Notes under the pieces: model-generated
The model's input: only the letters and a program-made list of their open reading frames with translations
Databases searched by the model: none
Told to the model about the DNA's origin: nothing
Shown: one piece after another, positions 1 through 46,955 of the stretch
How positions within the stretch are numbered: the first letter of the stretch is position 1
Layout: every line of letters starts with the position of its first letter
Origin: Candidatus Pelagibacterales bacterium
Lineage (GTDB): Bacteria; Pseudomonadota; Alphaproteobacteria; TMED109
Reading direction: 5' to 3'
NCBI GenBank assembly: GCA_002715505.1
Contig: PAZF01000018.1
Location: forward strand, 1-46,955
Length of the DNA stretch: 46,955 nucleotides
Program-made: the position numbers and the translations under genes

Positions 1-1500
1 ATCAAATGGAATACCATTTTTATTACATGTTATATTTGCTCGACATAAACTTTCTGCAGCTAAATTTCCTTTTACATTAAATGGTCTCAAATCAACTAAC
101 ATTAAATGTGTGTCAGTACCACCAGAGTAAATTTTAAATCTATTGTTTTTTAGAGTCTCAGCCAATATTTTTGCATTTGCTAAAACATTTTTTATGTAAG
201 TTTGAAATTCTGGTTTTAAAGCTTCAAAAAATCCAGCTGCTTTAGCTGCAATAACGTGCATTAATGGTCCCCCTTGCATTCCTGGGAAGACCGCTTTATC
301 TATTTTTTTTCCTAGTTCTTCATTGTTACTTACTATAACTCCTCCCCTTGGACCTCTTAAAGTTTTATGAGTAGTAGAAGTACAAACATCTGCAAAAGGT
401 AGAGGGTCTGGATAACAGCCACTAGCGATTAACCCAGAATAATGCGCCATATCCACCAATAAAAAGGAATTTACTTCATCGGCAATTTCTCGAAATAATT
501 TAAAGTCAATTTTTGATGAGTATGCTGAAGCTCCAGCAATAATTAGTTTAGGACGATTTTTTTTAGCTAATGTTCTAACTTCGTCATAATCTATTATACC
601 ATCACTTTTTCTAACACCATAAGTTAAAGATTGAAAATACTTACCAGATTGATTTGGAGCTGCTCCATGAGTCAAATGTCCTCCTGCTGACAATGACATT
701 CCTAAAATAGGATCTCCTGGCGATAATAGTGCTAGATAAACAGCCTGATTAGCTTGGGATCCTGAATTTGGTTGAACATTAGCCCATTTACATGAAAATA
801 ATTTTTTTAATCTTTCAATAGCCAATTTTTCTATTACATCTACAAACTCACATCCTCCATAGTATCTTTTTCCTGGATAACCTTCAGCGTATTTATTTGT
901 AAGAACAGATCCTTGATAACTCATTATAGCCTTAGATGTAAAATTTTCTGAAGCAATTAATTCTACAGTATTTTGTTGTCTATCTAATTCATTAAAGAGA
1001 GCGCTTGTGAGTTCCTCATCTTCTAAATTAGCTCTTTTTATGTTAGAAAATTTATTGTCTAACTTAGCTACTCTTTTTATATGTCTATCACCTTCAAAAT
1101 CAGTATTGAGAAAAGCATTCACGCATTCCAAAGCATCTTCAAAATTAGTATGCCTTGCTCCTAATGCCAATACATTTGCATCGTTGTGCATTCTCGCTTG
1201 TGTTGCAGTTGCAACGTTATGGCATAGTGCTGCTCTTACCCCTTTAAATCTGTTTGCTGAAATAGAAATACCTATTCCTGTTCCACACAATGCTATTCCT
1301 CTATCTACATCTCCTTTAACTATCTGCTCTGCTATAGCTTTTCCAAAGTCTGGATAATCTACAGGATCAGAGTTATTAGGCCCTAAATCAAGAATTCCAA
1401 AACCTAAATTTTCTAAGTTCAGTCTTATCTTCTGCTTTAGCTCATAACCTGCATGATCTGAAGTAATAGCTACTTTTAATTTTGATATATTATTTTTCAT
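1..1500 (-). CDS. RpiB-GlyA fusion: ribose-5-phosphate isomerase B + serine hydroxymethyltransferase (3' end outside window)
   Basis: One uninterrupted reading frame of 500 codons begins at the ATG at 1500 and is still open at the left edge. Residues 1 to about 145 are a complete RpiB: an ITSDHAG N-terminus, the active-site CGTGIGISI and the [13 protein letters not shown] segment. This enzyme interconverts ribulose-5-P and ribose-5-P. After a short linker, GlyA begins (about residue 155 on): [24 protein letters not shown], the PLP-lysine motif TTHKT and NKNGIPFD. GlyA makes glycine and methylene-THF from serine and THF. About 90 residues of the usual GlyA C-terminus lie outside the window. 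Every 60-base line of 301-1020 was translated and no stop or frameshift separates the domains. The gene lies 42 nt downstream of agcS. In other Alphaproteobacteria I recall rpiB and glyA as adjacent separate genes. Fusion by a sequencing indel is possible but not suggested by the clean linker. Confidence 0.93.
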
Positions 1501-1542
1501 GAACTAACTTTAATTTATAAACATTAAAAAAAATATCAATAT

Positions 1543-3042
1543 TTATTCGCTAGATTTTATTCTTTTATAATCAATTAATTCTTCTTTTACCTTAGAAATA
1601 AGCAAATAGACTCCAATTATATTAAATAATGCCATTAAAAATATCATTGAGTCTGAAAGGTCAATTACTGAACCTAAATTCAGGCTAGACCCAATTATTA
1701 CAAAAAAACAAAATATTATTTTAAAAACATTCTCTTTATTTTTACTTTTACCAAACAAATAGGTCCAAGATTTCAAACCATAATAAGACCAAGATATCAT
1801 TGTTGAAAAAGCAAAAAGAATTGCTGATATTGCTAACACATATGGAAACCAAGCTATATCTTTAGCAAAAGCTTTCGATGTTAATTCTATACCTCCATAA
1901 CCTTCTGTATTAAGGTGCATGCCAGTAATAATGATAACTAATGCTGTCATTGTACAAATTACAACAGTGTCAATGAATGGCTCTAAAAGTGCCACATACC
2001 CTTCAGTAATAGGATAATTAGTTCTGACGGCAGAATGTGCAATAGGAGCTGAACCTAATCCTGCTTCATTAGAAAATGCCGCTCTTTTAAAACCCTGAAT
2101 TAATACACCAATTAATCCTCCTGCAATTCCTTCTCCAGTAAATGCTCCAATAAATATCAGATTAAATGCCTCGCCTATAAATTCAAAATTTATGAATATG
2201 ATTATTAAAGCACATAATATATAAATTGCAGCCATTAGAGGAACAAGTTTTTCAGTTACTTTAGCTATGCTTTTAATTCCACCAATTATAACAGTTCCTA
2301 AAAGGATTGCTAATATTAAACCATATAACCAAGCATTATCATAAAAAAATGACTCATCTCCCCCTGTGATACCTAAAAATTGTTGATAGGATTGATTGGC
2401 TTGAAACATATTTCCTCCTCCTAAGGCCCCTCCTATACAACAGATAGAAAACATTATTGCTAAAAATTTACCTAATCTAGCTAATCCTATTTCTTTTAAT
2501 CCTCTAGATAAATAGTACATTGGTCCTCCTGAAACAGACCCATCACTATTTATAATTCTATATTTTACACCTAAAGTGCATTCACAAAACTTTAATGACA
2601 TACCTAAAAACCCTGCTAGTATCATCCAAAAAGTTGCACCAGGACCTCCTAAACTAACTGCAATTGCAACACCCGCAATATTTCCTAAGCCTACAGTAGC
2701 GGCAGTAGCCGTCCATAGAGCTTGCCTGTGAGATACCTCTCCAGGTGCCTTTTTTTCTTCTCTTTTAGAAGTTAAAAATTTTAAAGCTATACCAAAGCCC
2801 CTAATGTTTATAAATCCAAAATAAAAAGTACAAAATAATGAAGCAATTATAAGCCACCCTAATATTAAGGGAAAACTATACTCTCCCATACTAACTGAAT
2901 AAAAAACAAAGCTTGCAACTTTATTAGAAATTGGTGATAAGATTTCATTAACATTTTCGTCAATTGAAGAACTATTTAAAAAGAAAGTATAAAAGTAAGA
3001 AGTAATTATAATTAGTGTTGTATACAAAGTTTTAATTTTCAT
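1543..3042 (-). CDS. AgcS-family Na+/H+:alanine-glycine symporter
   Basis: A 499-residue polytopic inner-membrane protein of the amino acid carrier (AGCS, TC 2.A.25) family. Recognisable segments are the ATAATVGLGNIAGVA transmembrane motif, SGGPMYYLSRGL, GGALGGGNMFQANQ and FKRAAFSNEAGLGSAPIAH, in the order normal for the family. About ten hydrophobic segments can be seen and the length is typical. The family co-transports alanine and/or glycine with sodium. The start ATG overlaps the end of the ALA synthase gene by 4 nt (3039-3042), so the two are translationally coupled. The RpiB-GlyA fusion follows. With a glycine-consuming enzyme upstream and a glycine-making enzyme downstream, glycine is a plausible substrate (inference; alanine or D-alanine is equally allowed by family membership). 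Confidence 0.93.
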   Translation of the reverse strand: MKIKTLYTTLIIITSYFYTFFLNSSSIDENVNEILSPISNKVASFVFYSVSMGEYSFPLILGWLIIASLFCTFYFGFINIRGFGIALKFLTSKREEKKAPGEVSHRQALWTATAATVGLGNIAGVAIAVSLGGPGATFWMILAGFLGMSLKFCECTLGVKYRIINSDGSVSGGPMYYLSRGLKEIGLARLGKFLAIMFSICCIGGALGGGNMFQANQSYQQFLGITGGDESFFYDNAWLYGLILAILLGTVIIGGIKSIAKVTEKLVPLMAAIYILCALIIIFINFEFIGEAFNLIFIGAFTGEGIAGGLIGVLIQGFKRAAFSNEAGLGSAPIAHSAVRTNYPITEGYVALLEPFIDTVVICTMTALVIIITGMHLNTEGYGGIELTSKAFAKDIAWFPYVLAISAILFAFSTMISWSYYGLKSWTYLFGKSKNKENVFKIIFCFFVIIGSSLNLGSVIDLSDSMIFLMALFNIIGVYLLISKVKEELIDYKRIKSSE

Positions 3043-4262
3043 GCTGCTATATTTCCTATATTAAGATTTTTCCAAACTTTTTTTAGTGACTCAACTAGGT
3101 TATTCACCATATCTTCTGTGTGTAAAGGTGTAGGAGTAATTCTTAATCTTTCAGTACCTTTAGGAACGGTAGGATAATTGATTGGTTGAACATAAAGTTT
3201 ATATTTAGATAGTAGTAAATCAGAAGCTCTTTTACAAAGCACTGGATCTCCAATTTGCACAGGAACTATATGACTAGGATTATCAATTATGGGTATATCT
3301 TCCTCTAATAATTTTCTTTTTAAAAAATTTACAATATGCTTATGCTTTTTTCTTTCTTCCCCACTTTTCTTAAGGTACTTAACTGAAGCTAATCCTCCAG
3401 CTACTATAGTAGGAGGCAAGGAAGTAGTAAAAATAAATCCAGAGGAATAAGATCTTATTGTATCAACTAAGTATTTGCTTCCTGTTATATAACCTCCCAT
3501 AACTCCATAGGCTTTCGCTAAAGTTCCTTCGATAATGTCTATTTCATTTTTAATATTTAATTCTTCAGATATTCCTCCGCCTTGATATCCATACATACCT
3601 ACTGCATGCACTTCGTCTAAATAAGTTAAGGCATTATTTTCTTTTGCTATACTGCTTATTCCCTTAATAGGGGCTATATCTCCATCCATCGAATAAACAG
3701 ACTCAAAAGCTATAATTTTAGGGATGTTTTTATCATATTTTTTTATTTTATAATTCAAATCGTCTATATCATTATGCTTGAATATAACCTTTGTAGCTCC
3801 ACTTGATCTGATTCCTTGTATCATGGAAGAATGATTTAGTTCATCGGAAAAAACAATACATCCTTTTAATGATGATGCTAAGGTTGATAAAGTTGCTTCA
3901 TTAGAAATATATCCTGATGTAAATAGCAAAGCAGCTTCCTTAGCATGAAGTAAAGCTAGTTCTTTTTCCAATTCGACATGATAATGCGTCGTACCAGATA
4001 TGTTTCTAGTTCCGCCAGAACCAGCTCCACACTTTTCTAAAGCCTCTTTCATTGCATCTAAAACTTTACGGTGTTGTCCCATACCCAAATAATCATTACT
4101 ACACCAAACTGTAATATCTTCTGGAACTGATTTTCCTTCTTCAAACCATGAAGCATTTGGAAAGTTTCTAGACTTTCTAAGGATATCAATAAAAACTCTG
4201 TATCTTCCTTCGCTTTTAATTCCTTGAATTATGTTTTTAAAATAATTTTGATAATTAAACAT
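3039..4262 (-). CDS. hemA: 5-aminolevulinate synthase
   Basis: This PLP enzyme condenses glycine with succinyl-CoA to 5-aminolevulinate, the first step of haem synthesis in Alphaproteobacteria. The 407 residues match the usual length. Visible motifs are the N-terminal YFKNIIQGIKSEGRYRVF, the substrate-binding WCSNDYLGMGQH, GAGSGGTRNISGTTHYH, the PLP-site YLDEVHAVGMYG and the lysine-containing GTLAKAYGVMGGY, with RLRITPTP near the C-terminus. That combination separates ALA synthase from the related KBL and BioF enzymes. It ends inside the agcS start (4-nt overlap) and begins 9 nt after the upstream SDR, so it appears to be inside a multi-gene minus-strand transcript and not preceded by its own promoter. 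Confidence 0.95.
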   Translation of the reverse strand: MFNYQNYFKNIIQGIKSEGRYRVFIDILRKSRNFPNASWFEEGKSVPEDITVWCSNDYLGMGQHRKVLDAMKEALEKCGAGSGGTRNISGTTHYHVELEKELALLHAKEAALLFTSGYISNEATLSTLASSLKGCIVFSDELNHSSMIQGIRSSGATKVIFKHNDIDDLNYKIKKYDKNIPKIIAFESVYSMDGDIAPIKGISSIAKENNALTYLDEVHAVGMYGYQGGGISEELNIKNEIDIIEGTLAKAYGVMGGYITGSKYLVDTIRSYSSGFIFTTSLPPTIVAGGLASVKYLKKSGEERKKHKHIVNFLKRKLLEEDIPIIDNPSHIVPVQIGDPVLCKRASDLLLSKYKLYVQPINYPTVPKGTERLRITPTPLHTEDMVNNLVESLKKVWKNLNIGNIAA

Positions 4263-4271
4263 TTTTGTATA

Positions 4272-5009
4272 CTAATTTATTGAAAACCCACCGTCTACTA
4301 AAATTGTTGCGCCTGTGATGTAAGAAGCCAAACTAGATGATAAAAATATAACCACATGTGCTACCTCTTCAGGTTTGCCTAACCTATTTAGTGGAATTCT
4401 TCGAATATAGCTCTTATAATCAGAAATATCTTTCTTTAAAATGTTATTAGTCTTTCCTTCTATCCACCCTGGTGCAATACAATTTACTCTGACATTATGA
4501 GCAGCCCAACATGTTGCCATTGACTTAGTTAATGTTTCAATACCTGACTTAGTTGAAGCATATCCAGGAGCTGAAGAATTTGCCAATCTAGTATTAACAG
4601 ATGTTAAATTTATAATACTACCTCTGCTAATTGCTAATTTTGGAAGCATGGTATGACAAATTCTCAAAGTTCCCATTAGATTTACATTAACCACATCTGT
4701 AAAATTTTCAATTCTAAATTCTACTCCTCCCTTAATTAAAGATGCGCAATTGATTAGAATATCGAGTTTATTTATTTTTTTTTCTAAGTTTTCTATTGAT
4801 ATTTCGTTAGTTACATCTAGTAATTCAACATTAATATTTTTTTTTTTATTGTTACTTTTAAAGTCCTCTAAACTTTTTTTTGTTTTGCATGTCACTATTA
4901 TCTCAGCACCCAAATCTGAAAACAAAGAAGCTGCATGATAACCTATTCCTTGGCTACCTCCAGTAATCAATACACTTTTGTTGCTAAAATTGAACTTAAA
5001 ATTATTCAT
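4272..5009 (-). CDS. SDR-family NAD(P)-dependent oxidoreductase
   Basis: A 245-residue classical short-chain dehydrogenase. It shows the nucleotide-binding TGGSQGIG near residue 17, the LINCAS (NAG-like) motif, the catalytic serine region INLTSVN and YASTKSG carrying the Tyr/Lys pair. The C-terminus SYITGATILVDGGF is the standard end of sugar or hydroxyacid-type SDRs. The substrate cannot be read from sequence. Its start overlaps the end of the D-2-hydroxyacid dehydrogenase gene by 4 nt. With an FAH-family hydrolase two genes upstream, an organic or sugar-acid catabolic step is likely (inference). Confidence 0.88.
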   Translation of the reverse strand: MNNFKFNFSNKSVLITGGSQGIGYHAASLFSDLGAEIIVTCKTKKSLEDFKSNNKKKNINVELLDVTNEISIENLEKKINKLDILINCASLIKGGVEFRIENFTDVVNVNLMGTLRICHTMLPKLAISRGSIINLTSVNTRLANSSAPGYASTKSGIETLTKSMATCWAAHNVRVNCIAPGWIEGKTNNILKKDISDYKSYIRRIPLNRLGKPEEVAHVVIFLSSSLASYITGATILVDGGFSIN

Positions 5010-5977
5010 TTAAATCCTTTATTAACTAAATTATCTAAAGTACCCTTTAAAAAAAAGTTTTTAAGGTTATTGCATGCTAATTGCATCATTTTCGTTCTTG
5101 CAATTACTGTAGCACTGCCAGCATGTGGCATTAAAACTACATTATTTAGCGTAAGAAGTTTTTTTTCTACCTTTGGCTCATTTTCAAAAACATCTAGTGC
5201 TGCTCCTGCTATTTGGTTTTTTTTCAGAGCGTCGACCAAATCAGTTTCTTTTATTATTTTTCCTCTAGCCATATTAATTATATAAGAGTCTTTTCTCATT
5301 TTTTTAAATTCTTTTTTCGTAAATAAATGTTTACTTTCTTTAGTTAAAGGAAGCAGTAAAACTATAAATTTACAACGAGAAATGAGATCATCAAAATTTA
5401 AATACTTAACTTTATATTTTTTTTCAGTACTGTTATTTAATATATTTCTATTGTGATAAAAAACTTCTAAACCGAAAGATCTTGCCCTTAATGCTACTTC
5501 TTTTCCAATATTACCCAATCCTATAATTCCTATCTTCTCCGACTGTAAACTTTCACCCCAGAAAAGATCCCAAGAATTTCCTTTCCATTTTCTGTCTTTA
5601 ACAAACTTATTACCTAAACAAATTTTTCTTACAACTGAAAGAATCAAACCTAACGTAAGGTCTGCTACTGCACCATTCATTAAATTAGGAGTGTTAAATA
5701 CAGCAACACCACTTTTCGTTGCAGCATCAATATCAATATTATCATATCCTACTCCAACATTTGAAATAGCTTTTAAGCTGTTTTTATTAGCTTTAATAAA
5801 ATTTTTATTAATAACGTTACCTTGAGAAATAATTCCATTAAAACCTTTTGCTTTTATAAAAAATTCGTCTTCATTTAATACTATATTTTTTGAATGATGA
5901 ATTTTTAACAAAAAATTTTTTTTAAGAATCTCTAATTCTTTTTTAGGGAGTCTACAATGTACAAATATTTTATTCAA
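5006..5977 (-). CDS. D-2-hydroxyacid dehydrogenase (glyoxylate/hydroxypyruvate reductase type)
   Basis: A 323-residue NAD(P)-dependent dehydrogenase of the D-isomer 2-hydroxyacid family. It has the ISNVGVGYDNIDIDAA substrate-loop motif and the Rossmann GLGNIGKEVALRARSFG. The catalytic set is Arg in INMARGKIIKE, Glu in FENEP and His in MPHAGSAT. It reduces 2-oxoacids such as glyoxylate or hydroxypyruvate, or runs in reverse. It is 12 nt downstream of the FAH-family gene and overlaps the following SDR by 4 nt. A glyoxylate/hydroxypyruvate reductase role would fit the glycine/serine neighbourhood (inference). GyaR, GhrB and phosphite-dehydrogenase-like relatives cannot be separated by eye. Confidence 0.88.
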   Translation of the reverse strand: MNKIFVHCRLPKKELEILKKNFLLKIHHSKNIVLNEDEFFIKAKGFNGIISQGNVINKNFIKANKNSLKAISNVGVGYDNIDIDAATKSGVAVFNTPNLMNGAVADLTLGLILSVVRKICLGNKFVKDRKWKGNSWDLFWGESLQSEKIGIIGLGNIGKEVALRARSFGLEVFYHNRNILNNSTEKKYKVKYLNFDDLISRCKFIVLLLPLTKESKHLFTKKEFKKMRKDSYIINMARGKIIKETDLVDALKKNQIAGAALDVFENEPKVEKKLLTLNNVVLMPHAGSATVIARTKMMQLACNNLKNFFLKGTLDNLVNKGFK

Positions 5978-5989
5978 TTGCGAAAAAAT

Positions 5990-6880
5990 TTATTTTTTCC
6001 AGCTCACTACTGACTGAGTTTGTTCTCCTAGCCCGTCTATTCCCAAATTCATTACATCACCCTTTTTAAGGTATCTGGGAGGCTTCATGCCCATTCCTAC
6101 ACCAGGAGGTGTTCCTGTTGCTATAATATCACCAGGAAAAAGTGTCATGAAATGACTAACATAAGAAACTAATTGTTTTATATTAAATACCATGGTTTTA
6201 GTGTTTCCATTTTGTACTTTTTTTCCATTTAATTTTAGCCATATGGATAAATTTTGAGGTCTAGAAATTTCATCCTTAGTTACTAAGTATGGTCCTACTG
6301 GACAAAAAGTGTCACATCCTTTTCCTCTTGTCCACTGACCTGCTGCCGCATCTAATTGGTATGCTCTTTCAGAAACATCATTAACAATAGTATACCCTGC
6401 TACATATTGCATTGCTTTTGTTTCACTTACAGACTTTGCTTTATCTCCTATTATTATTCCTAATTCTACCTCCCAGTCTGAACGTTTGCTTTCTATAACT
6501 TTTCCAGCACCCTTAGATTTTAGCAAAACTCCTTTTGGTAACATAACATTATCAAAGGGGCCTGTTAAAGAAGAAGTTGGCTTTAAAAAAATTATTGGTT
6601 CTTTAGGAAGTGGAGCACCAACTTCTTTGGCATGATCTACATAATTTAAGCCTATGCAAACTATTTTACCAATATTGGTTACAGGAACGCCAATTCTTGG
6701 TTTTCCTTTGACTATATTTAATTTTTTAAGATTAACTCTCTGAATCAATTTCAAAGAGCTAGAAGATATTGTCTTTCCATCAATATCTTTAACTTTAGTT
6801 GAGAGGTCTCTCAAAGATCCTTCAGCATCTATTATCCCTGGCTTTTCTCTACCTTCTTTTCCAAATCTAACTAATTTCAT
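5990..6880 (-). CDS. Fumarylacetoacetate hydrolase (FAH) family protein
   Basis: The 296 residues start MKLVRFGKEGREKPGIID, the usual opening of this FAH subgroup. The start chosen at 6880 has GGAG at 6887-6890, 6 nt upstream. An in-frame ATG nine codons earlier would place the ribosome site inside the gene and adds no family sequence. Motifs are IVCIGLNYVDHAKE, PIIFLKPTSSLTGP, the metal-binding DWEVELGIIIG and ATGTPPGVGMGM. The family hydrolyses, decarboxylates or isomerises 2-oxo/enol acids using a divalent metal; examples are acylpyruvases, ureidoglycolate lyase and 2,4-diketo-3-deoxy-sugar-acid hydrolases. First gene of the long minus-strand operon. A 16-bp palindrome covers its Shine-Dalgarno site. 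Confidence 0.9.
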   Translation of the reverse strand: MKLVRFGKEGREKPGIIDAEGSLRDLSTKVKDIDGKTISSSSLKLIQRVNLKKLNIVKGKPRIGVPVTNIGKIVCIGLNYVDHAKEVGAPLPKEPIIFLKPTSSLTGPFDNVMLPKGVLLKSKGAGKVIESKRSDWEVELGIIIGDKAKSVSETKAMQYVAGYTIVNDVSERAYQLDAAAGQWTRGKGCDTFCPVGPYLVTKDEISRPQNLSIWLKLNGKKVQNGNTKTMVFNIKQLVSYVSHFMTLFPGDIIATGTPPGVGMGMKPPRYLKKGDVMNLGIDGLGEQTQSVVSWKK

Positions 6881-6881
6881 A

Positions 6882-6897
6882 AAACACTCCAGTGTTT
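6882..6897 (-). promoter_or_regulatory. 16-bp perfect palindrome over the FAH-gene Shine-Dalgarno site
   Basis: Seven-base arms AAACACT/AGTGTTT meet at CC, and the GGAG ribosome site on the minus strand lies in the centre. It could be an operator for a dimeric repressor, or an RNA hairpin presenting the ribosome site in its loop. It is perfect over 16 bp in a spacer of 85 bp between divergent genes. Function is inferred only from position. Confidence 0.4.
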
Positions 6898-6965
6898 GAT
6901 AATTCAATAAAAACGTTTATATTACTTCAATAATTGCAAAATAACAAATATCTTTAATAATCTTA

Positions 6966-7922
6966 ATGGTTTTAAAAACAAAAATTTTAGTAAACAGTCC
7001 AAAAAATATTGCTCTCACTGCAAACCTGCTGAGAAAAAATAAAGTAGTGGGTATACCTACAGAAACAGTTTATGGCCTTGCTGGAAGAGCCGACAGAGAT
7101 GAGGTTGTTAAAAAAATATACAAAATTAAAAATCGACCATTACATAATCCTCTTATACTACATTATAAAAGTAATACAGAGGCATTGGATGATATTTTTT
7201 TTGATGATAGAGCAATTGAATTAGCAAAAAATTTTTGGCCTGGAGCACTGACTATTATTTCAAAAATTAAAAATAACTCTATCAGCAAAATTGTATATTC
7301 TAATCTTAAAACATTAGCAGTTAGAGTTCCATCTAATAGGACCATAAGAGCCTTATTAACTAGATTAGATTTTCCTCTTGCAGCACCTAGTGCTAACCGC
7401 TTTGGTAAAATTAGCCCTACATCTGCTATAGACGTTTTAGATGAGCTTAAAAATAAAATACCAGTAATATTAGATGGCGGAGTTTCTAATGTAGGAATTG
7501 AGTCTACTGTAATAGATTTATCAACCAATAAAACAAAAATTCTAAGGCATGGATCAATATCTAAAAAGGAAATTGAAAAAATATTAAACTGTAAATTAGT
7601 TATAACAAATAATAAAAAGTTTTTTAAATCTCCTGGGCAAGATCTTAATCATTACCAACCTGATGTTCCGGTTAGAATAAATGCTAAAAAACAAAAAATG
7701 AATGAAGGGTGGCTAGGTTTTGGAGAAATATTAGATTACAAACCACCATCTTTATCTTTAAGCAAAAAAAGATGTTTAAAAGAAGCATCAAAAAATTTAT
7801 ATAAAATGCTAAGAATTCTTGATAAAAAAAATATCAAAGGGATAGCTGTTCAAAAAATACCAAAAAGAGGGATAGGAATAGCATTAAACGACAGATTATA
7901 TAGGGCCTCGAAAAAGAAATGA
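6966..7922 (+). CDS. L-threonylcarbamoyladenylate synthase (Sua5/YrdC/TsaC type)
   Basis: Makes threonylcarbamoyl-AMP from threonine, bicarbonate and ATP for the t6A modification at position 37 of ANN-decoding tRNAs. The N-terminal YrdC domain (about residues 12-190) shows VGIPTETVYGLAGRA, the KxxxR-like KIKNRP, SANRFGKISPTSA and ESTVIDLS. The roughly 120-residue C-terminal extension (318 aa in total) is the Sua5 domain, so this is the long form and not short TsaC. The start ATG at 6966 has no Shine-Dalgarno site but has TAATAA ending 5 nt upstream, compatible with a leaderless message. It overlaps the next gene by 4 nt. Confidence 0.92.
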   Translation: MVLKTKILVNSPKNIALTANLLRKNKVVGIPTETVYGLAGRADRDEVVKKIYKIKNRPLHNPLILHYKSNTEALDDIFFDDRAIELAKNFWPGALTIISKIKNNSISKIVYSNLKTLAVRVPSNRTIRALLTRLDFPLAAPSANRFGKISPTSAIDVLDELKNKIPVILDGGVSNVGIESTVIDLSTNKTKILRHGSISKKEIEKILNCKLVITNNKKFFKSPGQDLNHYQPDVPVRINAKKQKMNEGWLGFGEILDYKPPSLSLSKKRCLKEASKNLYKMLRILDKKNIKGIAVQKIPKRGIGIALNDRLYRASKKK

Positions 7923-9334
7923 GTAATCAAATAAAAATTTTGAAAGAAAAATTGGATAAAAATATCTGGTTTGATGAAGATTATAAAATTGCGCCATACC
8001 TTACCGAAGAAAGAGGAAGATACGTCGGTAAATCAAAATTACTTCTGAAACCAAAGACAGTATTAGAAGTTTCTAAAATTTTGAAAATTTGTCACAAAAA
8101 TAAAATTTCTGTTGTTCCTCAAGGAGGCAGAACCGGTCTATCAGGAGGGACTATTCCAAACCCTAAAAAAAATGAAGTAATTATTTCGATGGAAAAAATG
8201 AATAAAGTTTTATCTATTGATAAAGATAATTTTCATATAGTTGCCCAATCTGGATGTACTTTAGAAGATATTAAAAAAAGCTCTGAGGAGAAAAATCTGT
8301 ATTTTCCATTAACTTTACCATCTATGAAAAGTTGTACTATTGGAGGTAATATTTCTACAAATGCAGGAGGATCTAGCGTTTTAAAATATGGCATGACTAG
8401 AGACTTAGTGTTGGGATTAGAAGTAGTATTACCTAATGGAAAAATTTTAAATTGTTTAAGAGAAATAAAGAAGGATAATAGAAGTTATGACCTGAAACAT
8501 ATTTTTATTGGTTCTGAAGGAACATTAGGAATAATAACTACTGCAATATTGAAGATTTTTCCTCAACCTAAAAAAATAGGTATTGCCATGGTAGCGGTTA
8601 AAAGTATTAAAAAATGTATAGAGTTTTTTAATTACCTTAACTCTATATTTAATGAAAATTTAACTTCCTTTGAACTAAATAGCAGGTTAGGGTTTAAATT
8701 AATTAGAAATAATTATCCTGAAATCCCTATACCATTTGATGGAAAATATCCATGGTACATTATTTTTGAACTTTCATTTCTTAAAAAAATAGATATTGAA
8801 AGCGAATTTGAAATGGTATTGAAGAATGCAATCGAAAAAAATATTATTTTGGATGCAATAAGACCTCAAAACATTTTACAATCAGAAAATTTGTGGAAAA
8901 CTAGAGAATGGCTTAGTTATGCACAAAAAAAAGATGGTGTTTCAATAAAACATGATATTTCACTGCCTATTTCAAAAATACAATTCTTTTTAAAAGAGGC
9001 TGCCATGCTTATAAAAAAAATTTTACCTAATGCAAATATATTAACTTTTGGACACTTAGCTGACGGAAACATTCACTACAATATAAGTGATAATAGTAAA
9101 CTAAATAAAACTAACATAAAGTCTTATTCAAAAAAAATTAATACAATAGTTTTTGATTTAGTGTATAAATATAATGGAAGTTTTTCTGCAGAACATGGTA
9201 TAGGAATAATGAAAACAGAAGAATTAATTAAATATACTACTTCTGAAGAATTATTTATTAAAAAGCAAATTAAAAAATTATTTGATCCTAAAGGGATTAT
9301 GAACCCTGGAAAGGTATTTAGAAAATATGGATAG
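7919..9334 (+). CDS. FAD-binding oxidase, GlcD/D-2-hydroxyacid dehydrogenase family
   Basis: A 471-residue flavoprotein with a VAO/PCMH-type FAD domain: VVPQGGRTGLSGGT, the covalent or tight-binding segment TIGGNISTNAGG and FIGSEGTLGIIT. Its C-terminal domain has the metal/substrate-site FGHLADGNIHYN, SAEHGIG and the terminal GIMNPGKVF. This architecture oxidises D-lactate, glycolate or D-2-hydroxyglutarate and passes electrons to ETF or quinone. Which one is used cannot be decided here. The single-polypeptide form without a GlcE/GlcF neighbour favours a D2HGDH or D-LDH-like role (inference). It is coupled by a 4-nt overlap to the Sua5 gene and by an 8-nt overlap to the following acyl-CoA dehydrogenase. 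Confidence 0.9.
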   Translation: MSNQIKILKEKLDKNIWFDEDYKIAPYLTEERGRYVGKSKLLLKPKTVLEVSKILKICHKNKISVVPQGGRTGLSGGTIPNPKKNEVIISMEKMNKVLSIDKDNFHIVAQSGCTLEDIKKSSEEKNLYFPLTLPSMKSCTIGGNISTNAGGSSVLKYGMTRDLVLGLEVVLPNGKILNCLREIKKDNRSYDLKHIFIGSEGTLGIITTAILKIFPQPKKIGIAMVAVKSIKKCIEFFNYLNSIFNENLTSFELNSRLGFKLIRNNYPEIPIPFDGKYPWYIIFELSFLKKIDIESEFEMVLKNAIEKNIILDAIRPQNILQSENLWKTREWLSYAQKKDGVSIKHDISLPISKIQFFLKEAAMLIKKILPNANILTFGHLADGNIHYNISDNSKLNKTNIKSYSKKINTIVFDLVYKYNGSFSAEHGIGIMKTEELIKYTTSEELFIKKQIKKLFDPKGIMNPGKVFRKYG

Positions 9335-11102
9335 TTATAATACACCTATTAGTGATATGTATTTTGCTCTTACAAGTCTTGCAAACATAGATGAATTTTC
9401 TTCTAATTCTCAAAACTCTGACGTTTCTTCTGAAAATATAAAATTATTGTTAGAAGAAGCCGGTAAGTTTGCAAAAGAAAAATTGGATAATATTAATTCC
9501 AAAGGAGATCACGATGGTATTAAATTAGAAAATGGTTTAGTAAGAATGCCTGCATATTTTGTTTCTGCTTATAAAAGTTTTATAGAAAGTGGATGGTTTT
9601 CAGTTGTGGGTGATAAGAAATATGGAGGGCAAGACTTTCCATGGTCAGTTTTAGTTTTAATAAACGAAATTTGGGAATCAGCCAATATGAGTTTTGCTGT
9701 TAATAATATGCTTACTCAAGGGGCAATCGAATTAATTCAAGAGCATGGAAGTCAATTACAAAAGGATCGTAATTTGCCTAAACTTATTTCTGGAGAGTGG
9801 AGTGGCACCATGAATTTAACAGAACCCCACGCAGGATCTGATTTATCTGACATAAAAACTAAGGCTATTAAAGAAAATGGAAGCTATCTTTTAAAAGGAA
9901 CTAAAATTTATATAACGCATGGCGATCAGGATATGACTGAAAATATTATTCATATGGTTCTAGCTAAATTACCTGATGCCCCTCCTGGTAATAGAGGTAT
10001 ATCCTTATTTTTAGTTCCAAAATATTACAAAGATAAAAAAGGCAATAAAATCAAAAACGATATTAAGGTAGTTTCAGTAGAACATAAACTAGGCCATAAC
10101 GCTAGTCCAACATGTGTTTTAAGTTTTGGAGAAAATAATAACTGCAGAGGAGAATTAATTGGAGATCCTCACCTAGGACTTAAAGCTATGTTTACTATGA
10201 TGAACAATGCTAGACTTAATGTTGGAGTACAAGGAATTGCAATAGCAGAAAGGGCATATCAGAAAGCCTTATCATTTTCTAAAGAGAGGAAACAGGGTTT
10301 CTCTCTGGATACAGAAAATAAAGAAATTGTAAAGATTATAGATCATCCTGATGTGAAAAGAATGCTTATGGAAATGAAATCTCAAATAGAAGCTATGAGG
10401 GGTTTAGCAGTAATTACAGGAGAGACAATTGATTATTCAAAAAAATTTTCTAATACTGAAGAAGGAAAAAATTATTTGAATTTATCAAGTTTATTAACCC
10501 CGATTGTAAAAGCTTGGTGTACTGACCAAGCAGTACAAATTACATCTCTTGGAATTCAAGTTCATGGAGGAATGGGTTTTATAGAAGATACTGGAGCCGC
10601 ACAATATTTTAGAGACTCAAGAATTCTTCCTATTTATGAAGGAACAAATGGTATCCAAGCACTTGATTTACTTAAACGAAAACTATCGTTAGAAAACGGA
10701 AAGACTTTTAAAAAATTATTAGAGAAAATTAGAAAAGACTCAGATTTATGTAAAAATAATCCTTTGGATGATATTGTAGAAATGGGACTAATACTCAACT
10801 CATCTATTGATTCTTTAGAAATCGCAGCGAAGTGGCTAGTAGAAGAATTAAATAAAAATCCAAAAAATGCTGCAGCAGGTGCGACACCTTTTCTCAACAT
10901 GTTCGGATGGATATTAGGAGGATGGGTTATGTGCAAGTCCTCTCTGAATGCAGCTAGTGACGAAACAAATAATTTAAGTGATCAATTTTACAAAGATAAA
11001 ATAAAAACATCTTTATTTTTTTGTACAACTTATTTGCCTTCAGCGTCATCTCTATTGAGCACAGTTAAAAACTCATACAAAACCATAAATACTATTATTT
11101 AA
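9327..11102 (+). CDS. Acyl-CoA dehydrogenase, long (DmdC-like) family with C-terminal extension
   Basis: The 591 residues are far longer than the usual 380-400. Order: a short N-terminal ACAD-specific segment (DMYFALTSLAN), the FAD/acyl-CoA domains with GTMNLTEPHAGSDLSDI, HGGMGFIEDTGAAQYFRDSR and the catalytic-glutamate motif LPIYEGTNGIQA, then a roughly 130-residue C-terminal domain as in DmdC and PA0508-type enzymes. DmdC oxidises 3-methylmercaptopropionyl-CoA in DMSP demethylation; other members handle medium or long acyl-CoAs. No other dmd gene is visible, so the substrate is open. The gene overlaps the FAD oxidase start-to-stop by 8 nt and meets the MaoC-like gene tail-to-tail with an 8-bp overlap. 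Confidence 0.88.
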   Translation: MDSYNTPISDMYFALTSLANIDEFSSNSQNSDVSSENIKLLLEEAGKFAKEKLDNINSKGDHDGIKLENGLVRMPAYFVSAYKSFIESGWFSVVGDKKYGGQDFPWSVLVLINEIWESANMSFAVNNMLTQGAIELIQEHGSQLQKDRNLPKLISGEWSGTMNLTEPHAGSDLSDIKTKAIKENGSYLLKGTKIYITHGDQDMTENIIHMVLAKLPDAPPGNRGISLFLVPKYYKDKKGNKIKNDIKVVSVEHKLGHNASPTCVLSFGENNNCRGELIGDPHLGLKAMFTMMNNARLNVGVQGIAIAERAYQKALSFSKERKQGFSLDTENKEIVKIIDHPDVKRMLMEMKSQIEAMRGLAVITGETIDYSKKFSNTEEGKNYLNLSSLLTPIVKAWCTDQAVQITSLGIQVHGGMGFIEDTGAAQYFRDSRILPIYEGTNGIQALDLLKRKLSLENGKTFKKLLEKIRKDSDLCKNNPLDDIVEMGLILNSSIDSLEIAAKWLVEELNKNPKNAAAGATPFLNMFGWILGGWVMCKSSLNAASDETNNLSDQFYKDKIKTSLFFCTTYLPSASSLLSTVKNSYKTINTII

Positions 11103-11946
11103 TATTACAACTTGCTATAAATTTTACTTCTTTTGAGTTTTTATTAACTATTGTTATTCTAAAATTTTTTTTATTTTCAAGATTTTTTAAAATCTTAAAA
11201 ATAACATTCTCATTAACATTTACTGGTTTCAGCATTTTAAATTTAAAACTCTCTAGATTTAAATTTTTCATACGTCTAAATTGTTCTAGCGCGTATGATG
11301 CTAACAAAGGACCATGTACTAACAAATCTTTATATCCTTCTTTTTTTTTAGTATATTCTTGATCATAGTGAATTCTGTGAGAATTGTAAGTTATCGCAGA
11401 ATATCTAAATAAAATAACATTATTGAAACATACATTTCTTTTTGAAATAACTTTATAGCCTTCATTTTGTTCTTTAATTTTTTTTTTAGATTTATAATTT
11501 TTTTCAATAAAAACAAGTTTTTGATTTTCTATTAGAACATTTTTATTTTTAACTTTATAAGTATTTTTAACTGTAACGAAGTAAATTTTTTTTTTATTTT
11601 TACTTTTATTTTCTATCTTGCTAATTTGACTGATTTTAGTACTTAGACTATTTAAAGCTAAGTTATTAAGGAATATAATTTCTGAACCTGCAAACATTCT
11701 TTTACACCCTTTGAATTTTGGAAAAAAAGCTCCCCTTTTTTGATGTCCATCTGAGTCTGTTTCTTCTAAAAAAAAATTATCAGAAAAGTATAACCAATGC
11801 CAACCTAGTGGAATATTTTTTTTTTTAAAATATAACTTACTGGTCTCCTTGCTGTTAAATAAGCTAAAAAACATATGTACTTTTTCTTCTCTTAAAATAT
11901 CTTTAATAATTTTTTTCTTTTTAAGATAATTATTAAAGTTGTTCAT
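11095..11946 (-). CDS. MaoC-like / FAS1-type dehydratase-domain protein (mesaconyl-C4-CoA hydratase-like)
   Basis: A 283-residue, lysine-rich hotdog-fold protein. The N-terminal half has IPLGWHWLYFSD and KRMFAGSEIIF, characteristic of the HTD2/mesaconyl-C4-CoA hydratase group. The C-terminal half has IHYDQEYTKKKEGYKDLLVHGPLLASY, split here as IHYDQEYT and LLVHGPLLASYALEQF, which matches the hydratase-2 Asp/His active site. It would add or remove water on an enoyl-CoA. Third gene of a cluster after an acyl-CoA dehydrogenase and a CaiB/BaiF CoA-transferase, with a 3-nt gap. The same gene combination occurs in C4/C5 dicarboxyl-CoA pathways (mesaconate, citramalate), but no citramalyl-CoA lyase is in the window. 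Confidence 0.8.
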   Translation of the reverse strand: MNNFNNYLKKKKIIKDILREEKVHMFFSLFNSKETSKLYFKKKNIPLGWHWLYFSDNFFLEETDSDGHQKRGAFFPKFKGCKRMFAGSEIIFLNNLALNSLSTKISQISKIENKSKNKKKIYFVTVKNTYKVKNKNVLIENQKLVFIEKNYKSKKKIKEQNEGYKVISKRNVCFNNVILFRYSAITYNSHRIHYDQEYTKKKEGYKDLLVHGPLLASYALEQFRRMKNLNLESFKFKMLKPVNVNENVIFKILKNLENKKNFRITIVNKNSKEVKFIASCNIK

Positions 11947-11949
11947 ATT

Positions 11950-13065
11950 CTATTTAAACTCTCTTCTGATTTTTTTTGAATGCTCGCCTAATTTAGGTAC
12001 TTTTCTAAAATGAGTTCTTTTTTTTATTTGAACCGGAGGTATAAATTTTATATCACCGTGCTCAGAACCCATATTTGAAGTTTTCAGTTCAGTATGCTTA
12101 GAAAAATCTTTGATAGTATTTAAATAACCAAAAGCTATGTTATTATTTTTAAGAAGTTGGGAAATTTTCTTTGCAGTTTGTTTTTTAAAAATTTTTTTTA
12201 TTATATTGTTTAATTGATTTTTATTTCTTAGCCTTAATGTAGGGCTATCAAAATTTTTTTTAAGTTCGTGTGGTAGCTTAAGAATATTTTTTTCTAATAA
12301 TTGCCATTCCCTCTCATTTTGTATGGAAAATAAAATATTCACACTATCTTTTGACATAAAACATCCATAAGGAACTATAGATGGATGAGATAGACCTACT
12401 CTCTTCGGAGATTTTTTAGTATAGATATATTGAAGGTAGGGAACATTCATCCACTCACTTAAACTATCAAATAAAGAAATTTGTATTGCTGATCCTTTGC
12501 CAGAAGCTTCCCTCTTAATTAAAGCTTCTAGAATTAAAGAATATGCATTTAGGCCACAGGAAATATCACACACAGAAACTCCAACTCGGCCAGGATTACT
12601 TTCATCCCCAGTAAGGCTGCATAAACCTGTTTCAGCTTGTATTAATAAGTCGTAAGCTTTATTATTAGCATAGGCACCTAATTGTCCATAACCAGAAATA
12701 TCACAAGTTATTAATTTCTTATTTTTTTTTCTCAAAGTTTTACTATCAAGACCATATTTATTTAAAGTACTAGGAAGTAAATTTTGAATAAAAATATCTG
12801 CCTTAGATATAATCTTTTTAAGAAAATCTCTATCTTGATAATTTTTAATATCTACGACAAGACTTTCTTTTCCTCTATTAAGCCAAACAAAATAAGTACT
12901 TTGCCCTTTTACAAAATTATCATAGTACCTTGCAAAGTCTCCTTCTTTTCTTTCAACTTTAATTACTCTAGCACCTGCATCTGCCAATTTTACACTACAA
13001 TATGGAGCTGCGACAGCCTGCTCTACAGAGACAACTAACTTGCCTTGTAATAATTTATTATTCAA
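11950..13065 (-). CDS. CaiB/BaiF family III CoA-transferase
   Basis: A 371-residue CoA-transferase. The N-terminus has VEQAVAAPYCSVKLADAGAR followed by VIKVERKEGDFARYYD. The middle carries the catalytic aspartate in VCDISCGLNAYS, after NKAYDLLIQAETGLCSLTG. The C-terminus ends with KVPKLGEHSKKIRREF, the normal family ending. The enzyme moves CoA between carboxylic acids through an aspartyl-CoA thioester. The closest look is to the succinyl-CoA:mesaconate/citramalate/itaconate type (judged by the EQAVAAP...RGKESL N-terminus), but this is not proof of substrate. It overlaps the upstream acyl-CoA dehydrogenase by 4 nt. Confidence 0.88.
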   Translation of the reverse strand: MNNKLLQGKLVVSVEQAVAAPYCSVKLADAGARVIKVERKEGDFARYYDNFVKGQSTYFVWLNRGKESLVVDIKNYQDRDFLKKIISKADIFIQNLLPSTLNKYGLDSKTLRKKNKKLITCDISGYGQLGAYANNKAYDLLIQAETGLCSLTGDESNPGRVGVSVCDISCGLNAYSLILEALIKREASGKGSAIQISLFDSLSEWMNVPYLQYIYTKKSPKRVGLSHPSIVPYGCFMSKDSVNILFSIQNEREWQLLEKNILKLPHELKKNFDSPTLRLRNKNQLNNIIKKIFKKQTAKKISQLLKNNNIAFGYLNTIKDFSKHTELKTSNMGSEHGDIKFIPPVQIKKRTHFRKVPKLGEHSKKIRREFK

Positions 13066-14219
13066 TATGACCTCGGCATTCCAAGTACTTTATGAGACAA
13101 ATAAGCTAATATCATATTAGTTGATACAGGAGCTATTCTATATAGTCTGGTTTCTCTAAATTTTCGCTCTATGTTATATTCCTCAGAAAAAGAAAAGCCT
13201 CCAAATGTTTGCATTGCCATATCTGCTGACTCCCATGATGCATCAGCAGCTAATAATTTCGCTAGGTTAGACTCTTCTCCACACTTAAAATTTTTATTAT
13301 ATAGAGAACATGCTTCTTTTATCATTAGTTCTGCTGCTCTAGTATTTGCATATGCTCTAGAAATTGGGAACTGTATGGATTGATTTTTTCCAATTGGTCT
13401 TCCAAAAACTATTCTTTCATTTGCATATTTTTTTGCTTTATCAATAAAATATTTGGCATCCCCCAAACATTCAGAAGCAATTAAAATTCTCTCTGCATTC
13501 ATTCCATCTAAAATGTATTTAAAACCTTTACCTTCTTCGCCTACTAAACAGCTTTCACTAACTTTCAAATTTTCAAAAAAAACTTCAGTTGTAGAATGGT
13601 TAATCATCGTTTTAATTGGTTTAATAAAAATGCTTTTATTTAAATGAGGTCTCATATCTATCAGAAAAAGGGAAAGGTTATTTTGTTTTGTTTCAGAATC
13701 ACCCGATTTTGCCAATAATAATATCAAATCAGAATACTCGGCCCTGCTTGTCCAAACTTTTTGTCCATTTATAATATAATTTTTTCCAGATTTTTTAGCG
13801 CTAGTTTTTATAGAAAGCGTATCTGATCCACTAGTAGGTTCTGTTACCCCAAATGCCTGAAGTCTAATTGATCCTTTTGCAATTTCAGGCAGGTACTTCT
13901 CTTTTAGTCTACTATTTCCATGTTTTAATAGAGAACCCATTATATACATTTGTGCGTGACAAGCGGCCCCATTTGCTCCTTGCCAGTGAATTTCTTCTAA
14001 AATTACTGATGCAGCTCTAATAGAAAGACCCGCTCCTCCATATTTTTCTGGTATTAACACGCTTAGATACCCTGATTTAGTCAAAGTATTTACAAAATCT
14101 AAAGGATAAGATCTACTTTGATCTAATTTTTGCCAATATGATTCTGGAAACTTTTTACATATAGCCCTTATTCCTTCCCTAATATCTTCCCAATTCTCAT
14201 CAATATTTTGATCATTCAT
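13062..14219 (-). CDS. Acyl-CoA dehydrogenase (isovaleryl-CoA-dehydrogenase-like base position)
   Basis: A 385-residue ACAD with RLQAFGVTEPTSGSDTLSIKT for flavin contact (split: LQAFGVTEPTSGSDT and LSIKT), INGQKVWTSRAEYSD, and QTFGGFSFSEEYNIERKFRE. The usual C-terminal IYEGT glutamate is replaced by LYRIAPVSTN. A glutamate is instead present in DGMNAERILIASECLG, where isovaleryl-CoA dehydrogenase carries its catalytic base. Acyl-CoA alpha,beta-oxidation feeding ETF is expected. It is the first gene of the ACAD - CoA-transferase - hydratase operon. A strong promoter (TTGATA, 17 nt, TATAAT) sits directly before the start, with the -10 ending 9 nt from the ATG and therefore a leader of only 2-3 nt. 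Confidence 0.88.
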   Translation of the reverse strand: MNDQNIDENWEDIREGIRAICKKFPESYWQKLDQSRSYPLDFVNTLTKSGYLSVLIPEKYGGAGLSIRAASVILEEIHWQGANGAACHAQMYIMGSLLKHGNSRLKEKYLPEIAKGSIRLQAFGVTEPTSGSDTLSIKTSAKKSGKNYIINGQKVWTSRAEYSDLILLLAKSGDSETKQNNLSLFLIDMRPHLNKSIFIKPIKTMINHSTTEVFFENLKVSESCLVGEEGKGFKYILDGMNAERILIASECLGDAKYFIDKAKKYANERIVFGRPIGKNQSIQFPISRAYANTRAAELMIKEACSLYNKNFKCGEESNLAKLLAADASWESADMAMQTFGGFSFSEEYNIERKFRETRLYRIAPVSTNMILAYLSHKVLGMPRSY

Positions 14220-14228
14220 AATATTGCT

Positions 14229-14257
14229 ATTATATAAAAAAAAAATTTTTTTATCAA
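14229..14257 (-). promoter_or_regulatory. Sigma-70 promoter of the ACAD/CoA-transferase/hydratase operon
   Basis: On the minus strand TTGATA (14257-14252), a 17-nt spacer and a perfect TATAAT (14234-14229). The ATG at 14219 follows 9 nt later, so the transcript would have almost no leader. It lies back to back with the moaA promoter. Confidence 0.7.
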
Positions 14258-14262
14258 AAACA

Positions 14263-14292
14263 TTGATCTTATTATGTACAGTTGTATATAAT
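14263..14292 (+). promoter_or_regulatory. Sigma-70 promoter of moaA, predicted leaderless
   Basis: TTGATC (14263-14268), an 18-nt spacer and a perfect TATAAT (14287-14292). The moaA ATG at 14299 begins 6 nt after the -10 box, exactly where transcription should start, and no Shine-Dalgarno sequence is present. This supports 14299 as the start and predicts a leaderless mRNA. Confidence 0.7.
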
Positions 14293-14298
14293 AGAAAT

Positions 14299-15288
14299 AT
14301 GTTATTAGATCCGTTTAAAAGGCCAGTTAGTTATTTAAGAGTTTCAGTTACAGATAGGTGCGACTTTAGATGTGAATACTGTATGTCTGAAAATATGACA
14401 TTTCTACCAAAAAAAGATTTACTGTCCCTAGAAGAAATAGAAAGAATTTGTATAAGTTTTATTAATTTAGGAACATCGAAAATTAGAATAACAGGAGGAG
14501 AGCCTTTAGTAAGAAAAAATGTTATGGAATTGTTTAAAAATCTTGGAGTTTTTTTAAAGAAAGGTAAGCTTAAAGAATTAACTCTTACTACTAATGGTTC
14601 ACAACTAGAAAAATATGCAGAAGATTTATTTGAAAGTGGTGTTAGAAGAATTAATGTTTCCATAGATACTCTTAAACCAGAATTATTTAGCAAATTAACA
14701 AGAAGAGGAAACCTTGATAAAGTATTGCAAGGAATTTACAAAGCTAAAGAAGTTGGATTGAAAATAAAAATTAATACAGTAGCCTTAAAAAAAACTAATG
14801 AACATGAAATTATTGAAATTTTAAAATGGGCTCATTCAAATAATTTTGATATGACTATTATTGAAACTATGCCATTAGGAGAAATTGATTATGATAGAAC
14901 TGATCAATTTTTACCTTTGTCTAAGGTAAAAGAAAATATAAGAAAAAATTTTACCTTGAAAAAAAGTGATCATTATACTGGAGGCCCGTCAAGATATTTT
15001 AATTTAGAAGAAACAAATAATAGAGTTGGGTTTATTACACCTTTAACTCATAATTTTTGTGAATTATGCAACCGAGTAAGACTTACTTGCACAGGAAAAC
15101 TATACATGTGTTTAGGTCAAGATGACTCAGCAGACTTTGTGGAAGCAGCTCGATCTAAAAATTGGGAAACAGACTTGAAAAAAGTAATTCTAGAAGCAAT
15201 TACAAGAAAACCTAAAGGACATGATTTCGTTATAAGAAGAAAACAAGCCCCTTCAGTAAAAAGGCACATGAGTGTAACTGGTGGCTAA
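14299..15288 (+). CDS. moaA: GTP 3',8-cyclase (molybdenum cofactor biosynthesis protein A)
   Basis: A 329-residue radical-SAM enzyme making (8S)-3',8-cyclo-7,8-dihydro-GTP, the first committed molybdopterin step. The start at MLLDPFKRPVSYLRVSVTD is the standard MoaA opening; an upstream in-frame ATG at 14224 lies in the promoter. It has the radical-SAM cluster CDFRCEYC, ITGGEPLVRKN for SAM, the C-terminal second cluster NFCELCNRVRLTCTGKLYMC and the required terminal Gly-Gly in HMSVTGG. All functional elements are intact. nadK follows after 3 nt. No other moa or moe gene is in the window, so the pathway must be scattered. Confidence 0.96.
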   Translation: MLLDPFKRPVSYLRVSVTDRCDFRCEYCMSENMTFLPKKDLLSLEEIERICISFINLGTSKIRITGGEPLVRKNVMELFKNLGVFLKKGKLKELTLTTNGSQLEKYAEDLFESGVRRINVSIDTLKPELFSKLTRRGNLDKVLQGIYKAKEVGLKIKINTVALKKTNEHEIIEILKWAHSNNFDMTIIETMPLGEIDYDRTDQFLPLSKVKENIRKNFTLKKSDHYTGGPSRYFNLEETNNRVGFITPLTHNFCELCNRVRLTCTGKLYMCLGQDDSADFVEAARSKNWETDLKKVILEAITRKPKGHDFVIRRKQAPSVKRHMSVTGG

Positions 15289-15291
15289 AAT

Positions 15292-16059
15292 ATGAGAGTA
15301 GTAAAACCCTTTTTTTTAGCTTCTCAAAATATTAAAGCTCAAAGGGCATTGAAATTATTAAAAAGAAAATATTCTAACTTTGACCTTAAAAATTCTAATG
15401 TAATAGTTGTACTTGGGGGTGATGGAAGTATATTATCCATGATAAATAATAAAGATTTCTTGAAGAAAAAAATATATGGAATGAATAGAGGTACAGTCGG
15501 GTTTTTGCTAAACAGCTATGAAGAAAAAAACCTTCTAGAAAGAATTAAATCTTCCAAAGAATTCAAGCTGAATCCTGTGTCAATGACAGTAACAGATATT
15601 AATAATAAAAAATACAAAGCCCTGTCACTAAACGAAGTTTCTTTATTGAGACAAAATAGATTTGCTGCCAATGTACGAGTAAATGTAAATAATAGAATTA
15701 AAATAAATAAATTAATTTGTGATGGGGTTTTAGTATCTACACCTGCAGGAAGCACTGCATACAATTTATCTGCTCATGGTCCAATATTACCTTTAAATTC
15801 TTCTTTACTTGCTCTAACCCCTATTTGTCCATTTAGACCAAGAAGGTGGAAAGGTGCTTTGGTAAACGAAAAAAGTAAAATTTCACTTAAAGTTTTAGAT
15901 CCTGTTAATAGACCTGTCAGTGCTACAGCTGGGCAGGTAGAAGTTAGAAATGTAAAAAATGTTGATGTTTTTTGTGATTTTAATAAATCACTTAAACTAT
16001 TGTTCGATAAAAATCAAAACCTGGAAGAAAAAATTTTCAATGAACAATTTATTTTTTAG
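15292..16059 (+). CDS. nadK: NAD kinase
   Basis: Phosphorylates NAD to NADP using ATP. The 255 residues match the short alphaproteobacterial form. Motifs are the VVLGGDGSILSM loop (GGDG), GMNRGTVGFLLNSY (the NRG-G-FL element), SLNEVSLLR (the conserved NE) and the substrate-binding CDGVLVSTPAGSTAYNLSA. It sits 3 nt after moaA and 9 nt before an SDR, evidently one transcript. No shared pathway is needed to explain the linkage. Confidence 0.95.
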   Translation: MRVVKPFFLASQNIKAQRALKLLKRKYSNFDLKNSNVIVVLGGDGSILSMINNKDFLKKKIYGMNRGTVGFLLNSYEEKNLLERIKSSKEFKLNPVSMTVTDINNKKYKALSLNEVSLLRQNRFAANVRVNVNNRIKINKLICDGVLVSTPAGSTAYNLSAHGPILPLNSSLLALTPICPFRPRRWKGALVNEKSKISLKVLDPVNRPVSATAGQVEVRNVKNVDVFCDFNKSLKLLFDKNQNLEEKIFNEQFIF

Positions 16060-16068
16060 GAGAAAGAA

Positions 16069-16836
16069 ATGAAAATAGAGGATATTAATGCTGTTATAAC
16101 AGGTGGATCATCAGGATTAGGAAAAGCCACTGTTGAAATTATTTTAGATAATGGCGGAAAAGTAACTATATTGGATACTCAGAAAACTAAAGGAGAAGAA
16201 ATTGCTGCTAGTAAGGGTAAAAATTGCTCATTTTTATATACTGACGTTACTGAAGAAAAATCTATTAAAGAAAATCTTTCCATAATCAAAGAAAGTTTTG
16301 GAGATATAAACTTAGCAGTTAACTGCGCAGGGGTTGGAACACCAGAAAAAGTTATAGGGAAAGAAAAAACTCACTCAACAATAAACTTTGAAAAAATATT
16401 AAAAGTAAATTTAACTGGAACTTTTAATGTAATTAAAAATGTTGCTGATCTTATGCAAAATAACTCTTCCTCAGATGATGGATTTAAAGGATTAATAATA
16501 AATACAGCATCAATAGCAGCTTATGATGGTCAAATAGGGCAAGCTGCATATAGTGCGTCTAAAGGTGGAATAGTTTCCATGACACTTCCTATAGCAAGAG
16601 AGTTAGCCAGATTTGGTATAAGAATATGTACTATTGCACCTGGGCTTTTTGAGACTCCTATGCTTCAAGGACTTCCTGAAAAAGCATACAATTCTTTAGT
16701 AGACAGCACCATATTTCCAAAAAGATTGGGCTTTCCAAATGAATATGCAAAATTGGTATTAGCAATATACAAAAATAATATGTTAAACGGAGAAACAATT
16801 AGGCTAGACGGATCATTAAGGCTAGCACCCAAGTAG
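16069..16836 (+). CDS. SDR-family 3-hydroxyacyl-CoA dehydrogenase (HSD17B10-like)
   Basis: A 255-residue SDR. It has AVITGGSSGLGKAT for NAD binding, LYTDVTEE (the Asp of the adenine pocket), AVNCAGVGTPEK, INTASIAAYDGQIGQAAYSASKGG with the Ser/Tyr/Lys set (read as INTASIAAYDGQ and QAAYSASKGG), then PGLFETPMLQGLPEKAYNSL and FPKRLGFPNEYAKLV. The last two motifs are typical of type II 3-hydroxyacyl-CoA / 2-methyl-3-hydroxybutyryl-CoA dehydrogenases. It would oxidise a 3-hydroxyacyl-CoA with NAD in beta- or branched-chain oxidation. A GGAG ribosome site lies just before the ATG. It fits the acyl-CoA-rich content of the region. Confidence 0.88.
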   Translation: MKIEDINAVITGGSSGLGKATVEIILDNGGKVTILDTQKTKGEEIAASKGKNCSFLYTDVTEEKSIKENLSIIKESFGDINLAVNCAGVGTPEKVIGKEKTHSTINFEKILKVNLTGTFNVIKNVADLMQNNSSSDDGFKGLIINTASIAAYDGQIGQAAYSASKGGIVSMTLPIARELARFGIRICTIAPGLFETPMLQGLPEKAYNSLVDSTIFPKRLGFPNEYAKLVLAIYKNNMLNGETIRLDGSLRLAPK

Positions 16837-16866
16837 TTTTTTAATAATTTTAATTTTTTTACTTTT

Positions 16867-17898
16867 TTACTTTATAAGATTATACGTTGCTTTAGCTAAA
16901 GGAACTACATCTTTGCCAATTTCTTTAGCATTAGGAGAGCTTTCGTTTCCATTAACATATCTAGCAAATACGCCTTCTAAAATTGCAACTGATCTGAACA
17001 TTGATAATACCAAATAAAATTTTGGATCAAAGGTTTTTATTTTTCTAACAAAACAATACTTTTCTACTATTTCAGTTATTTCAGGTAAATTTTCTTCTTT
17101 TAAATTACATCCTTTAATTCCGTGTCTTTCTCCCATCGGAAGAAAATAAGGGTATAACATATATCCTAGATCTGCTAGAGGATCTCCTATCGTAGATAAT
17201 TCCCAATCTAAAACTGCTTGTATATCATTTTTTTGATCATAAATTAAATTTCCTAATCTGTAATCCCCATGTACTATAGAAGAATGACATTTCTCTGGAA
17301 TATTATTGTTTAACCAATTTATTATAAAGTCCATTTCTGGTAATTCTCTTTGTTTAGATAAATTCCATTGCTTTTCCCATCTGTTAATTTGTCTTTGTGC
17401 ATAGTTACCAGGTTTACCAAAGTTATAAAGACCAATTTTTTCGTAATCTATATTATGAAGATTAGCAAGCATTTCTACCATTTTAAGATAGATACTTTTT
17501 CTAAACTCTATACTTTTTATATCTAATATACTCTCATAAACTCTACCTGCTACGTATTCCATTATATAAAAAGGGGTCCCTATTATTTTAGAATCTTCAC
17601 ACAATGCTAACATTTTAGGACAAGGTACACTGGTATTGGTCAGAGACTTTTGTACTAAATACTCTCTTTCAATAGCATGAGCAGATGGTAAAAGTTTTCC
17701 AGGAGGCTTTTTTCTAAGAATTATTTCAATACCTTTGTCTAAAATAATAAAAAAAGTTGGATTTGACTGCCCACCTAAAAATTGCTTAATCATTTTAACT
17801 TTTCCAAAATTATTAAAATTTTGTTCTAGCCAAATATTTAAATTACTTATATTAAGATAATGGTTTTCTCTAACTTCTGTTAGGTTTTCTAGTACCAT
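16867..17898 (-). CDS. APH-type phosphotransferase, ACAD10/LvaA-like kinase
   Basis: A 343-residue protein-kinase-like fold enzyme. It has the N-terminal QFLGGQSNPTFFI nucleotide loop, the lysine in IILRKKPPGKLLPSAHAIEREY, the catalytic Brenner loop HGDYRLGNLIYD and the metal-binding LDWELSTIGDPLADLGY. The PPGKLLPSAHAI motif marks the subgroup found beside, or fused to, ACAD10/11-type dehydrogenases, not antibiotic kinases. Known relatives phosphorylate the 4-hydroxyl of 4-hydroxyacyl-CoAs (LvaA of levulinate catabolism; human ACAD10/11). It begins 5 nt downstream of the ACAD gene, so the two are one unit. I do not see the small LvaB partner. Confidence 0.87.
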   Translation of the reverse strand: MVLENLTEVRENHYLNISNLNIWLEQNFNNFGKVKMIKQFLGGQSNPTFFIILDKGIEIILRKKPPGKLLPSAHAIEREYLVQKSLTNTSVPCPKMLALCEDSKIIGTPFYIMEYVAGRVYESILDIKSIEFRKSIYLKMVEMLANLHNIDYEKIGLYNFGKPGNYAQRQINRWEKQWNLSKQRELPEMDFIINWLNNNIPEKCHSSIVHGDYRLGNLIYDQKNDIQAVLDWELSTIGDPLADLGYMLYPYFLPMGERHGIKGCNLKEENLPEITEIVEKYCFVRKIKTFDPKFYLVLSMFRSVAILEGVFARYVNGNESSPNAKEIGKDVVPLAKATYNLIK

Positions 17899-17903
17899 AT
17901 TAA

Positions 17904-19106
17904 TTAATTATATTTTCTCAATTCTAATTTTGCAATCTGGTTTCTATGTACTTCATCTGGTCCATCAGCTAATCTTAAAAATCTTGCCTGAGAGTATGCA
18001 TAAGCCAACCCAAAATCATTAGAAACGCCACCTCCTCCATGAGCTTGTATTGCCCAATCAACTACTTTACATGCCACATTAGGAGCAGATACTTTAATCA
18101 TTGCGATATCCATTCTTGCCTCTTTATTACCTACAAGATCCATTTTATTTGCTGCACTCAGCACTTGCAATCTTACTTGGTCTATTGCTATTCTTGCTTC
18201 AGCTATTCTTTCTTGAGTAACTGTTTGAGTCGAAATTGGCTTACCAAAAGCTACTCTGGATTTAGCTCTTTTGCACATTTTTTCTAAAGCTACTTCGCTT
18301 AAACCTATCAATCTCATACAGTGATGTATTCTGCCTGGACCTAACCTTCCTTGAGCTATTTCAAACCCTCTTCCTTCTCCTAGCAACAAATTAGAAACTG
18401 GAACCCTCACATCTTTAAATGTAACTTGTGCATGCCCATGGGGCGCATCTGTATATCCAAATACTGGAAGAAACCGTTCTATTGTAATACCTGAACTATT
18501 CATGGGAACAACAATTTGAGACTGTTGTTTATGTTTATCTTGATTATTAGGATCTGTTTTTCCCATAAAAATTAGTACTTTACACCTAGGATCCATTGCA
18601 CCTGAGGTCCACCATTTTTTCCCATTAATTACATATTCATTTCCTTCTTTTGAAATACTTGACTCTATATTAGTAGCGTCTGAAGAGGCAACATCGGGCT
18701 CAGTCATTGCAAATCCAGACCTTATATCTCCATTAAGTAATGGTTCAAGCCAACTTTTTTTCAGTTCTTCAGTTCCATATCTTTCTAGTACTTCCATATT
18801 TCCTGTATCAGGAGCACTGCAATTAAAAACCTCTGGAGCAAAAGGAGATCTTCCCATAATTTCACAAAGTGGAGCATAATCTAAATTCGTTAAACCTGCA
18901 CCCTTGTCGCTCTCAGGCAAAAATAAATTCCATAAATTACTCTCTTTAGCTTTAATTTTTAATTTCTCTATAATTTCAGATGGTTGCCAAATATCACCAG
19001 TATTTATCTCCTCTTCTATATTACTTTCATTAGGATATATATGCTTATCCATGAATAATTTTAATTTTTCCTGTAACTCAATAGATTTATCTGAAAATTT
19101 GAACAT
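17904..19106 (-). CDS. Acyl-CoA dehydrogenase, ACAD10/11-like
   Basis: A 400-residue ACAD. The start at 19106 has GGGAG 5 nt upstream. Subfamily-marking motifs are [70 protein letters not shown] and [21 protein letters not shown]; the DGPDEVH replaces the usual IYEGT. In ACAD10/11 and LvaC this fold removes phosphate from 4-phosphoacyl-CoA to give an enoyl-CoA that enters beta-oxidation, working with the kinase-like protein encoded directly downstream. The pairing supports that role here (inference). It is 10 nt after a GT39 gene. Confidence 0.9.
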
Positions 19107-19116
19107 TTTATACTCC

Positions 19117-20775
19117 CTATTCTTCTCTTAATTTAAAAATTGATGTATTTACCCATTTACCCTTTGCCATATTAAAGCCTTTCAATTCATTCAATAAAAA
19201 ATACTTATATTTACTATTTTTTATGATTTTAATAAAATCAGGTAAGTATTTTTTTTCTACTATAATATAGTTATATATATTTTTTTCAAAAAAATCTTCT
19301 TTTAAACTTTTTAATACAGCTGTTTTAGTTCCTAATAAAAAAATCAGGCTTGGCTCATTATAACCTATTGTTGCTATAGTACTTGATTTGAATTCTTTAT
19401 TATCTGTATTGATAATATTATATATTTCTTTTGATATCCATATCCTATCTAATTTAGGTAAAAGGAAGCCAAAAATAAAAATGGAAGTAATACATCCTAA
19501 AAATACTTGATAATAAAAAGATCTAACCTTATTAATTCTAATTACTTTAAAAATCGGTACTAAAAATACTAAATATGTAAAAAAAGCGACATATTTATAA
19601 TCTTGTAAAATAGAACTATAATCTCTCATAGCAATAAAAATTACATAAACGAGAACTGTAATTATAATAATATATAGTAAAAAATTTAAATTATTATAGA
19701 TTTGTTTGCCATTGATTATAAGACTCTTTTGTGAAGCAATATTACTTCCGACTAATAATGCTAAACCAGGATATAAAGGAAGAGTATAATGAGGCAATTT
19801 AGTAGGAACAAGCTCCAAAATTATTAGATTAGGTAAAATCCAAGCTATTAAAAAAAAAATATTTTCTGAACTGTACCCTTTAATACTTTTTTGGATGCTA
19901 GGTATTAGAAAAAGACTCATAGGAAAAAAAAGGACTAATATAGCAATTGTATGTGCTCCAAAAAAAGCACCGTGACTTTCTTGAGCTCCAATCATCTTAT
20001 CTAAAAAATCTTTTTTTAAGCCTTCACTTATAAAGCTACTTTGCTCTACACTTGGTATAGATAAAAACCACGGAATTATAATTAATAATAAAATAAAAAA
20101 CCCAATTAATGGATTTGTTGCATGCACCCATTTAACTTTTTTTTTAATTAGCATTATAAAAATAGTTGTTACTAAAATTATTAAAAGGAGCACTGGTCCT
20201 TTTATCATAATAGAAAATCCTAAACTGCACCAGAAAGCTAAAAAAATATAGTCAAATTTTTTAATAAATATTCCTTTATAATAACCCATTAGTAAAAGCA
20301 TTGAACAAATAGAACATGTTAATAAAACAGCATCTGTTTTTGCTATATGGGACTCAATGACAAATAATAAAGTGCATTGTAATGTCAGCGAGCTGTAAAA
20401 GGCTGTTTTCCGATCAAAAACTTTAGTAGCTAAAAAAAATAATGCTAGACATGAGAATAATGAAAAAAGAGAGGAAATAAACCTGTACTTCCAAATATCA
20501 TTTAATTTTTTATCAGAATAATCTGTTTTTTTTTTAAAGGAAAACAGATTAACGGAAATTGATTGCAACCAATATATTCCTATAGGTTTCTTGCTTCTTA
20601 AATCATCTTTGAATTTTATAGAGTTATAATTACCGGTTTCTAGCATTTGCTTTGTTGATTGAACATATCTAGCCTCATCTCTGTCTAAAACAGGAAAAGT
20701 ATTTATAGTTGAAAAATTAATAATTAAAGATAAAAATAGTATTAAAATTAACTCTTTATATTTTATAATTCTCAT
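19117..20775 (-). CDS. Glycosyltransferase family 39 (ArnT-like) membrane protein
   Basis: A 552-residue polytopic inner-membrane protein with about twelve hydrophobic segments. The first periplasmic loop carries the GT39/ArnT acidic motif [18 protein letters not shown] (Asp-Glu-Ala-Arg), then [12 protein letters not shown]; the central [15 protein letters not shown] and [20 protein letters not shown] match ArnT-family aminoarabinose/mannose transferases. It would move a sugar from a polyprenyl-phosphate carrier onto lipid A or another periplasmic acceptor. The acceptor is unknown. It begins 40 bp from the divergent flavoprotein gene and leads the ACAD/kinase pair on the same strand, a link with no obvious functional meaning. 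Confidence 0.85.
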
Positions 20776-20815
20776 AATTCAATAATTTTAAAAAAAAACA
20801 CACATATTATTCATT

Positions 20816-22108
20816 ATGACACACTTTAAACTTAAAAATGAAAAAATAGCAATAATAGGAGGAGGTATTTCCGGAATATCCGCAGCATATTTTCTATCCA
20901 AGGATTATAATATAAGCTTATATGAAAAAGAAGGTGATCTTGGAGGGCATGCTATTACTTTGGGAAAAGAGTTAGAAATAAACAATAAAAAAACAAAAAA
21001 AATTTTTTTTGATATAGGCTTTTTGGTGTATAATACTAAAAATTATCCTCATTTTTCAAAACTACTAAATGATATCTCAGTAAAAACAGAAAAAAGTAAT
21101 ATGTCATTCTCAGTAAATAACAATTATTCTAAATTTGAATATGGTAGTACAGGAATATTATCCATAACTAATAATTTTAAAAATTTATTTTCATCCCAAT
21201 TCTGGAGTATTTTATTTGATATTTTAAAATTTTATAAGCAATCAAAAAAATTCTTACTAAATGAAAACCAAGAAATTTCTTTAGGAGATTTTTTGAATTC
21301 AAATCATTTTAATGAATCTTTAATACATAATCATATTATACCAATGTGCGGAGCAATTTGGTCTACTTCTACCAAGCAAGTATTAAACATGCCAGCAAAA
21401 TATATATTAAACTTTTTAGATAATCATGGGTTACTGAATTTGTTTAAGAGGCCTGAATGGAGAACTATTTCTTATGGAAGTAAAAATTATGTCAGAAAAC
21501 TAGAAAAGAATATAAAAGGATTAATATACAAAAATGAGAAAGTTGTTAAAGTTAAGAGAAGAAATAATAAAGTTTATGTTTTAAGTGAAAACTTTACAAA
21601 GGCATATGATAAAATAATATTTGCCGTACATGCAGATGATATTTTAAAAATTTTAGATAAACCAACTGATAGTGAAAAGAAACTGTTTTCTAAATATACA
21701 TATGAAGACAATTTAGTTTTTGTTCATCAAGACACTGCTTTAATGCCCAAAAATAAAAATGTTTGGTCATCTTGGAATGTAATTATTAATAATAAAAAAA
21801 GTAGTTCTAATCAAGCCATATGTGTTACTTATTGGATAAACAACTTGCAAAACTTTACTACAAAAAATCCTGTATTAGTTACCTTAAACCCTCCTAAGAA
21901 ACTAAATATTGATAAAAAAAAGTTATTAAAAAAGTTAAAACTTAAACACCCCTTGCTGAAAGAAAAACATTTTTCATTATCGAAAGAAGTAAAAAAACTG
22001 CAAGGAGATAACATGACCTTTTATACTGGAGCATGGCTTGGCTACGGATTTCATGAAGATGGTCTTAAATCATCAATAAATATTAGAAATTTATTATCTG
22101 CAGAGTAA
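20816..22108 (+). CDS. FAD-dependent amine-oxidase-like protein (COG2907) of the ChrR/RpoE lipid cluster
   Basis: A 430-residue flavoprotein. It opens with the dinucleotide-binding IAIIGGGISGISAAYFLS, then YEKEGDLGGHAIT, the family-typical FDIGFLVYNTKNYPHF, PMCGAIWSTSTKQVLNMPA and the C-terminal FYTGAWLGYGFHEDGLKSS. This family is found next to cyclopropane-synthase-like methyltransferases and DUF1365 in sigma-E/ChrR loci. In Rhodobacter such loci include the furan-fatty-acid genes ufaM, ufaD and ufaO, so a fatty-acyl desaturation role is possible. TATTAT ends 5 nt before the ATG and no Shine-Dalgarno site is seen. First of four co-oriented genes. Confidence 0.88.
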   Translation: MTHFKLKNEKIAIIGGGISGISAAYFLSKDYNISLYEKEGDLGGHAITLGKELEINNKKTKKIFFDIGFLVYNTKNYPHFSKLLNDISVKTEKSNMSFSVNNNYSKFEYGSTGILSITNNFKNLFSSQFWSILFDILKFYKQSKKFLLNENQEISLGDFLNSNHFNESLIHNHIIPMCGAIWSTSTKQVLNMPAKYILNFLDNHGLLNLFKRPEWRTISYGSKNYVRKLEKNIKGLIYKNEKVVKVKRRNNKVYVLSENFTKAYDKIIFAVHADDILKILDKPTDSEKKLFSKYTYEDNLVFVHQDTALMPKNKNVWSSWNVIINNKKSSSNQAICVTYWINNLQNFTTKNPVLVTLNPPKKLNIDKKKLLKKLKLKHPLLKEKHFSLSKEVKKLQGDNMTFYTGAWLGYGFHEDGLKSSINIRNLLSAE

Positions 22109-22112
22109 AAGT

Positions 22113-22907
22113 ATGCCAAAGTATGAAAACATAGAATTTGATAATTGTTTATACGAAGGAAAAGTTCACCATTCTAGAGTTTATCCTAAAAGTCATCATT
22201 TTAATTATAATGTTTTTTGTATTAATTTTGATTTATGTAAAATTAATAAAGTATTTAAAAAAATTTCAATCTTTTCTATTAATAAGTTTAATTTATTTTC
22301 TTTTTACTATAAGGATCATGGTCCAAATAATTGTAAAAATCTTGAAAAATGGGTAAAAAATACAATTAGAAATACGGGAGTCAAAGAAAAAATAGAGTCT
22401 ATTTTTGTTCTAGCTTATCCAAGAATTTTAGGTTATGTATTTAATCCTCTTTCTATATATAGTTGTTTAGATAAAAATAATAATATAATTGCTCAAATTT
22501 ATGAAGTTCATAATACTTTTAAGCAGAGATATTTTTATATAACTAAAAATACATTTGAATTAAAAAATCATAAAAATAATATTCATAAAGCATTTCATGT
22601 TTCTCCATTTATGGGAATGAAAGGGAAATATAATTTTAAAAGCTTCATGAATGATAAAACGCTATCTATTTTCATAGAATTTTTATCTGAAAAAGAAAAG
22701 TTGATAGCATCTTTTACGGCAAAAAAAAAGAACCTATCTACTCCAAGATTACTATTAAACTTTATTAAATATCCTTTAATGACAACAAAAGTAATTTTAG
22801 GTATACATTTAGAAGCTATATTTTTATATGCTAAAGGCTTAAAAATATTTAAATGTCCTGTGCCATCCTCAAAAAATACTAGTAACTTTTTAGGAAAAAG
22901 AAAATGA
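22113..22907 (+). CDS. DUF1365 protein of the ChrR/RpoE lipid cluster
   Basis: A 264-residue DUF1365 member. It starts with LYEGKVHHSRVYPKSHHFNY and continues with LAYPRILGYVFNPLSIYSCL, YEVHNTFKQRYFY, FHVSPFMGMKGKYNF and a C-terminal IHLEAIFLYAKGLKIF. It is 4 nt after the flavoprotein gene and overlaps the methyltransferase gene by 4 nt (22904-22907). The family's chemistry is not firmly known to me. Its constant company with CFA-type methyltransferases points to lipid acyl-chain modification, and an oxygen-inserting UfaO-like role is one possibility (inference). No clear membrane segment or signal peptide. Confidence 0.87.
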   Translation: MPKYENIEFDNCLYEGKVHHSRVYPKSHHFNYNVFCINFDLCKINKVFKKISIFSINKFNLFSFYYKDHGPNNCKNLEKWVKNTIRNTGVKEKIESIFVLAYPRILGYVFNPLSIYSCLDKNNNIIAQIYEVHNTFKQRYFYITKNTFELKNHKNNIHKAFHVSPFMGMKGKYNFKSFMNDKTLSIFIEFLSEKEKLIASFTAKKKNLSTPRLLLNFIKYPLMTTKVILGIHLEAIFLYAKGLKIFKCPVPSSKNTSNFLGKRK

Positions 22908-24073
22908 ATTTTGTTTATAGAATTATTGCCAAATTTATAATTGGTAGAGCGACTTATAATTTTAAAGGAAATCTAACAATCATATTTCCTAATAAAGAAA
23001 AATACACTATAGGAACAAAAAAATCAAAATACTATTTCAAAATTATAAATAATTTCATTTTTATTAGAGTCATTTTACAAGGAATTTCTGGTATCAGTTA
23101 TGCGTACAGCAAAGGCGAATGGACTACAAATAATCTATCACACATAATAAAGCTAGGAATCATTAACAAAAATAGTATTAAGAGTCTAAAAATAAATGAG
23201 AGTTTTTTAACTAGATTTAAGAAAATATTCTATACAAATAATAATACTGTTTCTAAAAGCAAAAAACAAATTAGTTTTCACTATGACCTAGGTAACAATT
23301 TTTACAAATATTGGTTAGATAAAAGCATGACTTATTCTAGTGGTATTTTTGGCAACAAAAATCTTACATTAGAAAATGCTCAAACTAATAAATATCAAAG
23401 TTTAGTAAAACTAGCAGAGATTAACAAAGATAATTCAGTCCTTGAAATAGGATGTGGCTGGGGTGGCTTTGCTAATTATGTATCCGAGAATATTGGATCA
23501 AAAATAACTGGAATTACAATCTCAAAAAATCAGTATAACTATGCCAATAGTATTAGAAAAAAAAATGTTATTATTAAACTTCTTGATTATAGAAAAATTA
23601 ACAAGGTATATGACAAAATTATATCAATAGAAATGTTCGAAGCAGTAGGTAAAAAAAACTGGAATAATTTTTTTAAAATTTTAGATCAAAGCCTTAAAAG
23701 CAAGGGGCTTGCAGCGTTACAAATTATTACTATTAATGAAAAACTATATGATAGTTATGAAAAAAATAAAGACTTTATTCAAAAGTATATCTTTCCAGGA
23801 GGAATGTTGCCAACTAAGAATATTATTTATACATTGGCTGATAATAATAATTTGTATGTCTGTAAAGAAAAATCATTAAGTACAGACTATGCAAAAACAT
23901 TATATATATGGAGAAGAAATTTTCTCAGCAAATGGAATAGAATTGAAAAAATGGGCTTTAAAAATGATTTCAAAAGACTATGGGAATATTATCTAATTTA
24001 TTGTGAAGAAGGTTTTAAAGCAGGAACTATCAATGTGCACCAGTTTTTATTAAAGAAAATAAATGATCAATAA
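22904..24073 (+). CDS. Cyclopropane-fatty-acyl-phospholipid synthase family methyltransferase
   Basis: A 389-residue SAM-dependent enzyme. The N-terminal domain has SKGEWTTNNLSHIIKL, which binds lipid in CFA synthases. It is followed by FHYDLGNNFYKYWLDKSMTYSSG (split: HYDLGNNFYKYWLD and MTYSSGIF), the SAM-binding VLEIGCGWGGFANYVS, IEMFEAVGKKNW and QKYIFPGGMLPT. It adds a methylene or methyl carbon across a cis double bond of membrane acyl chains. In RpoE/ChrR loci a relative, UfaM, makes the methylated precursor of furan fatty acids, so either product is possible. It overlaps DUF1365 by 4 nt and DUF3833 by 11 nt. Confidence 0.9.
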   Translation: MNFVYRIIAKFIIGRATYNFKGNLTIIFPNKEKYTIGTKKSKYYFKIINNFIFIRVILQGISGISYAYSKGEWTTNNLSHIIKLGIINKNSIKSLKINESFLTRFKKIFYTNNNTVSKSKKQISFHYDLGNNFYKYWLDKSMTYSSGIFGNKNLTLENAQTNKYQSLVKLAEINKDNSVLEIGCGWGGFANYVSENIGSKITGITISKNQYNYANSIRKKNVIIKLLDYRKINKVYDKIISIEMFEAVGKKNWNNFFKILDQSLKSKGLAALQIITINEKLYDSYEKNKDFIQKYIFPGGMLPTKNIIYTLADNNNLYVCKEKSLSTDYAKTLYIWRRNFLSKWNRIEKMGFKNDFKRLWEYYLIYCEEGFKAGTINVHQFLLKKINDQ

Positions 24074-24527
24074 AAGTAATAAATCATTAAATTTAGATTT
24101 TGAAGAATTTTTTTCTGGGAAAGTTGTGGCAAAAGGAAACATGATATTACACTATCCTAAAAAATCCATAAAAGATTTAGATATAACTTTTAAGGGTTTC
24201 TTAAAAAATAATCAGCTAAAATTAACAGAATACTATTCAGAAAATAATAAAAAAACAATAAGAAATTGGAAGTTTAAAAAATTAACAAATAATTTATTTC
24301 ATGGTACTGAAAAAAATGTAAAAGGAAATATAGTAGTAAACATAGAAAAAAATAGACTTTCTATGAATTATTATTTTAAATTAATGTTGTGGAATTTTAC
24401 TTTTACTGTATTGGTAAAAGATTATATGTACTTAGTTGGAAAAAATGAAATTATAAATATTACTTATGTTAGCAAGTTTGGTATAAAGTTAGCTAAGGTT
24501 ATTTTGCTATACAAGAAAAAATCATAA
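24063..24527 (+). CDS. DUF3833 family protein
   Basis: The 154 residues begin LDLDFEEFFSG-like: NLDFEEFFSGKVVAKG, then FKGFLKNNQLKLTEYYSE and WNFTFTVLVKDYMYLVGKN, matching DUF3833. These proteins occur at the end of CFA/DUF1365/COG2907 operons, usually as small predicted periplasmic or lipid-associated proteins. No signal peptide is evident in this copy. The start overlaps the methyltransferase by 11 nt; a later start is not obvious because the family motif begins within the first ten residues. It collides with the SDR gene tail-to-tail (6-bp overlap). Biochemical function unknown. Confidence 0.8.
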   Translation: MINKSNKSLNLDFEEFFSGKVVAKGNMILHYPKKSIKDLDITFKGFLKNNQLKLTEYYSENNKKTIRNWKFKKLTNNLFHGTEKNVKGNIVVNIEKNRLSMNYYFKLMLWNFTFTVLVKDYMYLVGKNEIINITYVSKFGIKLAKVILLYKKKS

Positions 24528-25283
24528 TTTTTTTAGAAGCTTTGAAGTAAGTTTTAAGTACAAAAAATTTGGTAAAATTTTAAGAATTTTCATAAAATAA
24601 CAAAATAATTTAGGAAATACTATTTCAAAACTTTTTGTATTTAAAAGTTTATCATAAATAATATTACCTGCAGTTTCAGAAGAAATTATCATTGGCATCT
24701 TGAATTTGTTTTTATCTGTTAAAGGGGTCTTAACAAAACCTGGGCATATGACTCTTACATTTATTCCTTTCTCATAACATTGATTATAAATTGCCTCTGC
24801 AAAGCTTATTAAACCTGCCTTAGAAGAACAATAAGCAGCAGCATAAGGTAAGCCTCTATATCCTGCCACGGAAGACATTATTACTAATTGGGTAGATCTT
24901 TTCTTCTCTAAATGCGGTATTAATAAGTCTATACAATTTACTATTCCAAAAAAATTTACTTCAAATAACTTTTTAGTTTCCTTATAGCTTGCTATATTTT
25001 TTGAATTAGGATTGTTAGTTCCTGCATTTAGAAAAACTATATCTGGTATCCCATATTTATCAATAATTTTCTCAATATTTTTTTTACAAGCTAGTTGATT
25101 AGTTATATCAAGTTTCACTGGTTCAATTTTAAGATTTTTTTTAGCAGTCTTAATAGACAAAGCTTTTAATGCCTTGAAATTTCTTGAACAAGCTATGACT
25201 TTCCAATTATTTTGGAAAAATGATAGTGCAGTATGTTTTCCTATTCCTGAAGATGCTCCTACTATTAGTATAGTAGAATGCAT
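24522..25283 (-). CDS. SDR-family oxidoreductase co-transcribed with chrR-rpoE
   Basis: A 253-residue SDR with ILIVGASSGIGKHTALSF, VFLNAGTNNPNS, VIMSSVAGYRGLPYAAAYCSSKAG (read as VIMSSVAGYRGLPYA and AYCSSKAG) and VICPGFVKTPLTDKN. It resembles the fatty-acyl/ketosteroid-type SDRs seen in ChrR/RpoE-CFA loci. It starts at a TAATG overlap with the chrR stop, so it is the third gene of a tight rpoE-chrR-SDR unit and should be induced with the stress sigma factor. The substrate is unknown; a lipid-derived carbonyl is a reasonable guess. Confidence 0.85.
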   Translation of the reverse strand: MHSTILIVGASSGIGKHTALSFFQNNWKVIACSRNFKALKALSIKTAKKNLKIEPVKLDITNQLACKKNIEKIIDKYGIPDIVFLNAGTNNPNSKNIASYKETKKLFEVNFFGIVNCIDLLIPHLEKKRSTQLVIMSSVAGYRGLPYAAAYCSSKAGLISFAEAIYNQCYEKGINVRVICPGFVKTPLTDKNKFKMPMIISSETAGNIIYDKLLNTKSFEIVFPKLFCYFMKILKILPNFLYLKLTSKLLKKL

Positions 25284-25957
25284 TAAAATTTAGAAAAGTT
25301 AAGTATAGAACCTAATAAACCTTTAAATTTAAGTGATCCACTATAAATAACGAGACACAAACATCCTGTTTCTTGAGAGGAAATAGGACTGTGTTCTTCA
25401 TCTCCACTTAAAATGACTAAGTCCCCCTTATTATATTCTCCCGATTCATCAGAATATCCTCCATAAAAGACCATTGTAGCTTCAAGTCCTTCATGGCTAT
25501 GTTTTGGCATTGACTTGCCCGGAGGAATTTGTAACATTTTTCCTTTATAACTATCATCTTTAAAACTTAGGTTGAAATATTTGACATTATTAATAGTAGA
25601 GCTCCAATTATCGGTATTACTGTTATCTAAATAACGATGAAGAAAAGATGGGATTCTAATGCTTTCTTTAGATAAACTTGTTTTTACCTTGTGATCAACA
25701 TAATTAGTAGTTTTATCATCCTGATCTAAATTATCTAATTTTTCTACCAAGTTATTCCATAATGATTTACTAACATTAAGTTCTTCATGATTTTTAAGGT
25801 AGAAACCTCCAATACTTTCATATTTAGCTACTTCTGCTTTACAGGTAGGGCAATATGTAATGTGGCTAGAAATTATTAAAGATTCAGCTTCTTTGCTATT
25901 TCCCATTGCATAATTTAGCAACATTTCACTATTTGGATGATTTTTAATCTGACACAT
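25283..25957 (-). CDS. chrR: ChrR-type zinc anti-sigma factor
   Basis: A 224-residue cytoplasmic anti-sigma factor that holds RpoE until singlet oxygen or related stress. The N-terminal ZAS domain has His7, His32, Cys36 and Cys39 (HITYCPTC), each one residue later than the zinc ligands of Rhodobacter ChrR (H6, H31, C35, C38). The C-terminal cupin-like domain keeps the HxHxxxE metal set in MPKHSHEGLEATMVF and the later His in GDEEHSP. All known metal ligands are therefore intact. It is joined to rpoE and to the SDR by 1-nt TAATG overlaps at both ends. Confidence 0.93.
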   Translation of the reverse strand: MCQIKNHPNSEMLLNYAMGNSKEAESLIISSHITYCPTCKAEVAKYESIGGFYLKNHEELNVSKSLWNNLVEKLDNLDQDDKTTNYVDHKVKTSLSKESIRIPSFLHRYLDNSNTDNWSSTINNVKYFNLSFKDDSYKGKMLQIPPGKSMPKHSHEGLEATMVFYGGYSDESGEYNKGDLVILSGDEEHSPISSQETGCLCLVIYSGSLKFKGLLGSILNFSKF

Positions 25958-26568
25958 TAATTCAACTCCACTAGATTTTTCATTTTAGATAAAGCTAACC
26001 TTATTCTAGACTTAACAGTTCCCAAGGGAATATTAAGGTCGTTAGCTATGTCAGTATGAGTTTTTTCATAAAAATAAGATTGTTTTAAAAGTTCAGCTTG
26101 TTCTTGAGGTAGAAATTTGAGTGTGTTAGTTATTTTTGTAGACAATTCGGAAGCTAATATCTCATCTTCTTGTTTTGAGGGAATTGGTATTTCAAGACTT
26201 TCATCGGAGTCAACTGCATAATGTTTCTTTTCTTTTCTAATTTTATCAATTCTTTTATTCTTAGCTATAGTATAAATCCAGGTACTTACTGAAGATTTTT
26301 CGCTATTATAAGTATTAGCTTTTGTCCAAACAGAAATCATTACTTCTTGAATAATTTCTTCCGCCTGAGTTTCTGTACAGCCTAATTTTACAAAAAAACT
26401 TTTTAGCCTAGGTGCAAAATACCTAAAAATACTTGAAAAGGCTCCCTTATCCTGATTTAAACCTATTTCTCTTAAGCAAGAAGATAAATCATTTTCTTTC
26501 AATCCAGGAGATTTCTTTGCAGTACTATGCCCCATTTTATTATCTATTATATTATTATAAAAATTCAT
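25957..26568 (-). CDS. rpoE: ECF sigma factor RpoE (ECF11/ChrR-regulated type)
   Basis: A 203-residue group IV sigma factor. Region 2 is FSSIFRYFAPRLKSFFVKLG followed by AEEIIQEVMISVWTKA and STWIYTIAKNKRIDKIRKEK. Region 4 is LPQEQAELLKQSYF, THTDIANDLNIPLGTVKSRI and RLALSKMK. With ChrR directly downstream this is the singlet-oxygen/photo-oxidative-stress sigma factor. The start is uncertain: MGHSTAKKSPG, 11 codons in, is an alternative. I did not find a clear TGATCC-type RpoE promoter in the spacer before the gene, nor before the facing flavoprotein or photolyase genes, so autoregulation is not shown here. Confidence 0.93.
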   Translation of the reverse strand: MNFYNNIIDNKMGHSTAKKSPGLKENDLSSCLREIGLNQDKGAFSSIFRYFAPRLKSFFVKLGCTETQAEEIIQEVMISVWTKANTYNSEKSSVSTWIYTIAKNKRIDKIRKEKKHYAVDSDESLEIPIPSKQEDEILASELSTKITNTLKFLPQEQAELLKQSYFYEKTHTDIANDLNIPLGTVKSRIRLALSKMKNLVELN

Positions 26569-26772
26569 TTTAATTACAATTCCAATATAATCAAGTATAC
26601 GTTAAACAAAGTGATATAGATTATATAGTATGGATTTTTAAAAAAATAAGCTTTTTTAAAAATGAACTTTAATTCACTGTAAATTATAAAATAATAATTA
26701 AAAAATTAAATTAAATAATATTAAGAAATTTGTGTATCAGACTTTTTCTTAAAATTAATCCAAAAAATATTT

Positions 26773-27504
26773 CTATCGAAAAGTTGTAATATTATTATCT
26801 ACTTTATAGATTTCGTCTAACTCTTCATTTATGACATACTTCTCTAGAAACTTTATGACATTATGTAAGTCATTAAATATGGTCTCCTGAGATATTTTGT
26901 CATAATCATATTGCTTGGTGTAAACTTTTCTAATAAAAGCACTATCATGTATAGGCGGACCAATTACTACATCATGGTTATCAAAGTATTTTATAAAATC
27001 ATCAATATGTTTTCTATTTAAATGAATTTTATTTGGAATAATGACAACATGTGGATGTATTCTTTTAAGCCTAGCTTTCAAATCATCTATTTTTTTTACA
27101 AAATCTAAAGTGATAGGAAGCTCAGCCATAGTATTACTACAAGGTAGTATAATAGCATGAGACTTAGTGAGTAATTCAACGCCCTCTTGATCAGGTCTGG
27201 CAGGAGTATCTACCACTAATATATTACCCTTTTGCATTCTACAATTATTCATTAATTGTTCTAAAAGAATTACATTTAATTTATCATATTCATAAGAAAT
27301 GGGATAATGACTGCAAGGTATGTTATTACTTATCCTTTGCAAGAGTCTAACAGAACTACCCTGTTTATCAGCATCAATTAGTTGAACTGAATCGTACTTA
27401 TTACTCCATTTTAACATAGCTGTAATAAGACAACTTAAAGTACTTTTTCCTACACCTCCCTTAGGATTGGCAACAGAAAGGATTTTTCCTCTTTTCTCTG
27501 TCAT
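26773..27504 (-). CDS. ParA/MinD-family ATPase (orphan)
   Basis: A 243-residue deviant-Walker ATPase: Walker A NPKGGVGKST with the signature lysine, LIDADKQGSSVRL (A' region), LVVDTPARPDQEG (Walker B-like) and VVIIPNKIHLNR. These proteins form ATP-dependent gradients on the nucleoid or membrane to position DNA, protein arrays or organelles. It is not beside parB or a replication gene, so chromosome ParA is unlikely. It has the best ribosome site in the window, AAGGAGG four bases before the ATG, inside the upstream coiled-coil gene. The 4-nt overlap suggests that gene encodes its partner. The cargo is unknown. Confidence 0.85.
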   Translation of the reverse strand: MTEKRGKILSVANPKGGVGKSTLSCLITAMLKWSNKYDSVQLIDADKQGSSVRLLQRISNNIPCSHYPISYEYDKLNVILLEQLMNNCRMQKGNILVVDTPARPDQEGVELLTKSHAIILPCSNTMAELPITLDFVKKIDDLKARLKRIHPHVVIIPNKIHLNRKHIDDFIKYFDNHDVVIGPPIHDSAFIRKVYTKQYDYDKISQETIFNDLHNVIKFLEKYVINEELDEIYKVDNNITTFR

Positions 27505-28010
27505 TTTTCCTCCTTTGCATATTTTATTATCTCTAAGCTATCATCAAAAAAATTCATATTTTGCTTTAACTTATTGATTGTATTCAGGTAATCGTTTTTA
27601 ATATTGGATATATCTTTATAAATGATATCTAACTCTTTATCTATTTCAGAAATGTTTTCTAAATGACTTTGTCTTTCTGATATTAATTTCTCAAGGCTCT
27701 TTAAATAAGGAAGGATTTTTATTTTAAGTCTATCTATATTCTCTAAGTCAGATTTATCTGTGATAAAAGAATTTTTTGAATTATCATTTTTTTTGAAATC
27801 TCTCTGAGACTTCTCAAAAGAACTTTTATTATTCATCCTTTTTTTTATTTCTTGGGCTAATATTTCAAATTTTTCATCTAATTTAAAATCATCTTCTAAT
27901 GACTTGTTATCAGATTTTTCTTTATTAGAAAAATTTACATCTTCACTCTTTTTATTAGATTTTTCCCAAGAGCCATTTCTTCTTAAAACTTTAATTACCG
28001 AATCATCCAT
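27501..28010 (-). CDS. Coiled-coil protein, probable ParA partner (uncharacterised)
   Basis: 169 residues, unrecognised. It has a basic N-terminus, MDDSVIKVLRRNGSWEKSNKK; read as VIKVLRRNGSWEK it resembles the short Lys/Arg activating peptides of ParB- and McdB-type partners. A roughly 80-residue charged, low-complexity linker follows. The C-terminal part (about 85-165) is heptad-rich coiled coil (IDRLKIKILPYLKSLEKL, ISEIDKELDIIYKDISN). No membrane segment. It is the first gene of a two-gene unit with ParA. A TATACT box ends 6 nt before the ATG, suggesting a leaderless mRNA, whereas the downstream ParA has a full Shine-Dalgarno. The function as adaptor between ATPase and cargo is inferred. 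Confidence 0.65.
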   Translation of the reverse strand: MDDSVIKVLRRNGSWEKSNKKSEDVNFSNKEKSDNKSLEDDFKLDEKFEILAQEIKKRMNNKSSFEKSQRDFKKNDNSKNSFITDKSDLENIDRLKIKILPYLKSLEKLISERQSHLENISEIDKELDIIYKDISNIKNDYLNTINKLKQNMNFFDDSLEIIKYAKEEK

Positions 28011-28022
28011 ATACTTAGTATA
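28010..28022 (-). promoter_or_regulatory. Palindromic TATACTAAGTATA element at the coiled-coil/ParA operon start
   Basis: On the minus strand TATACT, then AAGTAT, then the ATG at 28010. The 13-bp sequence is palindromic apart from its centre. The TATACT would serve as a -10 box for a leaderless transcript. A related palindrome lies in the glutamate dehydrogenase/cNMP-protein spacer. The -35 region is weak. Confidence 0.4.
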
Positions 28023-28172
28023 AATGATTTAAAAAATAATTAAATAAAATCTTCTTCTACATTGTGCTATAATGCTTGTAAAGCATACTAAATATGGTAA
28101 AAATAAAATAAAATAAAAAAATATTTGACTAGAATTTAATTTTAGGGAAAAAAAAAGTATTTTTTGTATTAT

Positions 28173-29570
28173 TTACATTCCCAGTGTTTCATATGATAAA
28201 GCTATTTTTTTTAAGGCTATACACATGGCACTAGTCCTTAAATCAGGAATTTTTTTTGTCGAATGCCATTTATAGGACATATCTATATAGGCATGCCTCA
28301 TAGTATCATCTAACCCAGATCTAACTAAATCGATTTCATCAGACCCTTTTAATAAACTTTTTTTATAGGAATGATTTAGGGAAGTATTTGTCATTTTTTC
28401 TAAGGCTATTAAAAGTTTTTCAATTTTATTTTCTTCTTCTCTTTTATGCAATCTTCCAAATCTAATTCTAGCTAAGTTTTTTACCCATTCAAAATATGAT
28501 ACTGTTACTCCCCCAGCATTAGCATATAAATCAGGAATAATAACTTTTTTGCTTCTTAAAATTTTATCTGCCCCAAAAGTAATTGGTCCATTTGCTGCTT
28601 CTACAATTACTTTAGCTTTTATATCCCTCGCATTACCAATATTTATTACGCCTTCAAGTGCTGCTGGTATAAGAAGGTCGCATTTTTCTTTTAAAAGATC
28701 ATTGCCATTTTTTGTGTATCCCTTATATCCCTTTACTCCTCCAGTTCTTGATATATGTTTTTTTAAACTATCTATTTCTATACCTTTATTGTTAAAAATA
28801 CCTCCATCTCTCTCAATAACTGCAATAATAATTGCACCGTCTTCTTTAGACAAAAATTTTGCAGCGTGATATCCCACATTACCAAGACCTTGAACTATTA
28901 TGGTTTTTCCCTCTAAGCCTCCTTGTATATTAGCAATTTTTTTATCTCTCTCATGTCTAAAAAACTCTTTAATAGCATACTGAACACCTCGCCCTGTTGC
29001 TTCAACTCTGCCTCTTATACCGTGTTTATTAACTGGTTTACCCGTAACACAGGCAAAACCATTAATATCGATAGGATTTAATTTTCTATATTCATCAGCT
29101 ATCCAAGCCATTTCTCTTTCGCCAGTACCCATATCAGGAGCAGGAACATTTTGTGATGGATTAATCAGATCTCTCTTAATTAGTTCTTGTGCAAACCTTC
29201 TAGTTATTTTTTCCAATTCGTTAGGATTAAATTTTTTAGGGTCTATAATTAATGCACCTTTAGATCCACCAAAAGGTATATCTACTAAAGCACATTTGTA
29301 TGACATTAATGCTGCTAAGGCTTCAACTTCTGACTGATCTGCATGTATTGCATATCTTATTCCTCCTTTAACAGGTTCGAGGTGTTCTGAGTGTACACAT
29401 CTAAACCCTGTAAAAGTAAACATTTTATTTTTGATCCTAACACCAAAATTTAATTTATAAGTTGAGTTAGGAGACTTTATTTGATGTGCTACTTGTTCAG
29501 ACAAATTCAAAACACTTGCCGCATTGTCAAAAACCTTATCTACTGAATCTAAAAACTCTTTACCTGACAA
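28173..29570 (-). CDS. Glutamate dehydrogenase (Glu/Leu/Phe/Val dehydrogenase family)
   Basis: Interconverts glutamate and 2-oxoglutarate + ammonia with NAD(P). The 465 residues from the TTG at 29570 match the family. The TTG has AGGGAG 5 nt upstream, while the in-frame ATG at 29618 would run across the divergent promoter and the neighbouring start. Motifs are GGIRYAIHADQSEVEALAALM, DIPFGGSKGALIIDP with the catalytic lysine, NVPAPDMGTGEREMAWIADEY, ATGRGVQYA and VQGLGNVGYHAA for the dinucleotide. No N-terminal extension. It lies between the ParA operon and the cyclic-nucleotide-binding gene. Cofactor preference cannot be decided by eye. Confidence 0.92.
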   Translation of the reverse strand: MSGKEFLDSVDKVFDNAASVLNLSEQVAHQIKSPNSTYKLNFGVRIKNKMFTFTGFRCVHSEHLEPVKGGIRYAIHADQSEVEALAALMSYKCALVDIPFGGSKGALIIDPKKFNPNELEKITRRFAQELIKRDLINPSQNVPAPDMGTGEREMAWIADEYRKLNPIDINGFACVTGKPVNKHGIRGRVEATGRGVQYAIKEFFRHERDKKIANIQGGLEGKTIIVQGLGNVGYHAAKFLSKEDGAIIIAVIERDGGIFNNKGIEIDSLKKHISRTGGVKGYKGYTKNGNDLLKEKCDLLIPAALEGVINIGNARDIKAKVIVEAANGPITFGADKILRSKKVIIPDLYANAGGVTVSYFEWVKNLARIRFGRLHKREEENKIEKLLIALEKMTNTSLNHSYKKSLLKGSDEIDLVRSGLDDTMRHAYIDMSYKWHSTKKIPDLRTSAMCIALKKIALSYETLGM

Positions 29571-29598
29571 ACTAGTCTCCCTAATGTATAGTATACAT
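29564..29598. promoter_or_regulatory. Divergent promoter and 15-bp palindrome between glutamate dehydrogenase and the cNMP-binding gene
   Basis: Plus strand: CTGACA (29564-29569), 17 nt, TATAGT (29587-29592), giving a leader of about 14 nt for the gene at 29613. Minus strand: TATACT (29595-29590) for glutamate dehydrogenase. Both -10 boxes sit in the perfect palindrome ATGTATA-G-TATACAT (29584-29598), so the two promoters share DNA and cannot fire together freely. Confidence 0.55.
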
Positions 29599-29612
29599 AA
29601 AAAATTAAAGTT

Positions 29613-30086
29613 ATGCATAAAAAGTTAGTTGGAACATGGGAGCCTGGAGATATTATTTATAAGTTTGGACAACCTCCAGATTTTGCTTATCTGATAGTTA
29701 CTGGGCAAGTAGAATTTTATACTCCAACTGATACTAAACTAGGAGACGCTGGGCCAAGTGAAGTGTTTGGTGAAATAAGTTGTTATTTAAATAGATCACA
29801 TTCAGTTACTGCAAAAGCAAAAACTCACTTAGTAGCAAAAAAAATTGAAAAGCAAGAACTATCAAAAATTTTAAAAAAAACTCATCCGGTTGTAATAGGA
29901 ATGTTGAGAGGTACTTATCATAGACTCATGGAATCAAATTCAAAAACTGAAGATTATAAAAAAGATGCTGAGAAATATTCTATGATGTATGAAAAAAGTT
30001 TAGAAGATTCTGAAAATATTAAAAATAGAATTGACAACATTCAAGAAAAACTTGATAACGTAAAAGAAAATAATAAAGGGGAATAG
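29613..30086 (+). CDS. Cyclic-nucleotide-binding domain protein
   Basis: 157 residues. Residues 1 to about 100 are a cNMP-binding beta-roll: WEPGDIIYKFGQPPDFAYLIVTGQVEF, read as GDIIYKFGQPPDFAYLIVTG, then the phosphate-binding cassette FGEISCYLNRSHSVTAKA. The cassette keeps the Glu and Arg that hold the cyclic phosphate, although the usual RSAS is RSHS. A helical, coiled-coil-like tail of about 50 residues replaces any DNA-binding domain, so this is not a Crp/Fnr regulator. It would sense cAMP/cGMP or has kept only the fold. The next gene, 2 nt on, encodes another coiled-coil protein, suggesting a complex. Confidence 0.82.
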   Translation: MHKKLVGTWEPGDIIYKFGQPPDFAYLIVTGQVEFYTPTDTKLGDAGPSEVFGEISCYLNRSHSVTAKAKTHLVAKKIEKQELSKILKKTHPVVIGMLRGTYHRLMESNSKTEDYKKDAEKYSMMYEKSLEDSENIKNRIDNIQEKLDNVKENNKGE

Positions 30087-30088
30087 CT

Positions 30089-30697
30089 ATGTCAACAAAA
30101 AAATATCAAGAGCTAGAAGATATTGTTTTAGAAAATACCATTTTAATAAAAAAAAATAGAGCTTTAGTTAGTATTAACCATGATAATTTACATGGAGCCT
30201 ACAGAGAATCATATGATGTAACGAGAGAGCTATTATTATTACAATTAGAAAGAGCAAGAAAGTTTATTAATGATAAATCTACTCACATAAATTTATTTGA
30301 ATATTTAAAAAAAAGGATAGAGATTAATAAAAAAACTGCTTCTGTTACTGAAAAAATAATTTCTTCCAATGAAATTATGATGGAAGCTCTTGAGGAATCT
30401 AAAGTTGTTAACGAAGAACTTGTTAAATTTTTAGAAGTATCACTAAGTAAATACAAAAAAAATAATACGACTAATAGGAAAAAGTCTAATAAGAAAAAGA
30501 TAACTAGCTACAGTGAAAAAGAAATAAATGAACTATTTAATTTACAAAAAGAGAATATACTTAATATTTTTAGAAATAATTCTAGAATAAATCATAATAG
30601 AAAAAAGATACAGGATAAGATAGCAGAAGTTGAGTTAATTTCTAAAAAAGCACAGGATTTGGTTGCTAATTTTCATCACTTTCTTTATGAGGATTAA
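30089..30697 (+). CDS. Uncharacterised coiled-coil protein downstream of the cNMP-binding gene
   Basis: 202 residues, unrecognised and almost entirely helical. The first heptad-rich block covers about residues 1-125, with NHDNLHGAYRESYDVTRELL and EEALEESKVVNEEL-like segments (exact: MMEALEESKVVNEELVKFLE). A basic linker follows, NNTTNRKKSNKKKITSYS, then a second helical block, EKEINELFNLQKENILNIF, to the C-terminus FHHFLYED. No signal or membrane segment. The start has AAGGGG 7 nt upstream. Its last 32 bp overlap the end of the acyl-CoA ligase gene on the other strand. Probably a partner of the cNMP-binding protein; whether it meets the ParA system next door is open. Confidence 0.65.
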   Translation: MSTKKYQELEDIVLENTILIKKNRALVSINHDNLHGAYRESYDVTRELLLLQLERARKFINDKSTHINLFEYLKKRIEINKKTASVTEKIISSNEIMMEALEESKVVNEELVKFLEVSLSKYKKNNTTNRKKSNKKKITSYSEKEINELFNLQKENILNIFRNNSRINHNRKKIQDKIAEVELISKKAQDLVANFHHFLYED

Positions 30698-32312
30698 CAA
30701 AGTAATTTTGATAAGTCTTTTTTAACTCTACTTTTCTAATTTTTCCGGTTGCTGTGTGTGGTAGCTCTTCAACGAAGATTATATCATCTGGCATCCACCA
30801 CTTAGCTATTTTGTCTTTTAAGAAATCTAAAATTTCATCTTTTTTTACATTTTCAGCTTTAACTATAAGTAACAATGGCCTTTCATCCCATTTTTTATGT
30901 TTTACACCAATAACAGCAGCTTCAGATACTTTTTTGTGTCCGGCTGCTATATTCTCAATCTGTATTGAACTAATCCACTCGCCACCTGATTTAATTACAT
31001 CTTTGACCCTATCAGTTATTAACATGTATCCATCCTGATCTATACTAGCCACGTCACCAGTTAAAAACCATTCATTTTCATCGTGAACATCACTGTTAGT
31101 CATATTTAAGTATCCTGAACAAATCCAAGGTCCTTTTACCCATAAATTCCCAAAGGCTTTTCCATCATGTGGGAGTGCTTCTCCGTCATCGTTTGTAATT
31201 TTAATTTTTACCCCATACATAGGTCTACCTTGTTTAATAGCTAAATTATATTTTTGTTCTTGTGATAAAGATGAATGCTTTCTTAAAGGCTTATTTACAG
31301 TTCCTAAAGGAGAGGTTTCTGTCATTCCCCAAGCATGAATAACTTCAACTCCATATTTTTTATGAAAGTCTTCAATCATAAATTTTGGACAGGCAGATCC
31401 ACCTATTACACATCTTTTTAAAAATTTTAATTTTTTATTTTTTTTATCTAAGTATTCAAATAGCATTAGCCATATAGTAGGAACAGCAGCTGTAAAAGTT
31501 ACTTCCTCTTTATCTAGAATGTTATAAACACTCTCCCCATCTAAATGCCTTCCTGGTAAAACTAATTTTGCTCCTACCATATTTGCTATGTATGGGATAC
31601 CCCAAGCATTAGCATGAAACATAGGAGCAATTGGCATAATTACATCTGTACTTGAAATATCTAAAGCATCTGGATTAGCAGCTGCTAAGGTGTGTATCAT
31701 TGTAGACCTATGAGAATATAAAACACCTTTTGGGTTTCCTGTAGTACCTGATGTATAGCACAATGATGATGCAGTTCTTTCATCAAAATCTGGCCATTTA
31801 TCAAGGGTTTGATTATTTTCTATTAAACTTTCATATGCCAATACTTTTTGTTTTATTTTATGAAGCTTAGTTAATTCTTTCTCTGCACATAATAAGATTA
31901 TGGTCTCAACAGTTGGTATTTCATTGCTTATTTCAGATATAAGTTCTATAAAGTCTAAATCAACAAATAATATTTTATTTTGTGCATCATTTATAATAAA
32001 AATTAGTTGTTCTTTAAAAAGTCTAGGATTTATAGTGTGACATATCGCACCAATACCTGATATGCCGTAATACAATTCCAGATGCCTTAAATTACTCCAG
32101 GCAATTGTTCCTAACCTATCACCAAGCTTTATACCCATTCTTGTTAGTGCTGAGGCAAGCCTTCTTATACGAATGTTAGTTTCTTTATAATTAGTTTTTT
32201 CTATATTTCCGTTAGATACTCTGTGCACTATTTCAGTATCTGCATGATATTCACTACTATGTTCTATTAATGAAGAAATTAATAGATTTTTATTTGACAT
32301 CAAACCAAGCAT
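30666..32312 (-). CDS. AMP-forming fatty-acid/acyl-CoA ligase
   Basis: A 548-residue ANL-superfamily enzyme converting a carboxylic acid, ATP and CoA to acyl-CoA. The start MLGLMSNKNLLISSLIEHS is the normal alphaproteobacterial opening; 14 further in-frame codons upstream are unlike the family. Motifs are the P-loop TSSLCYTSGTTGNPKGVLYSH, read as CYTSGTTGNPKGVLYSH, IHAWGMTETSPLG, WFLTGDVASIDQDGYM, and ITDRVKDVIKSGGEWIS. The C-terminal catalytic lysine is in LPHTATGKIRKVELK. The GGEWISSIQIEN ending is typical of the FadD3/medium-long-chain DmdB-like group. DmdB activates methylmercaptopropionate, which may connect with the DmdC-like enzyme at 9327-11102 (speculative). Confidence 0.92.
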   Translation of the reverse strand: MLGLMSNKNLLISSLIEHSSEYHADTEIVHRVSNGNIEKTNYKETNIRIRRLASALTRMGIKLGDRLGTIAWSNLRHLELYYGISGIGAICHTINPRLFKEQLIFIINDAQNKILFVDLDFIELISEISNEIPTVETIILLCAEKELTKLHKIKQKVLAYESLIENNQTLDKWPDFDERTASSLCYTSGTTGNPKGVLYSHRSTMIHTLAAANPDALDISSTDVIMPIAPMFHANAWGIPYIANMVGAKLVLPGRHLDGESVYNILDKEEVTFTAAVPTIWLMLFEYLDKKNKKLKFLKRCVIGGSACPKFMIEDFHKKYGVEVIHAWGMTETSPLGTVNKPLRKHSSLSQEQKYNLAIKQGRPMYGVKIKITNDDGEALPHDGKAFGNLWVKGPWICSGYLNMTNSDVHDENEWFLTGDVASIDQDGYMLITDRVKDVIKSGGEWISSIQIENIAAGHKKVSEAAVIGVKHKKWDERPLLLIVKAENVKKDEILDFLKDKIAKWWMPDDIIFVEELPHTATGKIRKVELKKTYQNYFVNPHKESDEN

Positions 32313-32392
32313 ATTAACCAATATTATATTAGTTTCAAAGTATAACTTAGTCAAATTAACTATAATGGCATATCGATTGCAAAATAATTCTT

Positions 32393-33166
32393 ATGATAAG
32401 ATATACTATTTTATTTTTAGCTATGTTTTTTATATTTATAGTAAGTAACGCTCAAATGTATAAATGCATAGAGTCTGCAAAGAAATTTGAAAAAATATAC
32501 AGACTACCTGAGAATTTATTAGTATCTATAGCACTCACAGAGTCAGGAAAAAAAGTTCAGAATGGAGAGTTTGTAGCTTGGCCGTGGACAATTAATATGA
32601 GAGGAAAAGGTAAATTTTTTAGCTCCAAAGAAAAAGCTTTAAAATATGTAGAAGCTTACATTAGTAAGGGTAGAAAAAATATTGATATGGGCTGCATGCA
32701 GGTAAATTATATGTATCACCCCAACGCTTTCATAAATCTAGATAAAGCTTTTGACCCTGAAACTAACGTCGAATGGTCAGCAAACCTTATAAAAAACTTG
32801 TATCAAAAATATGGGTCCTACAAAGAAGCTGTAGGTTATTATCACTCTTATAGACCTGTAAAAAAAAACCAATATTCGTCAAAAGTTTTCAATACTTGGA
32901 GAATGTTAAATAAAAATAAGGTTTATGCAGATGTTAAAGTAAAACTAGATAGTAATTTAAAATCAAATATTGTTTTGCAAAGTAACAAAAAAAATAGAAT
33001 AGAAAATAATATAAAAGAACCCAGTAATAAAAATAAATCTAAAAAGAATGAAAAAATTACTATTTCCAAAAAAATTTACACCAAAAATCAGAACAAAGTA
33101 AATAATGACTATATCACGGCGCGAATGGAAAAAGTTAAGTTTTTCAGAGAATATTTCTTAAAATAA
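32393..33166 (+). CDS. Secreted lytic transglycosylase (SLT-domain) protein
   Basis: 257 residues with an N-terminal signal peptide (MIRYTILFLAMFFIFIVSNA, cleavage after Ala likely). An SLT domain follows: the catalytic glutamate in LVSIALTESGKK, the IDMGCMQVNYMYH motif (G-x-MQ) and NVEWSANLIKNLYQKYGS with YYHS. The last 90 residues are a Lys/Asn-rich low-complexity tail with no fold visible. It would cut peptidoglycan glycan strands in the periplasm. This small SLT type is often linked to flagellar or secretion machinery, but none is nearby. A TATAAT at 32361-32366 lies 26 nt before the start. Confidence 0.85.
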   Translation: MIRYTILFLAMFFIFIVSNAQMYKCIESAKKFEKIYRLPENLLVSIALTESGKKVQNGEFVAWPWTINMRGKGKFFSSKEKALKYVEAYISKGRKNIDMGCMQVNYMYHPNAFINLDKAFDPETNVEWSANLIKNLYQKYGSYKEAVGYYHSYRPVKKNQYSSKVFNTWRMLNKNKVYADVKVKLDSNLKSNIVLQSNKKNRIENNIKEPSNKNKSKKNEKITISKKIYTKNQNKVNNDYITARMEKVKFFREYFLK

Positions 33167-33174
33167 GATTTTAA

Positions 33175-33597
33175 TTATAAATATTTTTTTGGCGGTTGTG
33201 GATTGTTTTTAGGATCTGAATTATATTTATTAACTTTAAGAATACAGCTACATCTCAATGATAAGATCTTTTTTTCAATTCTTTCAGCTATATTTTTTTC
33301 ATATAGCTGTTCATCATTTACATAAACAGTGAATGATTTCATATATTTTTTTTTTTTTAACTTGTTTTCAATTGTATCTTTAGTCCATTTGTATAATGGA
33401 GTATGAATTAAATTATTTTTTTGGCACTCCTCTACAAACATTTTAAATGCTTCATATTGGCATACTAATTTAGCGTTTTCTTTTTCTATTACTTTAAGCA
33501 AGCTTTTACAGCTATTTAAAGCTTTATTACTTATAAGATATTTAGCAGCATGCTCATCCAAATCAATTCTAAGTTGATATAGAAGTTTATCCTTCAT
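33175..33597 (-). CDS. Uncharacterised protein
   Basis: 140 residues, not recognised. It is charged, lysine-rich and predicted mostly helical. Five cysteines are scattered (SCKSLL, LVCQYE, EECQKN, and LRCSCILKV near the C-terminus), with no clear metal-site spacing. The C-terminus has SDPKNNPQPPKKYL. No signal peptide. It follows the cytochrome c gene by 8 nt on the same strand and meets the lytic transglycosylase gene tail-to-tail across 8 nt. The uninterrupted 140-codon frame in such AT-rich DNA and the tight spacing favour a real gene. Confidence 0.6.
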   Translation of the reverse strand: MKDKLLYQLRIDLDEHAAKYLISNKALNSCKSLLKVIEKENAKLVCQYEAFKMFVEECQKNNLIHTPLYKWTKDTIENKLKKKKYMKSFTVYVNDEQLYEKNIAERIEKKILSLRCSCILKVNKYNSDPKNNPQPPKKYL

Positions 33598-33605
33598 TAA
33601 AACTA

Positions 33606-33938
33606 CTACTCAATCTCTTCTACAGTAATCTTTATGCTTGAATACCATTTAGATACATTTTTAATGTCATCTATAGTTAACATATCAGCTATTAATGACA
33701 TTTGATGATGCTCTAATGTTTTGTCTTTATAGTGTTTAAGTTTTTCAATTAAATATTGCTCATTTTGAGCAGTTAGATGAGGAACTAAAACTGAATTTCC
33801 TCCAGTATTGGCCTGTCCATTTACCCCGTGACATACAGAGCATATGTTCTCTGCAATCTCTTTTCCTCTATTTATTTCTTCAGAGGCAGAGGTATTAGAA
33901 AAAAAATATAAAAAAATAAATAAAAATCTAAACTTCAT
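33606..33938 (-). CDS. Periplasmic class I cytochrome c
   Basis: A 110-residue precursor. The start at 33938 gives a clean signal peptide, MKFRFLFIFLYFFSNTSAS. The longer in-frame ATG at 33977 lies inside a terminator hairpin and is rejected. The mature protein has one haem site, ICSVCHGVNG (CxxCH), and the region LEHHQMSLIADML offers the distal methionine. It is a small electron carrier of the cytochrome c553/c5 type. It follows the PQQ-type sugar dehydrogenase, separated by a strong terminator, so it may accept that enzyme's electrons while being expressed at a lower level (inference). Confidence 0.87.
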   Translation of the reverse strand: MKFRFLFIFLYFFSNTSASEEINRGKEIAENICSVCHGVNGQANTGGNSVLVPHLTAQNEQYLIEKLKHYKDKTLEHHQMSLIADMLTIDDIKNVSKWYSSIKITVEEIE

Positions 33939-33945
33939 AATTAAA

Positions 33946-33980
33946 AAAATGGGCTTAATTATATTAATTAAGCCCATTTT
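33946..33980 (-). terminator. Rho-independent terminator after the sugar dehydrogenase gene
   Basis: A perfect 16-bp stem (33946-33961 with 33965-33980, core GGGCTTAATTA) and a 3-nt loop. On the minus strand it is followed by a T-run (seven Ts), 23 bp after the dehydrogenase stop. It is the clearest terminator in the window and separates the dehydrogenase from the cytochrome c gene. Confidence 0.88.
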
Positions 33981-34002
33981 GCTTTTTATTAGACGTCAGC
34001 TA

Positions 34003-35292
34003 CTACTCAGCAGAAGAATAAGTAATTCTGTAAACAGCGCCAGCTTTGTCGTCTGAAACTAATATAGAACCATCGATATATTGTTGAACATCAACTGGTC
34101 TACAAATGTAAGTTCCTCTTTCAGTCATACAACCAGTCATAAATGGTTCAGTCTTCTTTGCGTTACCCTTAGAATCTAAATAAGTAACCATGACCTGTGC
34201 CCCTCTTGGAACAACCGCATTCCATGATCCATGTTGAGCACTAAAAATAACATTGTCATATGCTTTAGGGAACATATCTCCAGTGTAAAACATCATACCT
34301 AAGTCAGCAGCATGAGCTTTCATGTCTACCTGAGGCTTAACATATCTAGATGCTAAGTCTGATGGAATTTGCTGATTTTTATAGTCATCAGTTCTCACAT
34401 TTCCACCGCCATAATAAGGATGTCCATACCACATTCCCATTTTTGGCATTTTATTTAATTCTCCTGGGGGTGTTTCATCTCCCATTCCATCAACTTGGTT
34501 GTCAGTGAACCATAATTTTCCGTCTTTAGGATTAAAAGCATGTCCTCCTGAATTTCTAATACCAGTAGCAACAGTTTTTCTATCTAAATCTCCAGGGAAT
34601 CTGTTAAAACTGATCATTCCGCCAATACCAACTTCATTATATAAATCTTGTTTGTCTGGAGGTGAAACATTAAATGGCTGCCCCATACTTACATATAATT
34701 TGTTGTCAGGTCCAATAGCGCATACTCTTCCTGTGTGATTATATGATTCTTCTGCCTCAGGAATTAATTCTCCTTGGTTAATAATTGGAATTGCGACTGT
34801 GTCTGGACTTTCCATAAAATACTCAGCTGCAGGAAACCATAAAACTCTGTTTCTCTCAGCAATATATAAATGTCCATCAGCACTGTAGCAAGGACCATTT
34901 GGTATATCAAATTTAATGTTTGGAGCAAATCTTTCAACAGTATCTGCAACATTGTCCATATCTCTGTCTGTAGCTTGCCAAACTCTATCTTTTCTAGTTC
35001 CAATCCAAACAGCACCTTTATTTCTGCTAATGGCCATATTTCTAGCATCAGGAACAACAGCAAATAGTTCCACTTTAAAGTTTGGTGGTAATTTTAATTT
35101 TGAAATAATATTTCTCTTAATGTTAGCAGCATATTTAGTATCCTGCGGTACTCTATCCCAGCTATAATCTGCACCGGACGCTTTAAAAGCGCTTAATTTG
35201 TTAATTACATCATCATCATTTTTAGCTTGTAAACTTAAAATAACTCCAAATGTAAAAATTAAGCTAGTTATTAGTGTAATTAAATTTTTCAT
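34003..35292 (-). CDS. PQQ-dependent sugar (L-sorbosone-type) dehydrogenase
   Basis: A 429-residue periplasmic beta-propeller enzyme. The start at 35292 has GGGAG 7 nt upstream and gives a signal peptide MKNLITLITSLIFTFGVILS ending near LQA; an ATG four codons earlier lies before the ribosome site. Motifs of the sorbosone/glucose dehydrogenase family are LPPNFKVELFAVVPDARNMA, DIPNGPCYSADGHLYIAERN (read in part), ATGIRNSGGHAFNPKDGKLW, WYGHPYYGGG and FSAQHGSWNA. It oxidises an aldose or polyol and passes electrons to a cytochrome. Codon choice looks more GC-rich than that of its neighbours. With its perfect promoter and terminator it is probably a highly expressed single-gene unit. No PQQ synthesis gene is in the window. 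Confidence 0.88.
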   Translation of the reverse strand: MKNLITLITSLIFTFGVILSLQAKNDDDVINKLSAFKASGADYSWDRVPQDTKYAANIKRNIISKLKLPPNFKVELFAVVPDARNMAISRNKGAVWIGTRKDRVWQATDRDMDNVADTVERFAPNIKFDIPNGPCYSADGHLYIAERNRVLWFPAAEYFMESPDTVAIPIINQGELIPEAEESYNHTGRVCAIGPDNKLYVSMGQPFNVSPPDKQDLYNEVGIGGMISFNRFPGDLDRKTVATGIRNSGGHAFNPKDGKLWFTDNQVDGMGDETPPGELNKMPKMGMWYGHPYYGGGNVRTDDYKNQQIPSDLASRYVKPQVDMKAHAADLGMMFYTGDMFPKAYDNVIFSAQHGSWNAVVPRGAQVMVTYLDSKGNAKKTEPFMTGCMTERGTYICRPVDVQQYIDGSILVSDDKAGAVYRITYSSAE

Positions 35293-35334
35293 AATATCTC
35301 CCATAGTTATTACTAATAATTAGTATTTAAATTA

Positions 35335-35364
35335 ATTATATAGTTTTAACTTTTTTTCTGTCAA
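35335..35364 (-). promoter_or_regulatory. Perfect consensus sigma-70 promoter of the sugar dehydrogenase
   Basis: Minus strand TTGACA (35364-35359), an 18-nt spacer and TATAAT (35340-35335); both hexamers match the consensus exactly. The leader would be about 35 nt and ends in a GGGAG ribosome site. The -35 box overlaps the stop codon of the upstream aldolase gene. Confidence 0.82.
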
Positions 35365-36134
35365 CTAGAATTACTTTTAAAATTTTGCATAAAATCTATT
35401 ATCCTGTTTTGTTCTTCATCTAATGACTTTTTAAGCAAACCCATATCAGTTGATACTGTTACTAAATCAAATCCCATTCTCAGAAATTTTATAGCTGTTT
35501 CAGCACTAATACAGTGTATTGCGGCAATTTTTTTTGCTTTTTTTACTTTAGTTAATACGTCTTTGTAAGTTTTTATCATCTCTTTATTTTTAAATATTTC
35601 ATTTGGTGACGTGCCATAGCTTATAGATAGATCAAATGGCCCGATGTAGATGACGTCTAAAAGCTTTAATGTTAAAATTTTAGATAGGTTTAATACCGAT
35701 TCTCTTGTTTCTAGCATAATGATTGTAGTAGTCTCACTTTTACTTTTTATAAAGTAATTAGTTTGATTCAAAGAAGCCAAAGTAGGTCCAAAGCTCCTAA
35801 TTCCAAAGGGAGGGTAAAAACAACTCTCTAAAAATTTCTCACAATCTTCTACTGTATTAATTAATGGGCATATGATACCTTTAGCACCCGCATCTAAGCA
35901 TTTATTAATTATATCTGTTTCATTGCTTGGAACCCTAACTATTGGATAGATATTGTATTTGCCTAAAACTTGTAATATACCTCTACATTCATTAAAGTCT
36001 AGCATTCCGTGCTGTAGATCTATTGTAATAGAATTGAACTTTGAAGAAGCAAGAATTTCAGCTGATAATGTGCAAGGTGAATGTATCCAACCATTTAAAA
36101 TCGGAATGGTTTTTTTAAATTCTTTTTTGTTCAT
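35361..36134 (-). CDS. HpcH/HpaI-family aldolase
   Basis: A 257-residue class II (metal-dependent) aldolase. It shows ITIDLQHGMLDFNECRG (the His base and helix), YPIVRVPSNETDIINKCLDAGAKGIICPLI (read as PIVRVPSNETDII and LDAGAKGIICP), IIMLETRESVLNL with the metal-binding Glu and YIGPFDLSISYG with the metal-binding Asp. The family cleaves or forms 4-hydroxy-2-oxo acids with pyruvate as one product, for example 4-hydroxy-2-oxoheptanedioate or 2-keto-3-deoxyglucarate. The exact substrate is not determinable. It is 8 nt downstream of the TVP38 gene; its 3' end contains the dehydrogenase -35 box. Confidence 0.9.
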   Translation of the reverse strand: MNKKEFKKTIPILNGWIHSPCTLSAEILASSKFNSITIDLQHGMLDFNECRGILQVLGKYNIYPIVRVPSNETDIINKCLDAGAKGIICPLINTVEDCEKFLESCFYPPFGIRSFGPTLASLNQTNYFIKSKSETTTIIMLETRESVLNLSKILTLKLLDVIYIGPFDLSISYGTSPNEIFKNKEMIKTYKDVLTKVKKAKKIAAIHCISAETAIKFLRMGFDLVTVSTDMGLLKKSLDEEQNRIIDFMQNFKSNSS

Positions 36135-36142
36135 TTAAATTA

Positions 36143-36826
36143 TTATTTTTTTATTAGTTTAAAGTAGTATATCATTTTTTTAATCATTAAAGGAAATATT
36201 CCTATTAAAAAAATTGAACACAATATCTTTAGACTGTATATGTCATTAAATGAACCTATTTTTGAAATTTGAGATCCTGCATTTACATATAAGAAAATTC
36301 CTGGCAACATTCCTATGAAAGAAATTAAATAAAATTTATAAGCAGAAATATTTGTTATACCAAACATAAAGTTTATAATGAAAAAAGGAAAAATTGGAGT
36401 CACTCTCAAAAAGAATAGGTAAAAAAGTCCATTTTCTTTTAATCCTTTATTTATTTTTTCAGCCTGGAGTTTGTACCTTTTCTCAATAAGACTTTTTAAA
36501 GTAAATCTGGCTAATAAAAAACTTACCAGAGCGCCTAAAGAAGCTCCTATACAAACTATTAAAATTGCATCAAAAAAAGTGAATAATGATCCTATGAAAA
36601 TCGATAATCCAGCGGAAAAAGGCAAGGAAAGAGCTGCTATTAAAAAGTAAGTTAAAAGAAAAAAGAAAAAATATAGAGCGTAATTTTGATCAACTTTTAG
36701 TTGTGCCTGCAAATAAGTTTTCCTCAAATAATTTAAAGAAAATAGATCATAATAAATTAACAATATTGTACTTAAAAGTATGGTTATAAGAACTGAAATT
36801 AAAAGTAAAATTTTAAATTTATTCAA
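36143..36826 (-). CDS. TVP38/TMEM64 (VTT-domain) membrane protein
   Basis: A 227-residue inner-membrane protein. It has the VTT core FSAGLSIFIGSLFTFFDAI, IGASLGALVSFLLARFTLKS and the FLRVTPIFPFFIINFMFG motif, followed by FIGMLPGIFLYVNAGSQ, all in the family's order. The role is uncertain; DedA-superfamily members act as lipid scramblases or transporters. The start is a TTG at 36826 that overlaps the stop of the DUF2256 gene by 4 nt (TTGA), indicating coupled translation. I see no in-frame ATG early enough to keep the first membrane segment. Confidence 0.85.
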   Translation of the reverse strand: MNKFKILLLISVLITILLSTILLIYYDLFSLNYLRKTYLQAQLKVDQNYALYFFFFLLTYFLIAALSLPFSAGLSIFIGSLFTFFDAILIVCIGASLGALVSFLLARFTLKSLIEKRYKLQAEKINKGLKENGLFYLFFLRVTPIFPFFIINFMFGITNISAYKFYLISFIGMLPGIFLYVNAGSQISKIGSFNDIYSLKILCSIFLIGIFPLMIKKMIYYFKLIKK

Positions 36827-36969
36827 TTAATTCTCTTATGATTGATTTTGCATTTTTTTGAACAATATAAGACATTTTCCCATTCATATTTCCATTTTTT
36901 TCTCCAATTAAATGGTCTTTGGCATTTCAAACAATTTTTAAATGGTAAGTTGCTTTTATTATATTTCAT
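36823..36969 (-). CDS. DUF2256 small zinc-ribbon-like protein
   Basis: A 48-residue ORF from the ATG at 36969 to the TGA at 36825-36823. The sequence has the DUF2256 pattern: LPFKNCLKCQRPFNWRKKW, then WENVLYCSKKCK, four cysteines in two CxxC/CxxxC pairs around a Trp/Arg-rich centre. DUF2256 genes usually sit directly beside cryptochrome/photolyase-related genes, as here (22 nt after the photolyase stop). A nucleic-acid or flavoprotein-associated zinc protein is plausible, but its function is not known to me. It overlaps the TVP38 start by 4 nt. Confidence 0.9.
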   Translation of the reverse strand: MKYNKSNLPFKNCLKCQRPFNWRKKWKYEWENVLYCSKKCKINHKRIN

Positions 36970-36991
36970 TTTAGTATTTTCATTTAAAATA

Positions 36992-38476
36992 TTACTTGGA
37001 AGTAGTCCTTAATAAAAAATTCGTAGCAGCATTAAATATTCTTTCTTTTCTATCTGATTTCATGTTATCTACCATTTTAGTCATAATACCGAGTCTTGGG
37101 TTGTTTTTTAATTTTTCCCTTTTCTCATCAATAAACTTCCAATACAATCCATCAACTACATCAGTCCAGTCTCCTTTAGGATAATCTGACATTTTCAATA
37201 AGTAGCTTGAACCACAAATGTATGGTTTAGTAGAAAAAATTCCACCGTCACTGTATAAGCCCATACCAAAAACATTTGGTGCCATTACCCAATCAGAAGA
37301 ATCAACATAATGTTCCATAAACCACAGATATACCTCTTGTGGATCAATTCTAGATAAATTCATGATATTAGAAATTATCATTAATCTTTCTATGTGATGA
37401 TTGTATCCTATTTTTATGGCTTTTTTTATTGAATCATCTAATGGTGGAATACCTGTAGTTCCTTCATACCAACATTTCTTCATTCTTCTCTGGTTACCAA
37501 AATAATTACCATTTATGAGGGTATTTTCAAAATTTTGATAAATACCTCTAATAAATTCTCTCCATCCTATTATTTGCCTAATAAATCCTTCATAGGAATT
37601 AATCTTAATTTCATTTTTATATTTGGTTATTGTATCAATTAGCTCTTCAGGAGTAATTAAGCCTACATTTAGTAGAGGGCTCAAAGCACTGTGAAGTAAA
37701 AAATCATCTTTTTGAGAAATTGCGTCTTCATAATCTCCAAAAAGATTAAACTTATTTTTAATAAAATCATTTAGAAAAATAACACTAGCCTTTCTCGTGG
37801 TTGGCATCCAAATGTATTTCAAGCTCCCTACATGAGATGAAAATTTTTTTTGAATGATAGGAATTAGCTGTGAAGAGTATTTAGTCTGTTTAAAGCTCAT
37901 TATTTTAGGAATTTGGAAATTTTTTGGTATTTTCTTTCTATTTTCCTCATCGTAACTCCACTTACCTCCTTCAGGTTTTTTATTATTTATTAAAATATTA
38001 TTTGTAAGTCTACTAAATTTATAGAAAGAACCCATAAAAGGCTTTTTATCTTTAATAAAATTTGAAAATTCTTTTCTACTAAATAAAAACATAGGCGACT
38101 TTAAAAAAACTATTTTGAAGTCAGCCTTAAGGGAGTTAATTTTTTTTTCAAAAAATTTATCTTCAATTTCATAAAAAAATAAATCTGTATAGTTTTTCTT
38201 TTTAGCAAACTTACTAACCTTTTCTATGTAGTCTTCTTTAAACTCTTTATCTTCGATTGAAGAATAATGAACAGTTGCCCCCAGATCAATCAATTCATCT
38301 TTAAAGGATCTCATGGAAGATAAGGTATGTAATATTTTTAACTTATGATGTTTGTAAAAAGTACATAATCCATAATCCTCACAAATATAAAAATCACAAT
38401 CCAAATGATTTTTTAAATATTTCTTAGGATTAAAAAGTTGGTTGCCCAAAATAATAAATAATGATTTTTTTTTCAT
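36992..38476 (-). CDS. Cryptochrome/photolyase-related protein (COG3046 type), lacking the Fe-S cysteines
   Basis: 494 residues. The N-terminal photolyase-related domain starts SLFIILGNQLFNPKKYL and binds an antenna chromophore in relatives. The FAD domain has IGWREFIRGIYQNF, GYNHHIERLMIISNIMNL, WFMEHYVDSSDWVMAPNVFG, MGLYSDGGIFSTKPYICGSS and GLYWKFI. In prokaryotic (6-4) photolyases of the PhrB type, four cysteines bind a 4Fe-4S cluster. Here the segment after KMSDY reads PKGDWTDVVDGLYW and has none of the three clustered cysteines, nor the expected upstream one. It would repair UV photoproducts or sense light. The gene is typical of ChrR/RpoE loci but lies 10 kb from rpoE here. Confidence 0.88.
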   Translation of the reverse strand: MKKKSLFIILGNQLFNPKKYLKNHLDCDFYICEDYGLCTFYKHHKLKILHTLSSMRSFKDELIDLGATVHYSSIEDKEFKEDYIEKVSKFAKKKNYTDLFFYEIEDKFFEKKINSLKADFKIVFLKSPMFLFSRKEFSNFIKDKKPFMGSFYKFSRLTNNILINNKKPEGGKWSYDEENRKKIPKNFQIPKIMSFKQTKYSSQLIPIIQKKFSSHVGSLKYIWMPTTRKASVIFLNDFIKNKFNLFGDYEDAISQKDDFLLHSALSPLLNVGLITPEELIDTITKYKNEIKINSYEGFIRQIIGWREFIRGIYQNFENTLINGNYFGNQRRMKKCWYEGTTGIPPLDDSIKKAIKIGYNHHIERLMIISNIMNLSRIDPQEVYLWFMEHYVDSSDWVMAPNVFGMGLYSDGGIFSTKPYICGSSYLLKMSDYPKGDWTDVVDGLYWKFIDEKREKLKNNPRLGIMTKMVDNMKSDRKERIFNAATNFLLRTTSK

Positions 38477-38545
38477 TTAAAACATTTTATATTGATTTGT
38501 ATTCGTAAATACATATTGTATAGATTAATTAATTTTATTTTCAAT

Positions 38546-40624
38546 ATGAAACCACCAAAGTTAAAAAGAAAAAAAAAAATAATTAAAACTCACAACAATA
38601 CGGTTGTAGATTATTATTCATGGGTGCATCAGAAAGATATTCTTAAAGTCTTATCTGACCCATCTAAACTAAACAAAGAGGTTAAAAAGTATCTTGAAGA
38701 AGAAAATAATTATGCAAATTTATATTTAAGAGACACTAAGGCTTTACAAAAAAAGCTGTTTAAGGAAATTAAATCAAAAATAAAATTAGCTGATAAGTCT
38801 GTTCCATTTAAAGACAAAAAATACTCCTACTGGACTAAAACTACAGAAAAAGGTAATTACTCCATACACCTTAGGAAAAAACACAATCAAAATAAACAAG
38901 AAGTTTTCTGGGATGGTGATAAAGAAAAATCTAAACATAACTCTCCTTACTTTGGAATTGGTGACTTGAGTGTAAGCTTTAACGATAAAATTCTTGGATA
39001 TTCTTTAGACTTAAAAGGATCAGAATATTATTCAATTTACCTTAGAAACCTAAAGACAAAAAAAAATTATGATAAAGTAGTAAAAAATACAAATGGAAGT
39101 ATAGTTTTTACTTACAATAATAAAAATTTTTTTTATATTAAATTAGATAAGAATCATAGATCAAAAGAAATATATTTACACCAAATAAATGGCAAGAAGC
39201 AAAAAGATAAACTCATTTATAAAGAGAGTATTGAAAGATTTTCTGTTAGAATATCCACTACTTCAGACGAAAAATTTTATGTAATTTCCTCTGGAGATCA
39301 TTCTACAAATAAATGTTATTTACTGCCAGGAAATTTATCAAGCCTCAAACCAAAACTTTTTAAAGACTTTAAAGAAAATATAAGTTTGTCCCTTGACTCA
39401 TGGAATAGTAATTTTTATTTGCATACAAATGATGGCGCAGAGAACTTTAAGGTTATAAAATCCTCTCACAAAACACCTCTTAATTTTGCAGAAGTTATTG
39501 CATCTAAAAAGAATACTATAATAGGAATGCCTATTCTTTTAAAAAATTGGCTAGTATGGATAGAAAAAAAAAATGCTAATTATCACATTTATGTTAAAAA
39601 CAAGAAAAGCTTTTTGATAAAAGAAATAAAGCTTTTCAACGATGAAGTAAAACAGGTATCTTGTTCAAATTATGAAAAAAAAGCTGATAGCGACTATATA
39701 TATATTTCATATTCTACCCCTAAATCTACTTATAAAACATTACTTTACAATTTAAAAAATAATAAATATAGAATAGTTAAAAACCAAATCATACCATCTG
39801 GTTATAATGAAAAAAATTATGTAGTAGAAAGACTCTATGCCCCTTCTCACGATAATATAAAAATTCCAATGACTATCATAAGACATAAGAAAACAAAAAT
39901 AGATGGAAAATCAAAGGTATTACTTTATGGATACGGGTCTTATGGATCTTCTTTAGGAAACGGGTTTTCATCAAATAAATTAGCTCTTTTGGACAGAGGA
40001 ATAATATGGGTTAATGCACATATTAGAGGTGGAATGGAGTGCGGCATGGGCTGGTGGAAGAATGGTAAGATGCTTAATAAAAAAAATACTTTTGAAGACT
40101 ATATTTCTTGTGCAAAGTTTCTTATTAAAAAAAAATATACTAAGAAAAAAAATATTATTGGAATGGGTGGAAGTGCAGGAGGTTTGCTTATGGGAGTAGT
40201 TTTAAATAAAACACCAGAACTTTTTTTGGGAGCTATTTTAGCTGTTCCATTTGTTGACTCTCTTACTACTAACCTAGATCACACTTTACCGCTAACTGTA
40301 GGAGAGTTTAAAGAATTTGGAAACGCAAAAAGGTACAAAAAACACTATGACTATATAAAATCATATGCCCCTTATAATAATATTAAAAAACAAAACTATC
40401 CTAATATTTTTATCACAACAAGTCTATTCGATAATAGAGTATTATTTGACGAGCCAGTAAAGTACGCAGCTAAACTAAGATACTACAAAAAAGATAAGAA
40501 TATTTTGTTACTTAAAACTGAAATGAAAGCAGGGCATGGAGGAAAAACTGGAAGAGACGCTAATATTGAAGAGCTCGCACTTGAGTTTTCATTTATTTTA
40601 AAAATTTCTGGTATTAAAAATTAG
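38546..40624 (+). CDS. ptrB: Oligopeptidase B (S9A prolyl-oligopeptidase family)
   Basis: A 692-residue serine peptidase cutting after basic residues in short peptides. The start at 38546 (MKPPKLKRKKKII) fits the family; an earlier in-frame ATG at 38492 adds an unrelated hydrophobic stretch. The N-terminal propeller spans to about residue 415. The hydrolase domain shows LLYGYGSYGSSLG, NAHIRGGMECGMGWWKNGK, the nucleophile in GMGGSAGGLLMG (Ser near 541), SLFDNRVLFDEP with the Asp and KAGHGGKTGR with the His near 661. The triad is complete. No signal peptide, so cytoplasmic. The 3' end overlaps typA tail-to-tail by 11 bp. Confidence 0.92.
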   Translation: MKPPKLKRKKKIIKTHNNTVVDYYSWVHQKDILKVLSDPSKLNKEVKKYLEEENNYANLYLRDTKALQKKLFKEIKSKIKLADKSVPFKDKKYSYWTKTTEKGNYSIHLRKKHNQNKQEVFWDGDKEKSKHNSPYFGIGDLSVSFNDKILGYSLDLKGSEYYSIYLRNLKTKKNYDKVVKNTNGSIVFTYNNKNFFYIKLDKNHRSKEIYLHQINGKKQKDKLIYKESIERFSVRISTTSDEKFYVISSGDHSTNKCYLLPGNLSSLKPKLFKDFKENISLSLDSWNSNFYLHTNDGAENFKVIKSSHKTPLNFAEVIASKKNTIIGMPILLKNWLVWIEKKNANYHIYVKNKKSFLIKEIKLFNDEVKQVSCSNYEKKADSDYIYISYSTPKSTYKTLLYNLKNNKYRIVKNQIIPSGYNEKNYVVERLYAPSHDNIKIPMTIIRHKKTKIDGKSKVLLYGYGSYGSSLGNGFSSNKLALLDRGIIWVNAHIRGGMECGMGWWKNGKMLNKKNTFEDYISCAKFLIKKKYTKKKNIIGMGGSAGGLLMGVVLNKTPELFLGAILAVPFVDSLTTNLDHTLPLTVGEFKEFGNAKRYKKHYDYIKSYAPYNNIKKQNYPNIFITTSLFDNRVLFDEPVKYAAKLRYYKKDKNILLLKTEMKAGHGGKTGRDANIEELALEFSFILKISGIKN

Positions 40625-42419
40625 TTTTTTTCTTTCTAAAAGATGCTTTTAATTCTCTCTTTCTTAATCGAAGATTATTTGGAGTTACTTCCAGTAATTC
40701 ATCTTCTCCTATGAAAGACATCATGCGTTCCATAGACATTCTAGTTGGTGGAATTAGTTTAACAGCCTCATCAGTTCCTGATGCTCTTATATTAGTTAGT
40801 TTTTTTCCTTTTAAAGGATTTACTTCTAAATCATTTTTTCTACTATGTTCACCTATAATCATTCCTTCATAAACTTTTTCTTGAGGATAAATAAATAATT
40901 TTCCCCTTTCTTGAATATTAAATAAAGCAAAAGCTACAGCTTTTCCTTGCTCAGTTGCAATAAGAACTCCGTTTCGACTATCTTCTATTTCACCCTTATG
41001 TAAGTCATAAGAACTGAAAATTCTGTTTAGTACTCCAGTTCCTCTAGTTTCTGTTAAAAACTGACCCTGATAGCCAATCAGTCCTCTTGAAGGAACTTTA
41101 AATATTAATCTAGTTTTTCCCTTTCCTGTAGACTTCATTTCCAAAAGGTTACCTTTCCTTTTACTAATTGAGTCAATTGTTGTACTAGAATAAATATCAT
41201 CAAGATCTACAGTTACTTCTTCAAAAGGTTCTAGCTTTTTTCCATTCTCATTCATTTGTATTAAAACTCTAGGACTTGAAACACTTAATTCAAAACCTTC
41301 TCTTCGCATAGTTTCTAATAGAATCCCTATTTGTAGCTCACCTCTTCCTCCTATTTCAAAAGAATCTTTGTTATGATTTTCATTAAAAGTAATAGCTACA
41401 TTAGAGTCAGCTTCTGCAAGAAGTCTACCTCTAATTTTGGTTGAAGTAACATGTTCTCCTTCTATTCCAGCAAAAGGTGAATTGTTAACAGTTATAGTTA
41501 CGGCCATAGTTGGAGGATCTATTTTAGTAGCTTTTAGAGGTATATCTAATAAATTATCACATATGGTATCCGCTACTGAAGATTTACCTAAACCAGCAAT
41601 ACAAATTATATCCCCTGCATTAGCTTGTTCTACTGCAATCTTATTAGGACCATGGTATATAAATAATTTAGTTAATCTTCCTTTTTCAATGATCTCCCCT
41701 TTTAAATTAATGGTTTTTACCATTTGATTTACTTTGATTTTTCCTTGATCAATTCTACCTACTAAACACCTTCCCAAATAAGCGTCCGAAGTTAATAATG
41801 TTGCTAGCATAGCGAATGGTTTTCTAGGATCTACCTTAGGAGGTTTTATATGGGCTATAATCATATCAAATAAAGGCTCTAAATTTTTTTTATCATCCTT
41901 TAAATCTTTAATGCACCATCCTTCTTTTCCAGAGGAATAAAGTATAGGAAAATCTAATTGCTTTTCACTAGCTCCTAAATCAATAAATAAATCAAATACT
42001 TCGTTTATTACTTGTTTGCTTCTGTTATCAGCTCTATCAAATTTATTAACTATTACTATTGGTGATAAATTTTGTGCTAATGCTTTTCCTAATACAAACT
42101 TAGTTTGGGGCATTGGTCCTTCTGCAGCATCAACAAGAAGTATTACGCCATCTGTCATATTCAACACTCTTTCAACTTCTCCTCCAAAATCAGAATGGCC
42201 TGGAGTATCAATAATATTAATCTTAATACCTTTCCATTTGATAGAAGTTGGTTTAGCTAAAATGGTAATTCCTCTTTCTTTCTCTAAATCGCCACTATCC
42301 ATTAATCTTTCAGAAATATTTTCATTTATTCTAAAAATTCCACTTTGTTTCATCATAGAATCTATAAGAGTTGTTTTCCCATGATCAACATGTGCTATTA
42401 TTGCGATATTTCTTAACAT
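40614..42419 (-). CDS. typA: Translational GTPase TypA/BipA
   Basis: A 601-residue ribosome-associated GTPase acting in 50S assembly and stress adaptation. G motifs: IAHVDHGKTTLIDSMM (G1), RGITILAKPTSIKW (G2), DTPGHSDFGGEVERVL (G3), VNKFDRAD (G4). The EF-G-like domains III and V show GRGELQIGILLETMRREGFE and IGYQGQFLTETRGTG. The TypA-specific C-terminus has RASGTDEAVKLIPPTRMSME and LRKRELKASFRKK. All domains are intact and the length is standard. It begins 47 bp after the stop of the thioesterase gene. Confidence 0.97.
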   Translation of the reverse strand: MLRNIAIIAHVDHGKTTLIDSMMKQSGIFRINENISERLMDSGDLEKERGITILAKPTSIKWKGIKINIIDTPGHSDFGGEVERVLNMTDGVILLVDAAEGPMPQTKFVLGKALAQNLSPIVIVNKFDRADNRSKQVINEVFDLFIDLGASEKQLDFPILYSSGKEGWCIKDLKDDKKNLEPLFDMIIAHIKPPKVDPRKPFAMLATLLTSDAYLGRCLVGRIDQGKIKVNQMVKTINLKGEIIEKGRLTKLFIYHGPNKIAVEQANAGDIICIAGLGKSSVADTICDNLLDIPLKATKIDPPTMAVTITVNNSPFAGIEGEHVTSTKIRGRLLAEADSNVAITFNENHNKDSFEIGGRGELQIGILLETMRREGFELSVSSPRVLIQMNENGKKLEPFEEVTVDLDDIYSSTTIDSISKRKGNLLEMKSTGKGKTRLIFKVPSRGLIGYQGQFLTETRGTGVLNRIFSSYDLHKGEIEDSRNGVLIATEQGKAVAFALFNIQERGKLFIYPQEKVYEGMIIGEHSRKNDLEVNPLKGKKLTNIRASGTDEAVKLIPPTRMSMERMMSFIGEDELLEVTPNNLRLRKRELKASFRKKKTNF

Positions 42420-42466
42420 AAATTTTAGTAAAATTACATTTAATAGAATTATTATTATTAGGCTAA

Positions 42467-42898
42467 TTAAGACTTTATTTCAAACTTTTTAATTTTAGAT
42501 ATAAAACTTTTACTCAAGGGAGTAGCGCATTTTTTTATTTGATCGGTATAAACCTGAATTATACTACCTTTTGCTAACAAATCGTCTTTATTGCTTGAGA
42601 ACAAGGATATATCAAAAGTAATACTTGAGTTTCCTATTTTATTTACTGTTACTCCTACATCAATAATTTGGTCAAAAAGAATAGGTTTTTTATATTCAAT
42701 GCAGGTCTTAATAACATGAAAATCTTTTTTATTTTTTTTAACCTCATCGATATAATTATATTTTATTTTTCTAAAATATTCTGTAATTGCGCAATCAAAA
42801 TAAGTTAAGTAATGGGAATTAAAGACTATACCCTGTGCATCTACTTCAGCATACCTTGCTCTTAATGTATAAAAAAATTTATAAGATTTTCTGGCCAT
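42467..42898 (-). CDS. Acyl-CoA thioesterase, YbgC/4HBT hotdog family
   Basis: A 143-residue hotdog protein. It has the 4HBT active-site region RYAEVDAQGIVFNSHYLTYF (catalytic Asp in VDAQGIV), EYKKPILFDQIIDVGV and ITFDISLFSS. It hydrolyses short acyl-CoA or acyl-ACP thioesters. It is not beside tol-pal, so the Tol-associated YbgC role is not supported by context. It follows the CIA30 gene by 2 nt on the same strand. With the many acyl-CoA enzymes nearby, CoA recycling is plausible (inference). Confidence 0.88.
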   Translation of the reverse strand: MARKSYKFFYTLRARYAEVDAQGIVFNSHYLTYFDCAITEYFRKIKYNYIDEVKKNKKDFHVIKTCIEYKKPILFDQIIDVGVTVNKIGNSSITFDISLFSSNKDDLLAKGSIIQVYTDQIKKCATPLSKSFISKIKKFEIKS

Positions 42899-42900
42899 TT

Positions 42901-43455
42901 TTAATTTTTTAAAATTATATTGGATACATCCAGTTGAACATTATGCTCTCTACCAAATGCAACCAAAGCAATTGACTTAATGTTTCTAGAATTAATTTTT
43001 TTAGGTAGTAAAACTCCTGATCTTTTAAAGTCTTTTAAATTTAAGTGATAATTTTCCCACATACTTGTTACACTAAATTTAGCTTGATAATATTGCCAAG
43101 GCAAGAGTGTAAATTTTGTTCTTATATGAAGATAGTATTCTGAATTATTTCCTCTAGCATTTAAAATTATTTCTTTAAAGTTAATATTTTTTGTTTCATC
43201 CATAATTTTTCTAACTTGAATAAAACCACCATTATTTTTAAGGCTGACATTTCCTGTCATTCTAATAAAGCTAACATTGTCTTCAATTAAAACTTTATAA
43301 TTTCCTGAAGAAACACCACCCATTACTTGATCGGTAATAAATTCCCATCCCCTATATTCTTTATCATTAAAACTTTCAAATATCATATCTTGAGAAAAAA
43401 GATTACAGTGGCTAACATAAAAAAAAATTATTGCTATTATTTTTAAAACAATCAT
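42901..43455 (-). CDS. CIA30-family protein (NDUFAF1-like)
   Basis: 184 residues with an N-terminal signal-like segment (MIVLKIIAIIFFYVSHCNLF). A CIA30 beta-sandwich follows: YRGWEFITDQVMGGVSSGNY, RMTGNVSLKNNGGFIQVRK (the G-x-V-s-l-x-N-x-GG-F core), LHIRTKFTLLPWQYYQAKF and GVLLPKKINSRNIKSIALVA. Human NDUFAF1 helps assemble complex I; bacterial members are mostly uncharacterised, and a periplasmic carbohydrate-binding-like role is possible. The ATG is only 10 bp from that of the divergent copper chaperone, and TAATAC ends 5 nt before it, suggesting a leaderless mRNA. Confidence 0.87.
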   Translation of the reverse strand: MIVLKIIAIIFFYVSHCNLFSQDMIFESFNDKEYRGWEFITDQVMGGVSSGNYKVLIEDNVSFIRMTGNVSLKNNGGFIQVRKIMDETKNINFKEIILNARGNNSEYYLHIRTKFTLLPWQYYQAKFSVTSMWENYHLNLKDFKRSGVLLPKKINSRNIKSIALVAFGREHNVQLDVSNIILKN

Positions 43456-43468
43456 ATAAGGTATTATG
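43453..43468. promoter_or_regulatory. Face-to-face -10 boxes in a 10-bp divergent spacer
   Basis: The start codons of the CIA30 gene (43455, minus) and PCuAC gene (43466, plus) are 10 bp apart. Plus: TATAAG (43455-43460), 5 nt, ATG; an upstream TTGCTA lies 18 nt before it inside the CIA30 gene. Minus: TAATAC (43466-43461), 5 nt, ATG. Both transcripts would be leaderless and their promoters overlap each other's coding DNA. Confidence 0.5.
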
Positions 43469-43918
43469 CGTTTAACTTTTATTATTATCTACTTTTTTTC
43501 ATTTCTTGCAAATAGTCATGAATATAATAAAAACGAAGTTATTATTGATCACCCCATAATTAAAGTTAGTTCTGCAGATTCGAAAATAGGCGCAGGTTAC
43601 TTTAAAGTTATTAATAATTCAAATGAGCATTTATATCTCAGAGAGATTGTTGCAAGTATTTCCACTAAAATTGAAATTCATGAAGTTATTAAACAGAATG
43701 ATATATATAAAATGCGTCCTATAAAAAATGATTTATTAATTTCTCCCGGTGAATCGTTAGTATTTAAAGCTAAATCTTATCATGCAATGTTTTTTAATTT
43801 TAATAGAATTTTGGAAAACAATGAAATGATAAAAGCTAAGATTAACTTTAGAAATAATTTAGTTATTCCAGTAGAATTCAAAATTATAATAGGACAAGTT
43901 AATAATTCTCATCATTAA
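43466..43918 (+). CDS. PCuAC-type periplasmic copper chaperone
   Basis: 150 residues with a signal peptide (MRLTFIIIYFFSFLANS). The PCuAC domain carries the Cu(I) ligand pattern: His in KIEIHEVIKQ, Met in DIYKMRPI, and His/Met in SYHAMFFNF. These follow GAGYFKVINNSNEHLYL, the usual start of the fold. It delivers copper to the Cu-A or Cu-B site of cytochrome oxidase, often together with SCO1, which is not in the window. It overlaps the DUF4149 gene tail-to-tail by 4 bp. The gene starts 10 bp from the divergent CIA30 gene. Confidence 0.9.
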   Translation: MRLTFIIIYFFSFLANSHEYNKNEVIIDHPIIKVSSADSKIGAGYFKVINNSNEHLYLREIVASISTKIEIHEVIKQNDIYKMRPIKNDLLISPGESLVFKAKSYHAMFFNFNRILENNEMIKAKINFRNNLVIPVEFKIIIGQVNNSHH

Positions 43919-44316
43919 TAATAATCTAATATAATATAAATTATACAAAGTAATATTTGAATTAAATATAAGATTACTGAAAATAAGTGTAAAAATTTAA
44001 ACCTTTTATTATAACCTTTTATATTAGTAGTCTTGTCAGCTTCTAAATTTATTTTAGGAACTAAGATATATAGATTAAGAATAAAAAAAATAAATATTAT
44101 CGATGAAATTAAAATACTTAATAAATTTTCATAGTAAATTGAAACTAAAATAGCAAAAAAAGAAAAAGTCATTCCAAAAAGGAAATTTTTTGGAAAAATT
44201 TTTCTTAATAAAATTGAACTATTTTTTTTATCTAAAGTAGAATTAATAACTGGCGCTACACAAATGGAAAAAAATAGCATATAGCTTAATAAAAAACTGT
44301 AAAATATAATCAGCAT
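43915..44316 (-). CDS. DUF4149-family membrane protein
   Basis: 133 residues with four predicted membrane segments. The first carries the family pattern FFSICVAPVINSTLDKKN, followed by LLRKIFPKNFLFGM, LNLYILVPKINLEADK and a final LFSVILYLIQILLCIIYIIL segment. It belongs to the TMEM205-like DUF4149 family of inner-membrane proteins with no established activity. In Alphaproteobacteria such small membrane proteins can sit near copper or haem genes, so a link with the neighbouring copper chaperone is conceivable but unproven. It is divergent from nth with a 40-bp spacer. Confidence 0.72.
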   Translation of the reverse strand: MLIIFYSFLLSYMLFFSICVAPVINSTLDKKNSSILLRKIFPKNFLFGMTFSFFAILVSIYYENLLSILISSIIFIFFILNLYILVPKINLEADKTTNIKGYNKRFKFLHLFSVILYLIQILLCIIYIILDYY

Positions 44317-44356
44317 ATGTATATTACGTAAAAATTTCTATTATAGTTGTATATTT

Positions 44357-45010
44357 ATGAATAAAAGACAAAGAATAAATTATATAATAAGTTTATTAGA
44401 GAAACTTTATCCAGTAACACCGGTTCCTCTTAAGCATAAAAATAAATTTGAACTACTAATAGCAGTAATCCTTAGTGCCCAATGTACTGACGAAAGAGTA
44501 AACTTAGTTACTCCTAAGCTTTTTAAAAAAGCAAACAACCCGAAAAAAATGTCAATGCTTTCTATAAATACAATATATAATATTATCAGACCTTGTGGAT
44601 TAGCTCCAAAAAAATCTCAGGCTATTCAAAGTTTATCAAAAATTTTATTAGAAAAATATAATGGCAAAGTTCCAAAGAGTTTTGCTTCTTTGGAAATGTT
44701 GCCTGGTGTAGGGCATAAAACTGCTAGTGTTGTAATGTCTCAAGGGTTTGGACTTCCTGCTTTTCCTGTAGATACACACATACACAGACTTGCACAAAGA
44801 TGGAAACTTACTAATGGAAAGAATGTAAAACAAACAGAACAAGACTTAAAAAAAATTTTTCCTGAAGAAAAATGGAACAAATTACACCTGCAAATAATAT
44901 TTTATGGAAGAGAATACTGCAGTGCTAGAGGTTGTGATGACACTAAATGCAATATTTGTAAAACCTGTTTTCCTAAAAGAAAAAGTCCTATTAAAACTAA
45001 GAAATCTTAA
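44357..45010 (+). CDS. nth: Endonuclease III with variant Fe-S cysteine spacing
   Basis: A 217-residue bifunctional DNA glycosylase/AP lyase removing oxidised pyrimidines. The HhH motif LEMLPGVGHKTASVV carries the catalytic lysine and FPVDTHIHRLAQRW the catalytic aspartate. ILSAQCTDERVN is the usual N-terminal signature. The C-terminal cluster loop reads EYCSARGCDDTKCNICKTCF. Counting from the first Cys, cysteines fall at +5, +10, +13 and +16, whereas E. coli has +7, +10 and +16. Three ligand positions thus match, one is replaced and there are two extra cysteines. The fold should still be functional. Divergent from the DUF4149 gene, 2 nt from the aldo/keto reductase stop. Confidence 0.94.
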   Translation: MNKRQRINYIISLLEKLYPVTPVPLKHKNKFELLIAVILSAQCTDERVNLVTPKLFKKANNPKKMSMLSINTIYNIIRPCGLAPKKSQAIQSLSKILLEKYNGKVPKSFASLEMLPGVGHKTASVVMSQGFGLPAFPVDTHIHRLAQRWKLTNGKNVKQTEQDLKKIFPEEKWNKLHLQIIFYGREYCSARGCDDTKCNICKTCFPKRKSPIKTKKS

Positions 45011-45012
45011 AA

Positions 45013-46059
45013 TTAAAAAGTTAGTGGGTGTTTTTTGTATAGTTTTTTTATTTCATTATTGATCTCTTCACTTAAGCTTAAATCTAACCCTTTGATTATT
45101 CTTCTTAATTGAATTATATCGGTTGCGCCAAAAATAACTGAGCCCATAAAAGGCCTATCCTTGCAAAAAGCTAAGGCCATGTGAATAGGGTCAATATCAT
45201 ATCTCTTTGCTAAGCCAAAATAATCTCTTACTGCAATATCAGATTTACTATTTACTATTTTTTTTATTTTATCATCTCTAGATAATCTAGATCCATCAGG
45301 AATTTTATGTCCTATATATTTACCAGTTAATAGTCCCCTTGCAAGAGGAGAGTATGCTAACAATGGAATATTTTCGTTAACTGCAAGCTCATTAAAGTCA
45401 TTATCAAATAAGCGACACATTAAGCTGTATTCATTCTGTATAGATGCTACACAAAAATTATTATATTTTTTTACCTCTTCAACAAATTTCATAGCTCCCC
45501 AACAAGTTTCATTAGAAAGGCCAAACTCTCTGATAAGACCCTTTTCTTTGAGTGAATATAAGGTCTGAACTATCTCAGAAAATTCATCATTAATTTTATT
45601 TTCATTTTGTTTGATTGGTTTATAGTCCCAGTATGCTCTAAAATGATATGACCCTCTATTAGGCCAATGTAATTGATATAAATCTATATAATCAGTTTTG
45701 AGCCTCTTTAAACTTTCTTCAAGCGCCAAATTAATTGTTTTTCTATTAATTTCCCCACCATCTCTGATAAATTTAAACCCATTACCGACAACTTTAGTAG
45801 CAAGTATTAAATTTTTTCTTTTATTAAGGTTTTTATAAATCCAATTTCCAATAATTTTTTCTGTAGCTCCTGTTGTTTGTTTTTTTATCGGACAAGTAGG
45901 ATACATTTCTGCAGTATCTATAAAATTAATTCCTGCCGCTATACATTCGTTTATTTGTTGATGGGCGTCTTTTTCATCAGTCGTCTCGCCAAATGTCATC
46001 GTCCCTAAACAATAAGGGGAAACCAACAAATTTGAATTACCTAAATTCTTAAAATCCAT
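45013..46059 (-). CDS. Aldo/keto reductase, Tas-like
   Basis: A 348-residue NADP(H)-dependent TIM-barrel oxidoreductase. The N-terminus has VSPYCLGTMTFGETTDEKDA and GINFIDTAEMYPTCP with the catalytic Asp/Tyr. LILATKVVG carries the lysine and YIDLYQLHWPNRG the histidine. The cofactor-binding part has GLSNETCWGAMKF, SIQNEYSLMCR, LLAYSPLARGLLTGKY and VIFGATDIIQLRR. The spacing (AEMYP, long insertion before YIDLYQLHWP) follows E. coli Tas. The physiological carbonyl substrate is unknown. Meets nth tail-to-tail with a 2-bp gap. Confidence 0.92.
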   Translation of the reverse strand: MDFKNLGNSNLLVSPYCLGTMTFGETTDEKDAHQQINECIAAGINFIDTAEMYPTCPIKKQTTGATEKIIGNWIYKNLNKRKNLILATKVVGNGFKFIRDGGEINRKTINLALEESLKRLKTDYIDLYQLHWPNRGSYHFRAYWDYKPIKQNENKINDEFSEIVQTLYSLKEKGLIREFGLSNETCWGAMKFVEEVKKYNNFCVASIQNEYSLMCRLFDNDFNELAVNENIPLLAYSPLARGLLTGKYIGHKIPDGSRLSRDDKIKKIVNSKSDIAVRDYFGLAKRYDIDPIHMALAFCKDRPFMGSVIFGATDIIQLRRIIKGLDLSLSEEINNEIKKLYKKHPLTF

Positions 46060-46087
46060 ATAAACCTAAATTAGCTTAATATATTTT

Positions 46088-46343
46088 TTATATCTTTTCT
46101 AGTATACCCAATTCTTTTAAAATTTCTCTGTTATGTTGTGCATATTGAGGTTGATGTTTTTTTTGGGTAAGGATTTTTTATATATTTTAATTCCAGTATC
46201 TGGAATTAATAAACTACCTTCCGTTGTTTCAACTTTAATATATCAGTTCCTTAATCACCCAAAAGTTGCGTTGTGAACGGGTCCATTATTACACTAATTA
46301 AATCTATTTCTCTTAGGCCTGATAAAGGTATGTTTGAATTCAT
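46088..46343 (-). pseudogene. Decayed CaiB/BaiF CoA-transferase remnant
   Basis: From the ATG at 46343 the minus strand reads NIPLSGLREIDLISVIMDPF and TTQLLGD, then a TAA stop, then GTDI: a normal family III CoA-transferase N-terminus in which LGDFGADVIKVE has become LGD-stop-GTDI. A one-base deletion then shifts the frame; read in the next frame it continues KVETTEGSLLIPDTGIKI. A further frame change leads to QHQPQYAQHNREILKELGIL and a TAA at 46090-46088, matching the family's C-terminal GEHNEEILKELG. Some 300 central residues, including the catalytic Asp, are missing. It lies 28 bp beyond the aldo/keto reductase start and shows ongoing gene loss. Confidence 0.82.
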
Positions 46344-46425
46344 TAGAGATTTAATAATTTAATATTTGTTGATTTAAATTGGTTGATAAGAAAACTTAAT
46401 CTTTGATATCTAAAGTATATTTAAT

Positions 46426-46502
<77 letters not shown>

Positions 46503-46508
46503 CTGTTA

Positions 46509-46743
46509 ACTGTACAAATAAACTTAAGCATTAGCTCTCGTATAGTTTAAGGTACTTAGAAAACCTGGCAGCGTCCTACTCTCCCACGCCTTAAGACGAA
46601 GTACCATCGGCGCTGAAGACTTTTACTACCGAGTTCGGAAAGGGATCGGGTACGGAATCTTCGCCATAACCACCAGGTTATCTAAATACCTGATAAAATA
46701 GTCACTCACCATCACACAATAAAAAGATTTATTACTGTACAAA
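46509..46743 (-). repeat. Ten-base direct repeat flanking the 5S gene
   Basis: ACTGTACAAA occurs at 46509-46518 and again at 46734-46743. On the transcribed strand it lies just after the 23S 3' end and again just before the tRNA, on either side of 5S. It may be a processing signal, or a duplicate made with the spacer. Only the two 10-bp copies are the repeat; the DNA between them is the 5S gene and spacers. Confidence 0.5.
46563..46679 (-). rRNA. rrf: 5S ribosomal RNA
   Basis: About 117 nt on the minus strand, recognised by CCTGGTGGTTATGGCGAAG at the 5' end, the conserved CCCGATCCCTTTCCGAACTC loop and GGGAGAGTAGGACGCTGCC at the 3' end. The terminal CCTGG and CCAGG segments pair. End points are accurate to a few bases. 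Confidence 0.95.
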
Positions 46744-46747
46744 AAAA

Positions 46748-46955
<208 letters not shown>

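Follow-up and report, generated by a model that had tools for sequence, protein, structure and literature searches.

In Rhodobacter sphaeroides, the furan fatty acid enzymes UfaM, UfaD and UfaO are encoded by RSP2144, RSP1091 and RSP1090, the last being a DUF1365 protein, and in the available part of the same report formation of the furan acid does not require RSP1087-1089 (PMC7380195). These genes have already been described as belonging to a core sigma-E/ChrR regulon (available part of PMC6852236), and the numbering RSP2143-2144 in a table of PMC5507510, likewise available in part, implies that ufaM adjoins a photolyase gene. According to the accessible sections of two papers, ufaM, ufaD and ufaO are consecutive in Halomonas sp. 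YLGW01, which has a separate cfa gene (PMC12089945), and ufaD, ufaO and ufaM are consecutive by locus number in Rhodopseudomonas palustris (RPA2571-2569), which also has FufM for a dimethyl furan acid (PMC7380195). The genome investigated here shares the consecutive gene order but differs from both in that a search for a second CMAS-type methylase (FufM) yielded one CMAS match only, the ufaM gene of the locus itself; only a monomethyl product is therefore expected.

The window, i.e. the whole analysed stretch of 46,955 nucleotides from Candidatus Pelagibacterales bacterium, contains seven intact genes between positions 20816 and 26568, four of which lie on the plus strand and converge on SDR-chrR-rpoE on the minus strand. 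Both the coordinates and the gene order given in the preliminary description of this DNA were correct, and the convergent layout was confirmed on the sequence. The plus-strand genes encode a UfaD-like FAD oxidoreductase with a NAD_binding_8/DAO domain (20816-22108, 430 aa), predicted to desaturate the acyl chain once it has been methylated; a UfaO-like DUF1365 protein (22113-22907, 264 aa; PF07103, 225.5 bits, cut-off 25), predicted to be the O2-dependent furan-forming enzyme; a UfaM-like SAM-dependent fatty-acyl methyltransferase (22904-24073, 389 aa; CMAS, 254.9 bits, cut-off 27); and a DUF3833 protein (24063-24527, 154 aa; 91 bits, cut-off 25). The minus strand encodes the SDR (24522-25283, 253 aa; adh_short, 152.6 bits), the anti-sigma factor ChrR (25283-25957, 224 aa; PF12973 cupin, 48.8 bits; TIGR02451, 159 bits, cut-off 124.5) and RpoE, an ECF11-type sigma factor with sigma-70 regions 2 and 4 (25957-26568, 203 aa). 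Neighbours on the same strand overlap or almost abut, and the last genes of the two strands share 6 bases. The genome comprises 1.70 Mb in 31 contigs and is 97.6% complete. It also encodes a rhodopsin (163 bits), and the ORFs adjoining the rhodopsin gene are, by their motifs, presumably carotenoid and retinal genes.

To assign these proteins to their Rhodobacter counterparts, Cereibacter johrii was used as a proxy for R. sphaeroides; its ChrR is 96% identical to the R. sphaeroides ChrR in the PDB. The FAD oxidoreductase was 28.9% identical over 408 aa to the RSP1091 counterpart, with the FAD motif kept, the DUF1365 protein 26.5% over 249 aa to the RSP1090 counterpart, and the methyltransferase 35.5% over 372 aa (265 bits) to UfaM, which is the sole CMAS match in the C. 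johrii genome search and adjoins a photolyase gene. The SDR matched the RSP1087 counterpart (30.0% over 233 aa), the DUF3833 protein the RSP1088 counterpart (21.3% over 150 aa), RpoE its namesake (35.8% over 176 aa) and ChrR likewise (25.2% over 218 aa). By this comparison through a proxy, the counterparts of UfaD, UfaO and UfaM are the FAD oxidase, the DUF1365 protein and the CMAS enzyme, respectively, although these three share only 26-36% of their residues with the proteins standing in for the tested enzymes. The parallel with Rhodobacter that had been drawn earlier is thus supported, and the accompanying doubt as to which genes equal UfaD and UfaO is settled. The best matches of UfaD in the PDB were LkcE (E 5e-23) and the flavoprotein 2b9w (E 7e-7), which we take to be a fatty acid isomerase.

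Set against RSP1087-1093 and RSP2144 of R. sphaeroides, the locus shares counterparts of UfaD, UfaO, UfaM, RSP1088, RSP1087, RpoE and ChrR, as well as an ECF11 promoter of rpoE. It differs in that ufaM lies inside the operon, in that the operons are convergent here and divergent there, and in that the block has neither a counterpart of RSP1089 nor an ECF11 site at ufaD. We consider it highly probable that the locus represents an operon for furan fatty acid (FuFA) synthesis beside its singlet-oxygen sensor. Judged by its genes, the complete FuFA set beside the usual singlet-oxygen switch is real and of a kind already known, and the reactions, the furan product and the response to stress are predicted to follow the known scheme. 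UfaM would transfer a methyl group from SAM to a monounsaturated acyl chain of a phospholipid but form no cyclopropane ring, the FAD enzyme UfaD would introduce a second, conjugated double bond, and UfaO would insert oxygen from O2, giving a furan ring able to quench singlet oxygen. ChrR would keep RpoE inactive until photo-oxidative stress, whereupon the freed RpoE would transcribe its own operon rpoE-chrR-SDR.

All metal ligands of ChrR had been reported to be kept, and the alignment confirmed this. The eight zinc ligands H7, H32, C36, C39, H153, H155, E159 and H189 align with H6, H31, C35, C38, H141, H143, E147 and H177 of R. sphaeroides and do not vary among the 14 sequences aligned, so that both the HHCC zinc site and the HHEH cupin site are present and intact. 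The equivalents of C187 and C189 are also kept in all 14. The top PDB match of RpoE was the R. sphaeroides RpoE with 125 bits, the runner-up reaching 65.

A search of 28 genomes of the order located DUF1365 in 15 and ChrR in 16, two of the latter being weak matches (36-47 bits); DUF1365 and a strong ChrR occurred together in 13 of the 28. The full convergent block was present in 11 of 14 regions from relatives of the same order. In two of the other three (L109 and L112) the block is cut by contig ends, and the third (L099, genome G024) has ufaD-ufaO-ufaM on a contig without rpoE-chrR. Since the block is complete in 11 of 14 and two of the remaining three are cut, its convergent arrangement is not due to chance. 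A further rpoE-chrR-SDR-DUF3833-ufaM was observed at a contig end in G007, while neither DUF1365 nor ChrR was found in G006, a 91% complete genome of the same genus. Rhodobacterales mostly carry these genes in divergent orientation to rpoE.

The available part of PMC5507510 gives a ChIP-based sigma-E consensus of TGATCC-N16-CGTA, and Shewanella sites are similar to it (PMC4336711, available in part). The pattern ATC[CT]-N16-CGTA, which agrees with both, was searched up to 150 bp upstream of genes. With this pattern, which was fixed after inspection of the same upstream regions and applied to genomes related to one another, sites were found upstream of rpoE in 13/13 genomes, of the class I photolyase gene lying just upstream of rpoE in 5/5, of ufaD in 3/14 and of other genes in 0/160; given this selection and relatedness, a p-value computed for the sites has descriptive meaning only. 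The reversed pattern gave 20 matches, compared with 25 for the real pattern, at the same loci; 20 of the 25 were the rpoE, class I photolyase and ufaD sites, the window's own site being outside this count. That site, TAATCT-N16-CGTA at 26598-26623 on the minus strand, 29 bp upstream of the rpoE start codon, is an ECF11 site of the autoregulatory type and matches the search pattern exactly.

Upstream of ufaD in the window, no ECF11 site was found within 500 bp, where the best score was 5.7 as against a 95th percentile of 9.3 and a maximum of 15.1 for other genes; ufaD of the relatives L100, L105, L106, L107 and L112 likewise had none. By contrast, the ufaD region of the sister genera g2 and g6 carries an exact site in 3/7 relatives, a site with one mismatch in 2/7 and one with a more altered -10 element in 2/7, and among divergent ufaD/rpoE loci of Rhodobacterales sites in both directions were present in 58/70. 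Sigma-E control of the fatty-acyl operon, as implied in the preliminary description, thus lacks a supporting promoter in this genome; the gene neighbourhood and, by ancestry, the sister-genus promoters make it plausible. Considering the difference between the two groups of relatives, it is possible, though somewhat doubtful, that the operon is sigma-E-independent in this genus and has dropped out of the regulon, which would be compatible with furan chemistry. The ufaD motif may, however, be degenerate or lie farther upstream, and the retention of the convergent block as a unit suggests a continued link between the operon and RpoE-ChrR.

A photolyase gene and DUF2256 had also been noted 10 kb away as frequent partners of such loci. 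The photolyase gene (36992-38476) and a Cys-rich 48-aa ORF (36823-36969), putatively named DUF2256-like from its appearance, are indeed present, but a role of this photolyase in the regulon did not hold, the enzyme being of the DPRP type and not class I. As a candidate regulon member it was rejected despite a one-mismatch site of its own (38502-38527), and the seven relatives with a readable upstream region (L176-L182) gave no match to the pattern searched for. Immediately upstream of rpoE in the sister genera lies a class I photolyase gene, which has a sigma-E-type site to itself. The class I photolyase gene of the genome studied here is on another contig, and its only candidate site, with one mismatch and 8 bp from the start, is not taken as a promoter.

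In the 97.6% complete genome, the FabA profile, which exceeded its cut-off in 2/14 control genomes, picked up nothing but a FabZ-like gene (21.7 bits against the cut-off of 238), and a profile search for a PF00487 desaturase gave no match. The chain on which UfaM would act, and the source of its double bond, may thus differ from those in R. sphaeroides, and the product is not necessarily the 9M5 acid made there. We regard it as unlikely, but worth stating, that this rhodopsin bearer with its 1.7 Mb genome combines an undescribed furan isomer, made from a chain other than cis-vaccenate, with constitutive synthesis free of sigma-E. It is also improbable that, the substrate not being cis-vaccenate, the pathway stops at or is diverted to some other methylated or oxygenated acyl product; the missing FabA and desaturase matches and the limited similarity of UfaD and UfaO to their C. 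johrii counterparts would be in line with this, while the retention of all three enzymes with their conserved residues, and of the ufa gene order across genera, argues for the furan product.

Open-licence literature yielded no report combining furan fatty acids with proteorhodopsin, and for furan fatty acids and SAR11 only work on dinoflagellate volatiles was matched. Complete furan fatty acid gene sets are now placed in small-genome, rhodopsin-bearing alphaproteobacteria, which may represent a bacterial source of furan lipids beyond the bacteriochlorophyll phototrophs in which the pathway was worked out.

The methyltransferase was compared with both enzyme types. Family searches name UfaM-type methylases cyclopropane synthases. 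Among 192 genomes sampled from the class, 148 had a CMAS-type match of either kind, so that the family is widespread there. The window enzyme scored 265 bits against C. johrii UfaM but 187 and 181 bits against two alphaproteobacterial Cfa proteins, so that the outcome named in the preliminary description as refuting, a best match to canonical cyclopropane synthase without Ufa homology, did not occur. It shares with Cfa the family, the SAM site and the equivalents of E239 and Y317, but has C139 replaced by S, H240 by A and H266 by Q, the numbering of Cys139, His240 and Ile268 in Cfa being our assumption. At the six active-site positions, 55 of 80 full-length rows, including the window protein and C. 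johrii UfaM, read S-E-A-Q-I-Y, and 18 rows, including the Cfa of E. coli, Lactobacillus and Aquifex, read C-E-H-H-I-Y; rarer sets were A-E-A-Q-I-Y (5), C-E-A-Q-I-Y (1) and C-E-H-H-F-Y (1). In a quick tree of 46 of these rows, one change separates the two types (SH-aLRT 100), and the window protein falls in the UfaM clade, with C. johrii UfaM standing for RSP2144. A UfaD or UfaO gene lies within 4 kb in 53/61 rows of the E-A-Q type, compared with 0/15 alphaproteobacterial rows of the Cfa type, which were hand-picked from lower-scoring matches and mostly come from loci only about 3 kb long; the distant C-E-H-H-F-Y row does sit near a UfaO gene.

In E. coli Cfa, Glu239, His266 and Tyr317 are the bicarbonate ligands (available part of PMC11387697), and the window UfaM has E, Q and Y at these positions, the His266 ligand being replaced by Gln. 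Presumably, with the bicarbonate site lost, the methylated cation is steered to an alkene rather than to a ring. According to the accessible part of PMC7791843, one criterion by which 10-methyl enzymes were selected was a conserved bicarbonate site; loss of His266 is thus not required for every non-cyclopropane product. An ordinary cyclopropane fatty acid synthase whose neighbours act on something else is most improbable, as the enzyme, in spite of its CMAS/cyclopropane synthase label in Pfam and NCBIfam and its top PDB matches to Cfa enzymes, falls short of the NCBIfam Cfa cut-off (257.9 vs 400 bits), lacks the His266 ligand and is placed with UfaM by active-site letters and tree. By sequence, the methyltransferase is of the UfaM type. 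S-E-A-Q versus C-E-H-H offers a simple signature splitting UfaM-type methylases from true Cfa, which was not found stated in the available text of PMC12089945 or PMC7791843.

Structure models were compared for the two proteins of the operon known by DUF numbers. The UfaO model (pLDDT 82), a barrel with a C-terminal helix, gave no Foldseek match at E 0.001, and its best VIA match was a FABP-like protein (Z 6.4, rmsd 4.2, 136 residues aligned), which only suggests a calycin-like barrel and indicates no cofactor. The DUF3833 model (pLDDT 92) matched 2o62 in VIA with Z 15.7 and rmsd 2.9 over 133 aligned residues, and nitrobindins and spirocyclases with Z of about 13-15; a designed barrel scored as high as natural ones, so that the match gives the fold only. 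The window DUF3833 protein lacks the hydrophobic segment that its homologues have at the N terminus. From its predicted calycin/FABP-like beta barrel, it is probably a small lipid-binding protein acting in the same membrane chemistry.

A search of the whole assembly yielded 11 exact matches to the sigma-E-type promoter pattern RATCY-N16-CGTA; the reversed pattern, used as a control, gave 63 matches across the same genome. Besides the site of rpoE, four of the 11 precede a co-oriented gene by at most 60 bp (loci L165, L167, L169 and L174). These genes, i.e. lon and those for an HtrA/DegQ-like protease, a rubrerythrin and an sdhA-like FAD_binding_2 protein, are, judged by their upstream sequences, candidate additional targets of sigma-E. 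In five relatives from the sister genera g2 and g6, a class I photolyase gene with its own sigma-E-type site was found directly upstream of rpoE, whereas the class I photolyase gene of this genome lies outside the window, on contig C5 (L189). The photolyase within the window (36992-38476) is of the DPRP type.

The relative G024 (same order; 3.6 Mb genome) carries ufaD-ufaO together with a methylase showing the mixed active-site signature C-E-A-Q-I-Y, and no rpoE-chrR pair was present near these genes (L083, L099). Regarding the supply of unsaturated fatty acids, a profile search of the window's own genome detected no FabA above the cut-off (L206), and no PF00487 desaturase was found there.

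The region L114:2628-7748 holds a rhodopsin gene in a row with ORFs that, judged by their sequence motifs, are putatively crtI-, crtB-, crtY- and Blh-like. The VPL motif of the rhodopsin is followed by Gln, the tuning residue of blue-absorbing forms.
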